Source: Kofleriaceae bacterium (GTDB lineage: Bacteria > Myxococcota_A > Polyangia > Haliangiales > Haliangiaceae). Taken from it: 64,000 nt of DNA. Position numbers and translations under genes: made by a program. Within the stretch, counting starts at the first letter, position 1, and each line of letters begins with the position of its first letter. Positions 1-64,000 of this stretch are shown here, one piece after another. The notes under the pieces were generated by a model. That model was not told the origin of the DNA, did no database searches, and saw only the letters and a list, made by a program, of their open reading frames with translations. Location of the stretch: contig JANTGM010000003.1 of assembly GCA_024762925.1 (NCBI GenBank), positions 1-64,000 on the forward strand. Direction: 5' to 3'.

Positions 1-114
1 ACCTAGGCAATACGCGTTGACGCTACCAGTCGCCGCATGATGAAATCGGGCTAGAACTCTCCAGTTAAGGGTGGACCTAAAAACGATCCACTCTCAGAGG
101 CACCACGCTCGCCC

Positions 115-411
115 GTGACTACCCGCGAGTACAAGCAAGCGGATTTTCCCTGGCACGATGTCGAGCACCTCCCAGCGATTCACGGAGCGAAAGCATTCGC
201 TGCTATGAAGTCTGTTGAGATGGACGTTGTGACGTTTGGCAATGAATTGGCGACAATGCAGCTTGTGTTAGAGGATCCCAATGGAGTCAACCAGAGCCGC
301 TGGAAGCCAAGTAGATGTTATTACAGAGGATTGCGTCTTTTATGTAACACTTTGCCACGGTGGTGGCTCTTACTAGTGAGACCTCGATTGGCGTGGTCAT
401 CAAAACTTTAG
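115..411 (+). CDS. Doubtful small ORF, possibly frameshifted
   Basis: A GTG-initiated frame of 98 codons with an AGAGG-like site upstream. I do not recognise it. The first half (about residues 1-60) looks protein-like, with a mixed hydrophobic pattern. The second half is rich in Arg, Trp and Leu and looks like an out-of-frame read. In the next frame, from about position 283, a short stretch reads plausibly as protein (VDVITEDCVFYV) and stops near 384. The stretch may therefore be a degraded or frameshifted gene, or not a gene at all. Bases 1-114 hold nothing I can identify. Confidence 0.2.
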   Translation: MTTREYKQADFPWHDVEHLPAIHGAKAFAAMKSVEMDVVTFGNELATMQLVLEDPNGVNQSRWKPSRCYYRGLRLLCNTLPRWWLLLVRPRLAWSSKL

Positions 412-420
412 GAGGAGTGT

Positions 421-588
421 ATGTGTCGAAGAGTTACTTGCAATACGTGTGAGAAGCCCCATTGGGCGGGATGCGGCGCTCATATTGAGTCGGTCTTGGG
501 TGATGTCCCTGTGAAAGATCGCTGCTCGTGCGCAAAGAACACCTCGAGTTCCGAGAGTTTCTTCTCGAAGCTCTTTGGTGCGAAATAG
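421..588 (+). CDS. Small Cys-rich conserved protein (55 aa)
   Basis: This 55-residue protein begins with MCRRVTCNTC and continues with the signature WAGCG, about 15 residues of spacer, then RCSC. The cysteines lie at positions 2, 7, 10, 18, 35 and 37, a pattern suited to binding zinc or another metal. The arrangement (Cys pairs, a Trp-Ala-Gly-Cys-Gly turn, a His-Ile-Glu and a C-terminal CxC) matches a small conserved protein of unknown function that I recognise from many bacteria. The start is well supported by an AGGAGG site seven bases upstream of the ATG. No partner gene is evident; the next gene is convergent. The function is unknown, but the reading frame is very likely real. Confidence 0.8.
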   Translation: MCRRVTCNTCEKPHWAGCGAHIESVLGDVPVKDRCSCAKNTSSSESFFSKLFGAK

Positions 589-608
589 GTGGGTGCTAGG
601 AGAAGGCC

Positions 609-1355
609 TCAGTGGCTTCGCAGCTCTTTTGCGAAGTCGCTAAGTTCCTTCAGGTAGCGTTCTCGGTTTTCGAAGAAGATCGAGTTGTGATCACCGCGAG
701 GTAAGATCACAAGTTTGCACGGCCCACCAACGGACGCGGCGTTCTGCTCGGCATGACGTTTGTCGACAAGGTGATCGTGCTCTGCGTGCAGAATGAGTGT
801 GGGCTTTTTGAAGGCACGCAGTTTTGCCTCGTGATCGAAGTGTTCGGCAAACGCCTTCTGGACGTCCTTGAGGCTGCCGCCGAGTTCGCTTGGGGTGGCG
901 CGAAGGAGGATGCGTTCGAGCACGTTTGCGATTCCGCTTTCGAGTACCAATCCCGCGACTTGCGGATAGCGCCGAGCCGTTTCGATCGCGTAGATAGAGC
1001 CAATCGATCGCCCAAAGACGATGAGGTTCTCAGGCCCGCCTGCAGCTTCGATGATTGCGTCTACATCATCGAGCATCGTCGCGAGCTTTGGCGTACCCGT
1101 GGACCCACCGTACCCGCGGTACTCCGCGAGAAAGGTGTTCAGCTGCATCTTCTCCATGAACTCGGGAAAGCCTGGTAGGTAGTCATCGACGATTTCGCCG
1201 TTGCCATGAAAGTGCAAGAGCGTCTGCGCATGTCCTGCCGTGTGAAATGCACATGCGAGCACAGCTCCATTCACCGGAACGTCAAGTGTTGCGGCGGTGC
1301 CTGGTCTAGGGAAAAAGTACCGTTCGCTAATGAGTCGATGATCGCAGAGGTGCAT
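609..1355 (-). CDS. Alpha/beta hydrolase
   Basis: A serine hydrolase of the alpha/beta fold, about 248 residues and soluble. An HGNGE oxyanion-hole motif lies at about residues 50-54. The nucleophile elbow GRSIGS has its Ser near 117, the acidic residue lies in AEHDHLVD near 194, and the catalytic His is in RGDHN near 223. The substrate is not predictable; the family includes esterases and BEM46/FrsA-like hydrolases. An upstream TTG at 1385 would add ten residues and overlap the preceding gene, but the ATG at 1355 leaves a ten-base gap and a more typical N-terminus. It follows the EEP-family gene on the same strand and is probably co-transcribed with it. Confidence 0.85.
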   Translation of the reverse strand: MHLCDHRLISERYFFPRPGTAATLDVPVNGAVLACAFHTAGHAQTLLHFHGNGEIVDDYLPGFPEFMEKMQLNTFLAEYRGYGGSTGTPKLATMLDDVDAIIEAAGGPENLIVFGRSIGSIYAIETARRYPQVAGLVLESGIANVLERILLRATPSELGGSLKDVQKAFAEHFDHEAKLRAFKKPTLILHAEHDHLVDKRHAEQNAASVGGPCKLVILPRGDHNSIFFENRERYLKELSDFAKELRSH

Positions 1356-1365
1356 GCAGCCAAGA

Positions 1366-2340
1366 TTACCGCTCGCCGGCAGCAAAGCCGAGAGTGAGAT
1401 GAAGTGGTCTGTGATCAGACCCCATAAACGGCCCTGTGGAGCGTTCTATGGTGCGCAACGTACGTGTGTGAACGCAGTGATCAATCGTGATGGACATCGG
1501 CCAGAGTTGCCCGGGCCAGCTCGTTTGCAATCCAAAACCACGCTGAGAGTTGCGAAGGTTGCCGTCTTCAAGCATATCGACAAAGGCAAATGACCAAGGT
1601 GTAGCATTGAAATCGCCAGCGATGATGGCATTGTCGTGATTGCGGGCCCAGGCTGTTGCCTCTCTCATCATTGCATCGCGCAATGCCGCGTTGTTGGATC
1701 CGACCGGCGGCATGGTGTGTAGCCCCAAGATAGAAAAGTGTTCACCGTCTTTCTCTACGTCGAGCGCAATTGCTGGCAAGAGGCTGTCGGCAAGCGTGAT
1801 GAGCTCTCGGTTCTTCGCAGGCAAGCGTGAAAGCGAAAGCATGCCAAAGGCATCGGTGCGAGTGTCACCAAAGGTGCCATAGCCTGAGAGGGCTGACTCA
1901 AGAACCTCGCGCATCGTGCTGGTGGCTTCGACGATTACAATGACATCAGCATCTGAATCGGCTAAGTAGCTAGCGATGTCAGAAAAGTTCGTATTTTTGT
2001 AGTTCGCATTGAACACAACGAGGCGAAGCGAGGCGCGATTCTTGTCAATGTCTGTGGCATCAGCCCAGTACAGGGGCGCAATCAGCGAGACGTTGAGTGT
2101 CAGCACCACAGCCGCAACGAGCGCCCACCGCCAAGCTTGTAAGACTGCAAGGATTGCCAGTATCGGCACAGCGAGCACGGCATACTGCAGTCGGAAGTGC
2201 GAGCACAGATCGAGGAGCCACCACCAGCGACCGACAATCCCTGCCAAGCTAGCCACTGCGAGACCAGCCGCACCCAGGATTGCGATTGCCAGAAGCACGT
2301 TCGCTGCACGTTGTCGCTGGTGATTTTCCGGCAAGGTCAT
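1366..2340 (-). CDS. Membrane-anchored endonuclease/exonuclease/phosphatase-family protein
   Basis: The N-terminal third holds three hydrophobic segments (about residues 12-110). The rest is an EEP (DNase I-like) domain with FNANY, an acidic VEATS, LGLHTM, GDFNATPW and a C-terminal SDHRPLHL. This is the layout of YafD-type membrane EEP proteins, with the metal-dependent phosphodiesterase or phosphatase domain on one face of the inner membrane. The substrate is unknown. A GTG at 2454 would add 38 residues of unconvincing sequence, so the ATG at 2340 is preferred. The gene is divergent from the kinase at 2542 and ends just before the alpha/beta hydrolase. Confidence 0.85.
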   Translation of the reverse strand: MTLPENHQRQRAANVLLAIAILGAAGLAVASLAGIVGRWWWLLDLCSHFRLQYAVLAVPILAILAVLQAWRWALVAAVVLTLNVSLIAPLYWADATDIDKNRASLRLVVFNANYKNTNFSDIASYLADSDADVIVIVEATSTMREVLESALSGYGTFGDTRTDAFGMLSLSRLPAKNRELITLADSLLPAIALDVEKDGEHFSILGLHTMPPVGSNNAALRDAMMREATAWARNHDNAIIAGDFNATPWSFAFVDMLEDGNLRNSQRGFGLQTSWPGQLWPMSITIDHCVHTRTLRTIERSTGPFMGSDHRPLHLTLGFAAGER

Positions 2341-2541
2341 ATTCTGCAACAGGCGACATTCAGCGACTATTCCTAACCGAGATTGCCACAAAACCCTCCA
2401 TGGGCCAGTATTGCGTCTATCCGAGGCCGCTAGGCGCTGCACCCTCGGCGTCACGAATGGCGAGTCTTGGTAGCTAGAGGCTCTACGACCATGCCTTTGT
2501 CGGCTCTAGCATGTATCCTCAAGGGCCCAGGATGCGTGGCA

Positions 2542-3966
2542 ATGGATAGAATCGACCTCGGAGACGAGGTTGTTGACCCACTCATTGGGACGATGATTGG
2601 ACGCTACCGGGTCGAGAGAAAAATCGGCCAGGGTGGCATGGGTGCGGTGTTTGAGCTGCTCCAACCGGCAATCCATAAGCGCATGGCGTTGAAGCTTCTG
2701 CACGAAGAGTACACGGGGCGGCAGGAAATTGTGCAGCGGTTCTTTGATGAGGCGCGAGCTGTGAACTTGATCGGCCATCCAAGCATCGTCGACATCACCG
2801 ACTTTAGCCATCTACCCGACGGGCGTCCCTTCATCATCATGGAGTTTCTCCAAGGCGAGAGTCTTGAAGACTATTTGCAAGAGAAGGGAGGGCTTCCTGA
2901 AGCCGAGGTCTTGGAAATTCTCAGACAGATCTGCTCCGCTTTGACTGCTGCACACAGTAAAGAAATCGTGCATCGTGATTTGAAGCCAGAGAACATTTTC
3001 TTGATTCGTCACGCTCATCAACCCATGCGGGTCAAGGTGCTCGACTTTGGCATCGCAAAGCTCCGCGGCCAGGGAGGGGAAGACGCAGTAAATCAAACGC
3101 AAACGGGAGTCGTGCTTGGAACGCCGACGTACATGTCCCCAGAGCAAGCTCAAGGCAACACCTTTGATGCCGATCACCGAACAGACATCTACTCGTTGGG
3201 AGTGATGCTTTTCCAGATGCTCAGCGGGGCACCACCATTTCGTGGCAAGACATTTGCCTCGCTTATCCTCAAGCACATCAGTGAGGAACCTCCGCATCTA
3301 GGAGATACTCGCAAGGATATTAGCTCCGATTGGTCGCGTATCGTTGCCAAGGCGCTCGCCAAGGCGCCAGATGATCGATACCAGTCCGTGCAAGAGCTGC
3401 TGGACGAAGCAATTGCTGCGGTTGCCCCAAAAGCACCGGTCGCTGCGGCCCCAACGCTGGAGAGTGGCGCTGTTTCAGGGGGACACTCGCCCAAACTGCT
3501 GTTGCTCGCGCCTTTGGTTGTTGCAATCGGAGTTGGTGCTTGGTGGGTTAGGACTAGGGGAAATTCTGATAACGAAGAACCTAGCAATGGGCCCGCGCTG
3601 GTGGCGCCAAGTGATGGATCGATTGCAGCCGCGATGCCGGTCGCCGATGCGGCACCAAAGCCCCAGCCACCAGATGCGGGCCTGCCTACCGATGCCACAG
3701 CAACCACAGCAGTTGGCAAGAAAGATGCAGCGACACCAACCCGTGACACCAAGAATCGCGGAAAAGGGCTTCTTCAGGTAACGGTTCCCGATTCGTGGGG
3801 CTTGGTGTATCTCGATGGCAAGCTCTTGGGCCAGAGCCCAGTCCGCCGTGTCATTCCAGCGGGGGCACACAAGCTGCGGATCGTGAACAAGCCGCTTGGC
3901 ACGAGCAAGACCCACCGCTTCATCCTTAAGAAGGGCAAGACGCACACGATTCGACAGCGGTGGTGA
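2542..3966 (+). CDS. Transmembrane Ser/Thr protein kinase with PEGA domain
   Basis: A PknB-type kinase of 474 residues. The Gly loop GQGGMG is at 29-34, the ATP Lys in MALKLL is near 51, and the catalytic loop HRDLKPEN is at 144-151. DFG is at 168-170 and the activation-segment GTPTYMSPEQ ends near 202. All catalytic residues are present, so it should be active. A single transmembrane helix lies near 320-340, followed by a Pro/Ala/Asp-rich linker and a C-terminal PEGA domain (about 412-470; YLDGKLLGQSP), which places the tail outside the cytoplasm. Such kinases are abundant in myxobacteria. The ATG at 2542, with AGGA upstream, gives the expected N-terminus. An in-frame TTG at 2467 would add 25 unlikely residues. 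Confidence 0.92.
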   Translation: MDRIDLGDEVVDPLIGTMIGRYRVERKIGQGGMGAVFELLQPAIHKRMALKLLHEEYTGRQEIVQRFFDEARAVNLIGHPSIVDITDFSHLPDGRPFIIMEFLQGESLEDYLQEKGGLPEAEVLEILRQICSALTAAHSKEIVHRDLKPENIFLIRHAHQPMRVKVLDFGIAKLRGQGGEDAVNQTQTGVVLGTPTYMSPEQAQGNTFDADHRTDIYSLGVMLFQMLSGAPPFRGKTFASLILKHISEEPPHLGDTRKDISSDWSRIVAKALAKAPDDRYQSVQELLDEAIAAVAPKAPVAAAPTLESGAVSGGHSPKLLLLAPLVVAIGVGAWWVRTRGNSDNEEPSNGPALVAPSDGSIAAAMPVADAAPKPQPPDAGLPTDATATTAVGKKDAATPTRDTKNRGKGLLQVTVPDSWGLVYLDGKLLGQSPVRRVIPAGAHKLRIVNKPLGTSKTHRFILKKGKTHTIRQRW

Positions 3967-4082
3967 TCGCAACCAACGTCAGACGTCATGTGACTCCCAG
4001 AGTGGAAGCGTAGGTCCCGCACATCTCGATAGCACGTTCTGCCACCGCACATGCTCGGGATTTCCGTTGATCAAGAAACGCG

Positions 4083-5213
4083 TCAGTCTCGAAACGACTG
4101 CAATGCAATCAAGGCGCCCGTCGCAGGTTCTACGACTTCAATGTAGCGGCCTTTGGCCTCGCGCCCAAAGATTGCAAGTTTGCCGTCAACCATTCGCAGC
4201 TCAACATCGTTCCAATACTCGCTATGCTCAACACTTCCAAGCCCATCGAGGCTTCGTTGGCCACGTCGAGTCCCACTATCGGCATCTAAGATGGTGAGTT
4301 GCGCGCCACTTGTCGCACTGCAGTAGTCCACCACGAAGAGCAAGGTTTCGTGCTGCATCATGCTTGCGGTACTGCACGGGCCACCGTCTCCAATCTCGGC
4401 CTTCCACACGATAGCCCCCGATGCACTGCGCTTCTCCACCGTTGCAGTCTTCTTTGTTCCATTCGGATCAAACACGAACGAGAAATCACCTGCGGGCAGC
4501 GTCTGGGGCCCATTGCGATGTGATGGTTCCGTTGGACCTTCCCACTGCCAGGAAACTCCGCCATGGCTTGCGCTAACGAGTGTTGTGCTGCGCCGCTTCC
4601 AGCTTCCAAGTTCGTATACCTCGGTGTATCGACCCTGGCTTTCCTTTCCATAGATCATCAGGTCAGAATCACGAATCTCCAGTTGGATCTGGTTGCGGTA
4701 TTTGCTGTGGGCCACAGGTCCCAACCCGTGGACTTCTTTGCGGTGAAGCTGTTTGCCGTTTGACGCATCAAAGATGAGCAACGTCGCACCACTGGCGATC
4801 GAGGAATGGTGAACGACGATTACCCAGTCGCCATGTGCGATTAGTACACCTGTTGCAACAAAATCTGGCTTGATGGTCACCTTCCAGAGTTCGTTGTTTG
4901 ATGCGTCTTCGCGGCGAACAGACAAAGCGTCAGGATCCCGGCCGCTTTCGAGAACAAACCGTCGATCTGCTTGCGTCTGATGCACCAGAGGTTTTCCGGT
5001 TTGCACTTCTCGAAGTGCATCGCTCCACCGCCATCCGGGAGGCGTTACTGTCGTCGGTGCTGGAGCACGAGTACGTGGTTTTGCGGTGACGGGCGACGCT
5101 TGCTCTGCGAGTTTTGATGGCAAAAGAGGGGGCTCAGACTCGGCAGCCCTGCTCGTGTCCCCGGAGGTTCCACAGGCTGCAAACAACACTACTGCAACAC
5201 TCACTGCTCTCAT
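4083..5213 (-). CDS. Lipoprotein with internally duplicated propeller-like domain
   Basis: The signal sequence ends in a lipobox (LFAAC). A low-complexity Pro/Thr-rich linker follows, then about 300 residues of beta-rich sequence containing two copies of one module. Copy 1 carries LLIFDASNGKQ and YGKESQGRYTEVYE. Copy 2 carries LTILDADSGTR and FGREAKGRYIEVVE. Each 'DASNG/DADSG' turn resembles a PQQ-type beta-propeller blade, but only part of a propeller is visible. It is probably attached to the outer membrane and has no recognisable enzymatic residues. The ATG at 5213 is chosen; a GTG two codons earlier is possible. It is convergent with the kinase gene, and no functional partner is clear. 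Confidence 0.75.
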   Translation of the reverse strand: MRAVSVAVVLFAACGTSGDTSRAAESEPPLLPSKLAEQASPVTAKPRTRAPAPTTVTPPGWRWSDALREVQTGKPLVHQTQADRRFVLESGRDPDALSVRREDASNNELWKVTIKPDFVATGVLIAHGDWVIVVHHSSIASGATLLIFDASNGKQLHRKEVHGLGPVAHSKYRNQIQLEIRDSDLMIYGKESQGRYTEVYELGSWKRRSTTLVSASHGGVSWQWEGPTEPSHRNGPQTLPAGDFSFVFDPNGTKKTATVEKRSASGAIVWKAEIGDGGPCSTASMMQHETLLFVVDYCSATSGAQLTILDADSGTRRGQRSLDGLGSVEHSEYWNDVELRMVDGKLAIFGREAKGRYIEVVEPATGALIALQSFRD

Positions 5214-5423
5214 GACCACAATGTACGCATCAAATTCGGATCTGGTCTTTTGCTATGGCACCGACACGATTCGTCAACGATCACAAGGAGCTATAGTTGG
5301 CTATTGGGAAGCAAAGTTTGCAGTATGGGAAGCAAACCCCCAGAGCGAGGGCCATCGCTCCGGGTTCTTTCAACGAGTTGGCTGTCAAGTTGCTTGGCCC
5401 ATGCTGTGCAATCTCAGTAGCAC

Positions 5424-6461
5424 GTGTCGAGTGCTCCACAACTTCTGACCACTATCGTTCTCTCAACCCTCGCACTCGCGTGCACAACAAACCTTGGAAG
5501 CATCGGGGAGAGCGATAACTTTGGAGCAGATGCTGGTGGTGAAGTAGAGCCGGAGTCAGAGTCCGAGTCGGATACCGAAACGCCGCCAACACCTGATCCA
5601 GATCCAGACCCCGAGACGAATCCGAATCCGGAACCGGACCCTCCACCTAGCACCGCAAACCAAGCCTGTTATTTGGGCGTCGCCAGTGACAACTCAACGT
5701 GCTTTCCTGTTGTTGAGATCAGTGCCTACACCTATCCAGCTGGCAGTGGGAACTATTCTAGGCCTACGAATTTTCTCGACGTCGATGTTGTCGACCTCAA
5801 CACCAAGGTGAGCCCCAACTTTCGACTCGGGGAAATCGCCGTGCGCGCAAAAGGCAAGTATCAGGTTGTCCAACCCCACGCGATCCGTAAGCTGCAACAA
5901 CTTCGTGATTCCGCGGGCCACGCACTCACCGTCAACTCAGGATTTCGTTCGCCGGACTATAATGCTTCAGTTGGCGGTGCCACCAAGTCGCGGCACATGT
6001 ACGGCGACGCATTTGACGTCATGCCAGGCGCAACGGGGCGTGATGCTCTGATGCAAAAGTGTCGTGATCTTGGTGCTGGCTACGTTGCCAAATATGCCAA
6101 TTCCGGACATATTCACTGTGATTGGCGGAACTCAGCGCTAGATTCAGAGTTTTTCGGATTCGTCTCGAACTTGCTCTTTGGCGAGGATGTTTGGACAATC
6201 TACGATGTGCAAGCAGAGATGGTGCTTGAAGAGGGCGTCTACCATGTGGAGGCGAGCGGCTATGATGAGACCGAAGGCGAACTTGCCCGGGATTGGATTG
6301 CGCTGGACGAGAATGGCAACATTCTGGCGGAAGAGGAGTCGATGTCTTTCGTTCCACCAGTCGGTACTCACACAGTGCAAGTCGATGTTGGTGGTCTCAT
6401 TGAAGTTTCGTCTCATGTTGCAGTCGAAGCACTCACGGGTGACGCTGTACTCGCTCAATAG
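5424..6461 (+). CDS. M15A-type peptidase lipoprotein
   Basis: A GTG-started lipoprotein with lipobox LALAC (Cys 20) and an acidic Glu/Asp/Pro linker to about residue 75. A domain with peptidase M15A motifs follows: SGFRSPDYN, then SRHMYGDAFDV (His 191, Asp 198) and HIHCDW (His 219, His 221). These residues form the zinc site of D-Ala-D-Ala carboxypeptidase-type enzymes, so it probably cuts a murein peptide in the cell envelope. The last 100 residues form a separate beta-rich domain of unknown role. It is convergent with the large OmpA-like gene, with a short inverted repeat between them. The ribosome-binding site before the GTG is weak, so the start is moderately certain. Confidence 0.85.
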   Translation: MSSAPQLLTTIVLSTLALACTTNLGSIGESDNFGADAGGEVEPESESESDTETPPTPDPDPDPETNPNPEPDPPPSTANQACYLGVASDNSTCFPVVEISAYTYPAGSGNYSRPTNFLDVDVVDLNTKVSPNFRLGEIAVRAKGKYQVVQPHAIRKLQQLRDSAGHALTVNSGFRSPDYNASVGGATKSRHMYGDAFDVMPGATGRDALMQKCRDLGAGYVAKYANSGHIHCDWRNSALDSEFFGFVSNLLFGEDVWTIYDVQAEMVLEEGVYHVEASGYDETEGELARDWIALDENGNILAEEESMSFVPPVGTHTVQVDVGGLIEVSSHVAVEALTGDAVLAQ

Positions 6462-6473
6462 CGGGCAATTCTT

Positions 6474-6490
6474 GGCCTCAAAGCGAGGCC
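6474..6490. terminator. Possible bidirectional hairpin between convergent genes
   Basis: A perfect 6-bp inverted repeat, GGCCTC and GAGGCC separated by AAAGC, lies between the stop codons of two convergent genes. There is no long T run on either side, so it is at best a weak or Rho-assisted terminator. Confidence 0.35.
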
Positions 6491-9382
6491 CTACGGAGCG
6501 CTCGGCGCCTTTGGAAGAGGCTCAATGATTCGCTCTTGCACCGTCGTGTGCACCTTGCGAACCACGAACTCCACACGCCTATTGGTTTGCATGGCTTCTT
6601 CACTATCGCCCTCAACCAGCGGAACGGTTTCGCCGAGGCCCTTGCTCGTGATCTTGTCAGCAGGCATGCCCAAGTCGATCATTTCGTGGCGAACTCGATC
6701 CGCGCGCCGACGGCTAAGACTCATGTTGAAGTCTTCTGGTCCCCGCGTATCCGCATGACCCTCTACAGACATGACGCCCCATTCTGGGTGCTGCAGGTAG
6801 AGTGTAATGATGGCACGAAGTGCTTTGCGCCCTTTGCGTTTCACGCGAGCGCGGTTCTTGTCAAAGAGCACTTTCTCACTCAACACGACACGATCTTCGA
6901 CCATCGCAATGATGCCTTCATCGGGGCAGCCATCTTCGTCGTTGATGCCGTTGACGATTTCTGCGCGAAGAGGACAGGCATCGTCTACATCCAGAATGCC
7001 ATCGCGATCGTTATCGGGATCGGGGCAGCCATCTTTGTCTTCGAAGTCATCCATATCTTCGGGTTCGGTTGGGCAACCATCATCGGGGTTCAAGATGCCA
7101 TCGCTATCGCTGTCTTTGGGCTCAGGTGCAGGCGCGGGTTTTGGAGTCACTTTGGCAACGGGGCTTGGGGGGAGGACTGTGGCAATCTTTGTTGCCGGCT
7201 GAGGTCGATAGAAAATGCCGAAGAGACCTCGAAGGGCAGGAGTTCCATAGCCACGGCCAATGCCCGCTCCAACCGCGGCCTGGACTTGATAGGGGCCCCA
7301 GAGGGCCGCCCGCAGTCCCAGTAGCGCCTCAGCGGGTGAGTTCTCTGCGGTGGCATCTGTGAGGGCGCTACGGGTGTACGCCTCAGCCAAGAGCCAAGCG
7401 CGGCGGTCCATCACCTCGAATTGTGCGCCAGCCCCTGCGGTGAGTTCATCACCAATGGTGAGTGCGTCCAAGGTCATGGTCTCACGAAGATGCACACCAA
7501 AGTTCAGGGAAATACTTGCGGGCCCACGTTGCCATCCTGCCACCACTTGTGGGGCAGCGCTGATGCCTTCCTCGCCATAGAGTGCATTGCTATTCCCTGC
7601 TGGCAGAGTCGCGGCGATGGAGGCGGCGAGACGCATGTTGCCTTTGCAGAAGAGGCCTGCCTTGGCAGTGAGTCGAACATCTCCAAGACTTGCAGAATTC
7701 AGATCGGGAGAGTTCTGAAGCAAGTCTCCCTGGCCATCTTGACTGAGAACCATCGGCAGCGCGACGCCGACTTCGAGACGATCAAAGAGGCCTATGGCCG
7801 CGGTGAGGTAAGCGCCACGGCGACCGGAAACCACCACGCCATTCATGAGTGCATCGCCTGTATCGGGATCTCGCAAGACTAGTGGCTCGCTGACAATATT
7901 CAGTGAAGCACCGAGGTTTACCGTCCAAGCGGGAAGCACGCTGGCACTCTCTTGGCTCAAGTAGCTCGTGGAAGAGGTGCCCGGTTTGAAAATCTCCGTG
8001 TCGAACCCCTGAGCTCTTGCGATTTGAGAGAAACTCGTAGATATCAAGAGCACTGCGACATAGGGGATCCCCTGCTTTCGCTGTCGCAATCCGAGTACTA
8101 GCGCAAGTAGAAAGAGGGCAGTGAGTCCCTGAGAACCGCCACTCGTATTGCAGCCTCCACCACCGAGGATTCCATCAGGGCCTGCATCGAGGCCAACACC
8201 ACCATCATCGTCGATGGGGCCCGCATCTCCTGGTCCTGCATCGCTAGGCCCAGCATCAGGGCCAACGTTGCAACCTTCAATCACAAGATTGAAGCAGCCC
8301 GAGGCCTCATCGCAGCCGTCCGCGGTACAAGGATCGCCATCAGAACAATTCACTGGATAGCCACCACACGCACCGCCAGTGCAGGTGTCCTCATCCGTGC
8401 ACGCATTGTTGTCATCACAGAGCGCGTTGTCGGGAAGTGGTGCCCCCCCGATGCAAGAGCCATCGGTACAAGTGCCACCGGCAATGCAACCGCCAGCGCT
8501 ACCGCAGCCGATGCCGTTTGCTACCGGTGACCCCGAGCAACCTCCAAGTGCATCACAACTATCGGTCTCCGTGCATTCATTGCCGTCATCACACACCTCG
8601 CCGGGGGTGAGCACGTTGGAGCATGTGTCGCCGAGTTCGTCGCAGCCATCGGTCGTGCACGGATTGCTGTCGCTGCAATTCGCCTCGCCCTCACAGTTAC
8701 CGTCGATCGTGCACGCCTCGGCGATTGTGCAGAAGAACGCATCTGTGCAGGGACTATCTACGAGGATGTCGTTAATGCAACCGAGAATCGCGTCACAGCT
8801 GTCCGCGGTGCAGTCACTGCCATCGCTGCAATCCACGGGGTCGGCTCCAACGCAAGTACCGCTAGCGTTGCATGTGCTGCTGTCTGTGCAGGCATCGAGA
8901 TCATCGCAGGTTGCACCTGGCGCCAATGGAACACTGTCACAGGTGTTGGCATCTTCGTCGCAACTGTCCTCGGTACAGGCATCGCCATCATCGCAGTTGG
9001 GAATGCCTCCACCACAAACTCCAGCGGCGCTGCAGGTGCTTCCGGTCGTGCAAAAGAGGCCATCGTCGCAGAGTGTGCCGACAGGCAGTTGGGCGTTTTC
9101 GCAAAGCCCAGCTTGGCAGGTATCCGCGGTACACGCGTTGCCATCGGAGCTGCAAGGAGTGCCATCGGCGGCAAGTGCTTGCAGTTCACAAGCAACGTCT
9201 TGGCCGACCTGCACGCAGAGCTCCACGGTGCACGGGTCGTCATCGGTGTCGCAGGCAAGACCAATGCTGCCTCCATTGCATTCAATGATCGCTTGTTGTG
9301 CTTGGCCTACGGAACTTGGTGATGACGTACAGCCAGCGAAGAGCCAGCCAAGTAGAGCGATGAGCTTGAAAGGGCGGGCCAT
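6491..9382 (-). CDS. Cys-rich lipoprotein fused to OmpA-family porin-like protein
   Basis: One open frame of 963 residues with the features of two exported proteins. The start at 9382 has an AGGGGCAGG site and a lipobox (LFAGC, Cys 18). Residues about 30-365 carry repeated Cys-rich 'DGxxCTxDxC' modules, followed by a PDAG-type linker. Residues 408-438 resemble a MYXO-CTERM sorting segment: GGGGC (Cys 411), a hydrophobic stretch and RQRKQ. Directly after this come a second signal-like segment ending in ARAQG (about 440-460), a beta-barrel-like region, thrombospondin type 3 Ca-binding repeats (DSDSDGILNPDDGCP) and a C-terminal OmpA peptidoglycan-binding domain (VEGHADTRG, NRRVEFVV). It sits 28 bases downstream of the TldE-like gene and is probably in the same operon. 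A natural fusion and a lost stop codon both remain possible. Confidence 0.85.
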   Translation of the reverse strand: MARPFKLIALLGWLFAGCTSSPSSVGQAQQAIIECNGGSIGLACDTDDDPCTVELCVQVGQDVACELQALAADGTPCSSDGNACTADTCQAGLCENAQLPVGTLCDDGLFCTTGSTCSAAGVCGGGIPNCDDGDACTEDSCDEDANTCDSVPLAPGATCDDLDACTDSSTCNASGTCVGADPVDCSDGSDCTADSCDAILGCINDILVDSPCTDAFFCTIAEACTIDGNCEGEANCSDSNPCTTDGCDELGDTCSNVLTPGEVCDDGNECTETDSCDALGGCSGSPVANGIGCGSAGGCIAGGTCTDGSCIGGAPLPDNALCDDNNACTDEDTCTGGACGGYPVNCSDGDPCTADGCDEASGCFNLVIEGCNVGPDAGPSDAGPGDAGPIDDDGGVGLDAGPDGILGGGGCNTSGGSQGLTALFLLALVLGLRQRKQGIPYVAVLLISTSFSQIARAQGFDTEIFKPGTSSTSYLSQESASVLPAWTVNLGASLNIVSEPLVLRDPDTGDALMNGVVVSGRRGAYLTAAIGLFDRLEVGVALPMVLSQDGQGDLLQNSPDLNSASLGDVRLTAKAGLFCKGNMRLAASIAATLPAGNSNALYGEEGISAAPQVVAGWQRGPASISLNFGVHLRETMTLDALTIGDELTAGAGAQFEVMDRRAWLLAEAYTRSALTDATAENSPAEALLGLRAALWGPYQVQAAVGAGIGRGYGTPALRGLFGIFYRPQPATKIATVLPPSPVAKVTPKPAPAPEPKDSDSDGILNPDDGCPTEPEDMDDFEDKDGCPDPDNDRDGILDVDDACPLRAEIVNGINDEDGCPDEGIIAMVEDRVVLSEKVLFDKNRARVKRKGRKALRAIITLYLQHPEWGVMSVEGHADTRGPEDFNMSLSRRRADRVRHEMIDLGMPADKITSKGLGETVPLVEGDSEEAMQTNRRVEFVVRKVHTTVQERIIEPLPKAPSAP

Positions 9383-9410
9383 AGTCCTGCCCCTAAGGAT
9401 ACTCCGTACA

Positions 9411-11240
9411 CTACGGTGCGGGAAGCAAAGGGGGCGGTCGCAATCCGTACTTGCTTGCTTTGAGGTCGAGTTCACGGAATAGCAAATCGGGGGTGGTTAT
9501 AGAACTCTCGATGCCAGCAGAGGGAACCCGTCCTGGTCCCGCACCGGCAATCAGCTTAAAGAAGGGACTATCGGTTGTTGCAAGAAAATTCTTGAGCGTC
9601 TTCTTCTTTCCAACACCTATCACATCTCTCCACGCTCGCATGTCAACTGGCTCAAGCTGTACACCACGAACTAGCTCTTCACGTCCATCTAGGTAGAGAC
9701 GGTAGGCCAAGGTAGCAGGGGGTGGGGCCTGGGGATTCATCGACTGAAGAAGCTGAACTTTCGCGATGCGGCTAATCTCTGTATTGGAGGTTATCTCGAC
9801 GTCGTTGAACTGCTTGATGATGATAGCGAAAGGCAGCCCCTGCGATTTAGCCTCTGCGAGTAGCTTTTTGCGAAGCAGCTTTCTCGACTGCGCCTTCTTG
9901 CCGCTAACGCTGAGATTCGTTGCAGAGCCACGGTAGACGCCACCGGGAATTTGAAGACGCGCGTGACCATTGCTACCCGATTGATCGGGGCTTGGCGTCC
10001 GGCTCATTAAGAGTTCTTCTAGTTTTCCATCTTTGATGACCTGCACGCGTTTTGGTGCCACGCCCTCATCGTCAAACTTGTAACCACCTATGACAAACCG
10101 ATTGTTGACGGAGCTGGTGGTTGGATCGTCGACAACGGTTAGCAAGTCGGAGATGACCCTCAACCCCTTGCGGCCCGCGAGCTTGCCTGCGACCAGAGCG
10201 TCGCTGCTGGCAATGCCGACCGGTGGTGGTGTTCCAGAGAGGTGCGGAGCCAGAGAGTGGCGCACAATTCCAACAGCACCTTCGTCTTCGAAAAGAACGG
10301 GGCCTGTGTAGTTGTCGACGAGTGGTGCTTTGCGCATGGTATCGAGCTGCTTGCTCATCGCGTCGATTTGCGCTTCGATCTCCGAGTCGCTCGGCAGGCC
10401 TTGTCGGCTTCGCGCATAGCGGCTGTAGTAAAGGGCAATCTCTTGGCCGTCCTCAGCCTGGGCCGTTGCGACAATCAGGATTCCCTCAACGCGTCGCGTG
10501 TCAGTGGCATTGGTGCCCTCGCTGTTTAGGTACCATCGGTTTTCAAGAAAGCTCGTGAGTCCGACGTGTGAGTCGCGAACGAAGTCGTACTTGCGAAACG
10601 CGCTGCTTAGCTTCTTTGCTCGCTCACCCAACTCGTCGTTGGTCTCGAGTTTCGGCACCCGGACCGGAGTTTCTGTGACGACAGGAGCGGCCTTGGTGTA
10701 GCTGGCGATCTTGCTCTCGCCGCCGGAAACGCCTGATGCCATGGCCTCGCTCTTCGCTCGCCACTGGGCGATTGCTTCTTTGTATGCGCCATCGGTGGCA
10801 AGCCAGGCCGAGCGTCGCGCACGTGCTGGAGAGGCTTCGAGTGCGAGCCCAATGTTGGTTATGCCATCAAGCCCTTCACGTTGCGATGGCACAAAGTTCG
10901 AGTTGTCTTTCTCGTAGGAGCCGATGTGCACATGCGCTTCGAGGCCCGTGAAGTCACGATTCTGATCATCGGTGATGGAGCCAAGACTTGCCACAACGTC
11001 GTGCACATCCACTTCGGTGAGTTTGTAGCCGATGAAGTACGGAGCTGGGGCGCCGGGGATGCGCATGCTCGACATGGCGCGCTCAAGTTCGGCACCAACT
11101 GCATCGAGAATCTCTGGTGTCACCGATGTGGAAAGCGGGGCTGATGGGGGAGCCGCGATGCGTTTGGCATGAGCATTGGGGCCAGTGGCAAGAAGCGACA
11201 ACAGGGCGATCGCAGAAGTTGTTACAAAGGGGCGAAACAT
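9411..11240 (-). CDS. Exported TldD/PmbA-family protein lacking metal ligands (TldE-like)
   Basis: A 609-residue secreted protein with a classical signal peptide cleaved after AHA (about residue 25). Overall sequence and order of conserved blocks match its upstream neighbour and the TldD/PmbA family (for example YRLYLDGREELVRGV near the C-terminus). At the position of the neighbour's HEIFGH, this protein has HSLAPH (338-343), so the catalytic Glu is missing. The C-terminal Cys found in the neighbour is also absent. By analogy with TldE, the non-catalytic half of the TldD/TldE heterodimer, it is probably a structural partner. Its ATG overlaps the stop of the upstream gene in a TAATG, indicating coupled translation. 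Confidence 0.88.
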   Translation of the reverse strand: MFRPFVTTSAIALLSLLATGPNAHAKRIAAPPSAPLSTSVTPEILDAVGAELERAMSSMRIPGAPAPYFIGYKLTEVDVHDVVASLGSITDDQNRDFTGLEAHVHIGSYEKDNSNFVPSQREGLDGITNIGLALEASPARARRSAWLATDGAYKEAIAQWRAKSEAMASGVSGGESKIASYTKAAPVVTETPVRVPKLETNDELGERAKKLSSAFRKYDFVRDSHVGLTSFLENRWYLNSEGTNATDTRRVEGILIVATAQAEDGQEIALYYSRYARSRQGLPSDSEIEAQIDAMSKQLDTMRKAPLVDNYTGPVLFEDEGAVGIVRHSLAPHLSGTPPPVGIASSDALVAGKLAGRKGLRVISDLLTVVDDPTTSSVNNRFVIGGYKFDDEGVAPKRVQVIKDGKLEELLMSRTPSPDQSGSNGHARLQIPGGVYRGSATNLSVSGKKAQSRKLLRKKLLAEAKSQGLPFAIIIKQFNDVEITSNTEISRIAKVQLLQSMNPQAPPPATLAYRLYLDGREELVRGVQLEPVDMRAWRDVIGVGKKKTLKNFLATTDSPFFKLIAGAGPGRVPSAGIESSITTPDLLFRELDLKASKYGLRPPPLLPAP

Positions 11241-13048
11241 TACTGAGCTCCTGATACGTGAGCGGAAATCGAAGGTGGTGGCAGCACGGGATCCGAATTA
11301 TTCGGTTCGAAGCCTCTCTCGACTTCTAAGGTTTTTACCAAGAGGCTAGGCGCTGAGGCCGAGACGGGAACCCAGCCGGATTCCGCCCCACACATGCCAT
11401 TAAAGGTTTCGAGTGGGCGCCCTGCCGCGACTACACTATCTAGTACCGAAAGCGGCAAGCCACTTAGATCGACTCCCCGTACCAGTTCTTTGCGGCCATC
11501 GAGATAGACTCGATATGACATTGTGGGCTGCACTTTGAAAACCTGTGCACTGCGAGTTGAAGTGTTTGTGTAGCCGCCGCTGATGTCAGAAATGACCATG
11601 CCAAACTCTTTGCCCTGCGCCTTCGCTTCTGCGATGAGGGCTTTGTAGAGTTCTTCTTTGTCGACAGATTCGGAGGCTTCTGCTACCAGGTTGCCCTGCC
11701 TGGCGACAGGAGGCAGTCCTGCCTCGGCGCGACCGTGGCCATTTGATGAGGAAAAGCCCTCAATGGGGGAACGCCCCATGACGAAGCCCTTGAGCACTCC
11801 CTTGTCCACGAGCGAAACGTGCTGCGCTCGGACTCCTTCGTCATCGAAGTGGAAAAAGCCGTTGAGGTAGATGCCGTTGAGTTTGCGGATCCTTGGGTCA
11901 TCGTAGACGGTGAGCCACTCGGGCATAATGCGCTTGCCGATCTTCTCGGTGAAGGTCTTGCCAAATGTGGGGTTCTTTTGACGATGTCCCTCGATTCGGT
12001 GGCCAAAGATCTCGTGAAAGAAGACTGCTGTGGCTCGTCCTTCGAGAATGATGGGACCAGCCCAGGGCGTCACGATGGGGGCCTTGTGCAAGTCGTCGAG
12101 GTCCTTTGTAATGACGCCGAGGAGACGGTTTTGCTCTTCGACATCAGGCAGCCCGGATACTGTTGGGGCGAAGCGCTGCTCAAGTCGGCTTAGCGGCATG
12201 CCATCGTCGGCCTTCACGCCAACGTTGAGTTCTAACCGTGCGGTCGTCCAGCTCTTTTGAATGGTGCTGCCTTCCGAGTTGACGTAGTACACGGTGTTGA
12301 CTTCGGCGTAGACCCGGCAAGAACCGCGTGTCGCAACACCCTTCATAGCTCCCTTGGAACAATCGCGCATCCGCTGTTCCCAATCGCCTCGATTCCAGTC
12401 AAGTGACGCAATGGGTTGAATGAACGTCTCGGCTTTCTCGTGGGAGAAATCGGGCGGGAGTTCTTTGGCACCGCCGATTTGCGCCTCGGTCATCACGATG
12501 CGGGTGGTGAGTGCCGCTTCGCGGAAGCGCTTATCGGTTTCGAGCCAGAGATGATGGGATATAGCTTTGGGATCTTCGCCCTTCGGAACAATTCCTAGGT
12601 GCTGAAACCCTGTGAATCGAGCGATCTGCGGGTCTTGAATGGGGTGGCGATTGTCGATCTTTGGACTGCCTACCCGCACTTCAACGTTGAGAGCTCGGTG
12701 GGTTTCGTTTGCGTCGACGGTTAGGGCACCTGCTTCCGCGCCCAGCGCGATGACCTGCTTGTCGTGAATCGTGTAGGCAAGAAAGTAGGCGGGGGCAGGG
12801 GATGCCTTGAACGTCTTCATCCAGCGTGCGTTCTCTTTCGCCATGATACCTAGCAACGGCGATGCTGCGGATGGATCATGTCCATCCAGCGGCTCTATCA
12901 ATTCTGCGTTCACTTCAACAGGAACTGCAGGAACAACAGGCTTGTCGGCGATCTCTGGAGTTGGGGTTGAGCTAGGCTTGGGACAACCTGCTAGGAGCAA
13001 GCCCGAAAGCAGCACAGTGGCAGCCAAACCGCCAATTTTGCGAAACAT
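11240..13048 (-). CDS. TldD-like metalloprotease lipoprotein
   Basis: A 602-residue lipoprotein (lipobox LLAGC, Cys 22) of the TldD/PmbA family. The zinc motif HEIFGH is intact (His 355, Glu 356, His 360). A Cys in NGMCG (about 553), followed by WVPVSASAPSLLV, is where TldD proteins supply a further ligand. TldD with TldE degrades unstructured peptides in the cytoplasm; here the enzyme is predicted to act on the periplasmic or outer-membrane side. It is the first gene of a leftward set with the TldE-like and OmpA-like genes. The ATG at 13048 (MFRKIGG) is preferred over a TTG two codons upstream. Confidence 0.9.
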   Translation of the reverse strand: MFRKIGGLAATVLLSGLLLAGCPKPSSTPTPEIADKPVVPAVPVEVNAELIEPLDGHDPSAASPLLGIMAKENARWMKTFKASPAPAYFLAYTIHDKQVIALGAEAGALTVDANETHRALNVEVRVGSPKIDNRHPIQDPQIARFTGFQHLGIVPKGEDPKAISHHLWLETDKRFREAALTTRIVMTEAQIGGAKELPPDFSHEKAETFIQPIASLDWNRGDWEQRMRDCSKGAMKGVATRGSCRVYAEVNTVYYVNSEGSTIQKSWTTARLELNVGVKADDGMPLSRLEQRFAPTVSGLPDVEEQNRLLGVITKDLDDLHKAPIVTPWAGPIILEGRATAVFFHEIFGHRIEGHRQKNPTFGKTFTEKIGKRIMPEWLTVYDDPRIRKLNGIYLNGFFHFDDEGVRAQHVSLVDKGVLKGFVMGRSPIEGFSSSNGHGRAEAGLPPVARQGNLVAEASESVDKEELYKALIAEAKAQGKEFGMVISDISGGYTNTSTRSAQVFKVQPTMSYRVYLDGRKELVRGVDLSGLPLSVLDSVVAAGRPLETFNGMCGAESGWVPVSASAPSLLVKTLEVERGFEPNNSDPVLPPPSISAHVSGAQ

Positions 13049-13166
13049 CCCCAAAGGGTAGGCGAGCTTGGCGTACTGTGCAACACGAGCCCTGACAGGC
13101 TGCTCCTGCGTGGCATAATTCGGTCTTTGGGAAGCGAGGCTTGCGGAAACCTAGGGTGGCCCGACA

Positions 13167-13538
13167 ATGACTAAGGACGAGTACAACGAGTTTTGCCGCG
13201 GGCTTCGCGCGACAAGCCATGTCGTACAGTGGGGCGGAGCTGACGTATGGAAGGTCGCAGACAAGGTCTTTGCCATTGCTGGCTGGAACGGCACCACAGA
13301 AACGCTTGGTATCACCTTCAAGGTCTCTCCAATGGACTACGCGAGCCTAGCTGACCAGCCGGGAATTCGGCCTGCGCCGTACCTCGCCTCTCGGGGCATG
13401 AAGTGGTTGCAGCACTACGATGCACCTGGTCTGCCTGATGACTTGCTGCGAAGCCACATCGAAGAGTCGCATCGGATTGTTTCCTTGGGACTCAGCAAGA
13501 AAAAGCAGCGCGAGCTGGGGCTCAATCAAGATATGTGA
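13167..13538 (+). CDS. MmcQ/YjbR family protein
   Basis: A 123-residue protein of the MmcQ/YjbR family (CyaY-like fold). Supporting features are an N-terminal helix, the strand pair DVWKVADKVFAIAGW, a TFKVSPMDY stretch, and the C-terminal SHRIVSLGLSKKKQREL helix typical of the family. These proteins are often annotated as DNA-binding, but the biochemical role is not established. The ATG has AGGGTGG about a dozen bases upstream. It stands alone between the divergent TldD-like gene and the YghU-like gene. Confidence 0.85.
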   Translation: MTKDEYNEFCRGLRATSHVVQWGGADVWKVADKVFAIAGWNGTTETLGITFKVSPMDYASLADQPGIRPAPYLASRGMKWLQHYDAPGLPDDLLRSHIEESHRIVSLGLSKKKQRELGLNQDM

Positions 13539-13659
13539 AACCGCTGGGCTGGTGCTTCGGGTCAATCGACCGCGAGCCGTTTTAGCATTTTCTTTCGCGG
13601 CATTGATGTCGAACGCACCACCGACCCATGTCCATCGCAAGGTGCGCTAAGGTCACGTG

Positions 13660-14499
13660 ATGGCTGACTACACGCCCCCGAAGGTTTGGACATGGGATAA
13701 GGAAAACGGTGGTGCGTTTTCGAAGACAAATCGTCCGATTGCTGGAGCCACTCACGAGAAGGAGCTTCCCGTCGGGAAACACCCGCTGCAACTCTACTCG
13801 TTGGCTACACCAAACGGCGTGAAAGTGACGGTGATGTTAGAAGAACTCTTAGCTCTGGGTAAAGGGGGCGCCGAGTACGATGCACACTACATCAGCATCA
13901 ACGACGGCGACCAGTTTGGCAGTGGTTTCGTTGAGATCAATCCAAACTCAAAGATTCCAGCGCTTGTGGACCACACTGGCGATGTGCCGCAGCGAGTGTT
14001 TGAATCTGGGGCGATATTGCTCTACCTGGCAGAAAAATTCGGAGCCTTTCTCCCAACCGAGCATGGGGCGCGCACTGAGTGTCTGTCCTGGCTCTTTTGG
14101 CAGATGGGCAGCGCACCCTACCTAGGAGGAGGCTTTGGCCACTTCTTTTCCTATGCACCTGTGAAGATCGAGTACTGCATCGATCGCTATGCGATGGAGA
14201 CCAAGCGACAACTTGATGTGCTCGACAAACATCTTGAGAACAATCGCTACATGGTTGGTGACGAATACACCATAGCCGATATGGCGATCTGGCCTTGGTA
14301 TGGGGGGCTTGCTTTGGGCAAGGCGTATAAGGGAGCCGTCGAGTTTCTCTCGATTGACTCATACGAGCACGTCATGCGCTGGACCAACGAAGTTGCCGAG
14401 CGCCCAGCGGTTGTCCGCGGAAGCCGTGTGAATCGCACTTGGGGCCCCGAGGAGGAGCAACTCCGAGAACGCCACGACGCTATCGACCTTGACAGCTAA
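13660..14499 (+). CDS. yghU: YghU-type glutathione S-transferase / disulfide-bond oxidoreductase
   Basis: A close match to the YghU/Nu-class GST family over its whole 279 residues. Supporting motifs are KVWTWDKENGGAF, INRP-like NRPIAGATHEKELPVGKH, LYSLATPNGVKVTVMLEE, NPNSKIPAL, VFESGAILLYLAEKFG and the C-terminal GDEYTIADMAIWPWYG. YghU binds two glutathiones and reduces disulfides or organic peroxides in the cytoplasm. The ATG at 13660, one codon after a GTG and with AAGG upstream, gives the standard N-terminus. It is monocistronic and convergent with trhO. Confidence 0.93.
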   Translation: MADYTPPKVWTWDKENGGAFSKTNRPIAGATHEKELPVGKHPLQLYSLATPNGVKVTVMLEELLALGKGGAEYDAHYISINDGDQFGSGFVEINPNSKIPALVDHTGDVPQRVFESGAILLYLAEKFGAFLPTEHGARTECLSWLFWQMGSAPYLGGGFGHFFSYAPVKIEYCIDRYAMETKRQLDVLDKHLENNRYMVGDEYTIADMAIWPWYGGLALGKAYKGAVEFLSIDSYEHVMRWTNEVAERPAVVRGSRVNRTWGPEEEQLRERHDAIDLDS

Positions 14500-14612
14500 G
14501 AGGGTAGACGAGGCATTCGGCTGGCGGTTGCAACGAAGCCCAAAGCGACCTGAGGGGGGCCTAAGGCGCAGGGGTGCGCGATTGTGAGACCTGCTCGCTT
14601 ACGGGGCGCCCG

Positions 14613-15614
14613 CTAGTCGTGAACCGCGTGGCCTTGGCGTCGGCGCTCATCCTCCTTGGCTTGCTCCTTGGCTTTGCGGCGCTGGTACATCTGCTCTTTG
14701 TCCATACCCAGATGGTTCTCACCGCGCGACTCGGCCAGTTTCATTTGGCTAAGGCGCATCTCAAGCGCCTTGCGACGCTCCGGCGTCATCGTGTCCGCGC
14801 AGTATTCGCAGCACACGGCGAAGACGAAGTCCTTGTGTTGACGTTGCTCCACGGAGAGCGGGCTTTGGCAGCCGTGGCAGAGTTCAAACGAGCCCACAGC
14901 CAATCCATGGCCAACGCTCACGCGCCGATCAAAGACGAAACACTCGCCTTGCCACATGCTCTCAGACTCGGGAATCTTCTCAAGGTACTTAAGAATGCCA
15001 CCCTTGAGGTGGTAGACCTCTTCATACCCTTCTTCGAGAAGATGCGACGTAGCTTTTTCGCAGCGGATTCCGCCCGTGCAATACATCGCAACGCGCTTGT
15101 TCTTCTCTGGTGAGAGATTTTCTGATACGTAGGCGGGAAACTCTGTAAACGAAGTGGTGTGCGGATCCACCGCGTTCTGAAAGTGCCCAACGCGCACTTC
15201 GAAGTCATTTCGTGTGTCGATGAGCACCACATCCTCTTGCGAGATAAGATCGTTCCACTCTTCTGGCTCGACATAGGTGCCTACCCGATCGACGGGGCGC
15301 ACGTCATCCACACCCATCGTGACAATTTCCTTGCGGAGCTTGACCTTGAGGCGAAAGAACGGGGCAATGTCGCAGAACGACTCCTTATGCGTGAGTTTAG
15401 CGAGGCCTGGTGTGGCGCGCAGGTAGCGAAGCGTAGCGTCGATGTCCTCACGACTTCCGGCAATGGTGCCGTTGATGCCCTCAGCGGCCAGTAGCAGAGT
15501 GCCTTGAATCTTGTGCTCCTTGCAGAACGCCTTGATTGGCTCGAGTAGGGCTTTGTACTCGGGCAAGTCGACAAAATGGTAGAGGGCCGCAACGACGAAA
15601 CGCATGAGGCCCAT
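14613..15614 (-). CDS. trhO: tRNA uridine-34 hydroxylase TrhO (YceA, rhodanese-like)
   Basis: A 333-residue TrhO/YceA protein. An N-terminal acylphosphatase-like domain (AALYHFVDL, LLLAAEGINGTIAG) precedes a rhodanese domain with VLIDTRNDFEV and the active-site loop MYCTGGIRC (Cys 179 and Cys 185). A C-terminal Cys-containing segment (CHGC, CCEYCADTMTPERR) and a very basic, charged tail follow. TrhO makes 5-hydroxyuridine at the wobble position of tRNA with O2 as oxygen source. Either of two in-frame ATGs (15614 or 15605) could be the start. It is convergent with the yghU-like gene. Confidence 0.93.
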   Translation of the reverse strand: MGLMRFVVAALYHFVDLPEYKALLEPIKAFCKEHKIQGTLLLAAEGINGTIAGSREDIDATLRYLRATPGLAKLTHKESFCDIAPFFRLKVKLRKEIVTMGVDDVRPVDRVGTYVEPEEWNDLISQEDVVLIDTRNDFEVRVGHFQNAVDPHTTSFTEFPAYVSENLSPEKNKRVAMYCTGGIRCEKATSHLLEEGYEEVYHLKGGILKYLEKIPESESMWQGECFVFDRRVSVGHGLAVGSFELCHGCQSPLSVEQRQHKDFVFAVCCEYCADTMTPERRKALEMRLSQMKLAESRGENHLGMDKEQMYQRRKAKEQAKEDERRRQGHAVHD

Positions 15615-15899
15615 TTATGCTTTTCAAGGGGCTTGAAACAAGCAGAAATCGGATCTCTCGTCGCCAGCGCAGAATTTTCCGGAACGAGTCTGCGATTCCT
15701 CCTGAGCATGCATTCTACCGGGCTCGCAACAGGGCTCTGTCCTGATGCTCCTCTACGGCTCTTCTCGCATCGAACTCAAACAGGATCCGTTCCCACCAAC
15801 GGGTTGCTCACAGACTCGTCGATCGTCATCGAGGACAAGGTCATGTTGGAAACGGGCAGTGTGGGCAACGGAGTTGCTTGGCCGATGTTGAGCACCTAT
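15615..15899. other. Gene-free stretch upstream of trhO
   Basis: No gene is recognisable here. On the minus strand a short fragment (about 15726-15815) reads RILFEFDARRAVEE before a stop and could be coding debris. It adjoins the phoU remnant and may belong to the same decayed locus. Confidence 0.3.
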
Positions 15900-16052
15900 T
15901 TACGAGTCTTCCTCGGGAGACTCCACGCCCACATCCGAGCCGGCACGAGGCAGGTTTCCCGTGTGCCGAATGTCTTTTTCCCTGACCATGAAAATGATGA
16001 GTTCGGCAAGAATCGTGATGTGGTCACCAATATGCTCCAGCGTTGCGGTTTA
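15900..16052 (-). pseudogene. phoU 3' remnant
   Basis: On the minus strand, 49 codons followed by TAA encode LEHIGDHITILAELIIFMV, then REKDIRHTGN and an acidic tail. This is the C-terminal helix of PhoU, the phosphate-signalling adaptor, whose consensus there is close to LERIGDHxTNIAExxIFMV-GKDxRH. Immediately upstream the frame is closed by a TAA (16050-16052), and further upstream the sequence becomes a 15-bp tandem repeat and then the aconitase gene. The first three-quarters of phoU is therefore gone. No pst or pho partner genes are in the window. Confidence 0.7.
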
Positions 16053-16131
16053 CTCGGGTACCGCTTGCATTTGGAGCATAGGAAGTCCTTGAGTCGCAAG
16101 TCGGAGGGAGAAGGCAACCTCGGCTGAGCAA

Positions 16132-16206
16132 GCGCCCAGCCGATTTGCGCCCAGCCGATTTGCGCCCAGCCGATTTGCGCCCAGCCGATTTGCGCCCAGC
16201 CGATTT
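16132..16206. repeat. 15-bp tandem repeat, five copies
   Basis: Five identical head-to-tail copies of GCGCCCAGCCGATTT, then a truncated sixth copy (GCGCCC). The array lies between the aconitase-family gene and the phoU remnant. Because the unit is a multiple of three it reads as a repeating pentapeptide (AQIGW) on the minus strand, but that frame has no other support as a gene. Confidence 0.95.
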
Positions 16207-16247
16207 GCGCCCGATCTGTGCCGCAATCTACGCGATTCGAATTCGCA

Positions 16248-18227
16248 TTATCCAGCGAACATGCCAGCTCGGTATTCAACAATCTTGCCGGCAACTGCGG
16301 ATGCCGCCACAGTGAGTGGCGAGGCCAGATACAGGTTTCCTGGACCAGAGCGGCCTTTGTAGTTTCGGTTGATGGCCGAGACACTTACCTGCTTTGAGTT
16401 TATGGAAACGCCTGGGCCGCAGCCGATGCAAGCGCCACAGCCTGGACTGATAATATGCACTCCAGTGCGCTCGAAAATCTCAAGGTACCCTTTGTCCTTG
16501 GCGTATTCGGCGACTTCCTTTGAGCCAAACTGCAGATAGAAATTTACTGAGTCGGCGACTTTGCGTCCAGCCTTGTCAGCTTCGGTCATGACCTGTGCGT
16601 AGAAGTCGATGTCATCGCACTTGCCCGCTGTGCAAGAACCGCCGTAAGCAATGTCGATCTTGACCTCGCCAATCTCATCGATGTTGGCACCGTTCTTAGG
16701 ATCGGATGCCTCACCCTTCTCGGGGTCGCCTGGAGTTGCAACCATGGGTGCGATGGTGGCCAGGTCGATCGTGTGGATGCCACCGGCGTGATGCGCACCT
16801 TCATCGGGCGTTACAATCTTCGCTTTCAGCGCATCAAAGCTAGCATCGGGACGCCTATCGGCCATCCACTGCACCATCACATCATCGCATTCAACAACCG
16901 CACCGCGCGCTGTGCACTCGGTTGCCATGTTCGCAAGGGTTGCTCGCTCATCCGGTGACATTCCAAGGAGCCCTTCGCCACCAAATTCCATCACGCGATC
17001 GAGGGTTTCTTCGCGCTTCGCATAGGTGTTGAGGATGTGAAGGATGACGTCTTTGGCTGTTACGCCCGCTCGCATGGTGCCTTGCAACTCAAAGCGAATT
17101 GACTCGGGCACATTGAGCGGGGTTACCCCCCAGTAGGCCAACGCAGCATACTCGGTAGCTCCAACGCCCCACGCTAAAGCGCCGTTTGCGCCGCCCATGC
17201 ACGTGTGGCTATCGGTTGCCTGGATGAAGTCCCCGGGCTCAATAAACTGCTCGCGCGCGACCTGGTGACAGATGCCTGGAGAAATCTTGTCTACAGCGTT
17301 GTAGTTGCGAACGCCTGTGTGTGCTTGGAACTCGCGCTGCATCTCGCGAAGCACTTCAATCTTGTCAACGAAAGGGGCAAACTTGGCAACGCCATCTGCG
17401 TAGATGAGGTGGTCTTCAAATACTGCAAAGCTCGAAGGATCTTTGATCTTGTAGTCATCGCCATACTCGGTTCGAAGAAAGTGATGCACTTGCGCGGTTG
17501 TGAACTCGTGGGAGTAGCCTCCATCGACATTGACCATCACCGCATCGCCAGCTTTAAGGTACTTGCCCTGACCTGGTAGCAGCTTGTTTGCCAAGATCTT
17601 TTCAGTCATGTTCATCGGACGTGGCTCAGTACCCGGACTCTTTAGGGAAATCTCTCCTTTGTCGAGGCGCTCGCAAAACTTGAAGAGCCCGCCAGACTCG
17701 ATGATATGGGTGGTGATGGCGTCGTGACCTTGGGTAAACTCTGAGATCGCGAGCTCTTCGCCTGCCATCAAGCGACCCAGCGTTGCATGGTCGCACATGA
17801 GCTGCCCAATATTGATGTTGTTGCGTGCGTGAATTGGCGCGAAGGAAGCAGCCACAGCGATGCGCACCCCCGAATAGGCCTCGCACTGTGCTGCCGTTTC
17901 GCGAGATGAACCAACGCCTTTTTGATAGCCCGAGACGATCACTTCGAAGCCGCCATTGGCGACGGCGTCCTGGGCAATGAGTCGCTCACCATCGACGATC
18001 AAACCTGCATAGGCATTGCGGGCGATTTTTTCAGGGTCCCAATCAAAGCAAACCCAAGCAGGTGTCATGGCGTCTGTATTGATGTTGTCGAGCAAGTCAT
18101 CAACAGTGACATCCTTCATCGTGAGGGTGAGTTCCCCGCTCAGCTGCTGGCGAATCTGCTCAGGGTCCTTGGTGAGAAATAGGACTCTTTTGCTTGGGTC
18201 GAGCTTGATGCTTCTGCCTTCAGACAT
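16248..18227 (-). CDS. Aconitase-family hydratase, swivel domain first
   Basis: A 659-residue member of the aconitase/isopropylmalate dehydratase superfamily. The swivel (LeuD-like) domain comes first, with GSSRETAAQCEAYSG at 106-120 and ASFAPIHARNNINIG. The catalytic (LeuC-like) domain follows, with DSHT at 339-342 and the three [4Fe-4S] Cys ligands at about 532 (GGSCTAG), 597 and 600 (PGCGACIG). This swivel-then-catalytic order is that of AcnB, but the AcnB HEAT-like N-terminal domain is missing. It probably isomerises citrate to isocitrate, and homoaconitate or isopropylmalate activity cannot be excluded. It stands alone, with the tandem repeat directly downstream. Confidence 0.88.
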   Translation of the reverse strand: MSEGRSIKLDPSKRVLFLTKDPEQIRQQLSGELTLTMKDVTVDDLLDNINTDAMTPAWVCFDWDPEKIARNAYAGLIVDGERLIAQDAVANGGFEVIVSGYQKGVGSSRETAAQCEAYSGVRIAVAASFAPIHARNNINIGQLMCDHATLGRLMAGEELAISEFTQGHDAITTHIIESGGLFKFCERLDKGEISLKSPGTEPRPMNMTEKILANKLLPGQGKYLKAGDAVMVNVDGGYSHEFTTAQVHHFLRTEYGDDYKIKDPSSFAVFEDHLIYADGVAKFAPFVDKIEVLREMQREFQAHTGVRNYNAVDKISPGICHQVAREQFIEPGDFIQATDSHTCMGGANGALAWGVGATEYAALAYWGVTPLNVPESIRFELQGTMRAGVTAKDVILHILNTYAKREETLDRVMEFGGEGLLGMSPDERATLANMATECTARGAVVECDDVMVQWMADRRPDASFDALKAKIVTPDEGAHHAGGIHTIDLATIAPMVATPGDPEKGEASDPKNGANIDEIGEVKIDIAYGGSCTAGKCDDIDFYAQVMTEADKAGRKVADSVNFYLQFGSKEVAEYAKDKGYLEIFERTGVHIISPGCGACIGCGPGVSINSKQVSVSAINRNYKGRSGPGNLYLASPLTVAASAVAGKIVEYRAGMFAG

Positions 18228-18373
18228 GCTTCGCTTGTACCAAGCGGAAGGGGCCCGCGCTACCAGCGGGAGGGCTGCTAGAGGTGGCTTTGGAAGGTGC
18301 CCAACGCGTCATAGTTTCACCGCAGTTTGGGGGGGTGCCGCTTGTGCTAAGGGTGGAAGCGCCGCAGGTGGTG

Positions 18374-19066
18374 CTATTTTGCTCGAAATCTCTTTCGGTC
18401 CAGCATCCAAGTAACGACCGGATACACCGTGATTAAGGGCAAGAGATAGAAGGCCGGATTGGCAAGTTCGACGCCGCGAGGCCGGTAGACACCTCCGTGC
18501 ATGGCGCTTGCGGTCGCATACGTGAAAAGCACGGCCCAACCACAGCGGGCCCAGAGTTGATAGTCAACCAGCTTCGCAGGCGGCTCGATGGTCTGTGCAA
18601 GAGAGCGACCTTCGGAGACGAGCAAGCCGCGCCATTTGTCAAAGTCCCAGATCACAAGGCCCAGCGTTCCTGCGGTCATGAGCGTGACGGTGATGAGTGT
18701 CGGAGTGCCCACACCTGTGCTCCAACAAAGTGCACTGATGGCAACCAAGATCGGCAACATGACGATGGCGCCCAGAAACGCGAAGTACTGGGTCATCAGC
18801 AGACAGGCCGCCACGAGTTGCAACAGTCCCACAAAGCGATAGAAGAGACCGGTCGCGAGAAATGCATGTAAGAACTCGTGAAACGCGCCGGTCTTGTCGG
18901 GGGCGGTAAACGGTTGCCCTAGTACTTTTTTTAGCCCGGCAGGGAGAAAGGCGAAGCCAATCAAGATGCGCAAATTCACCACGCATAGAGCCGCCCAACG
19001 CTTCTCCCGAAGTCTTGACAGTGTTGTGTCGCGCCTCGAGCGCGTCGCTTTCTCGGTGAGGGACAC
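18374..19066 (-). CDS. DoxX-like membrane protein
   Basis: A polytopic inner-membrane protein with four to five hydrophobic segments. Features include LRILIGFAFLPAGLKKVLG near the N-terminus, FYRFVGLLQLVAACLLM, then LPILVAISALCW and TLITVTLMTAGTLGLVIWDF, with a final hydrophobic segment followed by Arg/Lys. The 'FLPAGLKKxxG...LVAACLL' layout is that of the DoxX/DoxD family, whose members act in thiosulfate or redox chemistry or are of unknown role. The start is uncertain: the GTG at 19066 has an AGG site, while an ATG at 19219 would add 51 residues of atypical, charged sequence. It has no evident functional partner. Confidence 0.7.
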   Translation of the reverse strand: MSLTEKATRSRRDTTLSRLREKRWAALCVVNLRILIGFAFLPAGLKKVLGQPFTAPDKTGAFHEFLHAFLATGLFYRFVGLLQLVAACLLMTQYFAFLGAIVMLPILVAISALCWSTGVGTPTLITVTLMTAGTLGLVIWDFDKWRGLLVSEGRSLAQTIEPPAKLVDYQLWARCGWAVLFTYATASAMHGGVYRPRGVELANPAFYLLPLITVYPVVTWMLDRKRFRAK

Positions 19067-19249
19067 GACGCTAAACCTATCAGGTATTGGCAAAACAAAG
19101 GCCGGCAACTTGTCTGCAAGGCTATATCGTTGTGACCTCGGTTTGGGAAACCGCAGCTCGAACGCAGCATCATGCTGAGCCGCCAGTAGGCGGAGCGTTG
19201 CTTCATGCTCGGCCGCCATCCTCCGCGCCAAGGCGAGAGCTAGCGGTGC

Positions 19250-20443
19250 TCAAAACTGTAAATCAATCACTTCGATCGATGCCGGCGATGCATATCGAAA
19301 TGGTGCCAATGAGAAGCCGATGCCTGCCGTAACGATGACCTCGGTTCCAGGGCTTAGGCGATAGCGGCCCTCGACAAACTCGGTTTCGATGTGGGCAAGA
19401 GGAACATGCCAAAACCCAACGACCGGGTTTACTTGGCCGCCGTGTGTGTGTCCAGCCAATACCAGATCGACTTTGTCACGAGCAAGTGCGGCAACATGAG
19501 AGTCGAATTGATGTGTCACGAGAACGGTGTAGTCTGCATCAGCTCCGTTGGCTATGAAGTCGGCGATCTCTTTGTCTGGAGTGCGGTAGATGTAGTTGTA
19601 GGCGAGAAAGAGTACCGAGATGCTCTTGCCACCTTGCTCGAACTTGCGCACTTCGTTGTGAAGCATCTGCACACCATTTGCTGCTAGTTTTTCGCGAACC
19701 TCTCGCATGCTTTGCTTCTGATCGCGGTAAGCAAAGTTCTCATGATCTCCTTCGGCGGAGAATGTCCCGAGGCGACTCTCAAGCTTTCCCGCAGACTTGG
19801 CGGCCGCATCAATGTAATCGGGACCAATGTTGATCCAATCCCCACCAGAGAGGACGAGATCGGCTTTCTGCGCATTGACAAGGTCGATGAACTCAGTCGC
19901 GCGAGCGGTTCCTGTCATGTTGTCCTGTTGAAGGTCGCCGACGAACACAATGCGAAGAGATTCGCTGCCGTCGCCAACGGCGTACGAGTGCACCGATAGA
20001 CTGTTGTGCTCAAGCAAAATACGAACAGGGGTGTAGACCAGAAAACAGGTGAGCGGCGCGAGGATGGCGATTGCACGTGCACGCCGGGGCAAGGTGCGGC
20101 CTCGAATCGCCCGACTCGCAACACTGACGAGATCGATGGTCAGCAAGAATGGTAAGGCTGGGAGCATTGCGAGCATGGAGATCCAGAAGGGAATCGAGAG
20201 TCCCCAGGTAATCCACGAGCTAACCGGCAGGCTTATCGACTCGCGACCAAGAGCAAGCGAGATGAGGACAAACGCGATGAAGATTGTGGGATAGCCAAAG
20301 AGGAACCAGCGCATCGCAAACCCAATACGCCTTGCCAGTGTTTCTGAGCCAAGATCGCGGAACGCCTGCATTGTGCGCCGCCGCGTATAGATGCCACCAA
20401 TGGCGACAACAATGAGAGCTGTTCCTGCGAGTACAAACCACAT
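19250..20443 (-). CDS. Membrane-associated metallophosphoesterase (YkuE/YaeI-type)
   Basis: A 397-residue protein. The N-terminal 150 residues contain four hydrophobic segments. A calcineurin-like phosphoesterase domain follows, with the metal motifs GDLQQ, SGGDWINIG, EGDHENF, VTHQFDSH and LAGHTHGGQ. This organisation matches YkuE/YaeI-like phosphoesterases, some of which act on membrane lipids such as UDP-diacylglucosamine at the membrane surface. The gene starts eight bases after a second metallophosphoesterase gene on the same strand, so the two are probably co-expressed. Confidence 0.88.
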   Translation of the reverse strand: MWFVLAGTALIVVAIGGIYTRRRTMQAFRDLGSETLARRIGFAMRWFLFGYPTIFIAFVLISLALGRESISLPVSSWITWGLSIPFWISMLAMLPALPFLLTIDLVSVASRAIRGRTLPRRARAIAILAPLTCFLVYTPVRILLEHNSLSVHSYAVGDGSESLRIVFVGDLQQDNMTGTARATEFIDLVNAQKADLVLSGGDWINIGPDYIDAAAKSAGKLESRLGTFSAEGDHENFAYRDQKQSMREVREKLAANGVQMLHNEVRKFEQGGKSISVLFLAYNYIYRTPDKEIADFIANGADADYTVLVTHQFDSHVAALARDKVDLVLAGHTHGGQVNPVVGFWHVPLAHIETEFVEGRYRLSPGTEVIVTAGIGFSLAPFRYASPASIEVIDLQF

Positions 20444-20450
20444 GACGTGT

Positions 20451-21041
20451 CTAAGGGAGCCAAGGCTCGCCGGTCTCGCAATCGATGTGGCGAATGATCG
20501 AGTGCCCCGGGGCGAACTCTAACAGTCCAAAGGTAATCGGCAAGGGTGGCCTTCGCGGTCCAATGGAGCCGGGATTGAAGGCGATGAGTTTGCCCTCTTG
20601 GCCGAGAAATGGCACATGAGAGTGTCCACAGACAAGGAGGTGCGCCTGGTGTTCGTGCGCAAGTTGGAGCGCGTTCTTGCGAATTCGAGGGCCGTATAGC
20701 GCGATGTGTGTCATGACGATGCGCAACTCGTAGGCATCGTTGTCATGGAGCGTAAGTGCAACCACGTTGGGCCCTGCGTCCTTGCCATCAATGTTGCCGC
20801 GAACTGCCAACGTCTCTGCGAGTGCCTCGAACGGTTCGAGCACCTTTGCATCACCAATGTCGCCAGCGTGTAAGATTAGGTGAGGGGCGATTTTCGTGAG
20901 GTGTCTGATCGCATCTGGATGCGCCTGGCTGTGGGTATCGGAAATCACAGCGATGCGAATTGGCTCATGAGAGGGGAGCGCGATATCTCTAGACGGCGTC
21001 ACTGTGCTTCTGACTATAGGCCTGTGCGCGGCGCGTGACAC
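20451..21041 (-). CDS. YfcE/MJ0936-type phosphodiesterase
   Basis: A small soluble metallophosphoesterase. Motifs in order are IAVISDTHS, LHAGDIGD, VRGNIDG, THIALYGPR, LVCGHSHVPF and FNPGSIGPRR, which give the full two-metal active site of the YfcE family. Members hydrolyse phosphodiesters in vitro, and the physiological substrate is unknown. The longest frame begins with GTG at 21041, and a second GTG at 21002 would remove 13 atypical residues. It is upstream of the membrane phosphoesterase and divergent from the enoyl-CoA hydratase-like gene. Confidence 0.88.
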   Translation of the reverse strand: MSRAAHRPIVRSTVTPSRDIALPSHEPIRIAVISDTHSQAHPDAIRHLTKIAPHLILHAGDIGDAKVLEPFEALAETLAVRGNIDGKDAGPNVVALTLHDNDAYELRIVMTHIALYGPRIRKNALQLAHEHQAHLLVCGHSHVPFLGQEGKLIAFNPGSIGPRRPPLPITFGLLEFAPGHSIIRHIDCETGEPWLP

Positions 21042-21062
21042 TGCTGCTAGGCTGCAATTGCG

Positions 21063-21854
21063 ATGGCAGAACTGGAAATTCGGCGAGATGAGCAGGTCAT
21101 GTGGCTAACCTTGAACCGGCCTGCCGCACGCAATTCCCTCTCTCCGTCGCTCTTGGATACGCTGAGACACACGTGCGCCGATGTGTCTGAGGACCCAAGC
21201 ATCCGCGTCGTGGTTCTCATGGGAGCCAACGGGGTCTTCTCTGCGGGCGCCGATCTCATGGGGTTTATGGCGAGTATGCATGGTGAAGCCCCCGAGCGAG
21301 CGGCGGATGTTGGTCGCCTTGCTGCCGAAGCGCTGCTCGCGCTACCCCAAGTAACGGTTGCTGCAATTGAAGGGCATTGTGTGGGAGGTGGCCTTGTGCT
21401 GGCGACCTCGTGTGATCTGCGTTGGGCGCATGCGGATGCATGGTTTTCGGCCCCAGAACTAGACCTAGGAGTTCCTCTGGCTTGGGGAGGCATGCAGCGA
21501 ATCGCCCAGCTCATGGGCGACACTATGGCTTCGGAGCTCGTGCTAACGTGTCGACGATTCTCTTCAGAGGAGGCCCTGTCTCATGGCTTGATCTCGCGGC
21601 GCATCGAAGACGACTTCCAAGCGCAGGTAGTCGAGTCTGTTGCGCGCATTTCGGAGAAGCCTGGCTCGGTCCTGCAAGTCACGAAGCGGCAGCTCCAGGG
21701 CATTCGCGGTGGAACATTCGACGGGCGTACCGATGCGGCAGCACTACTGGCAGCCTTGCGGGATCCCGAAAGCCAGCGAGCAGCACAACGCTATTTTGCC
21801 CGTCGCGCAGCAAAGGCCCAGCAGAAACCATCCAAAGGGAACCGTGATGAATGA
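21063..21854 (+). CDS. Enoyl-CoA hydratase/isomerase-family protein
   Basis: A crotonase-fold protein of 263 residues. The CoA-binding and oxyanion elements are present (FSAGADL, HCVGGG). Of the two classical hydratase glutamates, the second is kept (FSAPELDLG, Glu 132). The first, in the GGGxEL motif, is replaced by Val (GGGLVLA, Val 112). Single-Glu crotonases are often isomerases, hydrolases or lyases rather than hydratases, so the reaction cannot be named. The basic C-terminal tail is short of the usual helix ending. The stop overlaps the start of the next small gene in an ATGA. Confidence 0.85.
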   Translation: MAELEIRRDEQVMWLTLNRPAARNSLSPSLLDTLRHTCADVSEDPSIRVVVLMGANGVFSAGADLMGFMASMHGEAPERAADVGRLAAEALLALPQVTVAAIEGHCVGGGLVLATSCDLRWAHADAWFSAPELDLGVPLAWGGMQRIAQLMGDTMASELVLTCRRFSSEEALSHGLISRRIEDDFQAQVVESVARISEKPGSVLQVTKRQLQGIRGGTFDGRTDAAALLAALRDPESQRAAQRYFARRAAKAQQKPSKGNRDE

Positions 21855-22054
21855 TGAAGATGTCGAACGAGCCTGTAGGATCGAGGGTTTTTGTAGACAC
21901 GCTGCGCCGGTTCTCCGATGGCCTCGCAAAGATGGAGCCGTTTCGCATTCAGGCTGCGAATAAGCGCTTCATAGTTCCTGGTGACACGACACGATCGATC
22001 CAGCGCGAGGCGTCTGACGCGAAAGATGAGTTGGAGTTTCAGGTTTGTTCGTGA
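21851..22054 (+). CDS. Small amphi-Trp-like protein
   Basis: A 67-residue protein translationally coupled (ATGA) to the crotonase gene. The sequence has a helical FVDTLRRFSDGLAKMEPF part, a short beta pair (FRIQAANKRFIVPGD) and a terminal strand (DELEFQVCS). This helix-then-strands layout ending in an ELEFQ-type strand resembles amphi-Trp domain proteins, small proteins of unknown role. The resemblance is by eye only, and the terminal Trp is replaced by Cys-Ser. Its 3' end overlaps the convergent DUF817 gene by 16 bases. Confidence 0.6.
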   Translation: MMKMSNEPVGSRVFVDTLRRFSDGLAKMEPFRIQAANKRFIVPGDTTRSIQREASDAKDELEFQVCS

Positions 22055-22905
22055 GAGCTGATGGTTCTCGGCTTGTTGATGAGCGTTACCAAAACGAAGC
22101 TGATGTTCATCAAGAGAAACCAGGACCCGAGCTTCTGCACACCCACCATCTGCCATTGCTCTACTTGTGAAGGGTAGGTCCATGCGTTGGCAAAGGTTGC
22201 GATGTTCTCGGCGAGCCAGATAAAGAGCGTGACGAGCGCAAAGCCCAAGACAAGAGGCATGCGGCGCGCTTCGCGATCGATACGAAAGTAGACCCATGTT
22301 CGGCCGTACAGCAAGATGATGGCCAGCATGAGGAACCAACGCAGATCGGGCAGCATGTGATGACTAAAGAAATTGGCGTAGATCACGAGCGCTAGCACGA
22401 TCGTCCACCGCCGGCGCGGGTAGGTAGAAAAGCGAAACTCAAAGAGGCGCCAAACTCGGGCCAAGTAGCTCCCCACAGCCGCGTACATGAAGCCGGAAAA
22501 GAGCGGCACATTTGCTATGCGTAGGACGCTGTCTTCCGGATAGTGCCAAGAGCCAACTTGGGTTTTGAAGAGTTCCATGATGGTGCCGACAAGATGGTAG
22601 ATGAGAATGATCTTGCCCTCGGCCTTGGTTTCCATATGTGTCGCAAGCAAGAGAACTTGGATGATCACCGAGGCGATCACAAGCACGTCATATCGCGCGA
22701 ACCAGGCATCGTCGGGATAGAAGAAATGGGTCGTGAGAAGGAGGGCCAAGAGAAGCGCGCCAAAGAGCGTGCACCAAGCCTGCTTCACCCCAAAGACGAT
22801 CAGCTCGTAGACACATCGCCCCCAAGCTCCATGGGTGTCTGCAAAGCGACTTCCAAGGACACGGACCTGATGGAGGAATCGCTCAACTCGCCCTGGTGTT
22901 GTCAC
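22039..22905 (-). CDS. DUF817 membrane protein (YoaT-like)
   Basis: A 288-residue integral membrane protein with seven to eight hydrophobic helices. The conserved patch (VGSWHYPE, LRIANVPLFSGFMYAAVG) and the later WLAENIATF and WQMVGVQKLGSW are characteristic of DUF817. The function is unknown; conserved His, Trp, Glu and Ser residues between helices suggest a membrane enzyme or a pigment- or lipid-interacting protein. It initiates with GTG and overlaps the preceding plus-strand gene tail to tail. Confidence 0.85.
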   Translation of the reverse strand: MTTPGRVERFLHQVRVLGSRFADTHGAWGRCVYELIVFGVKQAWCTLFGALLLALLLTTHFFYPDDAWFARYDVLVIASVIIQVLLLATHMETKAEGKIILIYHLVGTIMELFKTQVGSWHYPEDSVLRIANVPLFSGFMYAAVGSYLARVWRLFEFRFSTYPRRRWTIVLALVIYANFFSHHMLPDLRWFLMLAIILLYGRTWVYFRIDREARRMPLVLGFALVTLFIWLAENIATFANAWTYPSQVEQWQMVGVQKLGSWFLLMNISFVLVTLINKPRTISSHEQT

Positions 22906-23015
22906 GGATGCTCTACGTTGCTGGCTAGGTGACTATTCCCAAGCCCACATTGCTCTACGCTGTAGGCAGTCTCTCACAAGGCGAAAGAGTGTTTAAAATT
23001 CGATACGATTGGGGC

Positions 23016-25313
23016 ATGCGAAGTTTTGCTCTCCCCGATCTCTTTGGAGCGATTTGTGCTCTTGTGTTGGCTGCCGGTTGTGGCGCCTCGGATACCGGCG
23101 TGCCTGGTGAGAGCAGAAGCGATGCAGGTGGAGGTGATGCAACTGTCGATGACTGCGTCGGGGGAACGCTTTGCGGTCAGCCTGCGAGTTGTTGTCCACA
23201 AGGCAACGAGTGCATCGAGAATGTCTGCTTACTGTCTTGCGAATCAGGGGTTCGATGCGGCGCCGCCAATGATGTCTGTTGCGAGAGTGGCCAGGTGTGC
23301 TTGAGTGAACTGTGTGCGAGTCCTGGCGCGGGGTGTCTAGATTCCTACGACTGTGAACCGGGAGAATTTTGTGAGCCAACGCTAGGGCAATGTCTACCGC
23401 AGCCAGACCCTCTCACCTGCGAGCAGATTCCAAACTTCGATAATCTCGAGGTTGACGTTGAGTGGTCCTACGAGAGCGATGAGATCATTTCCATACCTGT
23501 GGTTGCCGACGTGGACAACGATGGGCAGCCCGAAGTCGTGGTGAACCTGACGCGTCAAGATGGTGGAAGCTTTCCATCGGGAAGAATTCTGATCCTCAGC
23601 GGCGACACGGGAGCTGTACAAGTTGGCCCCATTCCGCACGACCCAGGGAACAACCAACACGGATCTCACGGTAGGTCGACGATCGCGGTTGGGGATGTGA
23701 GTGGTGACGCGGTCCCCGATATTGTCTACCCTGGGCGTGCTGTTGCCGACAGAAGCCTCATTATCGCAGTTGACGGCGCAGGTGCCTTTCTCTGGAAGTC
23801 GCACGATCTTGCCGGCAGTGACTATCCGATCAAGACGGAAAACGCGGCTGTGACCCTTGTGAACTTTGATGACGATCCACAGGCGGAAATCGTAGTTGGC
23901 GCGACCATCTTGGATCACACGGGGCTCGTGGTCTTTGATGCTGGTGGAAACGGACTTGGCGGCGGTTTTGGAACCAATAGCAACTACTACGGAGGCGTGT
24001 CGGCAGTTGCCCGCTTGGATGGGGATGCGATTCCCGAAGTGGTCTCGGGCCGCAATGCATGGAAGGTCAACTGGGTTCCCGGAGCCGCAGCGGGTGACCC
24101 ACCAACAGTCACTCTCGTTGAGTACTGGACCGCTGCGACCGACGACGGCTACCCAGCGATTGCAGATTTGGATGGCAATGGCACGCCCGAAGTTGTCTTA
24201 GTCGCAAACGGAAGCTTGCATGTGCTCAATGGTCAAACAGGACTAGCGTTTTGCGCGATCGATCCCACGGATGCTATGTGTGCTGCCAACCCCGCACTGC
24301 GCACGCAGCCTATTGCACTTCCCGGAGGTGGCCGTGGCGGTCCACCGACCATTAGTGATTTTGACGCGGATGGTCGCGTCGAGATTGGCGTTGCAGGGGC
24401 GGGGTCGTACAGCGTCTACGACCTCAATCGCACTGGCGAGCAAATCGTGCAACCTCCAGGAGATCCGGTTCCTGCTGCGGGTGCGCTGTACGCTCGTTGG
24501 AGCAACGAAACGCAAGACAACTCCTCCAATGCGACGGGGTCGTCAGTCTTTGACTTTCAGGGCGATGGTGCTGCAGAGGTTATCTACAATGATGAGTGTT
24601 ACATGCGGGTCTACTCGGGAAGTGATGGAACAATTCAGCTCGAGGTTGCCAACAGCAACGCAACCATTCACGAGTATCCTCTCGTTGTCGATGTCGATGC
24701 TGATGGCAACTCCGAGATCATGGTTGTGGCAACGGATATTGGTGCGTGCACTGATCCTGGCTACACCACTCGTCAAGGACTTTTCGTCTACGGCGATGTA
24801 AATGACGAGTGGGTGCCAACGCGGCGCGTTTGGACGCAGCACGCGTATCATGTGACCAATTCAGATTCGATCGGAAATGTTCCGACGACCGAGCTGGACA
24901 ATTGGCTGCAACCGGGTCTCAACAACTACCGTCAGAACGTACAAGGCGATGGCGTTTTCAATGCTCCTGATCTAACCCTTGGCATCTCAGTTGGACTAAA
25001 TCTCTGTAACAACGGTCAGCACGAACTACAGGCACGCGTCTCGAACATTGGTGCACTGGGGGTTCCGCCCGGGGCGGTCGTGACGTTCTACCAAGGAAGC
25101 GATAGCTCGGGTACCAGCCTTGGCAGCGCGACAACTACCGAAGCGCTGCTTCCTGGCGGCTCGACAGTTGTGACACTGGCGGTGCAGGCTCCGGTGGCTG
25201 ACACCGACTACTATGCCGAGGTTGATGGTACCACAGCGGTGACAGTTGCGGAGTGCGACCTAGCCAACAACGATGCGCAGGTCACGCAGGTTGGATGCAT
25301 CACCATCGACTAA
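23016..25313 (+). CDS. FG-GAP repeat lipoprotein with Cys-rich N-terminus
   Basis: A 765-residue outer-surface lipoprotein. The ATG at 23016 gives a signal with lipobox LAAGC; an upstream frame to 22929 is unlikely. Residues about 35-140 are Cys-rich (CGQPASCCPQGNEC, CCESGQVC). Residues 150-650 hold at least six FG-GAP/VCBS-type repeats with calcium-binding turns (VADVDNDGQPEVV, VVDVDADGNSEIMV), expected to form a beta-propeller. The C-terminal 100 residues form a CARDB-like immunoglobulin fold (ARVSNIGALGVPPG). It is probably an adhesin or binding protein, monocistronic, and convergent with the DUF2383 gene 13 bases away. Confidence 0.88.
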   Translation: MRSFALPDLFGAICALVLAAGCGASDTGVPGESRSDAGGGDATVDDCVGGTLCGQPASCCPQGNECIENVCLLSCESGVRCGAANDVCCESGQVCLSELCASPGAGCLDSYDCEPGEFCEPTLGQCLPQPDPLTCEQIPNFDNLEVDVEWSYESDEIISIPVVADVDNDGQPEVVVNLTRQDGGSFPSGRILILSGDTGAVQVGPIPHDPGNNQHGSHGRSTIAVGDVSGDAVPDIVYPGRAVADRSLIIAVDGAGAFLWKSHDLAGSDYPIKTENAAVTLVNFDDDPQAEIVVGATILDHTGLVVFDAGGNGLGGGFGTNSNYYGGVSAVARLDGDAIPEVVSGRNAWKVNWVPGAAAGDPPTVTLVEYWTAATDDGYPAIADLDGNGTPEVVLVANGSLHVLNGQTGLAFCAIDPTDAMCAANPALRTQPIALPGGGRGGPPTISDFDADGRVEIGVAGAGSYSVYDLNRTGEQIVQPPGDPVPAAGALYARWSNETQDNSSNATGSSVFDFQGDGAAEVIYNDECYMRVYSGSDGTIQLEVANSNATIHEYPLVVDVDADGNSEIMVVATDIGACTDPGYTTRQGLFVYGDVNDEWVPTRRVWTQHAYHVTNSDSIGNVPTTELDNWLQPGLNNYRQNVQGDGVFNAPDLTLGISVGLNLCNNGQHELQARVSNIGALGVPPGAVVTFYQGSDSSGTSLGSATTTEALLPGGSTVVTLAVQAPVADTDYYAEVDGTTAVTVAECDLANNDAQVTQVGCITID

Positions 25314-25326
25314 GAATACTTCGCAG

Positions 25327-25836
25327 TTATCCGACGAAGCGGCCCAGAGCGCGATTGTAGAATTCGGTGTGGTCAGCTTCGTGGGCCAGGGCACGTTCAA
25401 TCACCGCAATTGCTGGTGCGGGAAGGGCGTGTTTGTGCAGCGCCTCTCGGTAGGCGGAGGCCATCTCCTCTTCGTTCTTGGCCATTGCGCGGAGAATTCC
25501 TTCGTCGCCTTGAAGGTCTCCCAAGACCACACGGCCGCGTTCTAGCACTCCGTGAAGGTCACCTTTTTCCGCGGGCGTGTGGCCAAGGTCGGCTACGCAC
25601 TCGGCGAGTTCCACGCGATAGCGATCATGCGAGGTATCGAGTTGTGTTAGTGCCTCGAGAAGTTCCGGACTTTCGATTCGCCTTCGCGCAGTGCCATAGG
25701 CCAGGCACAAGTCGTTGGCCAGATGAAGCAAGTGATTTAGTGCATGCGCCTGATCGTTATCGAGCTTCTCGATGACACTGCCACCAACGCCCACCGCCCC
25801 TATCTCATTTGCCCCAATTTGCTTTTCATTTGACAT
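25327..25836 (-). CDS. DUF2383 / PA2169-type four-helix-bundle protein
   Basis: A 169-residue all-helical protein with two ferritin-like helix pairs. Features are LNHLLHLANDLCLAYGTA, a basic segment around HDRYRVELAECVADLG, then EGILRAMAKNEEEMASAYREAL and HEADHTEFYNRAL. This matches the PA2169/DUF2383 family, which is four-helix-bundle and of unknown role. The start at 25836 (MSNEKQ) with GGAG upstream fits the family length; a longer frame to 25923 is not supported. No redox or metal cluster can be asserted. Confidence 0.8.
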   Translation of the reverse strand: MSNEKQIGANEIGAVGVGGSVIEKLDNDQAHALNHLLHLANDLCLAYGTARRRIESPELLEALTQLDTSHDRYRVELAECVADLGHTPAEKGDLHGVLERGRVVLGDLQGDEGILRAMAKNEEEMASAYREALHKHALPAPAIAVIERALAHEADHTEFYNRALGRFVG

Positions 25837-26024
25837 TCTGTGTCTCCAAGCCGTTCCATACGATACCCAAGCAGCAAGTGTGCCATGTTTGCCACTGTCT
25901 CTAGCGAGTGAGTTGATTGCCAATGCGCAATTGTTGCGGCAGCGTTGTCCAGGGCGAGCAGGTTCTTCACGCCAACGTCGATTCCTAAGATCGAATTGAC
26001 GAGATGCACGTCTACAATCGCCAA

Positions 26025-27044
26025 ATGGAGACGACTTGGGTGTTGGGCGTACTAGTGGTGTTGGGCGGCTGCGCCTCGCCTATGAGCGCCGAGGCAACTC
26101 CTGCGGAGTCATCTGAGGTGCGACGCATTCTTGAACCCGCATCCAAAGCGCTTCCCAGGAACGTAACAACAGCAAAGCCTTCCACGCCCAACGAGCCGGC
26201 CCTAGAAGGTGCGCTCGGTGTCAAAGACAAGGGCGTATTTTCCGACCTCGACACGAAAACGCAGATTGTCCTGCCAAGCAAGCTGAGTAGAGAGACCCTG
26301 CGGGTTGAACACAACCTGGAGTCTGGTGTGCTGGTTCTCTACGATGGCAATTGGCCACTGAAGGTCTATCCTGCCGATGGTTCGCAGCAAGTGCGAGTTG
26401 GCACGACCTCACTCATGCTTCGACCTGGAGATGCACGAGAACTCACACCGTTTCTTAACTCAACCAATCTTCGAGTGGTCGCCAAGAGCGCCAAGAGCGA
26501 CCGCGACAACGATGGCATCCCCGATGCGTTGGATGTGTTCGTTGGAGCGATCAAGACCGTTCACAATGGCGCAAATTATGGCGGTGGGTATCGTCGTATC
26601 GACTTCCCTGGTGGAGACATCCCACGGGAAGATGGCGTGTGTACGGATGTCGTTATTCGCGCGGTGCGCAATGCCGGAGTCGATATTCAGGCGGAGCTAC
26701 AAAAAGAGATCAAGCGCTCACCAAAGTCGTTTCCAATGGTGAAGAAGCGCAACCCAAACATCGATCATCGTCGCGTCAAGACGTTGTTGCCTTACTTTAA
26801 GCGGCAGTGGGAGGCCCACACGGTTGCCCTCGATGACAAGGCCGATCCGTTGCGGCCTGGTGACATCATTTTCATGGATACCTTTCCCAGGCGGAGCGGT
26901 CCCGACCACATCGGCATTCTCTCCAATCGTCGCGGCCCGAGTGGGCATTTGCTCGTCATCAATAACTGGACAAACGGATACAAGACATCGGAGATGGATC
27001 TCTTGAAGTTCGTGCCCATCACACACCGATATCGATTGCCCTAG
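26025..27044 (+). CDS. DUF1287 lipoprotein (NlpC-like fold)
   Basis: A 339-residue lipoprotein (lipobox LGGC, Cys 16). A low-complexity linker and a beta-rich N-terminal region are followed by a complete DUF1287 domain. Its features are GGYRRIDFPGGDIP, the candidate nucleophile in GVCTDVVIRAVRNAGVD (Cys near 206), NIDHRR, LRPGDIIFMD and DHIGILS. The Cys plus downstream His arrangement is that of NlpC/P60-like cysteine hydrolases, so it may act on murein or another amide in the envelope. A seven-codon-earlier ATG at 26004 is possible. Confidence 0.85.
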   Translation: METTWVLGVLVVLGGCASPMSAEATPAESSEVRRILEPASKALPRNVTTAKPSTPNEPALEGALGVKDKGVFSDLDTKTQIVLPSKLSRETLRVEHNLESGVLVLYDGNWPLKVYPADGSQQVRVGTTSLMLRPGDARELTPFLNSTNLRVVAKSAKSDRDNDGIPDALDVFVGAIKTVHNGANYGGGYRRIDFPGGDIPREDGVCTDVVIRAVRNAGVDIQAELQKEIKRSPKSFPMVKKRNPNIDHRRVKTLLPYFKRQWEAHTVALDDKADPLRPGDIIFMDTFPRRSGPDHIGILSNRRGPSGHLLVINNWTNGYKTSEMDLLKFVPITHRYRLP

Positions 27045-27069
27045 CGCCTCTCTCCTGGAAGGTTTCGAG

Positions 27070-28890
27070 TCAGGGCTTGGTGATGCCGAGTTCGATGGCT
27101 ATGTCTCTCGGCACAAAGAAGTGGTTCACACTGATCGATGGGTTGATTCCGTTCTTTGGTGTGTAGGGATAAATCGTCCGTGTCTTCTCACAATAGGCCT
27201 CGGCTCGAACATAGCCACCGGCTTGTGCACACTCGCTCCAGGCGGCCCGAAGTCCACGCCCAAGCCGCACACCAATGCGGGGATTTGCGGGACGCAGCCC
27301 TTGTCCCGATTTCTCGTGAACGTACTTAAACGCCGCATGATAGGTGTTCCAAGCAGTTTGGCGAATGTCGTCAATGGCCAGAGCATTCTCTTCGGTGAAG
27401 AGCAAGATAATGCCCGCATCGCAATACCCTCGAAATACGTTTTTCATGGACTCGTCGGTCTGATTGCGGATTTCGTGAAATCCATTGCCAACGATCATCA
27501 CTGCACCGCGCGCACGAACTCCCGCGTCGGCCATGGCTGCTAGTAGTACTGCGGGTTTTCCGATGTCGGCCTGCCGAACGAAAATCATGTTGTCGGGTAG
27601 ATTGCCGGCGCTCTGTTCCGCAATCGCTGCGTCGATGGCTGCATCTTCCAAGTCGGCACCAACAAAGCGAATGCCCGCATCGGGAGAGCGCTCGTATCGT
27701 TGGCGCGTCGCCTCCCCGCGTCCAATCGCATGCTCAATAAAAACCCCTAGGGAAAACCCTGTGTTCTCGATGAAGTTGTCGAGTGCGTTGTTTGCTCGTA
27801 GGAACGTTCCGCGATTGGCGTCTTGGCTTGCGGCAACGTTCTCGCCGCGCTCAACCCAAACCGACTTCTTGCCGCGAAGCAGCAGCTCTTTCGATTGGGT
27901 CATGTAGGGGTGATAGGTGTGGATGATGCCAAAAGGGCCGGGGCCCCGAGCCAGACCTCGTGCACCTGTGCGCGTGATTCGATACCGCTCACCGCTTCTC
28001 TTGCACCAACCCGCTGCAGTAAGAACCTCAAGCGCCCCAGCCGCACACATCGGAGAGGTTCTGCTCAAGTTGCTGCTAGTGAGCTCTGTGTCTTCGGTCA
28101 AGCCATTCGTCGCGCTGGCTGCGCGCATTCCGATCACGATGGGCACCAACCGGTAGCCAAGCTCGATTTCCGATAGGGTCGGGAGCCAATGATCTTGGTC
28201 TAGGCTGGTGCGCGGGGTGACTGCAAAGCCGAGTTCAAGCAACGCTTCCTGCTCATTCGACTCGAGCGTTTCTCCCGCGAAAAGGCGCTTCCACGTCTGC
28301 GCTGGGTCGTCGCGTTGCGAAATGGGAGCGACAGATTCAAAGATTCGGCGAACCCGCGGGTGTCCAGCGATCCGAAAGCTATCGTCATACTGCTCGACGA
28401 AGCCCAGTGAGAGAAAGAAGAGAAAGTCGATGCCAAGCTCTGAGCCAGAAAGCCGTTGCACTGTTCCCTCGTGTGGGACCAGACACTCGTCAGGATAGAT
28501 CGCTTTGCCAGCGAGCAAGCGGTCGAGTAGCCCGAGCTCTTTGTAGCAGCCGAGTAAGTGTCTTGAGAGCCAAAGACTAGGTGGTGCGGTGATTGCCGCC
28601 GTTGAGACAATCTGATCAACTACCTTGCAGGCGCGTAAGATATTGTCTGAGTCTTCTTCCTTCTGACCATCAAGCGCGCTTCGGATCGCCGCATTGGCCT
28701 CGATCGTTCTCTGGCCCATTCCGAGAATGTGCGGAATCTGATCGCGAAACTGCTCCCAAGCACTTCGTTCGAGAAAGGGATATCCAGAGCTGCTCAGTCC
28801 TGTCGGCTGGGTGACAATCGGAAGAAGTCGACAGGCCAATTCATCGTCGGCCAGCGCGCTTTCTAGCTTCGTTCGAATCGCGTTGCTCAC
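27070..28890 (-). CDS. Large methyltransferase-like protein, family unrecognised
   Basis: A 606-residue cytoplasmic protein. Two segments look like winged-helix modules (LGFVEQYDDSFRIAGHPRV; LTAAGWCKRSGERYRIT). The C-terminal half has a Rossmann-like pattern consistent with a SAM methyltransferase fold: IRFVGADLEDAAIDAAI, NMIFVRQADIGKP, AVMIVGNGFHEIRN, ILLFTEENAL. No textbook glycine-rich motif I is visible, so catalysis is uncertain. The AWNTYHAAFKYVHEKSGQG block near the end is very distinctive. The GTG at 28890 lies ten bases after the exported methyltransferase stop, so the two are probably co-transcribed. An ATG in the longer frame lies inside the upstream gene. Confidence 0.75.
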   Translation of the reverse strand: MSNAIRTKLESALADDELACRLLPIVTQPTGLSSSGYPFLERSAWEQFRDQIPHILGMGQRTIEANAAIRSALDGQKEEDSDNILRACKVVDQIVSTAAITAPPSLWLSRHLLGCYKELGLLDRLLAGKAIYPDECLVPHEGTVQRLSGSELGIDFLFFLSLGFVEQYDDSFRIAGHPRVRRIFESVAPISQRDDPAQTWKRLFAGETLESNEQEALLELGFAVTPRTSLDQDHWLPTLSEIELGYRLVPIVIGMRAASATNGLTEDTELTSSNLSRTSPMCAAGALEVLTAAGWCKRSGERYRITRTGARGLARGPGPFGIIHTYHPYMTQSKELLLRGKKSVWVERGENVAASQDANRGTFLRANNALDNFIENTGFSLGVFIEHAIGRGEATRQRYERSPDAGIRFVGADLEDAAIDAAIAEQSAGNLPDNMIFVRQADIGKPAVLLAAMADAGVRARGAVMIVGNGFHEIRNQTDESMKNVFRGYCDAGIILLFTEENALAIDDIRQTAWNTYHAAFKYVHEKSGQGLRPANPRIGVRLGRGLRAAWSECAQAGGYVRAEAYCEKTRTIYPYTPKNGINPSISVNHFFVPRDIAIELGITKP

Positions 28891-28900
28891 TGCTTTCAGT

Positions 28901-29641
28901 CTAAGGCAATCGACCTCGAACGATGAACTGATCTGGGAGTTCCTCTCCAATAATCTCGGCGGTAAGGCCTGCTTCGGTGAGTTCCGCAACAATGGATTCA
29001 GAAGAGAGGCGATGGTCTTTGTGAGGACCTCTCTCGGTTTCCATCGTGAAATCAACGATGAAGACGGCTCCGCCAGGTCGCAGTCCCTTGGCAATTTTCT
29101 TGGCATAGGCGACGCGCTCGGGAATGTGATGCCAGGTATCAACAATGAGAACGCGGTCTACAGAGCCTAGGGATAGTTCGGGATCGGCCACAGCAACGGT
29201 TCGCGCCTTGACGTTTGCGAGCTTCTCCCTATTTGCACGCATTTCCATGTAGCGCACCATGTCGACCTCAATGTCGAGACCGAGAACCAAGCCAGTATCA
29301 CCTGTAGCAGCGGAGAGATATGGCAGGAAGTAGCCGGTGCCAGCGCCGATGTCGGCCACAGTCATGCCGGGGGCAATCTCCATCAGCGCAACGATGTCGG
29401 CAGGTTTTTGCCACACATCGCGTGATGGGCCATCGAAACGTTTGGCCCACTCTTCCGCGTTTTCGAAGCGGTGACCTAGCGGCTGGTCGCCGTGGCGATG
29501 GGGCGCGTGGGTGTGTAGATGATGTGCGTCTGGCCCATGCACAGGAGCATTGGGCGGTGACGTCGGAGACTTGGTGTCCTTTGCCGAACCGCCACACGCG
29601 ATGGCGCCACTGACGAGGATGAGGAGAGCATCACGAATCAT
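28901..29641 (-). CDS. Exported (lipoprotein) class I SAM-dependent methyltransferase
   Basis: A 246-residue protein with an apparent lipoprotein signal (SGAIAC, Cys 16). A His-rich stretch at about 35-57 (HHLHTHAPHRHGD) precedes a class I methyltransferase domain. Motif I is VADIGAGTGYF (95-105), the acidic motif II is LGLDIEVDMV, and later motifs are RVLIVDTWHHIPE and RPGGAVFIVDF. The enzyme core looks intact, yet S-adenosylmethionine is not expected outside the cytoplasm, so either the signal is not used or the role is unusual. The ATG at 29641 has GAGGGA upstream. It lies between the LuxR-like and large methyltransferase-like genes. Confidence 0.85.
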   Translation of the reverse strand: MIRDALLILVSGAIACGGSAKDTKSPTSPPNAPVHGPDAHHLHTHAPHRHGDQPLGHRFENAEEWAKRFDGPSRDVWQKPADIVALMEIAPGMTVADIGAGTGYFLPYLSAATGDTGLVLGLDIEVDMVRYMEMRANREKLANVKARTVAVADPELSLGSVDRVLIVDTWHHIPERVAYAKKIAKGLRPGGAVFIVDFTMETERGPHKDHRLSSESIVAELTEAGLTAEIIGEELPDQFIVRGRLP

Positions 29642-29689
29642 GCTCCGAGCTTCCCTCACCATGCCCGAGTTGAACAGGCTGGTGTGGCA

Positions 29690-30235
29690 TCAAGCCGCGT
29701 CTTGTCTCGAGGGCGGCAGCAGCAGGTCTTCCAAGAAGAACGCGGAGAGTTCTGAGCGCCCCGCAAGGTCGCTTTTCTTGTAGACCGCGCGAGCCTGATC
29801 TCGTGACGTTCGCTCACTTGTGCTGCGGACCATAGCAACTTCCTTGAGACTGAGCCCCTTGAGCAGGAGAAGTGCGACCTCGGCTTCGGCGCCCGAGAGC
29901 CCCCAGCGCTCGAACTGCTCGTCAATTGCGACGCCCAGCCCGCGCATAAGCTCTTCATTCTCTGCTCGCCATCGGCTGACCTCGACCCCGAGTTGTTGCA
30001 CCTGATGGTCAAGCGAGCGCACCTCGTGGTCCAACTCTTCAATACGGCGACCGCGCTTTCTCCACATGGCTGCGGAGATGGCTGCAAGAACTGCCAACAC
30101 CAAGCTTTCGACCACGATGTGAAAGAGATGAACTCCAGTCGAGAAATCCAAGAAGAGATCGATCGCAGTGATAAGCAAAACCAAGGTGAGCCCAATGACC
30201 CACCAAAACGCTGGACGATGTTGCTGCTCCTCCAT
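29690..30235 (-). CDS. Membrane-tethered LuxR-type HTH regulator
   Basis: A 181-residue protein with two N-terminal hydrophobic helices (WWVIGLTLVLLITAIDLFL and a second of about 20 residues), a coiled coil (RIEELDHEVRSLDHQVQQL) and a C-terminal LuxR/GerE-type HTH (LSGAEAEVALLLLKGLSLKE, then a recognition helix with TSERTSRDQARAVYKK). The layout suggests a regulator held at the inner membrane with its DNA-binding domain in the cytoplasm. No receiver domain is present. The ATG at 30235 is chosen because a longer frame adds unrelated sequence. It is divergent from the efflux operon, 136 bases away. Confidence 0.85.
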   Translation of the reverse strand: MEEQQHRPAFWWVIGLTLVLLITAIDLFLDFSTGVHLFHIVVESLVLAVLAAISAAMWRKRGRRIEELDHEVRSLDHQVQQLGVEVSRWRAENEELMRGLGVAIDEQFERWGLSGAEAEVALLLLKGLSLKEVAMVRSTSERTSRDQARAVYKKSDLAGRSELSAFFLEDLLLPPSRQDAA

Positions 30236-30274
30236 GGAAGTGCCACATAGCATAGCTCTTAGACCCATCCCAAG

Positions 30275-30295
30275 GCCAGACCGGCCATCTCTGGC
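30275..30295. promoter_or_regulatory. Candidate operator between divergent genes
   Basis: An inverted repeat, GCCAGA and TCTGGC with a nine-base spacer, lies in the intergenic region between the LuxR-like regulator and the efflux operon. It is short, and the assignment rests on position only. Confidence 0.25.
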
Positions 30296-30371
30296 TGGGG
30301 CGCAAGTCATTGACATTACGCCATCCGTCAACCGACGTATGGACGCTGCATAAGAAAGCGACTAGCGATGA

Positions 30372-31640
30372 GTGGACGTGTTGATTCAAATCCACTGCCG
30401 AGTTCTGTTGGCGCTTGCAATTGTCATCGTCGGGCCGAGCCGCGCCACTGCTGAGAAGGTGACCTTCGACGAGGCCATCTCAATTGCAGCCAAGGCGCCT
30501 TCAGTCCTGCCCCCAGCTCATGAGCTTGAGGTTCGGAAGGCGAAGGACCAAGCGCTTCCAAGTAATCGAGGGCCGCTGACGATTCGCCTTGCGCCAGGAC
30601 GCAGGTTCTTCCCCAGCGAGGAAGCTGGCACGGAAGTTTCTGTTGGCATCATGCAGGGCTGGAATCTTGGCGACCTGGCAGGGCGCAGTCGCAAAGCTGC
30701 TCGCGCAGAACGCGCAGTTCTTGCAGCTCGTGTTCGTGCCCGAATGTTGGCATCCAAGATTGACGTGGCGGGTCGATGGTTTCAGTTGTTCGAGGCTGAG
30801 TCGGTCCTCGTGCTCGCTCGCGACGAACTCGCCGTTATTGCGGACCTCGATCGTGCGAATGCACGGGCAAAGAAGGCTGGGCTCACAACATCGGTGGCAG
30901 AGGCTGAAGCCAAGGCAGCACTCGCCGAGGCAAGACGACTGGAGCGATTTCTGGAGGGCGAGCGAGTGAAAGCCGCTCTGGCGCTTTCGGTGGCAATGGG
31001 AGGAGAGCCAGACGCTGGGCTACGTGCTCAAGGGCCGCTGCCTGAGCCCCGCTTGCCCTCGCCTGCCGAGATTGCCAAGCTAGCGAAACGCGTTGAGCAG
31101 TTGCCGCAGGTTGCACTCCTTCGGCTGCAAAGCACTGCGGCGTCTGCTCGTGCTGCTGAGTCACGCGCAGGCAATGGGCGCCGCTTGGGATTTGGCGTAT
31201 CTGCTCAGCGTGAATCAACTGGGTCGACGCTGGTTTTTGGGAACCTGCAGCTTTCGTTTTCGGGTGCCAACACGGGCCAGCGTCAGCAGGCAAAATCTCA
31301 CGCACTGGCTCGTCGACAGCTGCTCGAGGCAGATCGTGTTGCAAAGGGACTTCGAGCGGAGATGGCTGGTGCCGTGCACGAGCTCGAACACAGCGAAGAA
31401 GTTTGGACGCTTGTCTTCAACGAACTCCAACCCGCAAGCGAAGAACTCTTACGTCGCCGAAGCCGAGAACTCGAACTTGGTGAGGGCACTGTCATAGAAG
31501 TTCTTAGAGCGCGAGCGAGGCTGTTGTCGGCAAAGCGGCTCGCGGTTGAAGCGGATGTCGAACGTCGCTGGGCTCAGGTGCACATCTGGCTCCTGCTCGC
31601 AGAGATCCTTGTGGCAGACGCAGAGGGAGAGGCGAAATGA
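30372..31640 (+). CDS. Outer-membrane efflux protein (TolC/CzcC type)
   Basis: A 422-residue protein with a signal peptide ending near ATAEK. Long Ala/Arg/Glu-rich helices follow, typical of the outer-membrane factor coiled-coil barrel (SRKAARAERAVLAARVRAR; ANARAKKAGLTTSVAEAEAK; KSHALARRQLLEADRVAKGL). It should form the trimeric exit duct for the HME-RND pump encoded downstream. The start is GTG. The stop overlaps the next gene's start in ATGA, so translation of the three subunits is coupled. Confidence 0.88.
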   Translation: MDVLIQIHCRVLLALAIVIVGPSRATAEKVTFDEAISIAAKAPSVLPPAHELEVRKAKDQALPSNRGPLTIRLAPGRRFFPSEEAGTEVSVGIMQGWNLGDLAGRSRKAARAERAVLAARVRARMLASKIDVAGRWFQLFEAESVLVLARDELAVIADLDRANARAKKAGLTTSVAEAEAKAALAEARRLERFLEGERVKAALALSVAMGGEPDAGLRAQGPLPEPRLPSPAEIAKLAKRVEQLPQVALLRLQSTAASARAAESRAGNGRRLGFGVSAQRESTGSTLVFGNLQLSFSGANTGQRQQAKSHALARRQLLEADRVAKGLRAEMAGAVHELEHSEEVWTLVFNELQPASEELLRRRSRELELGEGTVIEVLRARARLLSAKRLAVEADVERRWAQVHIWLLLAEILVADAEGEAK

Positions 31641-32698
31641 GATGGATATTACTAGTGGCGACCGTTGTGCTTGGTGCGAGCTGTAGCAAGAGCGATTCTG
31701 CCTCAGCCCCCACAGAGGAACCCCAAGAAGCGATCGCATCTAGCATCGGCGCTCGCTGGGTTGTGGTTCAGCCCGCGAAAGATGCCTCCATGCTTTCTGC
31801 TCCTTGTGTGGCTCGGGCTGATGCCCATGCGACGGGTGAGGTGAGCAGCGCATTTCGTGTGCAAGTCAAGCTTGTCCATGTTCAGGTGGGCGATGTCGTG
31901 CAAGAGGGCCAGGCGATCGTGGATGTCACTGCACCAGAAATTGTCTCTGCCGCTGCCACGTATCTCGGACTCGCAAGCCGCCTCAAGGTGCATCGTCAAC
32001 GCCTCGATGCGCTGGGAGAGCTTCGCAAGGAGGGTATGGTTAGGAGTGCAGCGGTGTTTGAGCAGCAAGCGTTGGTAGCTGAAATCTCTGCAGGAATGCG
32101 CGAGGCGGCGGCAGTGCTTAAGCTCGCGCAGTTGTCGCCCAAAGATGCAGGGCGCATTGCCCAAAGTACTCGCTTGACCCTCAAAGCCCCCGTTGCTGGA
32201 GTGGTGGCGAGTATTGCTGCACATCCTGGTGAGGTCCTCGATGGCTCTATGACCTTTGCGGAGATTATTGGTCCTGCGCGTGCTCGAATCGAGGTGAGCA
32301 GTCCAGGGGCGCTCGCACCTGGCGAGAGTCTGACGATGGTAACTTCCGAGGGGCAGCGATACGATCTACATCCGAAACCCATCTCGACTGTGGTCGAAGC
32401 AGACACTGGGACGCATCAGACTTGGTTTGAACTCAAGGACAGTACGGTGGTTCTGAGCGACGGGCTTCGATGCTCTGTGCAGTTCTCCGTATCAGAAGAT
32501 GTCTGGGAAATCCCGGTAGGTGCTGTTGCTACCGCCCCAGAAGGGCCGATGGTATGGCGCCGCCGAGGAGCCGAGGTCAAGCGCATCTCCGTGCAGATCT
32601 TCAGTGGCTCGGGTGCGAGCATCTTGGTCCGCGGTGACATAGCGGCCGGCGATTTCGTTTCCGCCGATGGGACTGCAGGAGGACCTCGAACACCATGA
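31637..32698 (+). CDS. RND efflux adaptor (membrane fusion lipoprotein)
   Basis: A 353-residue periplasmic adaptor with lipobox GASC. A barrel-sandwich (lipoyl-like) half-motif (VKLVHVQVGDVVQEGQAIVD), a hairpin of helices (KVHRQRLDALGELRKEG), the second lipoyl half (TLKAPVAGVVASIAAHPGEV) and a beta-barrel (WFELKDSTVVLSDGLRC) follow in the usual order. It links the inner-membrane pump to the outer-membrane duct. No N-terminal metal-binding extension is visible, so the exported substrate cannot be named. Both ends overlap neighbours by four bases (ATGA). Confidence 0.88.
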   Translation: MRWILLVATVVLGASCSKSDSASAPTEEPQEAIASSIGARWVVVQPAKDASMLSAPCVARADAHATGEVSSAFRVQVKLVHVQVGDVVQEGQAIVDVTAPEIVSAAATYLGLASRLKVHRQRLDALGELRKEGMVRSAAVFEQQALVAEISAGMREAAAVLKLAQLSPKDAGRIAQSTRLTLKAPVAGVVASIAAHPGEVLDGSMTFAEIIGPARARIEVSSPGALAPGESLTMVTSEGQRYDLHPKPISTVVEADTGTHQTWFELKDSTVVLSDGLRCSVQFSVSEDVWEIPVGAVATAPEGPMVWRRRGAEVKRISVQIFSGSGASILVRGDIAAGDFVSADGTAGGPRTP

Positions 32699-35600
32699 TT
32701 TCCAGGCTTGTGCGCTTCTGCGTCGATCGCAGCACGGCAGTCCTGTTCGTTGCAGGGCTCTTGGCGGCGATCGGTGTGCTCATTGGTTCGTCGCTAGATT
32801 TCGATGCAGTGCCAGACGTCACTGGCAAGCAAGTTGTCGTACTCACTCGCGCCCCAGGATTGACACCCGAAGAAGTGGAGTTGCTTGTGACACGGCCCAT
32901 CGAAAAGTCCCTAGGTGGATTGCCAGATATGGAACAGCAGCGGAGCATATCGCGATATGGGATTTCATCTGTGACAGCGATCTTCAGCAGTGACGCCGAT
33001 CTGCTTCGCGCCCGGCAGATGGTTGGAGAGCGCCTTCAAGGAGTTGGCGGAGCGCTGCCAGCCGGTGTCGGCTCACCTGAGCTGGGGCCGCTCACTGGCG
33101 GGCTTGGCGAGATTTATCATTTTTCCCTTAGCTCCCCGACTCGAACACCCGCAGAGCTCTTTGAGTTGGCCGAATTGCAAATCGCACCAATCCTGGCAAC
33201 AGTGCCGGGTGTTGTAGAAGTGAATACGTGGGGCGGCCATCAGCGAACGTTGGAAGTCGTTGGCAATCCCGAAGCAATGGCGCGTCACAAACTGACGCTT
33301 CAGAACTTACATGAGGCTGTGCAATCGTCTGTAGGCAATGCTCCAGGCGCAAGTGTAGAACTTGGGGCCCAAGGTGTGCTGCTTCGCGGGATCGCGAGGC
33401 CAACGGATGCCTCGGAACTCGGTGCCGCAATCGCACACACCAGCGATGATGGCAGTCTCGTACGCATTGCAGATGTGGCAGAGGTACGGGAAGGCGCATT
33501 GCCAAGGATTGGTGCTGCAACTGCAGATGGCCGTGGGGAAGTTGTCTATGTCATGGTGCAAATGTTGCTCGATGCTGATGCGCTCGAAGTGCTTGAGGGG
33601 GTGCATGCTCGAATGGCGGTTGTTCGCGGGACCTTGCCGGCGGATGTGCAACTGGACGAAGTCTACGATCGCAGTGAACTTGTGTACGCCACTCTTGGAA
33701 CCGTCTTCAAGAATCTCATCGAAGGTGGACTTCTCGTTATCGTCGTACTTTTCTTGGCCCTTGGCAGCTTTCGAGCAGGCCTTCTGGTCGCGTCGATCAT
33801 TCCCCTCTCGATGCTGGGGGCAGTCACAGGAATGGTGATTTTCGATGTCCCCGGCAACCTCATGAGTCTAGGTGCCCTCGACTTTGGCTTACTCGTGGAT
33901 GGTGCAGTGGTCATGGTGGAGGGTGTCTTTCACGCATATGTGTTGCGGGGAGGCAAGCTTGGAGAGCGAGTTCAAGAAGCCACGGGTGCGATGGCGAGAC
34001 CGGTGTTTTTCTCAATTTCGATAATACTGCTGGTGTATGTGCCTATTTTGGCGCTGCAGGGAGTTGAGGGCGCCATGTTCCGACCAATGGCCTTGACGGT
34101 TGTCTTTGCACTTCTCTCGTCACTCATGCTGTCGCTGACATTCGTTCCGGCTGCAGCCAAGTTACTGCTCAGACCCAAAGACGTGCCGAAGAAGGAGCCG
34201 CTGCTGATCCGTTGGCTACGGGCTGGTTACAAACCACTTCTCACTCGCGCGATTGCGCATCCGGCGATTGTGATGCTCATTGCTGTTGTGATGCTCGGTG
34301 GAGGCGTGATGCTCTTTGGCCGAGCAGGAAGCTCGTTTGTCCCGCAGCTTGATGAGGGGGATCTGGTGCTGCAAACGACGCGCGCACCTGACATTCACAT
34401 TGCAGCAGCTGTTGCCGATGCCAGCGAAATGGAAGCGGTGATTCTCAATGCCGTCCCCGAAGTCCGGCATGTCGTGAGCCGAATCGGAAGTCCAGCCGTC
34501 GCTACGGACATCATGGGCTTGGAGCAGGCTGATGTCTTCGTTGATCTCAGACCAAAGTCGGAATGGCGAAGTGGTCTGAGCCGAAACGACTTGATCGCGG
34601 AGATTGAGAAGGCATTGGAGACTGTTGCGGTTCCGGCAGAAGATGTTGCATTCACTCAGCCCATTCAGATGCGGTTCAATGAACTCGTCGGTGGCGAGGC
34701 GACTGACGTTTCCTTGAGCATTTACGGGGAGGATCTTGCGGAGCTTAGAAGACTTGCAGATCAGGCGGCGGCGCTACTTGATTCGGTGCCTGGCAGTGTG
34801 GATGCGCGCGTCTCTGCGCCGCCTGCGGTACGAGTCTTGGAAGTCCAACCGCGTCACCTCGCTGCCGCGCGAGCCGGCTTTCGTGCAGATGCACTTCTTG
34901 AGCATGTCACCGCGTTGCGGGTCGGTCTCGATAGCGGATTGACGTACGATGGGCCGCTCGCCATTCCTGTGCGAACGAAGCTGCGTGCAGATGTTGATGC
35001 CTTGCGCGTAGGGCAGGTACGGGTACCCACGGCTGATGGTCGCCTGCTGCCACTTCAACAACTGGCTGAAGTCAACGAGGTGCGCGCTCCAGCGCTTATT
35101 AATCGATTTGGTGCACAGAGACGACTTGTCGTTGGGTTTAACGTTCGCGGACGGGACTTGGGATCCGTTGTGGAAGACGCCCAGAAACGCATCTCAGAAA
35201 ATATCGTACTTCCAGACGGAATGCGTATCGAGTGGGGTGGGCAGTTTGAGGGACTGCAGCGCGCACGGGCTCGACTCTTGGTCGTTGTGCCGGTGGTTCT
35301 TGCCTCCATCTTGGTGTTGCTGCTGTGGCTCTTCCGAAACCTCCGTCCCGCACTGCTGATTCTCCTAAACGTGCCGTTCGCAGCGGTCGGAGGCATTGCG
35401 CTTCTAAGTCTGCGTGGCATGCCGGTCTCTATATCGGCGGCCATTGGTTTCATTGCCCTCAGTGGCATCGCGGTTCTCAACGGTGTAGTGCTTGTTAGCG
35501 CGTTGGTTGCCGAAGAGAACGCTGGCAACCCACCTAGGGAGGCAGCAAGACGAGCTGCTCTTGCCCGTTTGCGTCCGGTAATGATGACGGCGTTGGTGGC

Positions 35601-35757
35601 CGCACTAGGGTTTATTCCGATGACGGTTGCGACCGGAGTGGGGGCTGAGGTGCAAAGGCCACTTGCGACTGTTGTTGTGGGCGGCCTCCTAACATCGACC
35701 ATTCTCACGCTCTTCATTCTGCCATCGGTGATCCCATGGCTTCACAAGCGCAGCTGA
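32695..35757 (+). CDS. HME-type RND pump (CzcA/CusA family)
   Basis: A 1020-residue pump with the RND layout: an N-terminal TM1, a large periplasmic loop, TM2-6, a second loop and TM7-12. The proton-relay signature of the heavy-metal-efflux branch, LDFGLLVDGAVVMVEG (Asp, Asp, Glu), is complete. Other family blocks are GALDFG, FDVPGNLMSLG, AGSSFVPQLDEGDL and GQFEGLQRARARL. It is expected to export divalent or monovalent metal ions from the periplasm or cytoplasm with proton import, but similar pumps also move other substrates. It is the last gene of the three-gene operon, followed by a short region that is convergent with the YgiQ gene. Confidence 0.93.
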   Translation: MISRLVRFCVDRSTAVLFVAGLLAAIGVLIGSSLDFDAVPDVTGKQVVVLTRAPGLTPEEVELLVTRPIEKSLGGLPDMEQQRSISRYGISSVTAIFSSDADLLRARQMVGERLQGVGGALPAGVGSPELGPLTGGLGEIYHFSLSSPTRTPAELFELAELQIAPILATVPGVVEVNTWGGHQRTLEVVGNPEAMARHKLTLQNLHEAVQSSVGNAPGASVELGAQGVLLRGIARPTDASELGAAIAHTSDDGSLVRIADVAEVREGALPRIGAATADGRGEVVYVMVQMLLDADALEVLEGVHARMAVVRGTLPADVQLDEVYDRSELVYATLGTVFKNLIEGGLLVIVVLFLALGSFRAGLLVASIIPLSMLGAVTGMVIFDVPGNLMSLGALDFGLLVDGAVVMVEGVFHAYVLRGGKLGERVQEATGAMARPVFFSISIILLVYVPILALQGVEGAMFRPMALTVVFALLSSLMLSLTFVPAAAKLLLRPKDVPKKEPLLIRWLRAGYKPLLTRAIAHPAIVMLIAVVMLGGGVMLFGRAGSSFVPQLDEGDLVLQTTRAPDIHIAAAVADASEMEAVILNAVPEVRHVVSRIGSPAVATDIMGLEQADVFVDLRPKSEWRSGLSRNDLIAEIEKALETVAVPAEDVAFTQPIQMRFNELVGGEATDVSLSIYGEDLAELRRLADQAAALLDSVPGSVDARVSAPPAVRVLEVQPRHLAAARAGFRADALLEHVTALRVGLDSGLTYDGPLAIPVRTKLRADVDALRVGQVRVPTADGRLLPLQQLAEVNEVRAPALINRFGAQRRLVVGFNVRGRDLGSVVEDAQKRISENIVLPDGMRIEWGGQFEGLQRARARLLVVVPVVLASILVLLLWLFRNLRPALLILLNVPFAAVGGIALLSLRGMPVSISAAIGFIALSGIAVLNGVVLVSALVAEENAGNPPREAARRAALARLRPVMMTALVAALGFIPMTVATGVGAEVQRPLATVVVGGLLTSTILTLFILPSVIPWLHKRS

Positions 35758-35883
35758 GCGCAAAGCGGCAGAAGGCCCAGGGTTGGCTCGTTGCCGTGCG
35801 AGGACAAGGCGAGTTTCGCCCCATGAAAATGAAACGTCATTGGAAGGCGCGGGGTCGGTAGGAGCATGGACCCTGCTGACCCG

Positions 35884-37989
35884 CTAGCGTTTCTTTCGCT
35901 TTGCTTTGGCGCGTCGACTTCCGCGACTCGGCTCGGCATGCCTTGGAGGCAGCCCAGTGTGTTGCGTCCTCGCAGAGCCCTTCCTGGGACGAGAACGGTT
36001 TGCTCCACCAGATGTTACTCGTGTACGTGGCTGGTGGACTGGAATCAGTGCATCGGGCCCACTGCCAATCAGGTCCTCGCGCCCCATCTCACGCAATGCG
36101 TTGCGAAGCAGGGGCCAGTTGTTCGGATCGTGGTAGCGGAGAAAAGCCTTGTGCAGTGTGCGTTTTGTCTTGCCCTTGGGCACTTCAAGAGACTCGTTTG
36201 CCTTGAGTGACTTAAGTGGGTTCTTCTCTGTGTGGTACATGGTTGTGGCGGTTGCCATGGGCGCGGGCAGATAGGTTTGCACCTGGTCGGCTTTAAAGCC
36301 GTTGCGCTTGAGCCAAAGCGCAAGCTCCATCATGTCCGCATCAGTGGTTCCTGGATGCGCCGCGATAAAGTATGGAATGAGATACTGGTCTTTGCCCGCC
36401 TCCTTAGAAAACTTCTTAAAAAGCTTGGCGAACCTGTCGTAGGTCCCCATGCCGGGTTTCATCATCTTTGAAAGTGGGCCCTCTTCTGTGTGCTCTGGGG
36501 CAATCTTCAGATAGCCACCCACGTGATGCTGCACGAGTTCCTTCACGTATTCAGGAGATTCAACGGCGAGATCGTATCGCACGCCGGATGCAATGAAGAC
36601 TTTCTTGATCCCCTCGGTGGTGCGCGCCTTCTTGTAGAGACTCACGAGCGAGGAATGATCGGTCTTTAGATTTGCACAGATTCCTGGATAGACACAGGAG
36701 GGCTTGCGGCATGCAGCTTCGATTTCTGGGCTCTTACACCCCAAACGATACATGTTGGCCGTCGGTCCGCCGATGTCGGAGACAACCCCTGTGAAGCCAG
36801 GGATGCGCTTGGGCATGTCGGCAATTTCCCTAAGAATCGATTTTTGCGATCGGCTCTGAATAATGCGCCCCTCGTGCTCTGTGATTGAGCAAAATGTGCA
36901 CCCCCCAAAACAACCACGCATGATCGTCACTGAGTTCTTGATCATGTTGTACGCGGGAATCTCTGCTTTGTAGGCTGGATGTGGGACACGTGCGTAGGGC
37001 AGCTCATAAACGCCATCCATGTCGGCGCTAGACAGAGGAATCGGTGGAGGATTGATCCAAAGGAGCCTTCCGTCGTGCTCCTGGACCATGGCTCTCGCAT
37101 TGCCAGGATTCGCTTCGAGGTGGAGGATTCGCGAAGCATGCGCGTAGAGTTGCTTGTCTCCTGCAACAGCCGCGTAGCTTGGTAGCTTGAGAACCTGCTC
37201 TTCGCGCGGAGGGGTAACACCATGCTTGCGCTTTAGCGCAACGACACCTGGTGCTTCGATCGTCGTGGAATCGATTGCATGATAGCCCTCGGGAATTTCC
37301 TTAGTCGCGAAGGCTGTGCCGCGGATGTCGCGAATTTCGCGGAGACTCTCTCCGCGATCCACACGTCGGCAGAGTTCGACAATGGCGCGCTCAGCGTTTC
37401 CAAAAAGCAGAATGTCGGCCTTGGAATCAAAGAGAATCGAACGTCGAACTTTGCCAGACCAGTAGTCGAAGTGCGCAAGTCTTCGAAGACTCGCTTCAAT
37501 GCCACCGATAACGACGCCAACGCCCTTGTACGCTTGTCGGCATCTGTTGGAGTAGATGAGCACCGAGCGGTCGGGGCGCGCTCCTCCTTCGCCACCGGGG
37601 GTATAGGCATCGTCGTTGCGGACTTTGTGATCGCTGGTGTAGCGATTCACCATCGAATCCATGTTGCCGCCCGTCACACCAAAGAAGAGCCGGGGCTTGC
37701 CGAGCACCTTGAACGCTTCAGCATCGTCCCAGTCTGGCTGAGCGATGATGCCCACCCGAAAGCCCTGAGCCTCGATGAGTCGACCAATGAGCGCCATGCC
37801 GAAGCTTGGATGATCAACGTATGCATCGCCTGTAACGATGATGACATCACACTCATTCCAACCAAGTTGTTGCATCTCGCGGCGGCTGCTTGGCAGGAAG
37901 GGAGCGGGCCTCTGCTCAGAACGGGCCTTGGCCCCCGCAAAGATACTGCTTCGCGGTTCGAGCATTCCTTGAGTTACCAGGGCCGACAC
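35884..37989 (-). CDS. ygiQ: YgiQ-family radical SAM protein
   Basis: A 701-residue protein of the YgiQ family. An N-terminal B12-like/DUF3362-type region begins with [13 protein letters not shown] and [15 protein letters not shown]. The radical SAM cluster motif [16 protein letters not shown] follows. Later conserved segments are [36 protein letters not shown] and [17 protein letters not shown]. The enzyme's substrate is not known for this family. The C-terminal tail is very basic. A GTG at 37989 or ATG at 37965 could start the protein. It is divergent from xseA. Confidence 0.93.
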
Positions 37990-38017
37990 GTCCGACTAGT
38001 AACATATCGGCAAGACT

Positions 38018-39523
38018 GTGGGCACGGAATTGAGCTTGCCCCACTCCACGTGCAAAGCTCCGGGCGTGGCTACGGAAGGTCGTACATTTGCTAGCGTTTC
38101 GCGGGTTCACTCCCGTCTGCGCAAGCTATTGGAGCCCGCGCTCACGGCAAAACCATTCTGGATACGTGCCGAACTCTCCTCTGTTAGTGGCAGTGGCGGT
38201 AGGTTGTACTGCGACCTCGTAGAACTCAAAGATGGTCGAGTTGTCGCAAAGCTGCGATGTACGATCTGGCCTCGGGAACTCACGCTCATTCGCGAAAGAC
38301 TCGCAGCAGCTCGCCTCGATGACCTGCTTGGCGACGGAAACGAAGTCGGGCTTCGATGTCATATCCAATACCATGACCTCTACGGCATGTCGGTCACGGC
38401 AGTGGATGTGGATCCTGCCGAGTCCTTGGGTGCTTTGGAACGCAAGCGCATCGAGATTGTGCGAAAACTTCGCAAAGAAAACCTTCTTGCGAAAAACTCT
38501 GAGAATGTGGTTCCGGTATTGCCTCGGCGCATTGGTCTCGTCGCAAGCCGAGATACTGCTGGATACAAAGACTTCGTGACGACCATTGCAGCGAGTGGCT
38601 ATGCCATCACCATCTTCGCCGCTGACGCGAGAGTGGAGGGCGATGCAACCGAGGCTTCCGTGCTACGAGCTTTGCGGCAACTCGCATCAATGGACTTGGA
38701 TGTGGTGGTCCTGCTGCGCGGCGGTGGATCGCGGGTCAGCCTCTCCTACATGGACAACGAGGCGATCGCCCGGGCAATCGCAAGCTACAAGATTCCGGTG
38801 TGGACCGCGATTGGCCATGAGATCGATACCAGTGTGCTTGATTCGGTTGCTCACACCTCATTCAAGACGCCAACAGCCGTCGGTGAGCATCTCATTGCGA
38901 GGTATACGCAAGCGGATGAGAAGCTACAGGGTGCTCTTCGTGAGCTTCGGAGGCTTGTTCAACTGCGCTTGCGGCCCGAGCGCGATCGAATCGATGGTTC
39001 GGGCGAGCGAATTCGGAGTTTTGCCAAGCGAGTCCTTCGAGAGAGACGTGGCGAGGGTGAGAGTCATGCCCACCGATTTCGATTGCTCGTACAAAAGCGG
39101 CTCACAACCGAAGATGCTCAACTTGTACGCTTTCGAACGGAGCTTGAGTCATTGGCTCGTCAACAGTCGTCGGTGGCCTTTCGCGCGCTCCTTGAACATC
39201 GGAAGAGTTTGCACAAGACGATTGGCCGCGCGCTCAATACTCGCATCGATTCAAAGAAACGATTGCAGGAACGTTTGGTCTCGCAGGCAGTGTTCAATCG
39301 CTTACGTAGCGAAGGGCAGCGAACGGCTGCTTGGCGGCAAGTACTTCGAGCGGCGGATCCTGCTCGCAATCTCGAGCGAGGATACGCGTTGGTCTATGAC
39401 CAAGAGGGTGCTCTCTTGCGATCCATACGTGATGTGAAGAAGGGCCAACCCCTTCGAACCGAATTGGTAGATGGCTTCGTGCAGAGCACTGCGGAGACGA
39501 TTATGGAGAAAGCGGATGAGTAA
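38018..39523 (+). CDS. xseA: Exodeoxyribonuclease VII large subunit
   Basis: A 501-residue XseA protein. The N-terminal OB domain (FWIRAELSSVS, GRLYCDLVE) is followed by the catalytic domain with RKENLLAKNSENVVPVLPRR, IGLVASRDTAGYKDF, VLLRGGGSR, and VWTAIGHEIDTSVLD, VAHTSFKTPTA. A long helical region and the small C-terminal domain (NLERGYALVYD) complete the protein. With XseB it degrades single-stranded DNA in DNA repair. The frame opens at GTG 38018, and a second GTG at 38066 is also plausible. Its stop overlaps xseB by eight bases. Confidence 0.95.
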   Translation: MGTELSLPHSTCKAPGVATEGRTFASVSRVHSRLRKLLEPALTAKPFWIRAELSSVSGSGGRLYCDLVELKDGRVVAKLRCTIWPRELTLIRERLAAARLDDLLGDGNEVGLRCHIQYHDLYGMSVTAVDVDPAESLGALERKRIEIVRKLRKENLLAKNSENVVPVLPRRIGLVASRDTAGYKDFVTTIAASGYAITIFAADARVEGDATEASVLRALRQLASMDLDVVVLLRGGGSRVSLSYMDNEAIARAIASYKIPVWTAIGHEIDTSVLDSVAHTSFKTPTAVGEHLIARYTQADEKLQGALRELRRLVQLRLRPERDRIDGSGERIRSFAKRVLRERRGEGESHAHRFRLLVQKRLTTEDAQLVRFRTELESLARQQSSVAFRALLEHRKSLHKTIGRALNTRIDSKKRLQERLVSQAVFNRLRSEGQRTAAWRQVLRAADPARNLERGYALVYDQEGALLRSIRDVKKGQPLRTELVDGFVQSTAETIMEKADE

Positions 39524-39731
39524 AAAAGAAGCTAGCTACGAGGACAAGGTCGCCGAACTTGAGGACATCTTGCGTCGGCTTGACGACGCCGAGACTCCAA
39601 TTGATACCCTTGCGAAAGATGTGAAGAAGGGGGCAGCCCTCATCAAGGAACTCGATCACAAACTCCGTGACGTGGAATCTCAAGTTCGCGATGCATTCGC
39701 CGAGCTTGAAGGCGACGACGGCGAGAATTGA
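39516..39731 (+). CDS. xseB: Exodeoxyribonuclease VII small subunit
   Basis: A 71-residue XseB protein, entirely helical, with the family signature YEDKVAELEDILRRLD and VKKGAALIKELDHKL. Several copies bind one XseA to form exonuclease VII. The start at 39516 (MSKKEASYED) overlaps the end of xseA, the usual arrangement, implying coupled translation. Confidence 0.95.
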   Translation: MSKKEASYEDKVAELEDILRRLDDAETPIDTLAKDVKKGAALIKELDHKLRDVESQVRDAFAELEGDDGEN

Positions 39732-39873
39732 GTTCGAGTATCGAAGGACAGGCAGCAGCGATAACGCCACAGAATCGAGTGGTATGTGGCGCTAGGACCA
39801 CAGCATTCATCGGCTTCTCTCACTGTTGTGGGGCGCCAGGCTGGTCCATTCCTTGCTGGAAGAGAGCCAAGAT

Positions 39874-40512
39874 ATGCGGCTGGTAGCAATCGTCATCTTG
39901 TGTTGGGGAGCCTCGGGGTGTGTCGCTGGAACTCTGCCACCAACCCGAAGTGACATTGGGACAACCTTGCAGCAGCCTAACGGCGACCTCCAGACCGGAG
40001 TGCGAATGTCCACGGGTGTCCACTACGCAAGTGGCACTCTCAACGAAAAGCAGGACTACGACATTGGCATCGGCTACGTCTACGAGAGAGTTGAAGCGTC
40101 GGGACAAGACATCACCGACAAAGAAGTCATGGATGACGGCAGGCCCCGCTCAAGTCAGGGCGCGTATGTCTCGGTTGCTCGACTCATGACCAACAACCTT
40201 CGCGAGAGCAACCGCACGTGGCTCGGTATCAAAGCGGAGTATCTACGCGCATCGGGCGCTGGCGAAGATAGCGTGAGCATTCTAGCGCGAGGCACGTGGG
40301 AGATCTTCGGTGCCGGAGAAGGTGGTAGTGGATTCTCCGATGACTGCGGTGGAGGGGCTGGGTATGCCTACGGGACAACCGCCCTTGGACTCTTTATCGA
40401 GGGTGGTGCGCGCCGAAGTCTTGACAACGAAGCATCCTTCGCAGCTACAGCCGGCGTCTCCGTGCGACTACCGTTTCTCTTTGGGTTTGCCTACAACCTT
40501 TGCGGCGACTGA
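39874..40512 (+). CDS. Lipoprotein of unknown function, beta-barrel-like
   Basis: A 212-residue protein whose ATG at 39874 follows an AAGAGAG site. The lipobox is GASGC. The mature part has alternating polar and aromatic segments (YDIGIGYVYERVE, QGAYVSVARLM, TWLGIKAEYLRA, ALGLFIEGGARR, VSVRLPFLFGFAYN), consistent with eight or so outer-membrane-type beta strands. Two Cys (ODD position near DDCGG and the final LCGD) could pair. I do not recognise a family. It is convergent with the next lipoprotein gene, only two bases apart. Confidence 0.65.
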   Translation: MRLVAIVILCWGASGCVAGTLPPTRSDIGTTLQQPNGDLQTGVRMSTGVHYASGTLNEKQDYDIGIGYVYERVEASGQDITDKEVMDDGRPRSSQGAYVSVARLMTNNLRESNRTWLGIKAEYLRASGAGEDSVSILARGTWEIFGAGEGGSGFSDDCGGGAGYAYGTTALGLFIEGGARRSLDNEASFAATAGVSVRLPFLFGFAYNLCGD

Positions 40513-40514
40513 CT

Positions 40515-42578
40515 CTACGGAGTCGGGATCGTGACTGGGTCGATGATGTTGATCTGGAGCGGAGTTGCCTCGTTAACAACACTGACAACAGGGGCTGCTG
40601 TGGCTGTGGTGTTTCCGTTGTTGGCAATATTTCCATTGTCATCGTCGAATGAGGAGCCAAGTCCAAGCGAGCCAGCCAAGTTCAAGACTCCGACCGCGCT
40701 GCGCTCTAGCTGAAAGCCCTGATCGTCATCGTTATTTAGCAGATGAAGATCGAGCCGGTGCGTGGTGCCGGTACTAAACTCGAATGTCGATGGCGCGCCG
40801 TTGCCGACCATCGTGTTGTTGTCGACCGTCGCAAAGATTTGCACTGCATCGTCTGGGGAAATGAGAATCCCTTCCTGCCCACACGTGGAGAACGAGTTGC
40901 CCTGCACGAGTGCGGTGAGATCCCCGCCATTGTTGCTGCCCGAACCAATCAAGTTCGCACAGGCAAGCCCGCTATCGCTGATGGTGTTGCCTTGCATGGT
41001 GAGGGTCGTGGCACCACCAATCGTGGTTCGCACTCGAACATCCACACCTCTCGCTGGAGTGGCAGTCGCTAGCAAGTCGATGCCGTCAATCGTGTTGTTC
41101 GAAATCGCGATGGCACTTGCTGCTGTGTCATCCGGTTCGATTTGCACTCCATCATCGTCGAAGTCGGAGATCGTGTTGTTGGAAACCGTGAGCCTATTCG
41201 CGCCATCAACACCCGTGCCCGTGGTACCACCGACCGCCAGAAAAACCCCAACAGGAACCAAACGAATGCTGTTGTTGTCGACAAGAATCTGAGCATTTCC
41301 GCCGCCATTGCCGCCCACTTGGATGTCGATTCCAAATGGGGTGTTTGAGAAATCACTGATTCCAATGATGCTTGAGTTGGTGATTTCGATGACTACCGGT
41401 TCGCTGGGGTTGGTATTGCCCAAGTCGATGCCCTGGCCGCCCGTGTTCAAAATTGTGACATCATCGATGATGGCTCGGGTCACAGCGTTGCCGCGAATGC
41501 CATCGCCTGCAGTATTCTCGATTGCCACCCCCCTGACTTCGTTCGCACTTGAGAGCGCGATTGCATCGCCAACAGGGTCGGTAATAGTTGGGCGGATAGC
41601 AGAGGGGGCAATGAGTTCTACGCCCGCGACGGTGAGTCCTTTTGGAGCGCCAGTTAGAACCTGGCCGTCCTTAAGAGAAATTCCGGCGGCATATGTCTCC
41701 CCCGCGACAAAGATAATGTCGTTCTCACCCGATGCTGCTTCGGCCTCGGGGAGAGTCTGAACTGGCAGTGTCGACCGACCATCGCCTGTCACGGGCGCCG
41801 TGCTATCGACGTACCACACAAGGTCCGAGATGGTTATGGAAGCGGTGCCTGTGCTCGAAGCGAACCCATCCGTTACCAGGTAGTCGAAGGTATCGACGGA
41901 GTCACGCAGCCCAACTGGAGGCAGGTAGAGGAAACTACCGTCGGCAGATAGTGTGACGCTACCACCGCCGGATGAAACGATGCTGTCGGCAATTGCGACG
42001 ATCGCATCGCCGTCATCATCGATGTCGTTTGCCAATACGCCTTCTGCCGCCGCTACTTCGATGACGGTGTTTCCGACTGTTGTATAGCTGTCGGCCGCAG
42101 CGGTTGGGTCGACATTGGTAACTGTGAATAGAAAATTTCTGAATGCATTGGTTGTGCCATCGTTCACGGTGATCGTGATGGTGGTACTGCCAGAGGCCTG
42201 CGGGGTTAGTGTAATCGTGCGCAGACTCTCGGTCCCCTCAAGCAAAATGCTGGAGTCTGGCAAAACCGTTTGGTCGCTTGAGCTTGCAGTTACAACGAGG
42301 GCGCTGGGCGCGGTCTCATCGCTCACCTGAAAGGGGATTGGCCCCACAGGCTCAAACTGCGTGGTCTGATCATCAATATTGGAAATCGTTGCTGCCGCGT
42401 TCGGCGCAGCGTCAACTGCCGCGTCTGGCGTTGTGTCCGCGTCAGCGAGAGGCCCATCCGCTTCGATTCCTGCGTCGACGACCGAGCCGTCTGGGGTCTC
42501 GCCCATGATGGTCGCTCCCTCACCGCAGGCGGAAAGAACCAGGACGGCACCCATCCACGAATAGCCTTTGTACTTCAC
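40515..42578 (-). CDS. Lipoprotein with cadherin-like domain and parallel beta-helix
   Basis: A 687-residue protein. Lipobox LSAC (Cys 18) and a 'DAD/PDA'-rich linker lead to two immunoglobulin-like or cadherin-like modules (ITVNDGTTNAFRNFLFTVTN; GVLANDIDDDGDA). A right-handed parallel beta-helix of many short repeats follows (NNTISDFDDDGVQIE, NNTIDGIDLLA, GNTISDSGLACANL, GNSFSTCGQEGILI). This is typical of large surface-exposed lipoproteins of myxobacteria that may bind carbohydrate, but no catalytic residues can be assigned. It starts with GTG. Upstream is the APH-family kinase gene. Confidence 0.8.
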   Translation of the reverse strand: MKYKGYSWMGAVLVLSACGEGATIMGETPDGSVVDAGIEADGPLADADTTPDAAVDAAPNAAATISNIDDQTTQFEPVGPIPFQVSDETAPSALVVTASSSDQTVLPDSSILLEGTESLRTITLTPQASGSTTITITVNDGTTNAFRNFLFTVTNVDPTAAADSYTTVGNTVIEVAAAEGVLANDIDDDGDAIVAIADSIVSSGGGSVTLSADGSFLYLPPVGLRDSVDTFDYLVTDGFASSTGTASITISDLVWYVDSTAPVTGDGRSTLPVQTLPEAEAASGENDIIFVAGETYAAGISLKDGQVLTGAPKGLTVAGVELIAPSAIRPTITDPVGDAIALSSANEVRGVAIENTAGDGIRGNAVTRAIIDDVTILNTGGQGIDLGNTNPSEPVVIEITNSSIIGISDFSNTPFGIDIQVGGNGGGNAQILVDNNSIRLVPVGVFLAVGGTTGTGVDGANRLTVSNNTISDFDDDGVQIEPDDTAASAIAISNNTIDGIDLLATATPARGVDVRVRTTIGGATTLTMQGNTISDSGLACANLIGSGSNNGGDLTALVQGNSFSTCGQEGILISPDDAVQIFATVDNNTMVGNGAPSTFEFSTGTTHRLDLHLLNNDDDQGFQLERSAVGVLNLAGSLGLGSSFDDDNGNIANNGNTTATAAPVVSVVNEATPLQINIIDPVTIPTP

Positions 42579-42617
42579 AGCTACAAGAATCGGAGATATT
42601 CGGTGCTCATAGCAAGC

Positions 42618-43640
42618 TCAAAACGCGCTACTCCAAGCCGATTGAAGTGTGCTGCTCTGTGCGGCGACCGATTTGCTTAGTGCGAGTTGCCCGGCAGCTC
42701 TGACCAAGTTGTGCGCTCGGCGACTTTCGTGGCGAGTTGAATCCCAGCCAAAGTAGCAGTCGGCAAAAACGTCTACGCAGAAGCGTGCTGCGAGCTCGAG
42801 GCAAATGGTTTCGAGTCCAACAATGACGGAGCGAATTTCGTCTTTGCTAAGCAGTCCTCGCGATCCTGCGGCATAGCCGCGAGCGGTCTCCATAACGACT
42901 TCGGTGCTGATTGCCGTGGTGTCTCGATCCTCGCCACCGAGATTCGCCCAAGAGCGCAGCGCATCGCCTAGCTCGTAGGCAATGGTCTGCTGGCCCAAGG
43001 TGTCAAGGTCGATTAGGCAAAGGCCATTGTCCTCTGTGTCAAAGAGAATATTCGAGATCTTGAGATCTCCGTGACAGATACGTGTTGGTACCGCGGGCAT
43101 GGGTGGCAATAGATCTGCTTGCGCGAAGATCTCGTTGCGCAGCTGGTTCGCCTGCGACGCTTCGGGAAAGTTCTCAGCACCTGCCGCTCGGAGTTTCGCA
43201 AAGTGGGCAGCGGTGTCATGCACGCCAGAGCGCGTGAACCGAAATTGGTAGTCCAAGCCGTCCAACGCTCTGTGGAAGCGGCCAACAAGTTCGGCGCCAG
43301 CATGAGCGAAGGCTGCGCTCGGAAGTTTTGAAAAGCACTGACCCTCAACCCAAGAGATGCTACGCCACACATGGCCCTCATGCGTGGTCCAAGCCTCATT
43401 CGCAAGCGTGCGGACAAGCCGTGGTGTCGGCATCTCCACGGCAGCTAGCACATTGGTGATCGCCTCGAGGTCGAGATTGACCTCGCCTGAGAAGATCGGA
43501 TGTAGCCGCTGTAAAGCGGCCAGGGGAGTACCGTCGGTGCCGCGGACTTTGTAGGTTTGGTTGATGAGTCCACCAGAGACGCTCTCGACGTTGTCGGCGG
43601 AAAAGCCATAGGCATCGAGAACGCTCTTTGGGACCTGCAT
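42618..43640 (-). CDS. APH-family small-molecule kinase
   Basis: A 340-residue protein of the aminoglycoside phosphotransferase/homoserine kinase-like superfamily. The catalytic loop is CHGDLKISNILFD and the metal-binding DFD-like motif is CLIDLDTLGQ. The N-lobe (VESVSGGLINQTYKVRGTDG, LAALQRLH) binds ATP, and an ISWVEG hinge lies between. The resemblance to N-acetylhexosamine/GalNAc kinases is notable, but the acceptor is unknown. It starts four bases after the triple-FKBP gene stop and is likely co-transcribed. Confidence 0.88.
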   Translation of the reverse strand: MQVPKSVLDAYGFSADNVESVSGGLINQTYKVRGTDGTPLAALQRLHPIFSGEVNLDLEAITNVLAAVEMPTPRLVRTLANEAWTTHEGHVWRSISWVEGQCFSKLPSAAFAHAGAELVGRFHRALDGLDYQFRFTRSGVHDTAAHFAKLRAAGAENFPEASQANQLRNEIFAQADLLPPMPAVPTRICHGDLKISNILFDTEDNGLCLIDLDTLGQQTIAYELGDALRSWANLGGEDRDTTAISTEVVMETARGYAAGSRGLLSKDEIRSVIVGLETICLELAARFCVDVFADCYFGWDSTRHESRRAHNLVRAAGQLALSKSVAAQSSTLQSAWSSAF

Positions 43641-43644
43641 CGAC

Positions 43645-44997
43645 TTACTTCTTGACTGGTGCGCTGCCTTTGGGAAGCGCTTTCGCTGGCTTCTTCGCAG
43701 GTGGAGCTTTGATCGAAACTAGCTCGACATCGAAAACCAGCATGCCTGCGGGCTTGCCAGGTTGTCCCTTGTAGGCCAGCTCTTCTGGAATCCAGAAGCG
43801 CACCTTGTCGCCAACGCTCATGACTTGTAGGCCATCAGTCCATCCAGCGATGACTGCAGTGAGCGGGAAGGTGGCCGTGCGGCCCCGTGTTACCGAGCTG
43901 TCGAACATCTTGCCATCGGTGGTCCACCCCGAATAGTGCACCTCAACCTTGTCGGTGGCCGTTGGCTTTGGCCCGCCTTTGCCCGCCTCTAAGACTTTGT
44001 AGTAGACGCCCTTTTCCGTCTTCTTTGCGTCCTTTGGCGGAGCAGCCACGTCCTCTGGGGCCTTGGGAGGCTCAGGCATCCGAGTAACTTCGAGCAATTC
44101 CACTTCGAAAACCAGCATGCCAGCAGGGCGCCCAGGTTTGCCTTGGTAAGCGTGCTCCTCGGGAATCCAGATGAGCCACTTGTCGCCTGTGCTCATTTGC
44201 TGAAGCACGTCGGTCCAGCCGGGGATGACGCCGTTTACGGCAAACTGCGCAGGTTGCGAGCGCGTGATCGAGCTGTCGAACATCTTGCCGTCGGTTGTCC
44301 ATCCAGAGTAGTGCACCTTCACCTTGTCCCAAGCGTTGGGCTTCTCGCCACCATCGCCACTCTTTAGGACTTTGTAGGAGACACCCAATTCGGTTTTCTT
44401 TGTACCCGCAGGTGGACCGGCAACGTCTGCTGGGGGTTCTGGCGCCTTCTTGATGCTGATGAGTTCAACATCGAATACGAGCATGCCAGCAGGGGCACCT
44501 TTGCGACCTTTATATGCGAGTTCTTCTGGAATCCAAAAACGGGTTTTTTCGCCCGTGGTCATGACCTGCAGGCCCTCAGTCCAGCCGGGAATGACCTTAC
44601 CGAGTCCAAACGTAGCGGGTTGTCCGCGCTTGACTGAGCTGTCGAACATCTTGCCGTCGGTTGTCCACCCGGTGTAGTGCACCTCAACGGTGTCGTTGAC
44701 GCCAGGCTTGTCACCGGGAGCCGCTGCGGGTGTGAGAACTTTGTAGGAGACTCCGTTTTCGGTCTTCTGCGCATCGGCAGGCGGTGCTGCCACATCTGCT
44801 GGCGCGGGAATGTCTCCCGGCTTTGGCCCTTGGCTCGTCGGGGCAGGGCGAGAGGCTTCAGCCTTCGTACCATCGGTTGTCTTGGCTGCTTTGTCTTTGG
44901 TGTCTTTGTCCTTCTTGTCCGCCTTCTGACAAGCGCCCAGGCTTGCGATGGAGGTGGCGAGTGCGGTGGCAAAGAGTAGGTTGGAAAAGCGTTTCAT
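43645..44997 (-). CDS. Lipoprotein with three FKBP-type prolyl isomerase domains
   Basis: A 450-residue lipoprotein. The ATG at 44997 gives a signal with lipobox SLGAC, then a Lys/Asp-rich linker. Three tandem FKBP domains (about 80-175, 190-290 and 305-410) each carry VHYTGWTTDGKMFDSS or VHYSGWTTDGKMFDSS, a GWTxxLQ helix and IPEELAYKG/IPEEHAYQG, then GMLVFDVELISI. Each is preceded by a similar 'VAAPPADAQKTENGVxYKVL' linker, so the array probably arose by duplication. It is expected to act as a prolyl isomerase/chaperone outside the cytoplasm. It sits between the Xaa-Pro peptidase and the APH-family kinase. Confidence 0.9.
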   Translation of the reverse strand: MKRFSNLLFATALATSIASLGACQKADKKDKDTKDKAAKTTDGTKAEASRPAPTSQGPKPGDIPAPADVAAPPADAQKTENGVSYKVLTPAAAPGDKPGVNDTVEVHYTGWTTDGKMFDSSVKRGQPATFGLGKVIPGWTEGLQVMTTGEKTRFWIPEELAYKGRKGAPAGMLVFDVELISIKKAPEPPADVAGPPAGTKKTELGVSYKVLKSGDGGEKPNAWDKVKVHYSGWTTDGKMFDSSITRSQPAQFAVNGVIPGWTDVLQQMSTGDKWLIWIPEEHAYQGKPGRPAGMLVFEVELLEVTRMPEPPKAPEDVAAPPKDAKKTEKGVYYKVLEAGKGGPKPTATDKVEVHYSGWTTDGKMFDSSVTRGRTATFPLTAVIAGWTDGLQVMSVGDKVRFWIPEELAYKGQPGKPAGMLVFDVELVSIKAPPAKKPAKALPKGSAPVKK

Positions 44998-45007
44998 GCT
45001 GCGGACC

Positions 45008-46324
45008 TTAGTTTGAAGGTGACCAATTGTCACGGGTGAGGTTGATGGAAGCGGTAGTGCTAACTACCAGATTGTCTTCGATTCGAATGCCACCGTAGGG
45101 CCGTAGCGCCTCCAGAGTGGACCAGGAAATCATGGACTGGGCCTCGGTCTCGCGCAACGGGGCCAGCAGGGCTTCAATGAAATAACAGCCGGGCTCAAGA
45201 GTGAAAACTTGCCCCTCGGCAATCGTGCTCGTGTTGCGCAGAAACGGGTTTTTGTCTGATGGTGGCACCAGCCGGCAACCAACATCATGCACTTGCAGCC
45301 CAAGTGAATGGCCAAGGCCATGGGGAAAAAACGCCCTCGTGATGCCCAAGCTCAGAAGGTCTTCGGATTTGCCTTTGCAGAGGCCAGATTCAATGAGCAG
45401 GTCGGCTAGTTTGGCGTGCGCGAGGTCGTGCACCGACTCGTACGCCACACCAGGCTTCACCTTGGCAATGAGCTGCAGTTGCAACGCATCGAGGCCGGCA
45501 ATCAGCGCGCGAAAATCTTGTGCAGCTTGGCTGCCTCCGCGCACGGTCGTTCGGGTGATGTCACTTGCATAACCCATGTAGCTGGCGCCTGCATCGATAA
45601 GCAATGATTGGTTCGCATTGGTATCAACCTGGCGACCGTAATGAACGTGGTGCAGGATAGCGGCATTCGGTCCAAAGGCGACGATGTTGCCGTACGGCGT
45701 CTCGGTTGAGTCCTGTTGAGTCTCGCGCAAGTAGTGCAAGTGCAAGTCGAACTCGCTTTGCGTTCTTTGGTGAAACTCTGAGTCGACAGCGATGTGGCCA
45801 CGGATCGCGATACGCGTAGCCTCTGTGAGACAGAAAACTTCGTAACTCGACTTGATGCTCCGCAGTGCATCGAGCTCCGAAAGAAGGGAGGCTGGATTGC
45901 AAACCTCAGCCTGAAACCCCAAGGACTTGGCTGCTTCGAGAGCGTCACCGATAAATGCGACTCGTCCGCTAGGGCAGTAGTCCTTCATGGCAGTCGGTGA
46001 ACACTCGATAACCTCGAATGAGGACCAGAAGTGGTCACCTGGGATTGGCGCTGGTCCTTCCCAAAAGCTACTGCCCTTTGCGCGAATAAGGCGCGGCGTC
46101 TTGCCTGGTCGCACGACGACAAGCACGTTGTCTTCCAGAAGTGGCAGCCAGTGGGCAAAACTCGGATTCACCTTGAGAGGCCAGTATTGGTCGTCTACGG
46201 TGCGTTGCTTGAGTCCACGTCCAGAGTGCAAGACGACGGCATCAAAGGAGGCGGCTTGGAGCGCCTTGGCATAGCCCGACTGAAGATACGCGATGTGATC
46301 TAGGAAGAGTTCGGAGAGGCTCAT
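45008..46324 (-). CDS. Xaa-Pro dipeptidase/aminopeptidase (M24 family)
   Basis: A 438-residue metallopeptidase with a pita-bread catalytic domain. The metal ligands appear in LIDAGASYMGYASDITRT (two Asp), FPHGLGHSLGLQVHDVG (His), FTLEPGCYF (Glu) and a final GIRIEDNLVV (Glu). This matches PepQ/prolidase, which cleaves X-Pro dipeptides in the cytoplasm. There is no signal peptide. Its ATG overlaps the stop of the PhnD-like gene (ATGA) and it is followed after ten bases by the triple-FKBP gene, an arrangement that suggests a shared role in proline-containing peptides. Confidence 0.92.
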   Translation of the reverse strand: MSLSELFLDHIAYLQSGYAKALQAASFDAVVLHSGRGLKQRTVDDQYWPLKVNPSFAHWLPLLEDNVLVVVRPGKTPRLIRAKGSSFWEGPAPIPGDHFWSSFEVIECSPTAMKDYCPSGRVAFIGDALEAAKSLGFQAEVCNPASLLSELDALRSIKSSYEVFCLTEATRIAIRGHIAVDSEFHQRTQSEFDLHLHYLRETQQDSTETPYGNIVAFGPNAAILHHVHYGRQVDTNANQSLLIDAGASYMGYASDITRTTVRGGSQAAQDFRALIAGLDALQLQLIAKVKPGVAYESVHDLAHAKLADLLIESGLCKGKSEDLLSLGITRAFFPHGLGHSLGLQVHDVGCRLVPPSDKNPFLRNTSTIAEGQVFTLEPGCYFIEALLAPLRETEAQSMISWSTLEALRPYGGIRIEDNLVVSTTASINLTRDNWSPSN

Positions 46325-47160
46325 AGTTCTGCTAGTGCTTGTCGTACTGCCCAGTAGTCGTTGTGTGCCGCGCGCTCCAACGTTTCCGCCTCGATAAGAT
46401 CGAGCAGGAGGGCGCGGGCACGGTTGCGTGGTTCCTCAAGCAAGAGCCGAACGAGTTCGTGAGCAAGCTCTGAGTTGTCGGTATCAATGAGACCGTCAGC
46501 CGGAGATTCGTCAGTGAAGGAAAAACTCTGCAACTGAACTTCGGAAGCACCAACATGTTCGCTTAGCGAGCGACGTACATCGACGTCTTCTGTTCCATAG
46601 GTGTAAATTGAGGAGATGTCGGCTTGCCCTCGAATGAGCGAGAGCAGTGCGCCCTGATATGAGCCATGGAACTCTTGCGACGCAAAGAGGGTGTGTGTGT
46701 TGAACCCCTGTTGCCGCAATAGCGAAATGGCGAGTAGGTGGCCGCCAGTGCTGAGTGGATCAACCCAGGCCGCTCTCTTGTCTTGCAACGTGTCGATGGT
46801 AAGCCCTTCGCCCTGCCTGCAGATGAGAACCGAGCGGTACATAGAGCGCCCCAGTCTTACAGCTTTGAGAATCGTCTGTTCGCGTTCTTCGGCGCGTGCA
46901 CAGATGCTGGGAGGTGCCCAGGCAACATCGACTTGCTTGCCTAAGACTTTTTCTTCTAGTTCCGCATAGGTCTGAGCCACTCGCACGTTGACCCGTTGAC
47001 CGAGCTGTCGGCCCAATGTCTCAGCCAACAGTTGGGCTCGAGCACTTGCCCGGACGCGTCCGAGCGTAGGAGGAAACAGCATTGAGAGCGACACCGCCGA
47101 ACCATACGCATCTGAGCACAATTCATCGAGTGGACTCGACAGAAGCTGTGAGGCTCGCAA
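46321..47160 (-). CDS. PhnD-type substrate-binding-protein fold, no signal peptide
   Basis: A 279-residue protein resembling the periplasmic phosphonate/phosphite-binding PhnD family. Features are VRVAQTYAELEEKVLGKQVD, VAWAPPSICARAEER, RAAWVDPLSTGGHLLA, QEFHGSYQGALLSLIRGQADI and SSIYTYGTED. No export signal or lipobox is visible in the N-terminus, so it is probably cytoplasmic, unlike true transport proteins. No ABC permease or ATPase lies nearby. The longest frame begins with TTG; a GTG at 47094 is an alternative. Its stop overlaps the start of the Xaa-Pro peptidase gene. Confidence 0.75.
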   Translation of the reverse strand: MRASQLLSSPLDELCSDAYGSAVSLSMLFPPTLGRVRASARAQLLAETLGRQLGQRVNVRVAQTYAELEEKVLGKQVDVAWAPPSICARAEEREQTILKAVRLGRSMYRSVLICRQGEGLTIDTLQDKRAAWVDPLSTGGHLLAISLLRQQGFNTHTLFASQEFHGSYQGALLSLIRGQADISSIYTYGTEDVDVRRSLSEHVGASEVQLQSFSFTDESPADGLIDTDNSELAHELVRLLLEEPRNRARALLLDLIEAETLERAAHNDYWAVRQALAEL

Positions 47161-47203
47161 GAGATTTCAGGGGGTTAGATCCCCGAGAGAAACTAGAATG
47201 CGA

Positions 47204-48094
47204 CTATTGCGCCGGAAGAGCCCAGTGGTTCACTGCAATGCCCGCGATCGCGTAGATGTCTTCATCGCTCACGTAGTGAAACACTGGCTTGAGACCCGGC
47301 ATGTCTGCGGTGAGGTCAGTCCAAGTTGTGCCGTCCCACTCGCAGATCTTTTCACCAATCTGGGCGTAAATTTCTGTGTCCGACACAACGTGGATTGCGT
47401 CTTCGAGGTCGGGCGTGTCGGGGGTGAGGTCGGCCCAAGCGCCGCCACCACCGAGGATGCCAGTCCACTTGCAGACCTTGAGCCCCACGGTCGCGTAGAT
47501 TTCATTTTGTGAGACAAAGTGTATGGCATACCCAAGGTCAGTGACAATCTCCGTGTAGTCGGCCCAAGCACCACCGCCACCGAGGATGCCAGTCCATTTG
47601 CAGATTCGCGTGCCATCGACAACTGCGTACATCTCATTGTCGGAGACCCAGTGAAACTCTGCTGCGCCCGCGAGGTTGATTCCGACCTGTGGTTCGGTCA
47701 TAGGGGTCCAAACGGCTCCATCCCACATTTGAACGACGTTGCCGACAACCGAGTAAATCTGTGTTGGTGAGACAAAGTGCATTGAGGAAGTGATGCCAAT
47801 TGCGTCGATGGTGTGATCCACCCATTCAGCGCCGTTCCACATGCAAATCTTGTTGTTGATGACCGCATAGATTTCTGTTGGCGAGACGAAGTGCATTTCA
47901 GCAGCAATGCCCGCAATGCCAGCAGTTGCTTCCGCCCATGCTAGAGCGACCTCGCCGCTTGCGTCAGCCAAATCAACACCACTGTCGGCAGCGGTATTGT
48001 CAGGTCCTCCTGTTCCCTGATCTCCAACGGTGCAAGCACCAAGGGCAGCGGAAAGAAGAAGGGCAGGGAGCAGTCTAAGTTTTGAAGTCATCAT
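47204..48094 (-). CDS. Lipoprotein with six short repeats, propeller-like
   Basis: A 296-residue lipoprotein (lipobox LGAC) whose ATG at 48094 has AGGA upstream. An acidic linker leads to six repeats of about 35-45 residues. Each opens with a HFVSPTEIYAV-type unit (variants HFVSPTQIYSV, HWVSDNEMYAV, HFVSQNEIYAT, HVVSDTEIYAQ, HYVSDEDIYAI) and ends with a Trp-containing KxCxWxG-AW turn. The repeat length suits a six-bladed beta-propeller. It is the first gene of a leftward chain. A palindrome lies about 50 bases upstream of the start. Confidence 0.8.
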   Translation of the reverse strand: MMTSKLRLLPALLLSAALGACTVGDQGTGGPDNTAADSGVDLADASGEVALAWAEATAGIAGIAAEMHFVSPTEIYAVINNKICMWNGAEWVDHTIDAIGITSSMHFVSPTQIYSVVGNVVQMWDGAVWTPMTEPQVGINLAGAAEFHWVSDNEMYAVVDGTRICKWTGILGGGGAWADYTEIVTDLGYAIHFVSQNEIYATVGLKVCKWTGILGGGGAWADLTPDTPDLEDAIHVVSDTEIYAQIGEKICEWDGTTWTDLTADMPGLKPVFHYVSDEDIYAIAGIAVNHWALPAQ

Positions 48095-48143
48095 GGCGTG
48101 TTTTCCTAGGGGCTTTGGAACAAAGGGCAGCATCTGCCAGAGC

Positions 48144-48165
48144 GCAATATTCGCGCGAATAATGC
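48144..48165. promoter_or_regulatory. 22-bp near-perfect palindrome, candidate operator
   Basis: The sequence reads GCA, A, TATTCGCGCGAATA, A, TGC. All base pairs of the dyad match except the A/A at the fourth position of each arm. It sits about 50 bases upstream of the six-repeat lipoprotein start, where a transcription factor could act. Confidence 0.5.
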
Positions 48166-48346
48166 AATTGGGGGACCACTCATGTCGACGGGGAGGGATG
48201 GATGTTGTGAGAAATTGCCTACGTAAGATCAGCGAGTTGCGGTCGCGTTTGTCGCATATCAAACTACATCGTCAGGAGATCTCGGCGGGGATTCACTACC
48301 CACAGTGCCTCCTTTGCCCCCCCAGTTGTCTCGCTTGGCTCACCGA

Positions 48347-48997
48347 CTAGCGCTTGGCTTCTTCGCGAATTCGCTTCTTTGTTGCAGCCCAACCACAGAT
48401 TGGACAGTCGGCAAGTGAATGCCCCCGAGCTGGGCAGTACTCACGTCCGAAGAAGATGATTTGCAGATGGAGCTTGTTCCACGACTCCTTGGGAAAGAGG
48501 CTCTTTAGATCGCGTTCCGTCTGGTCGACGTTTCGAGCCGCCGAGAGCCCCCAGCGAGAGGCGAGCCTGTGGATGTGTGTATCAACCGGAAACGCCGGGA
48601 CTCCAAATGCTTGTGCCATGACAACGCTCGCGGTCTTGTGGCCAACTCCCGGAAGTGCCTCGAGGTCCTCAAAACTCTGAGGGACAACACCATCATGATT
48701 CTCGAGTAAGAGCTTCGAGAGGTTAGAAATATTCTTAGATTTCGCAGGAGAGAGCCCACACGGGCGAATGATCTCGCGAATGTCATCCACGTCGGCACTG
48801 GCCATCGCAAGCGGTGTGGGACCGAGTTCAAAAAGCGCTGGGGTTACCGTGTTCACACGCTTGTCTGTGCACTGTGCCGAAAGCAGAACGGCCACAAGCA
48901 GTGTGAAGGGGTCGGTGTGGTCGAGCGGGATCGGTACGGTTGGGTACAGCTCGTCTAGCATTTTGCGAATGCGTTCGGCTTTTTCAATTCTGCGCAT
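48347..48997 (-). CDS. nth: Endonuclease III
   Basis: A 216-residue DNA glycosylase/AP lyase. The helix-hairpin-helix segment is LPGVGHKTASVV, and the catalytic Asp lies in FPVDTHIHRLA. The Lys-containing region is LLSAQCTDKRVN. The C-terminal cluster region has only three Cys (CPARGHSLADCPICG), C-x9-C-x2-C, where E. coli Nth has four for a [4Fe-4S] cluster. This variant is known in some lineages and may bind a cluster differently or lack one. The gene overlaps the HTTM-TPR gene by 14 bases and follows it in the same direction. Confidence 0.92.
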   Translation of the reverse strand: MRRIEKAERIRKMLDELYPTVPIPLDHTDPFTLLVAVLLSAQCTDKRVNTVTPALFELGPTPLAMASADVDDIREIIRPCGLSPAKSKNISNLSKLLLENHDGVVPQSFEDLEALPGVGHKTASVVMAQAFGVPAFPVDTHIHRLASRWGLSAARNVDQTERDLKSLFPKESWNKLHLQIIFFGREYCPARGHSLADCPICGWAATKKRIREEAKR

Positions 48998-50450
48998 TGG
49001 TTCCTAGGGATTGTTCCCAGTGTTGGCGGATTTGGTTTGAGACCTGATCGCGAGGGCGAGCCTCTAAGGCACGTTTTGCCGCTGCCAGTGCCTCTGGTCC
49101 CTGCCCGAACTGGTTGTAGAGCTGTGCAGCGCCTCTGTTGAGCTTGAAGTTCTTCGGGTTGTGAAGGAGACCAGCCTCGTATTGTCGCAGCGCATCTTGC
49201 TTGCGGCCCGCTCGCAGATAGCTTGCGGCGAGACGCGAGTGGCCCGACGCATAGGTCGGATCAATACCTACGACATTTTCGTAGTGAACGATGGCGCTGG
49301 CCGTGTCGTTGTTTCTGCGGTCGTTATGGCCCCAAAAGTGGTAGTACGTTCGCAACCCATCGGTGGTGTGGACGAAGGCCCAGAGCCCGATGCATGCCAC
49401 CAGGGCTTTGATGCCAGCCGATGCTGGGTTTCTTGTTAGTGCGGCGTCCGCAACAGCGAACAGAATGACGCACCAAGTGAGCATGTTAATCGAGTCGAGA
49501 AAAATGCTCTGTGTAAGTAGGGCGCCAAGCGTGGTCGTTGTGGCGAAGATGCCGATTCCAACACTACGGGAGATGCGAACTCGCTCTCGGAGTTTCTTGA
49601 TACCGCTGCGAGGCAGGGAAAGCGCCTTATGCACAGCGGATACCCACGATTCGGGGAGTAGAAGCAGGTAGAGAGTCGCCATGAAGTAGGAGAAGAGCCC
49701 AATACGCAGTCCCGAGAACTCAAAGGTCATGTGCATTCCAACACCGATTGCAATGGCGAGCGGCCAGAGCTTTCGCACATGAATTAGGCCGGCCAACAAC
49801 AGCTCAGCAACAATGGTCAGCTTTGCTGCGGTGCCCCAACCGATATCAACGATGAGGTCGCGAATCCAACCGTCGGTGATTTGACGCTGCATTGTACTGC
49901 CATCGAGCCACTCACTGTCGAGCTTCGCCACCACGGCAAAGAGGTACATCACCGAGAGCGCAACCAGAAGCATGCGAGTGGGCCAGAATCGCTCCGCGTT
50001 TTCCTCCGCTTCGGCGTCTCTACTACAAAGGTCGGGCCACGGAAACGCCGCAAGCAACGCTAAGGCTAGGGCGAGCAAGTAGTGGTGTTGATACGAGTTG
50101 AGTTGGGAGATGAAGTAGCCCACTGCGAAGAGCAACGCTAGGGCAACATAGGTCGCGCGTCTGGCACCGCCCAGCGCGATGCGAAGGCCCAGGAGGGATT
50201 GCGCGCCGAAGACCACCGACATGAAAACCCGTGAGGGCGTGGGCAAGATCCCATCGAGAAATGGAAAGTGACTCACATTGAAGTCGCCAAAGCCATACCG
50301 TGGTGCGTTGCCGATTTGCAGCCACGCATCAAGAGCGAAAACAAAGAAGAATGCAAAGCGAAAGAGCTTGAGCTTCTCGTCCGAGACACGCAGCCCGAGC
50401 CAAAACTCTTCATACGTATTCTTAGCGCTCAAAGTGCACCGGTTTCGCAA
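48984..50450 (-). CDS. HTTM membrane protein with C-terminal TPR repeats
   Basis: A 488-residue protein with about ten to twelve transmembrane helices resembling the HTTM (vitamin K-dependent gamma-carboxylase-like) domain. Features are LFRFAFFFVFALDAWLQIG, NSYQHHYLLALALALLAAF, FAVVAKLDSEWLDGS and MHMTFEFSGLRIGLFSYFM. The C-terminal 90 residues form two to three TPR motifs (SRLAASYLRAGRKQDALRQY). It may carry out a membrane redox reaction or modification on a substrate presented by the TPR part. The start is uncertain: a TTG at 50450 or one at 50432 overlapping the upstream stop. Confidence 0.8.
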   Translation of the reverse strand: MRNRCTLSAKNTYEEFWLGLRVSDEKLKLFRFAFFFVFALDAWLQIGNAPRYGFGDFNVSHFPFLDGILPTPSRVFMSVVFGAQSLLGLRIALGGARRATYVALALLFAVGYFISQLNSYQHHYLLALALALLAAFPWPDLCSRDAEAEENAERFWPTRMLLVALSVMYLFAVVAKLDSEWLDGSTMQRQITDGWIRDLIVDIGWGTAAKLTIVAELLLAGLIHVRKLWPLAIAIGVGMHMTFEFSGLRIGLFSYFMATLYLLLLPESWVSAVHKALSLPRSGIKKLRERVRISRSVGIGIFATTTTLGALLTQSIFLDSINMLTWCVILFAVADAALTRNPASAGIKALVACIGLWAFVHTTDGLRTYYHFWGHNDRRNNDTASAIVHYENVVGIDPTYASGHSRLAASYLRAGRKQDALRQYEAGLLHNPKNFKLNRGAAQLYNQFGQGPEALAAAKRALEARPRDQVSNQIRQHWEQSLGTNAQN

Positions 50451-50872
50451 AAGTCAAAGAGACCTCGGGCCACAAGCTCAACATCTTCATCCGACGCTTC
50501 TCTCGCACGGTCATAGAGAGCGGCTTGCGCCTTCGCGGTGCTCCCCGGATGTGTCTCACACTGAACTCGAATGCGAAGTGCTTGATCGGGGTATTTCTCA
50601 CATAGGCGAGTCCCCATCGCTGTGATGACTTGTTGCCGCCCGCGCTTGGCGAGTCCTACCCACGCGCTGTGAAAGGTCTCCGAGGCCTTAAGAGCGGTGC
50701 GCTTTTCCCCAAGTAGGAACTGGGTTCCACACTTCTCACTTCGAATTGGAGAGAACATGCGCCATGCGAAACGCTCGTCGCGTGGGTCGTCATTCATGAC
50801 GTAGTAGTGCGCGGGTGCCGCTAGCAGGACGAGAAGGACTGCGTGAATTGCTATGCCAGTGCGCCGTGTCAT
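50429..50872 (-). CDS. Small membrane protein, partner of the HTTM protein
   Basis: A 147-residue protein with one N-terminal transmembrane helix (TRRTGIAIHAVLLVLLAAPA) and a soluble remainder with conserved Trp/Phe in RFAWRMFSPIRSEKCG. The WRMFSP pattern recurs in small proteins encoded next to HTTM proteins and probably marks an interacting subunit. The ATG at 50872 is preferred; an ATG at 50914 or a longer GTG-type frame to 51025 would add unlikely sequence. Its stop overlaps the beginning of the HTTM-TPR gene. Confidence 0.7.
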   Translation of the reverse strand: MTRRTGIAIHAVLLVLLAAPAHYYVMNDDPRDERFAWRMFSPIRSEKCGTQFLLGEKRTALKASETFHSAWVGLAKRGRQQVITAMGTRLCEKYPDQALRIRVQCETHPGSTAKAQAALYDRAREASDEDVELVARGLFDFCETGAL

Positions 50873-51034
50873 CGTCCCGGTGTGCTGCGCAATGTACCAA
50901 AGGGACTCACTCATGCACGCAAGCGTTGCGCGGCAAGGTGTTCGCAGTACTAGTTTTTTCGCCCGTAAGAGATGACACACCTCGATCTTGCGGTTGCCAA
51001 AGGTGGCACGAACTGTGCTCTGCACCGTCGTTGG

Positions 51035-52264
51035 ATGAAGTGCATTGCAATTCTAGGCGCGGGAACTGCGGGAACCATGATGGCCAACCGCTTGGTTCGA
51101 AGGCTGCCAAGAGAGTGGAGAGTTGTGGTTCTGGACCAAGACGATGATCATGTCTATCAGCCGGGGCTCCTCCTTTTACCATTTGGCCAGTATCGAAAAG
51201 AGGAGCTTGTACGATCGCGAAAGCGCCTGGTGGATCCGCGAGTTGAGGTTCGACTCTGTGGGGTTGATCGAGTGGCGCCTGATGAGAAGCGGGTGTACCT
51301 GCAAGATGGCGAATCCCTCGCCTATGAGATTCTCATTGTGGCTACTGGCGCCGAGCTTCAGCCAGAGCAGACCTTGGGGCTGATGGGAGCAGGTTGGAAT
51401 GAGTCGGCGTTTGACTTCTACAGCCTGGAGGGAGCTTGCGGTTTGGCAAAGGCGCTCGAGTCATTTACTAGAGGTCGACTGGTCGTCAATCCGGTTGAGA
51501 TGCCGATCAAGTGCCCAGTTGCTCCTCTCGAGTTCTTGTTCTTGGCCGACGCGTACTTCACCGAGCGCGGCATTCGCGATCAGGTTGAGATTGTCTATGC
51601 CACACCGCTTGAAGGAGCGTTTACAAAGCCCGTAGCTTCGGCCTACCTGGGCAACATGCTGGCGGAGCGAAACATTACCGTCTTGGGTGACTTCGCGACA
51701 TCAGAAGTCGACGGCGAGAAAAACGTGCTTACGGCGTACGATGGTCGAGAAACAAACTACGACCTCTTGGTGAGCGTTCCTGTGCACGGCGGCTCGGCCC
51801 TGATCACTCGTTCGCAGATGGGTGATGCCAGTGGCTGGTTTCCTACGGACAAGCACACGCTCGCGTCGGCAAAGCTTGAGGGTGTCTTTGCGATAGGGGA
51901 TGCGACCGACGTTCCAGCGTCCAAGGCGGGCGCTGTGGCCCATTTCCAGTCCGATGTACTGGTTGCCAATATCCTGCGCTACATCGATGGGCGACCTCTT
52001 GAGCCGGCCTTTGATGGGCACTCGAACTGCTTCATCGAAACGGGGCATGGCAAGGCGATGTTGATCGACTTCAACTACGAGACTGAGCCGCTGCCGGGCA
52101 AGTACCCTCTTCCCGGCATTGGACCGTTTTCCCTCTTAGCGGAAAGCGCGATTAACCACTACGGCAAACTCGCCTTCAAATGGATCTACTGGAACCTCTT
52201 GGTTGCCGGTAAAGAGTTGCCACTAGATCACCGAATGCTAATGGCCGGCAAGCATGCTGCGTAA
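51035..52264 (+). CDS. Sulfide:quinone oxidoreductase-like flavoprotein
   Basis: A 409-residue FAD-dependent enzyme of the two-dinucleotide-binding-domain superfamily. The N-terminal FAD motif GAGTAG is at 8-13. SQR-type features are a Cys in MPIKCPVAPLEF (Cys 160), a second in NCFIETG (Cys 332) and Cys 135. A C-terminal amphipathic region (NHYGKLAFKWIYWN) is typical of monotopic membrane attachment. It should oxidise sulfide to polysulfide or thiolate-bound sulfur and pass electrons to quinone. The downstream DUF1641-DsrC fusion and DsrE-family genes support a sulfur role. The ATG at 51035 is chosen; an upstream frame to 50972 is not supported. Confidence 0.85.
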   Translation: MKCIAILGAGTAGTMMANRLVRRLPREWRVVVLDQDDDHVYQPGLLLLPFGQYRKEELVRSRKRLVDPRVEVRLCGVDRVAPDEKRVYLQDGESLAYEILIVATGAELQPEQTLGLMGAGWNESAFDFYSLEGACGLAKALESFTRGRLVVNPVEMPIKCPVAPLEFLFLADAYFTERGIRDQVEIVYATPLEGAFTKPVASAYLGNMLAERNITVLGDFATSEVDGEKNVLTAYDGRETNYDLLVSVPVHGGSALITRSQMGDASGWFPTDKHTLASAKLEGVFAIGDATDVPASKAGAVAHFQSDVLVANILRYIDGRPLEPAFDGHSNCFIETGHGKAMLIDFNYETEPLPGKYPLPGIGPFSLLAESAINHYGKLAFKWIYWNLLVAGKELPLDHRMLMAGKHAA

Positions 52265-52288
52265 CTCAAACTTGGCGAATCGAGGACG

Positions 52289-53248
52289 ATGATGTCTCAA
52301 TCGGAATTGACAACACTCACCGACCAGGTAGCTGAGCTGACCAAGAGCGTCGACTACCTTGTGAAACGACAACAACAGCAAGAAGAGCTCTTTGAAGAGA
52401 TGATGCCAATTGCCAAATTGGCCTTGGACGCCTCTGTGACCAAGTTGGACGCACTTGAACGCGATGGCACGCTGGATTTCGTGCGTGAACTGGCGGGGAT
52501 TGGCGTGCGGGTTCGTGAGGGCTTCTCGCCAGCAGACGTTCGACAGCTGGGCGATGCCGTTGTCGGAATTCTCGACGCGGTCAAAGCGCTAACGCGACCG
52601 GAAGTCTTGAAGATCGCGCAGGATGCATCTGAGGCGCTGGAACATGCGGACGATGCCAAGCCGCTGGGGCTAATTGGTATGGTTCGTTCTACGAAAAACT
52701 CTGATGTGCAGCGCGGCATGGCCGTGATGATCGAGGTGCTAAAGCGCGTAGGGCACGGCGTCAACGCAATGGACGCCAAGCAGGGCGCAAGAGACGATAA
52801 GAAGAAGAGCCTTGCCCGCATGCTGGGACCAAGACGGAAGGCATTAGGCACCGAGCGCCGCATGCCACCTTCGCTTGTCTCGACTCCTCAGGCACCAAGG
52901 GCCGATACGTCGAGCCTGGGTGCGAGCTCAATCGTCGCAAAGACCTGTGTCACCATCGATGGTGTGGAGTTTTGCACCAATGGCGACATGGTAGATCCAG
53001 GAGCCTGGAATCGAGCCATCGCCTCGGCGATCGCCGTTGCCGAAGGTCTGGAGCTTGGGGACCGACACTGGATCTTGATTAATGCAGCACGTGACGAGTT
53101 TTTGGCGTCAGGAACGACTCCCAACATTCGGAGGCTCACGCTGATCACCGACATGACCACTCGCGACATCTACGGACTATTTCCCAAAGCACCAGGGCGC
53201 ACAATCGCGCGGATTGCTGGTTGCCCTAAACCCGCAGGCTGTCTCTAG
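52289..53248 (+). CDS. DUF1641 protein fused to a DsrC/TusE-like domain
   Basis: A 319-residue protein of two parts. The N-terminal half (1-170) is a DUF1641-type region: a coiled coil (LTDQVAELTKSVDYLVKRQ), LDALERDGTLDFVRELAG and LGLIGMVRSTKNSDVQRGM. The C-terminal 110 residues are a complete DsrC/TusE fold: VTIDGVEFCTNGDMVDPGAW, LGDRHWILINAARDEF, PNIRRLTLITDM and AGCPKPAGCL. The penultimate sulfur-carrying Cys (318) is kept. A second Cys lies at 312, six residues earlier, not at the usual DsrC position eleven residues before. DsrC-type proteins carry sulfur on this Cys. The gene follows the SQR-like gene by 24 bases. Confidence 0.88.
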   Translation: MMSQSELTTLTDQVAELTKSVDYLVKRQQQQEELFEEMMPIAKLALDASVTKLDALERDGTLDFVRELAGIGVRVREGFSPADVRQLGDAVVGILDAVKALTRPEVLKIAQDASEALEHADDAKPLGLIGMVRSTKNSDVQRGMAVMIEVLKRVGHGVNAMDAKQGARDDKKKSLARMLGPRRKALGTERRMPPSLVSTPQAPRADTSSLGASSIVAKTCVTIDGVEFCTNGDMVDPGAWNRAIASAIAVAEGLELGDRHWILINAARDEFLASGTTPNIRRLTLITDMTTRDIYGLFPKAPGRTIARIAGCPKPAGCL

Positions 53249-53268
53249 GACGTAGGAAGAACACCAAG

Positions 53269-53745
53269 ATGGAAACTCAAAACCAATCCGCTCGAAAAGT
53301 CTCAATAATTTGCTCGAAAGCAGGTCTTGACGAGTGCTATCCCGCCCTTATTCTGGCGAACGCTGCGCGCCAATCAGGAATTGAAGCGATGGTCTTTTTC
53401 ACGTTCTGGGGCTTGGACGTGATTACCGAGAAGAAGGTCGATCATCTACATGTGAACATCGCAGGCAACCCCGCTAGTGGCATGCCGACAATCGTTGGGG
53501 GGCTTCCTGGAATGGAGAGTCTCGCTGCCAAGATGATGAAGAACAGCATGGAGAAACTCGATCTACCGACTGTGCGAGAGATGATCGAAATTCTCGAAGA
53601 AGCAGGCTGTGAACTCTATGGCTGCGAGCTGGCAATGCAGATGTTTAAGCGCGAGAAAGAAGAGCTTCTACCGCAGGTACATGAGGTCATTACTGCTGGT
53701 GACTTCTATGATCTCAGCGTAGGGGCTCAGATTATCTTCACATAA
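53269..53745 (+). CDS. DsrE/DsrF-like sulfur-relay protein
   Basis: A 158-residue protein of the DsrE-like (peroxiredoxin-like DsrE2) superfamily. Features are ALILANAARQSGIEAMVFFT, a glycine-rich GMPTIVGGLPGM, and the C-terminal EEAGCELYGCELAMQMF with Cys 114 and Cys 119. In TusBCD and DsrEFH this type of Cys carries persulfide. It lacks membrane segments and is soluble. It lies 20 bases after the DUF1641-DsrC fusion gene, so it is probably its partner and the last gene of this set. Confidence 0.88.
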   Translation: METQNQSARKVSIICSKAGLDECYPALILANAARQSGIEAMVFFTFWGLDVITEKKVDHLHVNIAGNPASGMPTIVGGLPGMESLAAKMMKNSMEKLDLPTVREMIEILEEAGCELYGCELAMQMFKREKEELLPQVHEVITAGDFYDLSVGAQIIFT

Positions 53746-53834
53746 GTAACTAATATTACTGAGAACGACATTCTAGGGGATATCACCGATAATAAATAGA
53801 GAGTAGTCACTTTTTAAATGATAGCGTTCATCTC
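53746..53834 (+). promoter_or_regulatory. AT-rich intergenic region, likely promoter
   Basis: An 89-base gap that is clearly more AT-rich than the surroundings (for example ATAATAAATAGAG and TTTTTAAATG). A short inverted repeat, AGTAA and TTACT, with a six-base centre, straddles the preceding stop codon (53745-53760). It could be the promoter and operator for the amidohydrolase and TetR genes, but no canonical -35/-10 pair is convincing. Confidence 0.4.
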
Positions 53835-55601
53835 ATGCTGGTTCTGGAGAACGGATGGGTTTTTGATGGGCAGGGCGCGGCGCCAAAGCGGGCAAACATC
53901 CTGATTCGGGACGGTGTTGTCGATACGATTTCTTCTGAGCCAATTGTGGCCGGCCAAGCTCATCGGATCGACGCAGAGGGCAAGTGGGTCTTGCCGGGAT
54001 TTCTCGACACACATACGCACTACGATGCAGAGCTGTTGGCTGCACCAGGACTCGAAGAGTCTGTGCGCCACGGTGTGACTTCGATACTTGTTGGCTCCTG
54101 TTCACTCGGTACGATTTTTTCTGATCCGCAGGACTGTGCGGATGTCTTCTCGCGGGTAGAGGCGCTGCCTCATGAGCATGTTGAGTCCGCTCTCAAGGAA
54201 TTCAAAGACTGGAGTGAACCAAGCGGCTATATCGAAGCCCTGGAGCGACGCGCTCTTGGCCCGAACGTCATGGCGTTTGTAGGACACTCCGACATGCGGG
54301 TGCGCGCGATGGGGCTAGGACGCGCTGTGGACCCCAGTGTGAAACCCACGTTGTCGGAGCAGGCTGCCATGGAGAAGATGCTGGATGACGCACTCGACGC
54401 GGGGTTTCTAGGCATGTCCACCATGACCAATCCTTGGGACAAGGTTGGAGGCGAGCGCTTTCGATCTTCGCGCTTGCCGTCAACCTACGCAAGCTGGCGC
54501 GAGTATCGGCGCTTTCACAAAGTCTTGCGGAGTCGCGATCGCATCTTGCAGAGCGCTCCCAACATTGCGACGAAGTACAACGTACTCTTCTTTATGGCTA
54601 CCAGCGCCGCTTTTGGAGTGCGGAAAAAGCTCAAGACAACCTTGATCACTGCAGCAGATACCAAAGCAAACCCCATGCTCGCGGGTGCGCTGACAAAGGC
54701 GACGGGGGTTCTCAATCGCTTTCTCGGTGGGGACCTGCGCTGGCAGTCGGTGCCAATGCCCTTCGAGGTCTACGCTGATGGCATGGACCTGGTGGTGTTT
54801 GAAGAGTTCGGGGCTGGAGAAGCGGCATTGCACTTGGCCGAAGAGCTTGAGCGAAATGCGCTGATCAAAGGCGTGGAGTATCGTCGGCGCTTTCGAAGGG
54901 ACTACGAAAAACGCTGGAGTCCTCGGGTTTGGCATCGAGACTTCTATGATGCCGAGATTGTCGATGCGCCCGACACCACGCTTCGAGGAAAGAGCTTTGG
55001 CCAGGTGGCCGATGAACGCCAGCTTCACCCGGTCGATGCCTTTCTCGACTTGGTCGTGGAACACGGCAGCAAGCTTCGTTGGAAGACAACGATCGCAAAC
55101 CACCGGCCCGAAGCGTTGGAAAAACTCCTATCGCATTCCAGTGTGCACATTAGCTTTGCCGACTCGGGGGCTCATGTGCGCAACATGGCCTTCTATAACT
55201 TCCCACTCTACTTTCTTCGAATGGTGAAGCGAGCCAATGATCGAGGTGAGCCCATGATGTCGATGGAAAAGGCAGTTTGGAAGCTCACGGGAGAGCTGGC
55301 CGATTGGTATGGAGTTGATGCGGGCCGATTGGCTGTAGGAGAGCGCGCCGACATTGCGATCGTGGATCCGGAAGGATTGGATGATTCTGTCTCAGCCTAC
55401 GAGGAAGCCCCAATGCCGTGCTTTGGCGGGCTTGAGCGAATGGTTCGCCGAAATGATGCTGCTGTCGCGGCGACGATCATTGGCGGCAAGCTCGCCTTCG
55501 AGTATGGGAAGTTTTCTGATGGCTTCGGTTCGAAGGAAAGATATGGAGCATTCTTGCGGGCCAACACCAAGACCCCAGCGCCCCAAACCGCGGAGGTGTA
55601 G
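53835..55601 (+). CDS. N-acyl-D-amino-acid deacylase-like amidohydrolase
   Basis: A 588-residue zinc amidohydrolase of the D-aminoacylase family. The metal site starts with GFLDTHTHYDAE (His 60, His 62), and later motifs are GVTSILVGSCSLG, FVGHSDMRVRAMG, VHISFADSGAHVRNMA and VWKLTGELADWYGVDAGRLAVGERADI. The family hydrolyses N-acyl-D-amino acids or related amides, and the longer form seen here has an insertion with a Tyr/Arg-rich region. The actual substrate is not known. The stop is five bases before the TetR gene, which may regulate it. Confidence 0.88.
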   Translation: MLVLENGWVFDGQGAAPKRANILIRDGVVDTISSEPIVAGQAHRIDAEGKWVLPGFLDTHTHYDAELLAAPGLEESVRHGVTSILVGSCSLGTIFSDPQDCADVFSRVEALPHEHVESALKEFKDWSEPSGYIEALERRALGPNVMAFVGHSDMRVRAMGLGRAVDPSVKPTLSEQAAMEKMLDDALDAGFLGMSTMTNPWDKVGGERFRSSRLPSTYASWREYRRFHKVLRSRDRILQSAPNIATKYNVLFFMATSAAFGVRKKLKTTLITAADTKANPMLAGALTKATGVLNRFLGGDLRWQSVPMPFEVYADGMDLVVFEEFGAGEAALHLAEELERNALIKGVEYRRRFRRDYEKRWSPRVWHRDFYDAEIVDAPDTTLRGKSFGQVADERQLHPVDAFLDLVVEHGSKLRWKTTIANHRPEALEKLLSHSSVHISFADSGAHVRNMAFYNFPLYFLRMVKRANDRGEPMMSMEKAVWKLTGELADWYGVDAGRLAVGERADIAIVDPEGLDDSVSAYEEAPMPCFGGLERMVRRNDAAVAATIIGGKLAFEYGKFSDGFGSKERYGAFLRANTKTPAPQTAEV

Positions 55602-55605
55602 AGCG

Positions 55606-56214
55606 TTGCCTATTCGTAGTCGCCGCAGTCAGGCAGAAAGGCGGGAGAGCACCATTGCTAGGCTCCTGGATGCAACCATTGGTTCACTCGCCGAACTCGG
55701 CTATGCACGCACAACGACGGCGGGTGTTTGCGAGCGCGCGCAGATGTCGCAAGGAGCACTATTTCGCCACTTTCCCAGTCGCTCCAAACTGATTGCAGGC
55801 GCCACAGCGGAGCTGTGTGAGCGGCACTTGCAGCGGATGGCAGTCGCCTTTGCGAGCTTCTCTCAACCTTCGGGCGGCGACCCTGTGGAGGCACTTGTTC
55901 GAGAGATTCGATCGGCCACTCGCTCCCAGGAGCATGCTGCTTGGCACGAAGTGATGGTTGCCGCACGGACTGACAAGGCACTACACAAACTCGTTGCTCC
56001 AACGTTACGAGCATTCGAGGCCGAGCTGCTCAAAGGCTTGCCAAGTGCGAATCTGCCAACATCTTCAAGAATGGGCACGATCATGCTTTCGCTGATGCAT
56101 CTTTTTGACAGCGAGTCGGTGACCATAGCCGTGTATGGCAATGCCGAGCTTGAGGGAGATCGGATTGAATGGCTCACGGGCATGCTGAGACGTGAACTGG
56201 CGCTGGCCGAGTGA
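55606..56214 (+). CDS. TetR-family transcriptional regulator
   Basis: A 202-residue regulator starting at TTG. The GGAGGT site eight bases upstream (within the end of the amidohydrolase gene) strongly supports it. The HTH covers about residues 36-58 (TTTAGVCERAQMSQGALFRHF), and the second half is a helical ligand-binding domain. It is likely to regulate the amidohydrolase gene just upstream or its own operon. It is separated from the downstream DUF2293 gene by 24 bases. Confidence 0.88.
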   Translation: MPIRSRRSQAERRESTIARLLDATIGSLAELGYARTTTAGVCERAQMSQGALFRHFPSRSKLIAGATAELCERHLQRMAVAFASFSQPSGGDPVEALVREIRSATRSQEHAAWHEVMVAARTDKALHKLVAPTLRAFEAELLKGLPSANLPTSSRMGTIMLSLMHLFDSESVTIAVYGNAELEGDRIEWLTGMLRRELALAE

Positions 56215-56238
56215 GGGAACTGTGCGGTAACAGACGTC

Positions 56239-56916
56239 ATGGCAAACGAGACCCGCGAAGTTAGCCCTGGGCCCAACCCGAAGAGCGTTCGCACAAAAGA
56301 TGGAACGGTCTTGAATGTACCTGAGCACTGGGTTCTCGTGCCGCCTGGAGATCCGGGGCTAACGCGAAGAGTCAAGAAAGCAGGACCAACGTGGACCGTG
56401 AAGGAGAAGCGAGGACGTCGGATGTTTTCGCAGGGCGTGTGGACCGATGGGGCGGTGGTCTCGCGAATCCGAGCCGAGCTTGCAATTGAGCGAGCGAACC
56501 CGGCCTATCAGAAAAAGTTGGACACCGCGCGAAAGAAACGCGAGCAAGACCAAGAGGTCTATGCCGAGGAGTTCCAGCGCGCAGTGGAGCACTTTCTAAA
56601 TTTTGCTCCGCGCTATGCGCAGCTCGGCAAAGGACTCTCGTATGTGATCACCGAACACGGAATTGCCGTTGGAAGTGGGACGGTTGCAAGGACCGCGCGC
56701 ATTCCCATTGAGAAGCGCGCCGAAGCAGCAACGATTGCGTGGCTTCGGCACCAAACGACCGAGTATGACGATATGAAGATTCCCCGCGTCAAAGGAATGC
56801 GCCGCGAGGTTCGACGACTGCTGGCAGAGCGTTCGCGTCGGCTCTTGGACACCTATCGAAAGGGGCGGCACGTAGATCCCCAGTCTTGCCCACTTAGTCG
56901 CGCCCTTGCACCTTAG
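56239..56916 (+). CDS. DUF2293 protein
   Basis: A 225-residue basic protein, rich in Arg and Lys. The first part (VPEHWVLVPPGDPGLTRRVKKAGPTW) and the final part with TEYDDMKIPRVKGMRREVRR are typical of DUF2293 proteins. Its function is unknown; basic residues at both ends suggest nucleic-acid contact. Start ATG. It may be co-transcribed with the TetR gene, and it is followed by a region with an 18-bp inverted repeat. Confidence 0.8.
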   Translation: MANETREVSPGPNPKSVRTKDGTVLNVPEHWVLVPPGDPGLTRRVKKAGPTWTVKEKRGRRMFSQGVWTDGAVVSRIRAELAIERANPAYQKKLDTARKKREQDQEVYAEEFQRAVEHFLNFAPRYAQLGKGLSYVITEHGIAVGSGTVARTARIPIEKRAEAATIAWLRHQTTEYDDMKIPRVKGMRREVRRLLAERSRRLLDTYRKGRHVDPQSCPLSRALAP

Positions 56917-56955
56917 GTGTAGTCACTCTGGTATCCCCCTAAAAGGTATTGGATT

Positions 56956-56973
56956 TTTCTGTACGAACAGAAA
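56956..56973. promoter_or_regulatory. 18-bp inverted repeat upstream of the sigma factor
   Basis: TTTCTGT and ACAGAAA, perfect 7-bp arms with a four-base centre (ACGA). The sequence lies about 50 bases upstream of the ECF sigma gene and 40 bases downstream of DUF2293. It could be an operator or a weak terminator, since no T run follows. Confidence 0.4.
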
Positions 56974-57021
56974 TGTCAATTCTCTTTGTCGCCAAAGTCG
57001 GAGCTGGTCCGCTGAACGAAT

Positions 57022-57687
57022 GTGGCAATGGTAGTTGAGGTCGGCTTCAAGTCGAGACGAGATTTGGGCGCAACCCACTACACTCAGAGCGTGCTTGGAG
57101 TTGTGCAGGCAGTGCTCGCAGGGCGCATGTCTCAGTGGCCGAACCTCGTGACCGAAGTGCACGCACTTGCAATCTCTGTCTGTGAGAGGCAACAAGCTCA
57201 CGATAGCGACTTTGCAAACAACGTGGCGCTTCGGGTGATTGAAAGGCTCCAGAAGGACAACTACCGAGCGCTGCATCGATTTGTAGAACTGCGTGCTTCG
57301 TATCCGGACCTTGACTTTGAGAAGTGGACGCGCGGGATCATCAACAACGCCGCGGTTGACGAGCTTCGATCACAGCCCAACATTGCGCGGTCCCGAACAG
57401 GTAAGGGGCGCGAACTGCGAAGTCGCGTGCACATCGCTTTTGAAGACGAAAACCACGCTGAGATTCGGGTGAAAGAGACTGCGTCACTAGATGCGCGACG
57501 GATTCTCCGTTGGATGCACAGTGAGAGTTTTCCTGATGAGCAACGACATGCAGTGCTCTTGTGGCTCACTGGCCATTCGGTGCACGACTGTGCCTCTTTG
57601 CTGGGAGTTGATGTCGCCCATGCGCGTCGCTGTCTTCAAGCTGCACGCCTTCGTTTGCGTCGACACTTCAAGGAGGGAAGTAAATGA
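57022..57687 (+). CDS. ECF-like sigma-70 factor
   Basis: A 221-residue protein resembling an ECF sigma factor. The region-2-like part is DSDFANNVALRVIERLQKDN, with RFVELRASYPDLDFEKWTRG and INNAAVDELRS. The region-4 HTH is DEQRHAVLLWLTGHSVHDCA and LLGVDVAHARRCLQAARLRL. Only ECF-type domains (2 and 4) are visible. The GTG at 57022 is the first in-frame start, with ATG three codons on. Its stop overlaps the start of the putative anti-sigma gene (ATGA). Confidence 0.82.
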   Translation: MAMVVEVGFKSRRDLGATHYTQSVLGVVQAVLAGRMSQWPNLVTEVHALAISVCERQQAHDSDFANNVALRVIERLQKDNYRALHRFVELRASYPDLDFEKWTRGIINNAAVDELRSQPNIARSRTGKGRELRSRVHIAFEDENHAEIRVKETASLDARRILRWMHSESFPDEQRHAVLLWLTGHSVHDCASLLGVDVAHARRCLQAARLRLRRHFKEGSK

Positions 57688-58871
57688 GTTGTCCAGAGTT
57701 TGCCAATCTGCATCTTGAAGAGAATCGCTTCCACGCTGATGGCTGCGAGGCTTGCCGAAGCCTGCTTGCAATGCGTTCGCTCGAGCGACCCAATATCGAG
57801 GCATGCGAAGACGTCGACGGCCTCATGGGATTGCATGATGCACTCACTTCAATTGACTCGAAGCGACTTGAAAGCCATCTGTCGGAATGCCCCGCTTGCA
57901 TGGTTGCATATCTTGGTCTGGTTGCTGATGCCGATGTGTTGGCACTTGAGCCAGCCCCTTGGAAAGGACCCCGAATGGAACAAACCCTGGCCCCGCACAT
58001 GATTCGCACACGCACTGCCATAGTTGGAGCAGTAGCCCTTGCTGCGGCTGCAGTTCTCACCTTGTATCTCCTGCGGCCGCCCGAGGACAGCTCGCAAGGT
58101 TTGGCAGCGGTTCCCATGGAGGTTCACGCAGACGCTCGGACCAAGACCGCTCCCGGGGCAAGCCGGCCAGCACCAGTGCCACGCGCGCCGCGCAGATCGG
58201 TTCCATCGCTATCGGCGTCACGTGACTTCGAGAACGCGCAATTATCCGAACTGGTATTGGCAAGCGAAAATGCTATTCGCGCTGGAGATTTGTCTTCCGC
58301 GCTTACGAGTTGTTCTGATGCTCTGGTTGTTGATCCTCGAAACGACGGTACGCTGTTTGCCTGTGCTCTAGCCCATTGCACGTCGGTGCCCGATAGAGAT
58401 ACAGCAAATCGACTAATTCGGGGAATGAAATCGGAGAGCCTGAAGCGCGATGCCAATGCTTTGTGTGATGAAGTGCAGAGCGACTCGGAACAGTGTGATG
58501 AGGTGACATGTTTAGTCGATCCCAATGCGGAGTGTTGCAAAGCCAATGGTGGTCCCTCGAGTCCCGAGAGGCGAGAAGAGGTCCGAGTGGCAATGACAAC
58601 ACGTGGCGTACAGCTGAGCCTCGACGTTGAGGCACTGGCTGGGCAAGCCAAAGCCCTAGCGAAGAGTGAGCGCTATGTAGAAGCGTTTGCCATGGCGGAG
58701 GTTGCATCGATGATTGCCCCAAAGCATCAGACGGCTCACTTGGTAGGGGCTATTTGTGCCTGCAACCTTGGAGAGCGGGAGGCCGCCCAGACTCACATCG
58801 ATGCTCTCGATGGGGCGAGCAAGCGAGCAGCGATAAGACAGATCTGTAACGCCAATGGCGTAGACCTGTAG
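57684..58871 (+). CDS. Putative anti-sigma factor with two Cys/His motifs and TPR tail
   Basis: A 395-residue protein. Near the N-terminus are two H-x3-C-x2-C motifs: HADGCEAC (17-24) and HLSECPAC, like the zinc-binding part of anti-sigma factors. A single transmembrane helix lies at about 107-130. A Pro/Ala-rich linker and a C-terminal helical region (ALTSCSDALVVDPRNDGTLF; AKALAKSERYVEAFAMAEVA; HLVGAICACNLGEREAAQTH) follow and look like TPR units. It is coupled to the sigma gene by overlap. The N-terminal domain is predicted to hold the sigma factor in the cytoplasm, and the tail probably senses the periplasm. Confidence 0.8.
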   Translation: MSCPEFANLHLEENRFHADGCEACRSLLAMRSLERPNIEACEDVDGLMGLHDALTSIDSKRLESHLSECPACMVAYLGLVADADVLALEPAPWKGPRMEQTLAPHMIRTRTAIVGAVALAAAAVLTLYLLRPPEDSSQGLAAVPMEVHADARTKTAPGASRPAPVPRAPRRSVPSLSASRDFENAQLSELVLASENAIRAGDLSSALTSCSDALVVDPRNDGTLFACALAHCTSVPDRDTANRLIRGMKSESLKRDANALCDEVQSDSEQCDEVTCLVDPNAECCKANGGPSSPERREEVRVAMTTRGVQLSLDVEALAGQAKALAKSERYVEAFAMAEVASMIAPKHQTAHLVGAICACNLGEREAAQTHIDALDGASKRAAIRQICNANGVDL

Positions 58872-58992
58872 CGATGGCTGCATTGGGCCGTAGACGCAAA
58901 CCTGCGGTTTCCAGGCTTCGTGGCTCTCAACGACGAGAGTACCCAGGGCCAGCTCGGGGGATTTAGCTCTGCGTGCAGTAAGAGTTTCTCTG

Positions 58993-59505
58993 TTAACGGC
59001 GTCCGTGGAGCTCGTCGCCTGAATCCACTAAGGTCAAGTAGAGTCGCAAGTCAAACTCATGCTGGTGATAGTCCGACTCCATGTGACAGCAGAGTTTGTA
59101 GAACGCCTTGTTGTGGGCCTTTTCTCGCAAGTGTGCGAGTTCGTGAACGACAACGGCTCGCAGCATCGCTTCAGGCACAAACTTGAGAAGCGATGAAATT
59201 CGGATCTCATTCTTCGCTTTGGTCTTGCGCCCCTGAGGCCTCGACACGAACGTGTGTAGCCCAAGAGCGTGGTGCTTGAGGCTGATCTTGTCGTCGTAGA
59301 TGACCTTTGAAATCGGGCCGGCTCTCCGCAAATAGGAATTCTTCAGCTCCATGGCGTAGTTGTAGAGCGCCTTGTCAGTGCGCAGCTGATGGTTCTCCGA
59401 GTAGCGGCTGCGAAGGAGATCCGCCAGCCTGTTCGAGGCGACGAGCTCCTCCACTTGTTTCACGATCTCTGGGGCATAGCCTTTGAGGTAGTTTGTTCTA
59501 CTCAT
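58993..59505 (-). CDS. YgjP-like zinc metalloprotease-family protein (DUF45)
   Basis: A 170-residue protein with a zinc site HELAHLREKAHNKAF (His 121, Glu 122, His 125 and a further His 131), as in YgjP/SprT-like proteins of the M48-related group. LKGYAPEIVKQVEELV and SRPQGRKTKA are also typical. The substrate is unknown. The ATG at 59505 is chosen; a GTG at 59544 overlapping the HIT gene stop is possible. It is downstream of the HIT gene in the same direction. Confidence 0.85.
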   Translation of the reverse strand: MSRTNYLKGYAPEIVKQVEELVASNRLADLLRSRYSENHQLRTDKALYNYAMELKNSYLRRAGPISKVIYDDKISLKHHALGLHTFVSRPQGRKTKAKNEIRISSLLKFVPEAMLRAVVVHELAHLREKAHNKAFYKLCCHMESDYHQHEFDLRLYLTLVDSGDELHGRR

Positions 59506-59540
59506 TACTGGGGGACTGCGAACTTTTCCTAGGGCAGGGG

Positions 59541-59948
59541 TCACGGTGTTGTGAGTAGGTCGGCGATTTCTCGCACCACGCGTTCACGCTCGGTATCCGC
59601 ATAGGGGCGAGGCTCAGCTGCGCCCCAGATTGCACCAGGCCAAGCAGCATCCGTCTCGAATCGTGCAGCAACGTGAACATGTAGCTGCGGTACCATATTG
59701 CCCAATGCGGCGACGTTCATCTTATCGGCCTGATAGTGCTGCTGCAGCTTCTCAGAGACAAAGGCAATTTCTGCGGTGAGAAGGTCTTGGTCGGCCTTGG
59801 TGAGGTTGTGGATTTCTCGTATCGCCTCACGTTGTGGCACCAAGACAAACCAAGGGTAGTTGGCGTCGAGAATCATGCGAACCTCGCACAGTTCGAGGCA
59901 TAGCACGGGTGCAGAGTCAGCGGCGAGCTGTGGGTGTAGAGCAAACAT
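59541..59948 (-). CDS. HIT-family hydrolase
   Basis: A 135-residue histidine-triad protein. The catalytic motif is QLHVHVAAR (His 90, His 92), with a third His upstream in LTKADQDLL-type helix context and ILDANYPWFVLVPQRE at the nucleotide-facing side. HIT proteins hydrolyse or transfer nucleotides at phosphorus. The two-His version is a variant of HxHxH in which the last His is Ala. It starts two bases after the transporter gene stop. Confidence 0.85.
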   Translation of the reverse strand: MFALHPQLAADSAPVLCLELCEVRMILDANYPWFVLVPQREAIREIHNLTKADQDLLTAEIAFVSEKLQQHYQADKMNVAALGNMVPQLHVHVAARFETDAAWPGAIWGAAEPRPYADTERERVVREIADLLTTP

Positions 59949-59950
59949 GA

Positions 59951-60994
59951 TTAGGATAACTCTTCGGCTCGTCGCCTCTCAGCCGCTGCTAGGAAGAAGA
60001 CGGCAAGGACAATAATCCCAAGAGCGAGCCAGTCTTGCGTTTTCGGAGCCGTGCCGTCAAATCCAATCCAGAAGAGTAGGGTAGCAACCGTGCCCGCCAC
60101 TAGCGATGTCAGTCGGTTAACCAGGCCAGCAAATGTTGCTGTGCGCCCCTTGAACATGTAAATGAAGACTGAGAAGAAGGCAGCGAGGCCAAATGGAATT
60201 CCCGCGATGGTCGCCCAGTGCCACTCGCTGGGTGGCGACGAAACTGCTTCGCGAAAGAGGGTTGCGCGAGGCCCATTGCCAGCAAATAGCAGGATACTGC
60301 CAGCGAGCACCGCCATGGTCGCCATGGCCGCGAATTGTTCGATGGCAAAGAACCCCTGGTTGTCGAGTTTGACGCCGCTGGCCCGCGTGTTCTTGAAATA
60401 GTTCATCAGATAAATTCTGATTGCATAGAATGTTACGTAGAAGCCCAATATGACGAGGGCGGCCGTGTTGCTCAAAAAATCGAAGCCACCATCTTGCCGA
60501 GCACCAAAATACACGTGCACACCAACCGCAGCTAGTGCGAGACCGATGGCGATGTTTTCTTCTTTGTACACATGTTTGTCGAGCAAGCCCTGGCGAATCT
60601 GAATTGAATCGACGAGTCGGCTAATGATGATAACGCTGGCTCGCATGATGGTCATTGCAACCATCACGGTAATCGGGAGTGTGTACATCAATGTGGTCGT
60701 AGGAATCACGATCGCCGTGCAGATACCGGATGGAATGATGTAGAGATACTCACTGGGAAAGGTGAGTCCAAATCTTGTGACACTCGAATTTGAATGCAGT
60801 CGATACCACTTGCGAGCCAAGATCACCGGAGTGACGATGCCGACTCCTCCTAAGGTTGTAAACGTCAACACCGCGATGCCATCCATCGCCAGCGGACCAC
60901 GCAAGTACTTCACGGCGATGCCATAGACAACATAGAACGTGAAATATCCCGCACAGAGCTGTAGTAGGCGTCCTGTGCTTCCTTCGCTTGGCAT
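59951..60994 (-). CDS. Multi-pass membrane transporter (DMT-like)
   Basis: A 347-residue integral membrane protein with nine to ten hydrophobic helices in a pattern typical of drug/metabolite transporter (EamA-like) proteins: FYVVYGIAVKYLRGPLAMDG, TLPITVMVAMTIMRASVII, NIAIGLALAAVGVHVYFGAR, AIEQFAAMATMAVLAG and GLVNRLTSLVAGTVATLLFW. The substrate is unknown. The N-terminus does not contain a typical signal. The gene is between the nucleotidyltransferase and HIT genes, in a compact set. Confidence 0.75.
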   Translation of the reverse strand: MPSEGSTGRLLQLCAGYFTFYVVYGIAVKYLRGPLAMDGIAVLTFTTLGGVGIVTPVILARKWYRLHSNSSVTRFGLTFPSEYLYIIPSGICTAIVIPTTTLMYTLPITVMVAMTIMRASVIIISRLVDSIQIRQGLLDKHVYKEENIAIGLALAAVGVHVYFGARQDGGFDFLSNTAALVILGFYVTFYAIRIYLMNYFKNTRASGVKLDNQGFFAIEQFAAMATMAVLAGSILLFAGNGPRATLFREAVSSPPSEWHWATIAGIPFGLAAFFSVFIYMFKGRTATFAGLVNRLTSLVAGTVATLLFWIGFDGTAPKTQDWLALGIIVLAVFFLAAAERRRAEELS

Positions 60995-60999
60995 GCGCG

Positions 61000-61803
61000 C
61001 TATGTATCCTTCTCTCGTTGGGCAGCTGCAGAACTATCGGCGCCAAGGCGTGTGCGAAGTAGCCAAGCCTCAATATTGTCGGTGAAGGGAGTGGGCGGCA
61101 AGACGCTCCGCTCCACTGCATCGTCCAAGGTGCTAAAGAGAGCATCAAGTCGAGAACTCCAGGTTTCTTGTTCGCTCTTCGACAAGACGGTGCGCTCTCC
61201 CTGTAGTTTGGCCTCGATAAGGTTGTGGGCATCTCCATACCCGTACTCGTCTGCAACGGTCGTCAAATCCACTCGCAGCTCGCCTGTGCGAAGTAGGTGG
61301 GTTCCCGTTAGAGCGGTTCGCAGCACATAGAGAAGCTTTTTTGCCGTTGGGGAGGCTGCCTCCTCGAAGGCCTTTCGCTGGCTACTGGCGAAACCGCGAT
61401 AGTGTCGGTGGACTCGACGCGAAAGTGCCGCTGGCACAAGAGCTCGGAGTTCTTCTAACTCCGGAGATCGGTGGATGATATGTGCACCCAAGATTCGCTC
61501 GATGTAATTGCCATTGCCCGCCGCAATGCCACCGAGCACGCCTCGTAGCTCATTCGATGTGTAGTCGATTTCAACGCCATCCAGTATCTCAAGTCGATCG
61601 AACGTTTCCCGAGTGGAACCGAGACCAAGCAGGCTCGCCGTAGGCTCGATGTGAACAGCCTTGAGATCGAGATCGCTATCGGGAGAAGGGAACCCATACG
61701 CATGGGCACCACTGAGCGCGATCACCAGGTGCTTGCGTTTTGTCTCTTCCTCGCGCACGACGCGCTTCGCAACCTTGCGTTGATGGCTTGTGAGTACGTC
61801 CAT
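61000..61803 (-). CDS. RlaP/DUF-type nucleotidyltransferase (polymerase-beta-like)
   Basis: A 267-residue protein of the nucleotidyltransferase group PF10127 (RlaP-like). The catalytic GSH-type motif is ALSGAHAYGFPSPDSDLDLK (about 29-48), with the two Asp in SDLDL, and a third acidic residue is likely in VEIDYTSNEL. The substrate (a nucleotide or RNA) cannot be stated. Start ATG. It is upstream of the transporter and HIT genes and may form a transcription unit with them. Confidence 0.85.
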   Translation of the reverse strand: MDVLTSHQRKVAKRVVREEETKRKHLVIALSGAHAYGFPSPDSDLDLKAVHIEPTASLLGLGSTRETFDRLEILDGVEIDYTSNELRGVLGGIAAGNGNYIERILGAHIIHRSPELEELRALVPAALSRRVHRHYRGFASSQRKAFEEAASPTAKKLLYVLRTALTGTHLLRTGELRVDLTTVADEYGYGDAHNLIEAKLQGERTVLSKSEQETWSSRLDALFSTLDDAVERSVLPPTPFTDNIEAWLLRTRLGADSSAAAQREKDT

Positions 61804-61924
61804 TGGGCGGTCTCTGGTTGGTAGCGCGGGGAAATGCCTCGATACCCAGGATCGTTTTCACCACAATACTACCGCAAACTCGCACGTCCTCACGGTCCCG
61901 CCCGGGTATCTGTCCTGTCCTCGG

Positions 61925-62542
61925 CTAGAAAACGCCCCAGCCGGGGATGGGATTTACAACTCCCACTCGGCTTCGGGCCAGGCGTTTGCTTCGCCCATCT
62001 TGATGGGCCTTGCAAAACCACGCCCCTGTGCCCTCCTCGCGAATGCGTGCGCAGTCTGGGCACCGATTGAAGTCATCGTCCACGCCTTCGTAGTCAGAGA
62101 GTTGAATCACATGCACCGTGCATGGCGCCGCCTCGACGATGCGGGTGGCAATACTGCCCATCTTGCCTTTGTGCAGCTTGGCACCATGTCGGCCGATGAT
62201 GATGCATTCTGCGCGAGACTCATAGGCAAGTTCGACGATCTCTTCATCGGGCTTTCCGACTCGTGTGTGAAACCGAAGCAGTCGCTCTTTGTCCGCGTCG
62301 CCATCGGCAAAGGCGGGCAGGGTTTCTGCGACCAAGAAGCGCAAACGAGTATCGGCCTCTTCCAGTTCAGCATCGGTTGGCTGCTTGTTCGTAAAAACTC
62401 CCTTACCCTCTTCAAGCACAGTGATGAAGTGCAGCATCACATGCAGGTGGCGGTGAGCCTCGTCTAGCGCTTGTTCGATGATCACCGGAGAGAACTCGCC
62501 CAAATCTAGACCGCAGACAATGTGATAGGCACGGGAGGACAT
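61925..62542 (-). CDS. Universal stress protein with C-terminal zinc-knuckle-like tail
   Basis: A 205-residue protein. The first 150 residues form a UspA domain: HIVCGLDLGEFSPVIIEQAL and the ATP-type loop GRHGAKLHKGKMGSIATRIV (about 118-137), followed by VEAAPCTVHVI. The C-terminal tail carries CPDC, 12 residues of spacer and CKAH (Cys 161, 164, 177 and His 180), a CxxC...CxxH pattern suited to zinc binding. It probably senses stress or binds nucleotides. The ATG at 62542 is chosen because the longer upstream frame reads through an unrelated region. Confidence 0.82.
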   Translation of the reverse strand: MSSRAYHIVCGLDLGEFSPVIIEQALDEAHRHLHVMLHFITVLEEGKGVFTNKQPTDAELEEADTRLRFLVAETLPAFADGDADKERLLRFHTRVGKPDEEIVELAYESRAECIIIGRHGAKLHKGKMGSIATRIVEAAPCTVHVIQLSDYEGVDDDFNRCPDCARIREEGTGAWFCKAHQDGRSKRLARSRVGVVNPIPGWGVF

Positions 62543-62648
62543 TCGCCTTTGCGATTCAGTTTTCGTACCAACGTGCAAACGGTGAAAGTGGCTAGAATTC
62601 GCAATGAGAGCGGCAATATGTGCGGGACCAGCTGCGACTACGCAAAGG

Positions 62649-64000
62649 CTACGCCAAATCGAGAATCCACCGGTCTCGAGTTGCATGCTTGCCGATGACA
62701 TGCACAGAAACCTCGTCACCGAGTCGGAGGATTGCCGAGCCATCTCGCAGCAAGCTAGTGCCATCTTCGCTAGGAGTGAGAGGTTCACTGGCGAGCTTGA
62801 GATACACCTTTACATCGATTGGTGGTTCGTCCAGGCGAACGTAGGCTTTCTTGCCTTGCGCCCCCATGAGTGTGCCGGTAAGTACACGGTTCGCTTGTTG
62901 TGCGTCTTTAAATAGCTGCTCGAGAACCAGCCTATTGCCCTCGTTGCTCACGGTTCTCTGAAGAGCTTTCGCTGCGTTGGCCTGCTGCACAACTTCTGCA
63001 CGTAGCTCGGCGTTTGCGTGACCGTGGCCGATGCGGGCCTCGAGTAATTCGCGGTGCAGAAACACGCCAACTATCTCGCGCATGGGGGCGCTGAAGCGTG
63101 CGTAGACCTCCGCTCCGACCCCGTGGTGCGAGCCAGCCTCGGTTTGAAAGGTTGACCGCAAATTTGCCATGACGGCCTGTCGGTGAATCGCCATGGCAAT
63201 GCGTCCCTCACGGCCTTCGCTTGGAAGATCGTCCAGAAATTGTCTTAGCGGGCGGCTGTCTTCGTGTGACCAGCGCCAAATCGCTGGGTCCAGGCCTTGT
63301 GACGCCACGAGCGCGCTAAGCATCTCCAAGAATGACTGCATCTTCTCCTCTGAAGGGGCAGGGTGGACACGGTAGATTGGCTCAACGAAGTCGGCTCCAT
63401 GAGCTGCCAAGTAGCGTGCCCCCTCAATATTGCACAACAGAGAAAGCTGCTCGTTGTACCGCTCAACATCCCTGCGCACGCCACTGCTTGTGGTGAAGCG
63501 CATGCCACCACCGCTGAGCTTCGCTGAAACTTCTCTCCGACGGTAGCGAACCACGCCGCGCTCTTCTGCAAGCGACATTCGCAGTCTGCCGACCAGTGCC
63601 AGCCGTCGTAGGCTTTGATCGACCTCGTCTCCAAAACCATCGCCACCGGCATAGAATCGTTGCACCGATTCAAAGGACAGTTTTCCTCGACTTCGAATTC
63701 GAGACGGAACAATCTCAGTTTTTGTGCAACGGCCCTCGCTATCGAGGTACATTGAGAAAACGACAGCGCGACGGTCCACGTTTTCGTTTAGCGATACGAG
63801 TCCTTCGCTTAGAGCGCGTGGAAGCATCGGGACCATGATTCCTGGAAGGTAATAGCTTGCCGCTCGTCGCAGCGCCTCGGCATGGAGAGGTGTTCCCATC
63901 GCAACGTAATACGAGGCGTCTGCAAGCGCGTAGTGCACGACATAGCCTTCGCCTTCGCCTTCATCGACGTAGACAGCCTGATCTAGATCCATCGAGTCGG
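62649..64000 (-). CDS. Ribonuclease II/R-family protein, 5' truncated by the window edge
   Basis: The 3' part of an RNB-domain exoribonuclease. It begins at the right edge with DSMDLDQAVYVDE, the metal-binding Asp motif of the RNB family, then AYPVHYALADASYYV-type sequence and ALSEGLVSLNENVDRRAVVF, and later MRFTTSSGVRRDVERYNEQL. A C-terminal region (LGDEVSVHVIGK) resembles an S1 domain. The upstream start lies outside the window, and the ATG at 63992 is internal. It is followed after 106 bases by the stress-protein gene. RNase R- and RNase II-like activity on structured RNA is expected. Confidence 0.88.
   Translation of the reverse strand, partial: DSMDLDQAVYVDEGEGEGYVVHYALADASYYVAMGTPLHAEALRRAASYYLPGIMVPMLPRALSEGLVSLNENVDRRAVVFSMYLDSEGRCTKTEIVPSRIRSRGKLSFESVQRFYAGGDGFGDEVDQSLRRLALVGRLRMSLAEERGVVRYRRREVSAKLSGGGMRFTTSSGVRRDVERYNEQLSLLCNIEGARYLAAHGADFVEPIYRVHPAPSEEKMQSFLEMLSALVASQGLDPAIWRWSHEDSRPLRQFLDDLPSEGREGRIAMAIHRQAVMANLRSTFQTEAGSHHGVGAEVYARFSAPMREIVGVFLHRELLEARIGHGHANAELRAEVVQQANAAKALQRTVSNEGNRLVLEQLFKDAQQANRVLTGTLMGAQGKKAYVRLDEPPIDVKVYLKLASEPLTPSEDGTSLLRDGSAILRLGDEVSVHVIGKHATRDRWILDLA

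Follow-up and report, generated by a model that had tools for sequence, protein, structure and literature searches.

A single gene that joins a DUF1641 part to a DsrC/TusE domain lies in a sulfide-oxidation operon of myxobacteria and their relatives, an arrangement that suggests that sulfur from sulfide passes directly to a tethered carrier. We analyzed this gene in a 64,000-nucleotide stretch of Kofleriaceae DNA (the window), where it is flanked by genes for a type III sulfide:quinone oxidoreductase (SQR3) and a DsrE2-type sulfurtransferase. SQR3, DUF1641, DsrC and DsrE2 probably make up a self-contained module for sulfide oxidation in which the fusion protein is the tethered sulfur carrier, a reading to which we assign a probability of about 0.6. 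If it is correct, DsrC-like proteins would have a concrete job in organisms without Dsr genes, a protein acceptor would be named for an SQR, and the DUF1641 proteins found beside sulfide oxidoreductases would gain a testable role. With its four parts the module is small, and it is found in several phyla; it is thus open to expression and assay.

Two domains joined by a linker predicted to be flexible

The fusion gene (52289..53248, stop included) is a single uninterrupted open reading frame encoding 319 amino acids; like all features of the module described below, it lies on the forward strand. A previous sequence-only reading of the window had proposed that DUF1641 and DsrC are joined here in one frame, and both Pfam models indeed match the protein above their cut-offs: PF07849 (DUF1641) at residues 119-155 (nt 52643-52753; E 3.4e-11, 43 bits, cut-off 21) and PF04358 (DsrC) at residues 227-319 (E 5.9e-22, 78.6 bits, cut-off 24.9). 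The NCBIfam model TIGR03342 (dsrC_tusE_dsvC) likewise scores above its cut-off (57.5 bits, cut-off 53.5), and DsrC-type chains are the sole PDB matches that phmmer returns for the C-terminal part. The observation of a fusion is correct, far beyond chance.

We generated an AlphaFold2 model of the fusion protein, using 30 natural relatives as input. The N-terminal DUF1641 part (residues 1-180; 52289..52828) is predicted to be all-helical, and a Foldseek search of the PDB returned no convincing structure match for it. The DsrC/TusE domain (residues 220-319; 52946..53245) has a core modeled with a pLDDT of about 95-97. The first eight Foldseek PDB matches of the model are DsrC structures, with TM-scores by target of 0.72-0.82, and they are the only PDB matches with E < 0.001. 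The predicted structure of the C-terminal part thus resembles solved DsrC proteins, in line with the DsrC/TusE domain previously read in it. Between the two domains we located a linker predicted to be disordered (residues 186-217; 52844..52939), with a pLDDT below 50 at residues 186-192 and 201-217. The linker is rich in Ala and Pro across the family, these residues accounting for 23.5% and 14.7%, respectively, of the 46 linkers from fused loci. The low pTM of the model (0.37) suggests that there is no fixed packing between the two domains, with the putative DsrC carrier not packed on DUF1641.

The operon and its distribution

The sqr3 gene (51035..52264, 409 aa) is located upstream of the fusion gene with 24 bases between them, and the dsrE2-type gene (53269..53745, 158 aa) follows downstream after 20 bases. 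No terminator-like site was found in the stretch from sqr3 to dsrE2. SQR3 matches NF049943 over its full length (E 1e-176, 587.6 bits, cut-off 525); the fusion gene therefore directly adjoins a sulfide oxidoreductase gene, the neighborhood that the sequence-only reading had associated with DUF1641. NF049943 models a selenoprotein subtype of type III SQR, which the window enzyme resembles throughout, but the enzyme and its relatives have Cys where the selenoprotein subtype has Sec. SQR3 also aligns with human SQOR structures (E 2e-44): the cysteines at PIKC-PVAP and GHSNC are the counterparts of the two equivalent SQOR cysteines, and the pair is kept in relatives. By homology, SQR3 may thus act as a sulfide:quinone oxidoreductase with sulfide as its substrate. 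The DsrE2-type protein matches PF13686 (E 1e-31), is below the equivalog cut-off of NF047629 (E 1e-25, 90.8 bits versus 210), and carries a cysteine, Cys119, that is invariant in 39/39 relatives.

The window genome is 98% complete. A profile search finds one DsrC domain in it, and the fusion contains its only DUF1641. In this genome we found no match to TusA (PF01206), no match over threshold to PF02635 (TusBCD-type DsrE) and no recognizable DsrAB-type genes; the only NIR_SIR gene encodes a single 767-aa two-domain sulfite reductase of the assimilatory type. We thus consider a Dsr role as well as a TusE role in tRNA modification unlikely and rejected both, the former on account of the 767-aa protein and the latter because its TusA and TusBCD partners were not found. 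An ordinary TusE for tRNA 2-thiolation that was fused by chance would agree with membership in TIGR03342, which includes TusE, and with the one terminal Cys that TusE also has. It is however very improbable, given the lack of detectable TusA and PF02635 genes in a nearly complete genome, the constant presence of SQR3 in the operon, and a score of 48 against the PRK11508 TusE equivalog cut-off of 191. The genome further encodes eight rhodanese domains, which could serve as downstream sulfur acceptors. Elsewhere in the window, the reverse-strand segment 43645-45033 appears to encode three tandem FKBP-type repeats, as judged by eye from the translation.

Of the 379 genomes that we sampled from the host's phylum, 34, the window genome among them, carry single-frame fusions, and nearly all of these loci have the order sqr3, fusion, dsrE2. 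In the same sample, DUF1641 and dsrC are separate adjacent genes in two genomes (G028, G200), and one (G047) has sqr3-dsrC-dsrE2 without DUF1641. The two domains lie in different, overlapping frames in G292 (L066/L120), probably because of a frameshift in a fused gene, either real or an assembly error, and this locus was left out as evidence for separate genes.

We also scanned GTDB genomes with an alignment-based query, which yielded 246 relatives, from which 80 loci were kept; a single-sequence query on genome contigs gave no matches. These loci span Myxococcota, Chloroflexota, Actinomycetota, Spirochaetota, Acidobacteriota, Ignavibacteriota and Hydrogenedentota, and wherever the contig reaches, all 80 have the order sqr3-(DUF1641)-dsrC-dsrE2. 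Forty-five of them are fused; most of these come from Myxococcota and 'Deltaproteobacteria' MAGs. The Chloroflexota, Ignavibacteriota and Acidobacteriota loci contain all four domains as separate genes, and most loci from Actinomycetota, Spirochaetota and Hydrogenedentota have sqr3-dsrC-dsrE2 without DUF1641. The operon is thus broader than the fusion, and the loci without DUF1641 show that this domain is dispensable in some lineages. Viral contigs contained no relatives of the fusion, and plasmids gave only TusE matches of the enterobacterial type and no fusion. No further protein family is conserved beside the four domains in the wider loci: a candidate downstream gene was rejected, as most of its instances were ORFs in the wrong frame, the exception being one degenerate DsrC. 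The latter (L087:5874-6647) follows directly after dsrE2, lacks the terminal Cys and occurs at this one locus.

In a quick SQR3 tree, all 46 fused rows fall into a single group that requires one change (SH-aLRT 90), compared with about 24 changes when the fusion labels are shuffled. This grouping agrees with the fusion having arisen once and having since been transferred to some extent, possibly into the SZAS-1 and MAG_50 genomes. The fusion had been put forward as undescribed. This holds for the open-access papers searched, in which DUF1641 and DsrC never appear in the same paper, but dozens of public genomes carry the fusion. Likewise, none of the open-access titles retrieved for sulfide quinone oxidoreductase together with DsrC or DsrE2 describes the module, and we found no description of the sqr3-dsrC-dsrE2 link in that literature.

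A second type of fusion connects DsrC with SQR3 itself. In an Actinomycetaceae MAG (L144:3621-5351), DsrC is fused to the C terminus of SQR3 by a linker of about 70 residues, and three further Actinomycetaceae genomes have the same arrangement (four genomes in total; L144, L166-L169). At a distance of about 2 kb, those three genomes each contain another SQR-DsrC/DsrE2 pair, which is diverged. A model of a natural SQR3-DsrC protein has a pTM of 0.82 with 60 of 577 residues disordered, SQR alone making up 71% of the residues. A value this high despite a 60-residue disordered linker hints that DsrC has a preferred position on SQR, which probably adds to the pTM. The existence of both fusions means that DsrC is tethered to the SQR3 module in two ways, each next to DsrE2. 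Among our findings, the two fusion types leading into one module most strongly indicate that DsrC works with SQR3.

Cysteines of the DsrC domain and the linker

We compared the cysteine residues across the family. The penultimate residue Cys318 (CysA; 53240..53242), which corresponds to the sulfur-carrying position in the family alignment, is invariant in fused and separate members alike, and so is the GxPKPxGC tail that contains it. These features bear on a rival reading, in which the DsrC domain would serve SQR3 as a regulatory or structural subunit and not as a carrier, its persulfide state gating the enzyme or signaling sulfide. Fusion and operon establish association only, and the canonical second Cys of DsrC is missing in nearly all members, both of which would suit such a subunit. 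An invariant penultimate Cys within an invariant tail is, however, what would be expected of a sulfur-carrying arm, and DsrE2 is always kept where the contig reaches. We therefore regard a regulatory or structural subunit as improbable.

The sequence-only reading had further described a second cysteine relocated to position 312. In the window protein the residues are as described, with Cys318 penultimate, Cys312 (codon TGC, 53222..53224) six residues earlier, and Ala307 at the position of the second DsrC Cys. In the family alignment, Cys312 is private to the window genome: at position 312, 33/33 other fusions of the phylum have Leu, Ile, Val or Thr and 45/45 fused loci of the wider scan have Leu, Ile or Val, the two sets overlapping. 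The relocated cysteine is thus a peculiarity of the window genome and not a feature of the family, and we rejected it as a substitute for the second Cys. A new short redox pair of Cys312 and Cys318 that would replace CysB and CysA of DsrC could draw on the presence of both residues, six positions apart, in the window protein. It is refuted for the family and hardly credible otherwise, as Cys312 is absent from every other member examined, and this residue is accordingly placed outside the shared mechanism.

At the canonical second position, eleven residues before CysA, most members have Ala or Ser, and one fused lineage has Cys (G226, G119; L036, L037, L084). The second Cys of DsrC has been reported in organisms with DsrAB, its position being almost always occupied by Ala, Ser or Thr elsewhere (PMC3397948). 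The second-position residues of the family are thus those expected for DsrAB-free organisms.

Additional cysteines are found in the linker. Exactly one is present in 27 of 46 linkers (fused loci L072-L118), usually in a CAVP-like motif, and all 21 members of the window's subclade have a linker Cys; no DUF1641 domain of the fused set contains any Cys. The sole candidate in the window protein is Cys220 (52946..52948) at the boundary between linker and DsrC domain, about nine residues nearer to that domain, a possible counterpart of the CAVP-motif Cys of the subclade. Shared ancestry could explain part of this pattern.

A putative tethered carrier and known systems

We infer the following path of sulfur, including its direction and a docking role for DUF1641. 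SQR3 would oxidize sulfide, and its catalytic Cys pair would retain the resulting sulfane sulfur. Held by its long flexible linker, the DsrC domain would move its C-terminal arm to SQR3, where Cys318 would take up the sulfane sulfur as a persulfide. From there the sulfur may move to Cys119 of DsrE2 and on to cytoplasmic acceptors. By analogy to ForE, the DUF1641 part may dock the carrier at SQR3 and the quinone/membrane interface. A tethered relay had been suggested from the fusion, and the idea has been strengthened by the disordered linker, the operon with SQR3 and DsrE2, and the separate actinobacterial SQR3-DsrC fusion. More tentatively, and with somewhat less than even confidence, we propose that the module represents a Dsr-independent mode of sulfide handling, in which a tethered DsrC arm takes the place of glutathione, sulfite or polysulfide as the recipient of sulfane sulfur from SQR3, the fusions differ by lineage, and the linker Cys of the myxobacterial subclade acts as a second redox partner.

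Sulfur could also flow through the same module in reverse, with DsrE2 loading DsrC from cytoplasmic donors and DsrC passing the sulfur to SQR3 or acting as a persulfide buffer. SQR enzymes make sulfane sulfur and do not use it up, and the direct SQR3-DsrC fusions place the carrier at the sulfur source. The operon content is compatible with either direction. In A. vinosum, DsrC accepts sulfur from DsrE on its penultimate Cys, and transfer was seen from DsrEFH to DsrC and not in reverse (PMC3397948); our proposed transfer from DsrC to DsrE2 is opposite to this published direction, which favors the reverse flow. On balance, we consider the reverse flow unlikely, although less so than a regulatory subunit, and retain the transfer from SQR3 by way of the tethered DsrC domain to DsrE2.

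We compared this putative carrier with known systems. The lipoyl domains of 2-oxoacid dehydrogenases are swinging arms in which a carrier on an Ala/Pro-rich flexible linker serves the enzymes of one module. The DsrC arm may be analogous in its linker; fold and chemistry are unrelated, and we claim no homology.

ForE (YjgD/YrhD) is the DUF1641 subunit of the menaquinone-linked formate dehydrogenase ForCE from Bacillus subtilis; ForC depends on it to use menaquinone, and no transmembrane segment has been reported for it (PMC8808070). It shares with the fusion a DUF1641 motif and an operon with a quinone-linked oxidoreductase, the sequence relation consisting of the short Pfam motif only. As the match is short (37 residues), the ForE role carries over to the DUF1641 part of the fusion only weakly. 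In contrast to ForE, the DUF1641 part of the fusion bears a DsrC arm and has an SQR flavoprotein as its partner; it is through genomic association with SQR3 that this part becomes a candidate quinone-linking subunit.

DsrC from A. vinosum and Desulfovibrio and TusE from E. coli are alike in fold, conserved tail and penultimate sulfur-carrying Cys, and have a DsrE-type partner nearby, as in the window locus. Unlike the DsrC proteins, almost all members of our family lack the canonical second Cys, and the window genome is without detected DsrAB-type, TusBCD-type DsrE and TusA genes. The family is set apart from DsrC and TusE by being fused to DUF1641 or SQR3 and by being encoded together with SQR3.
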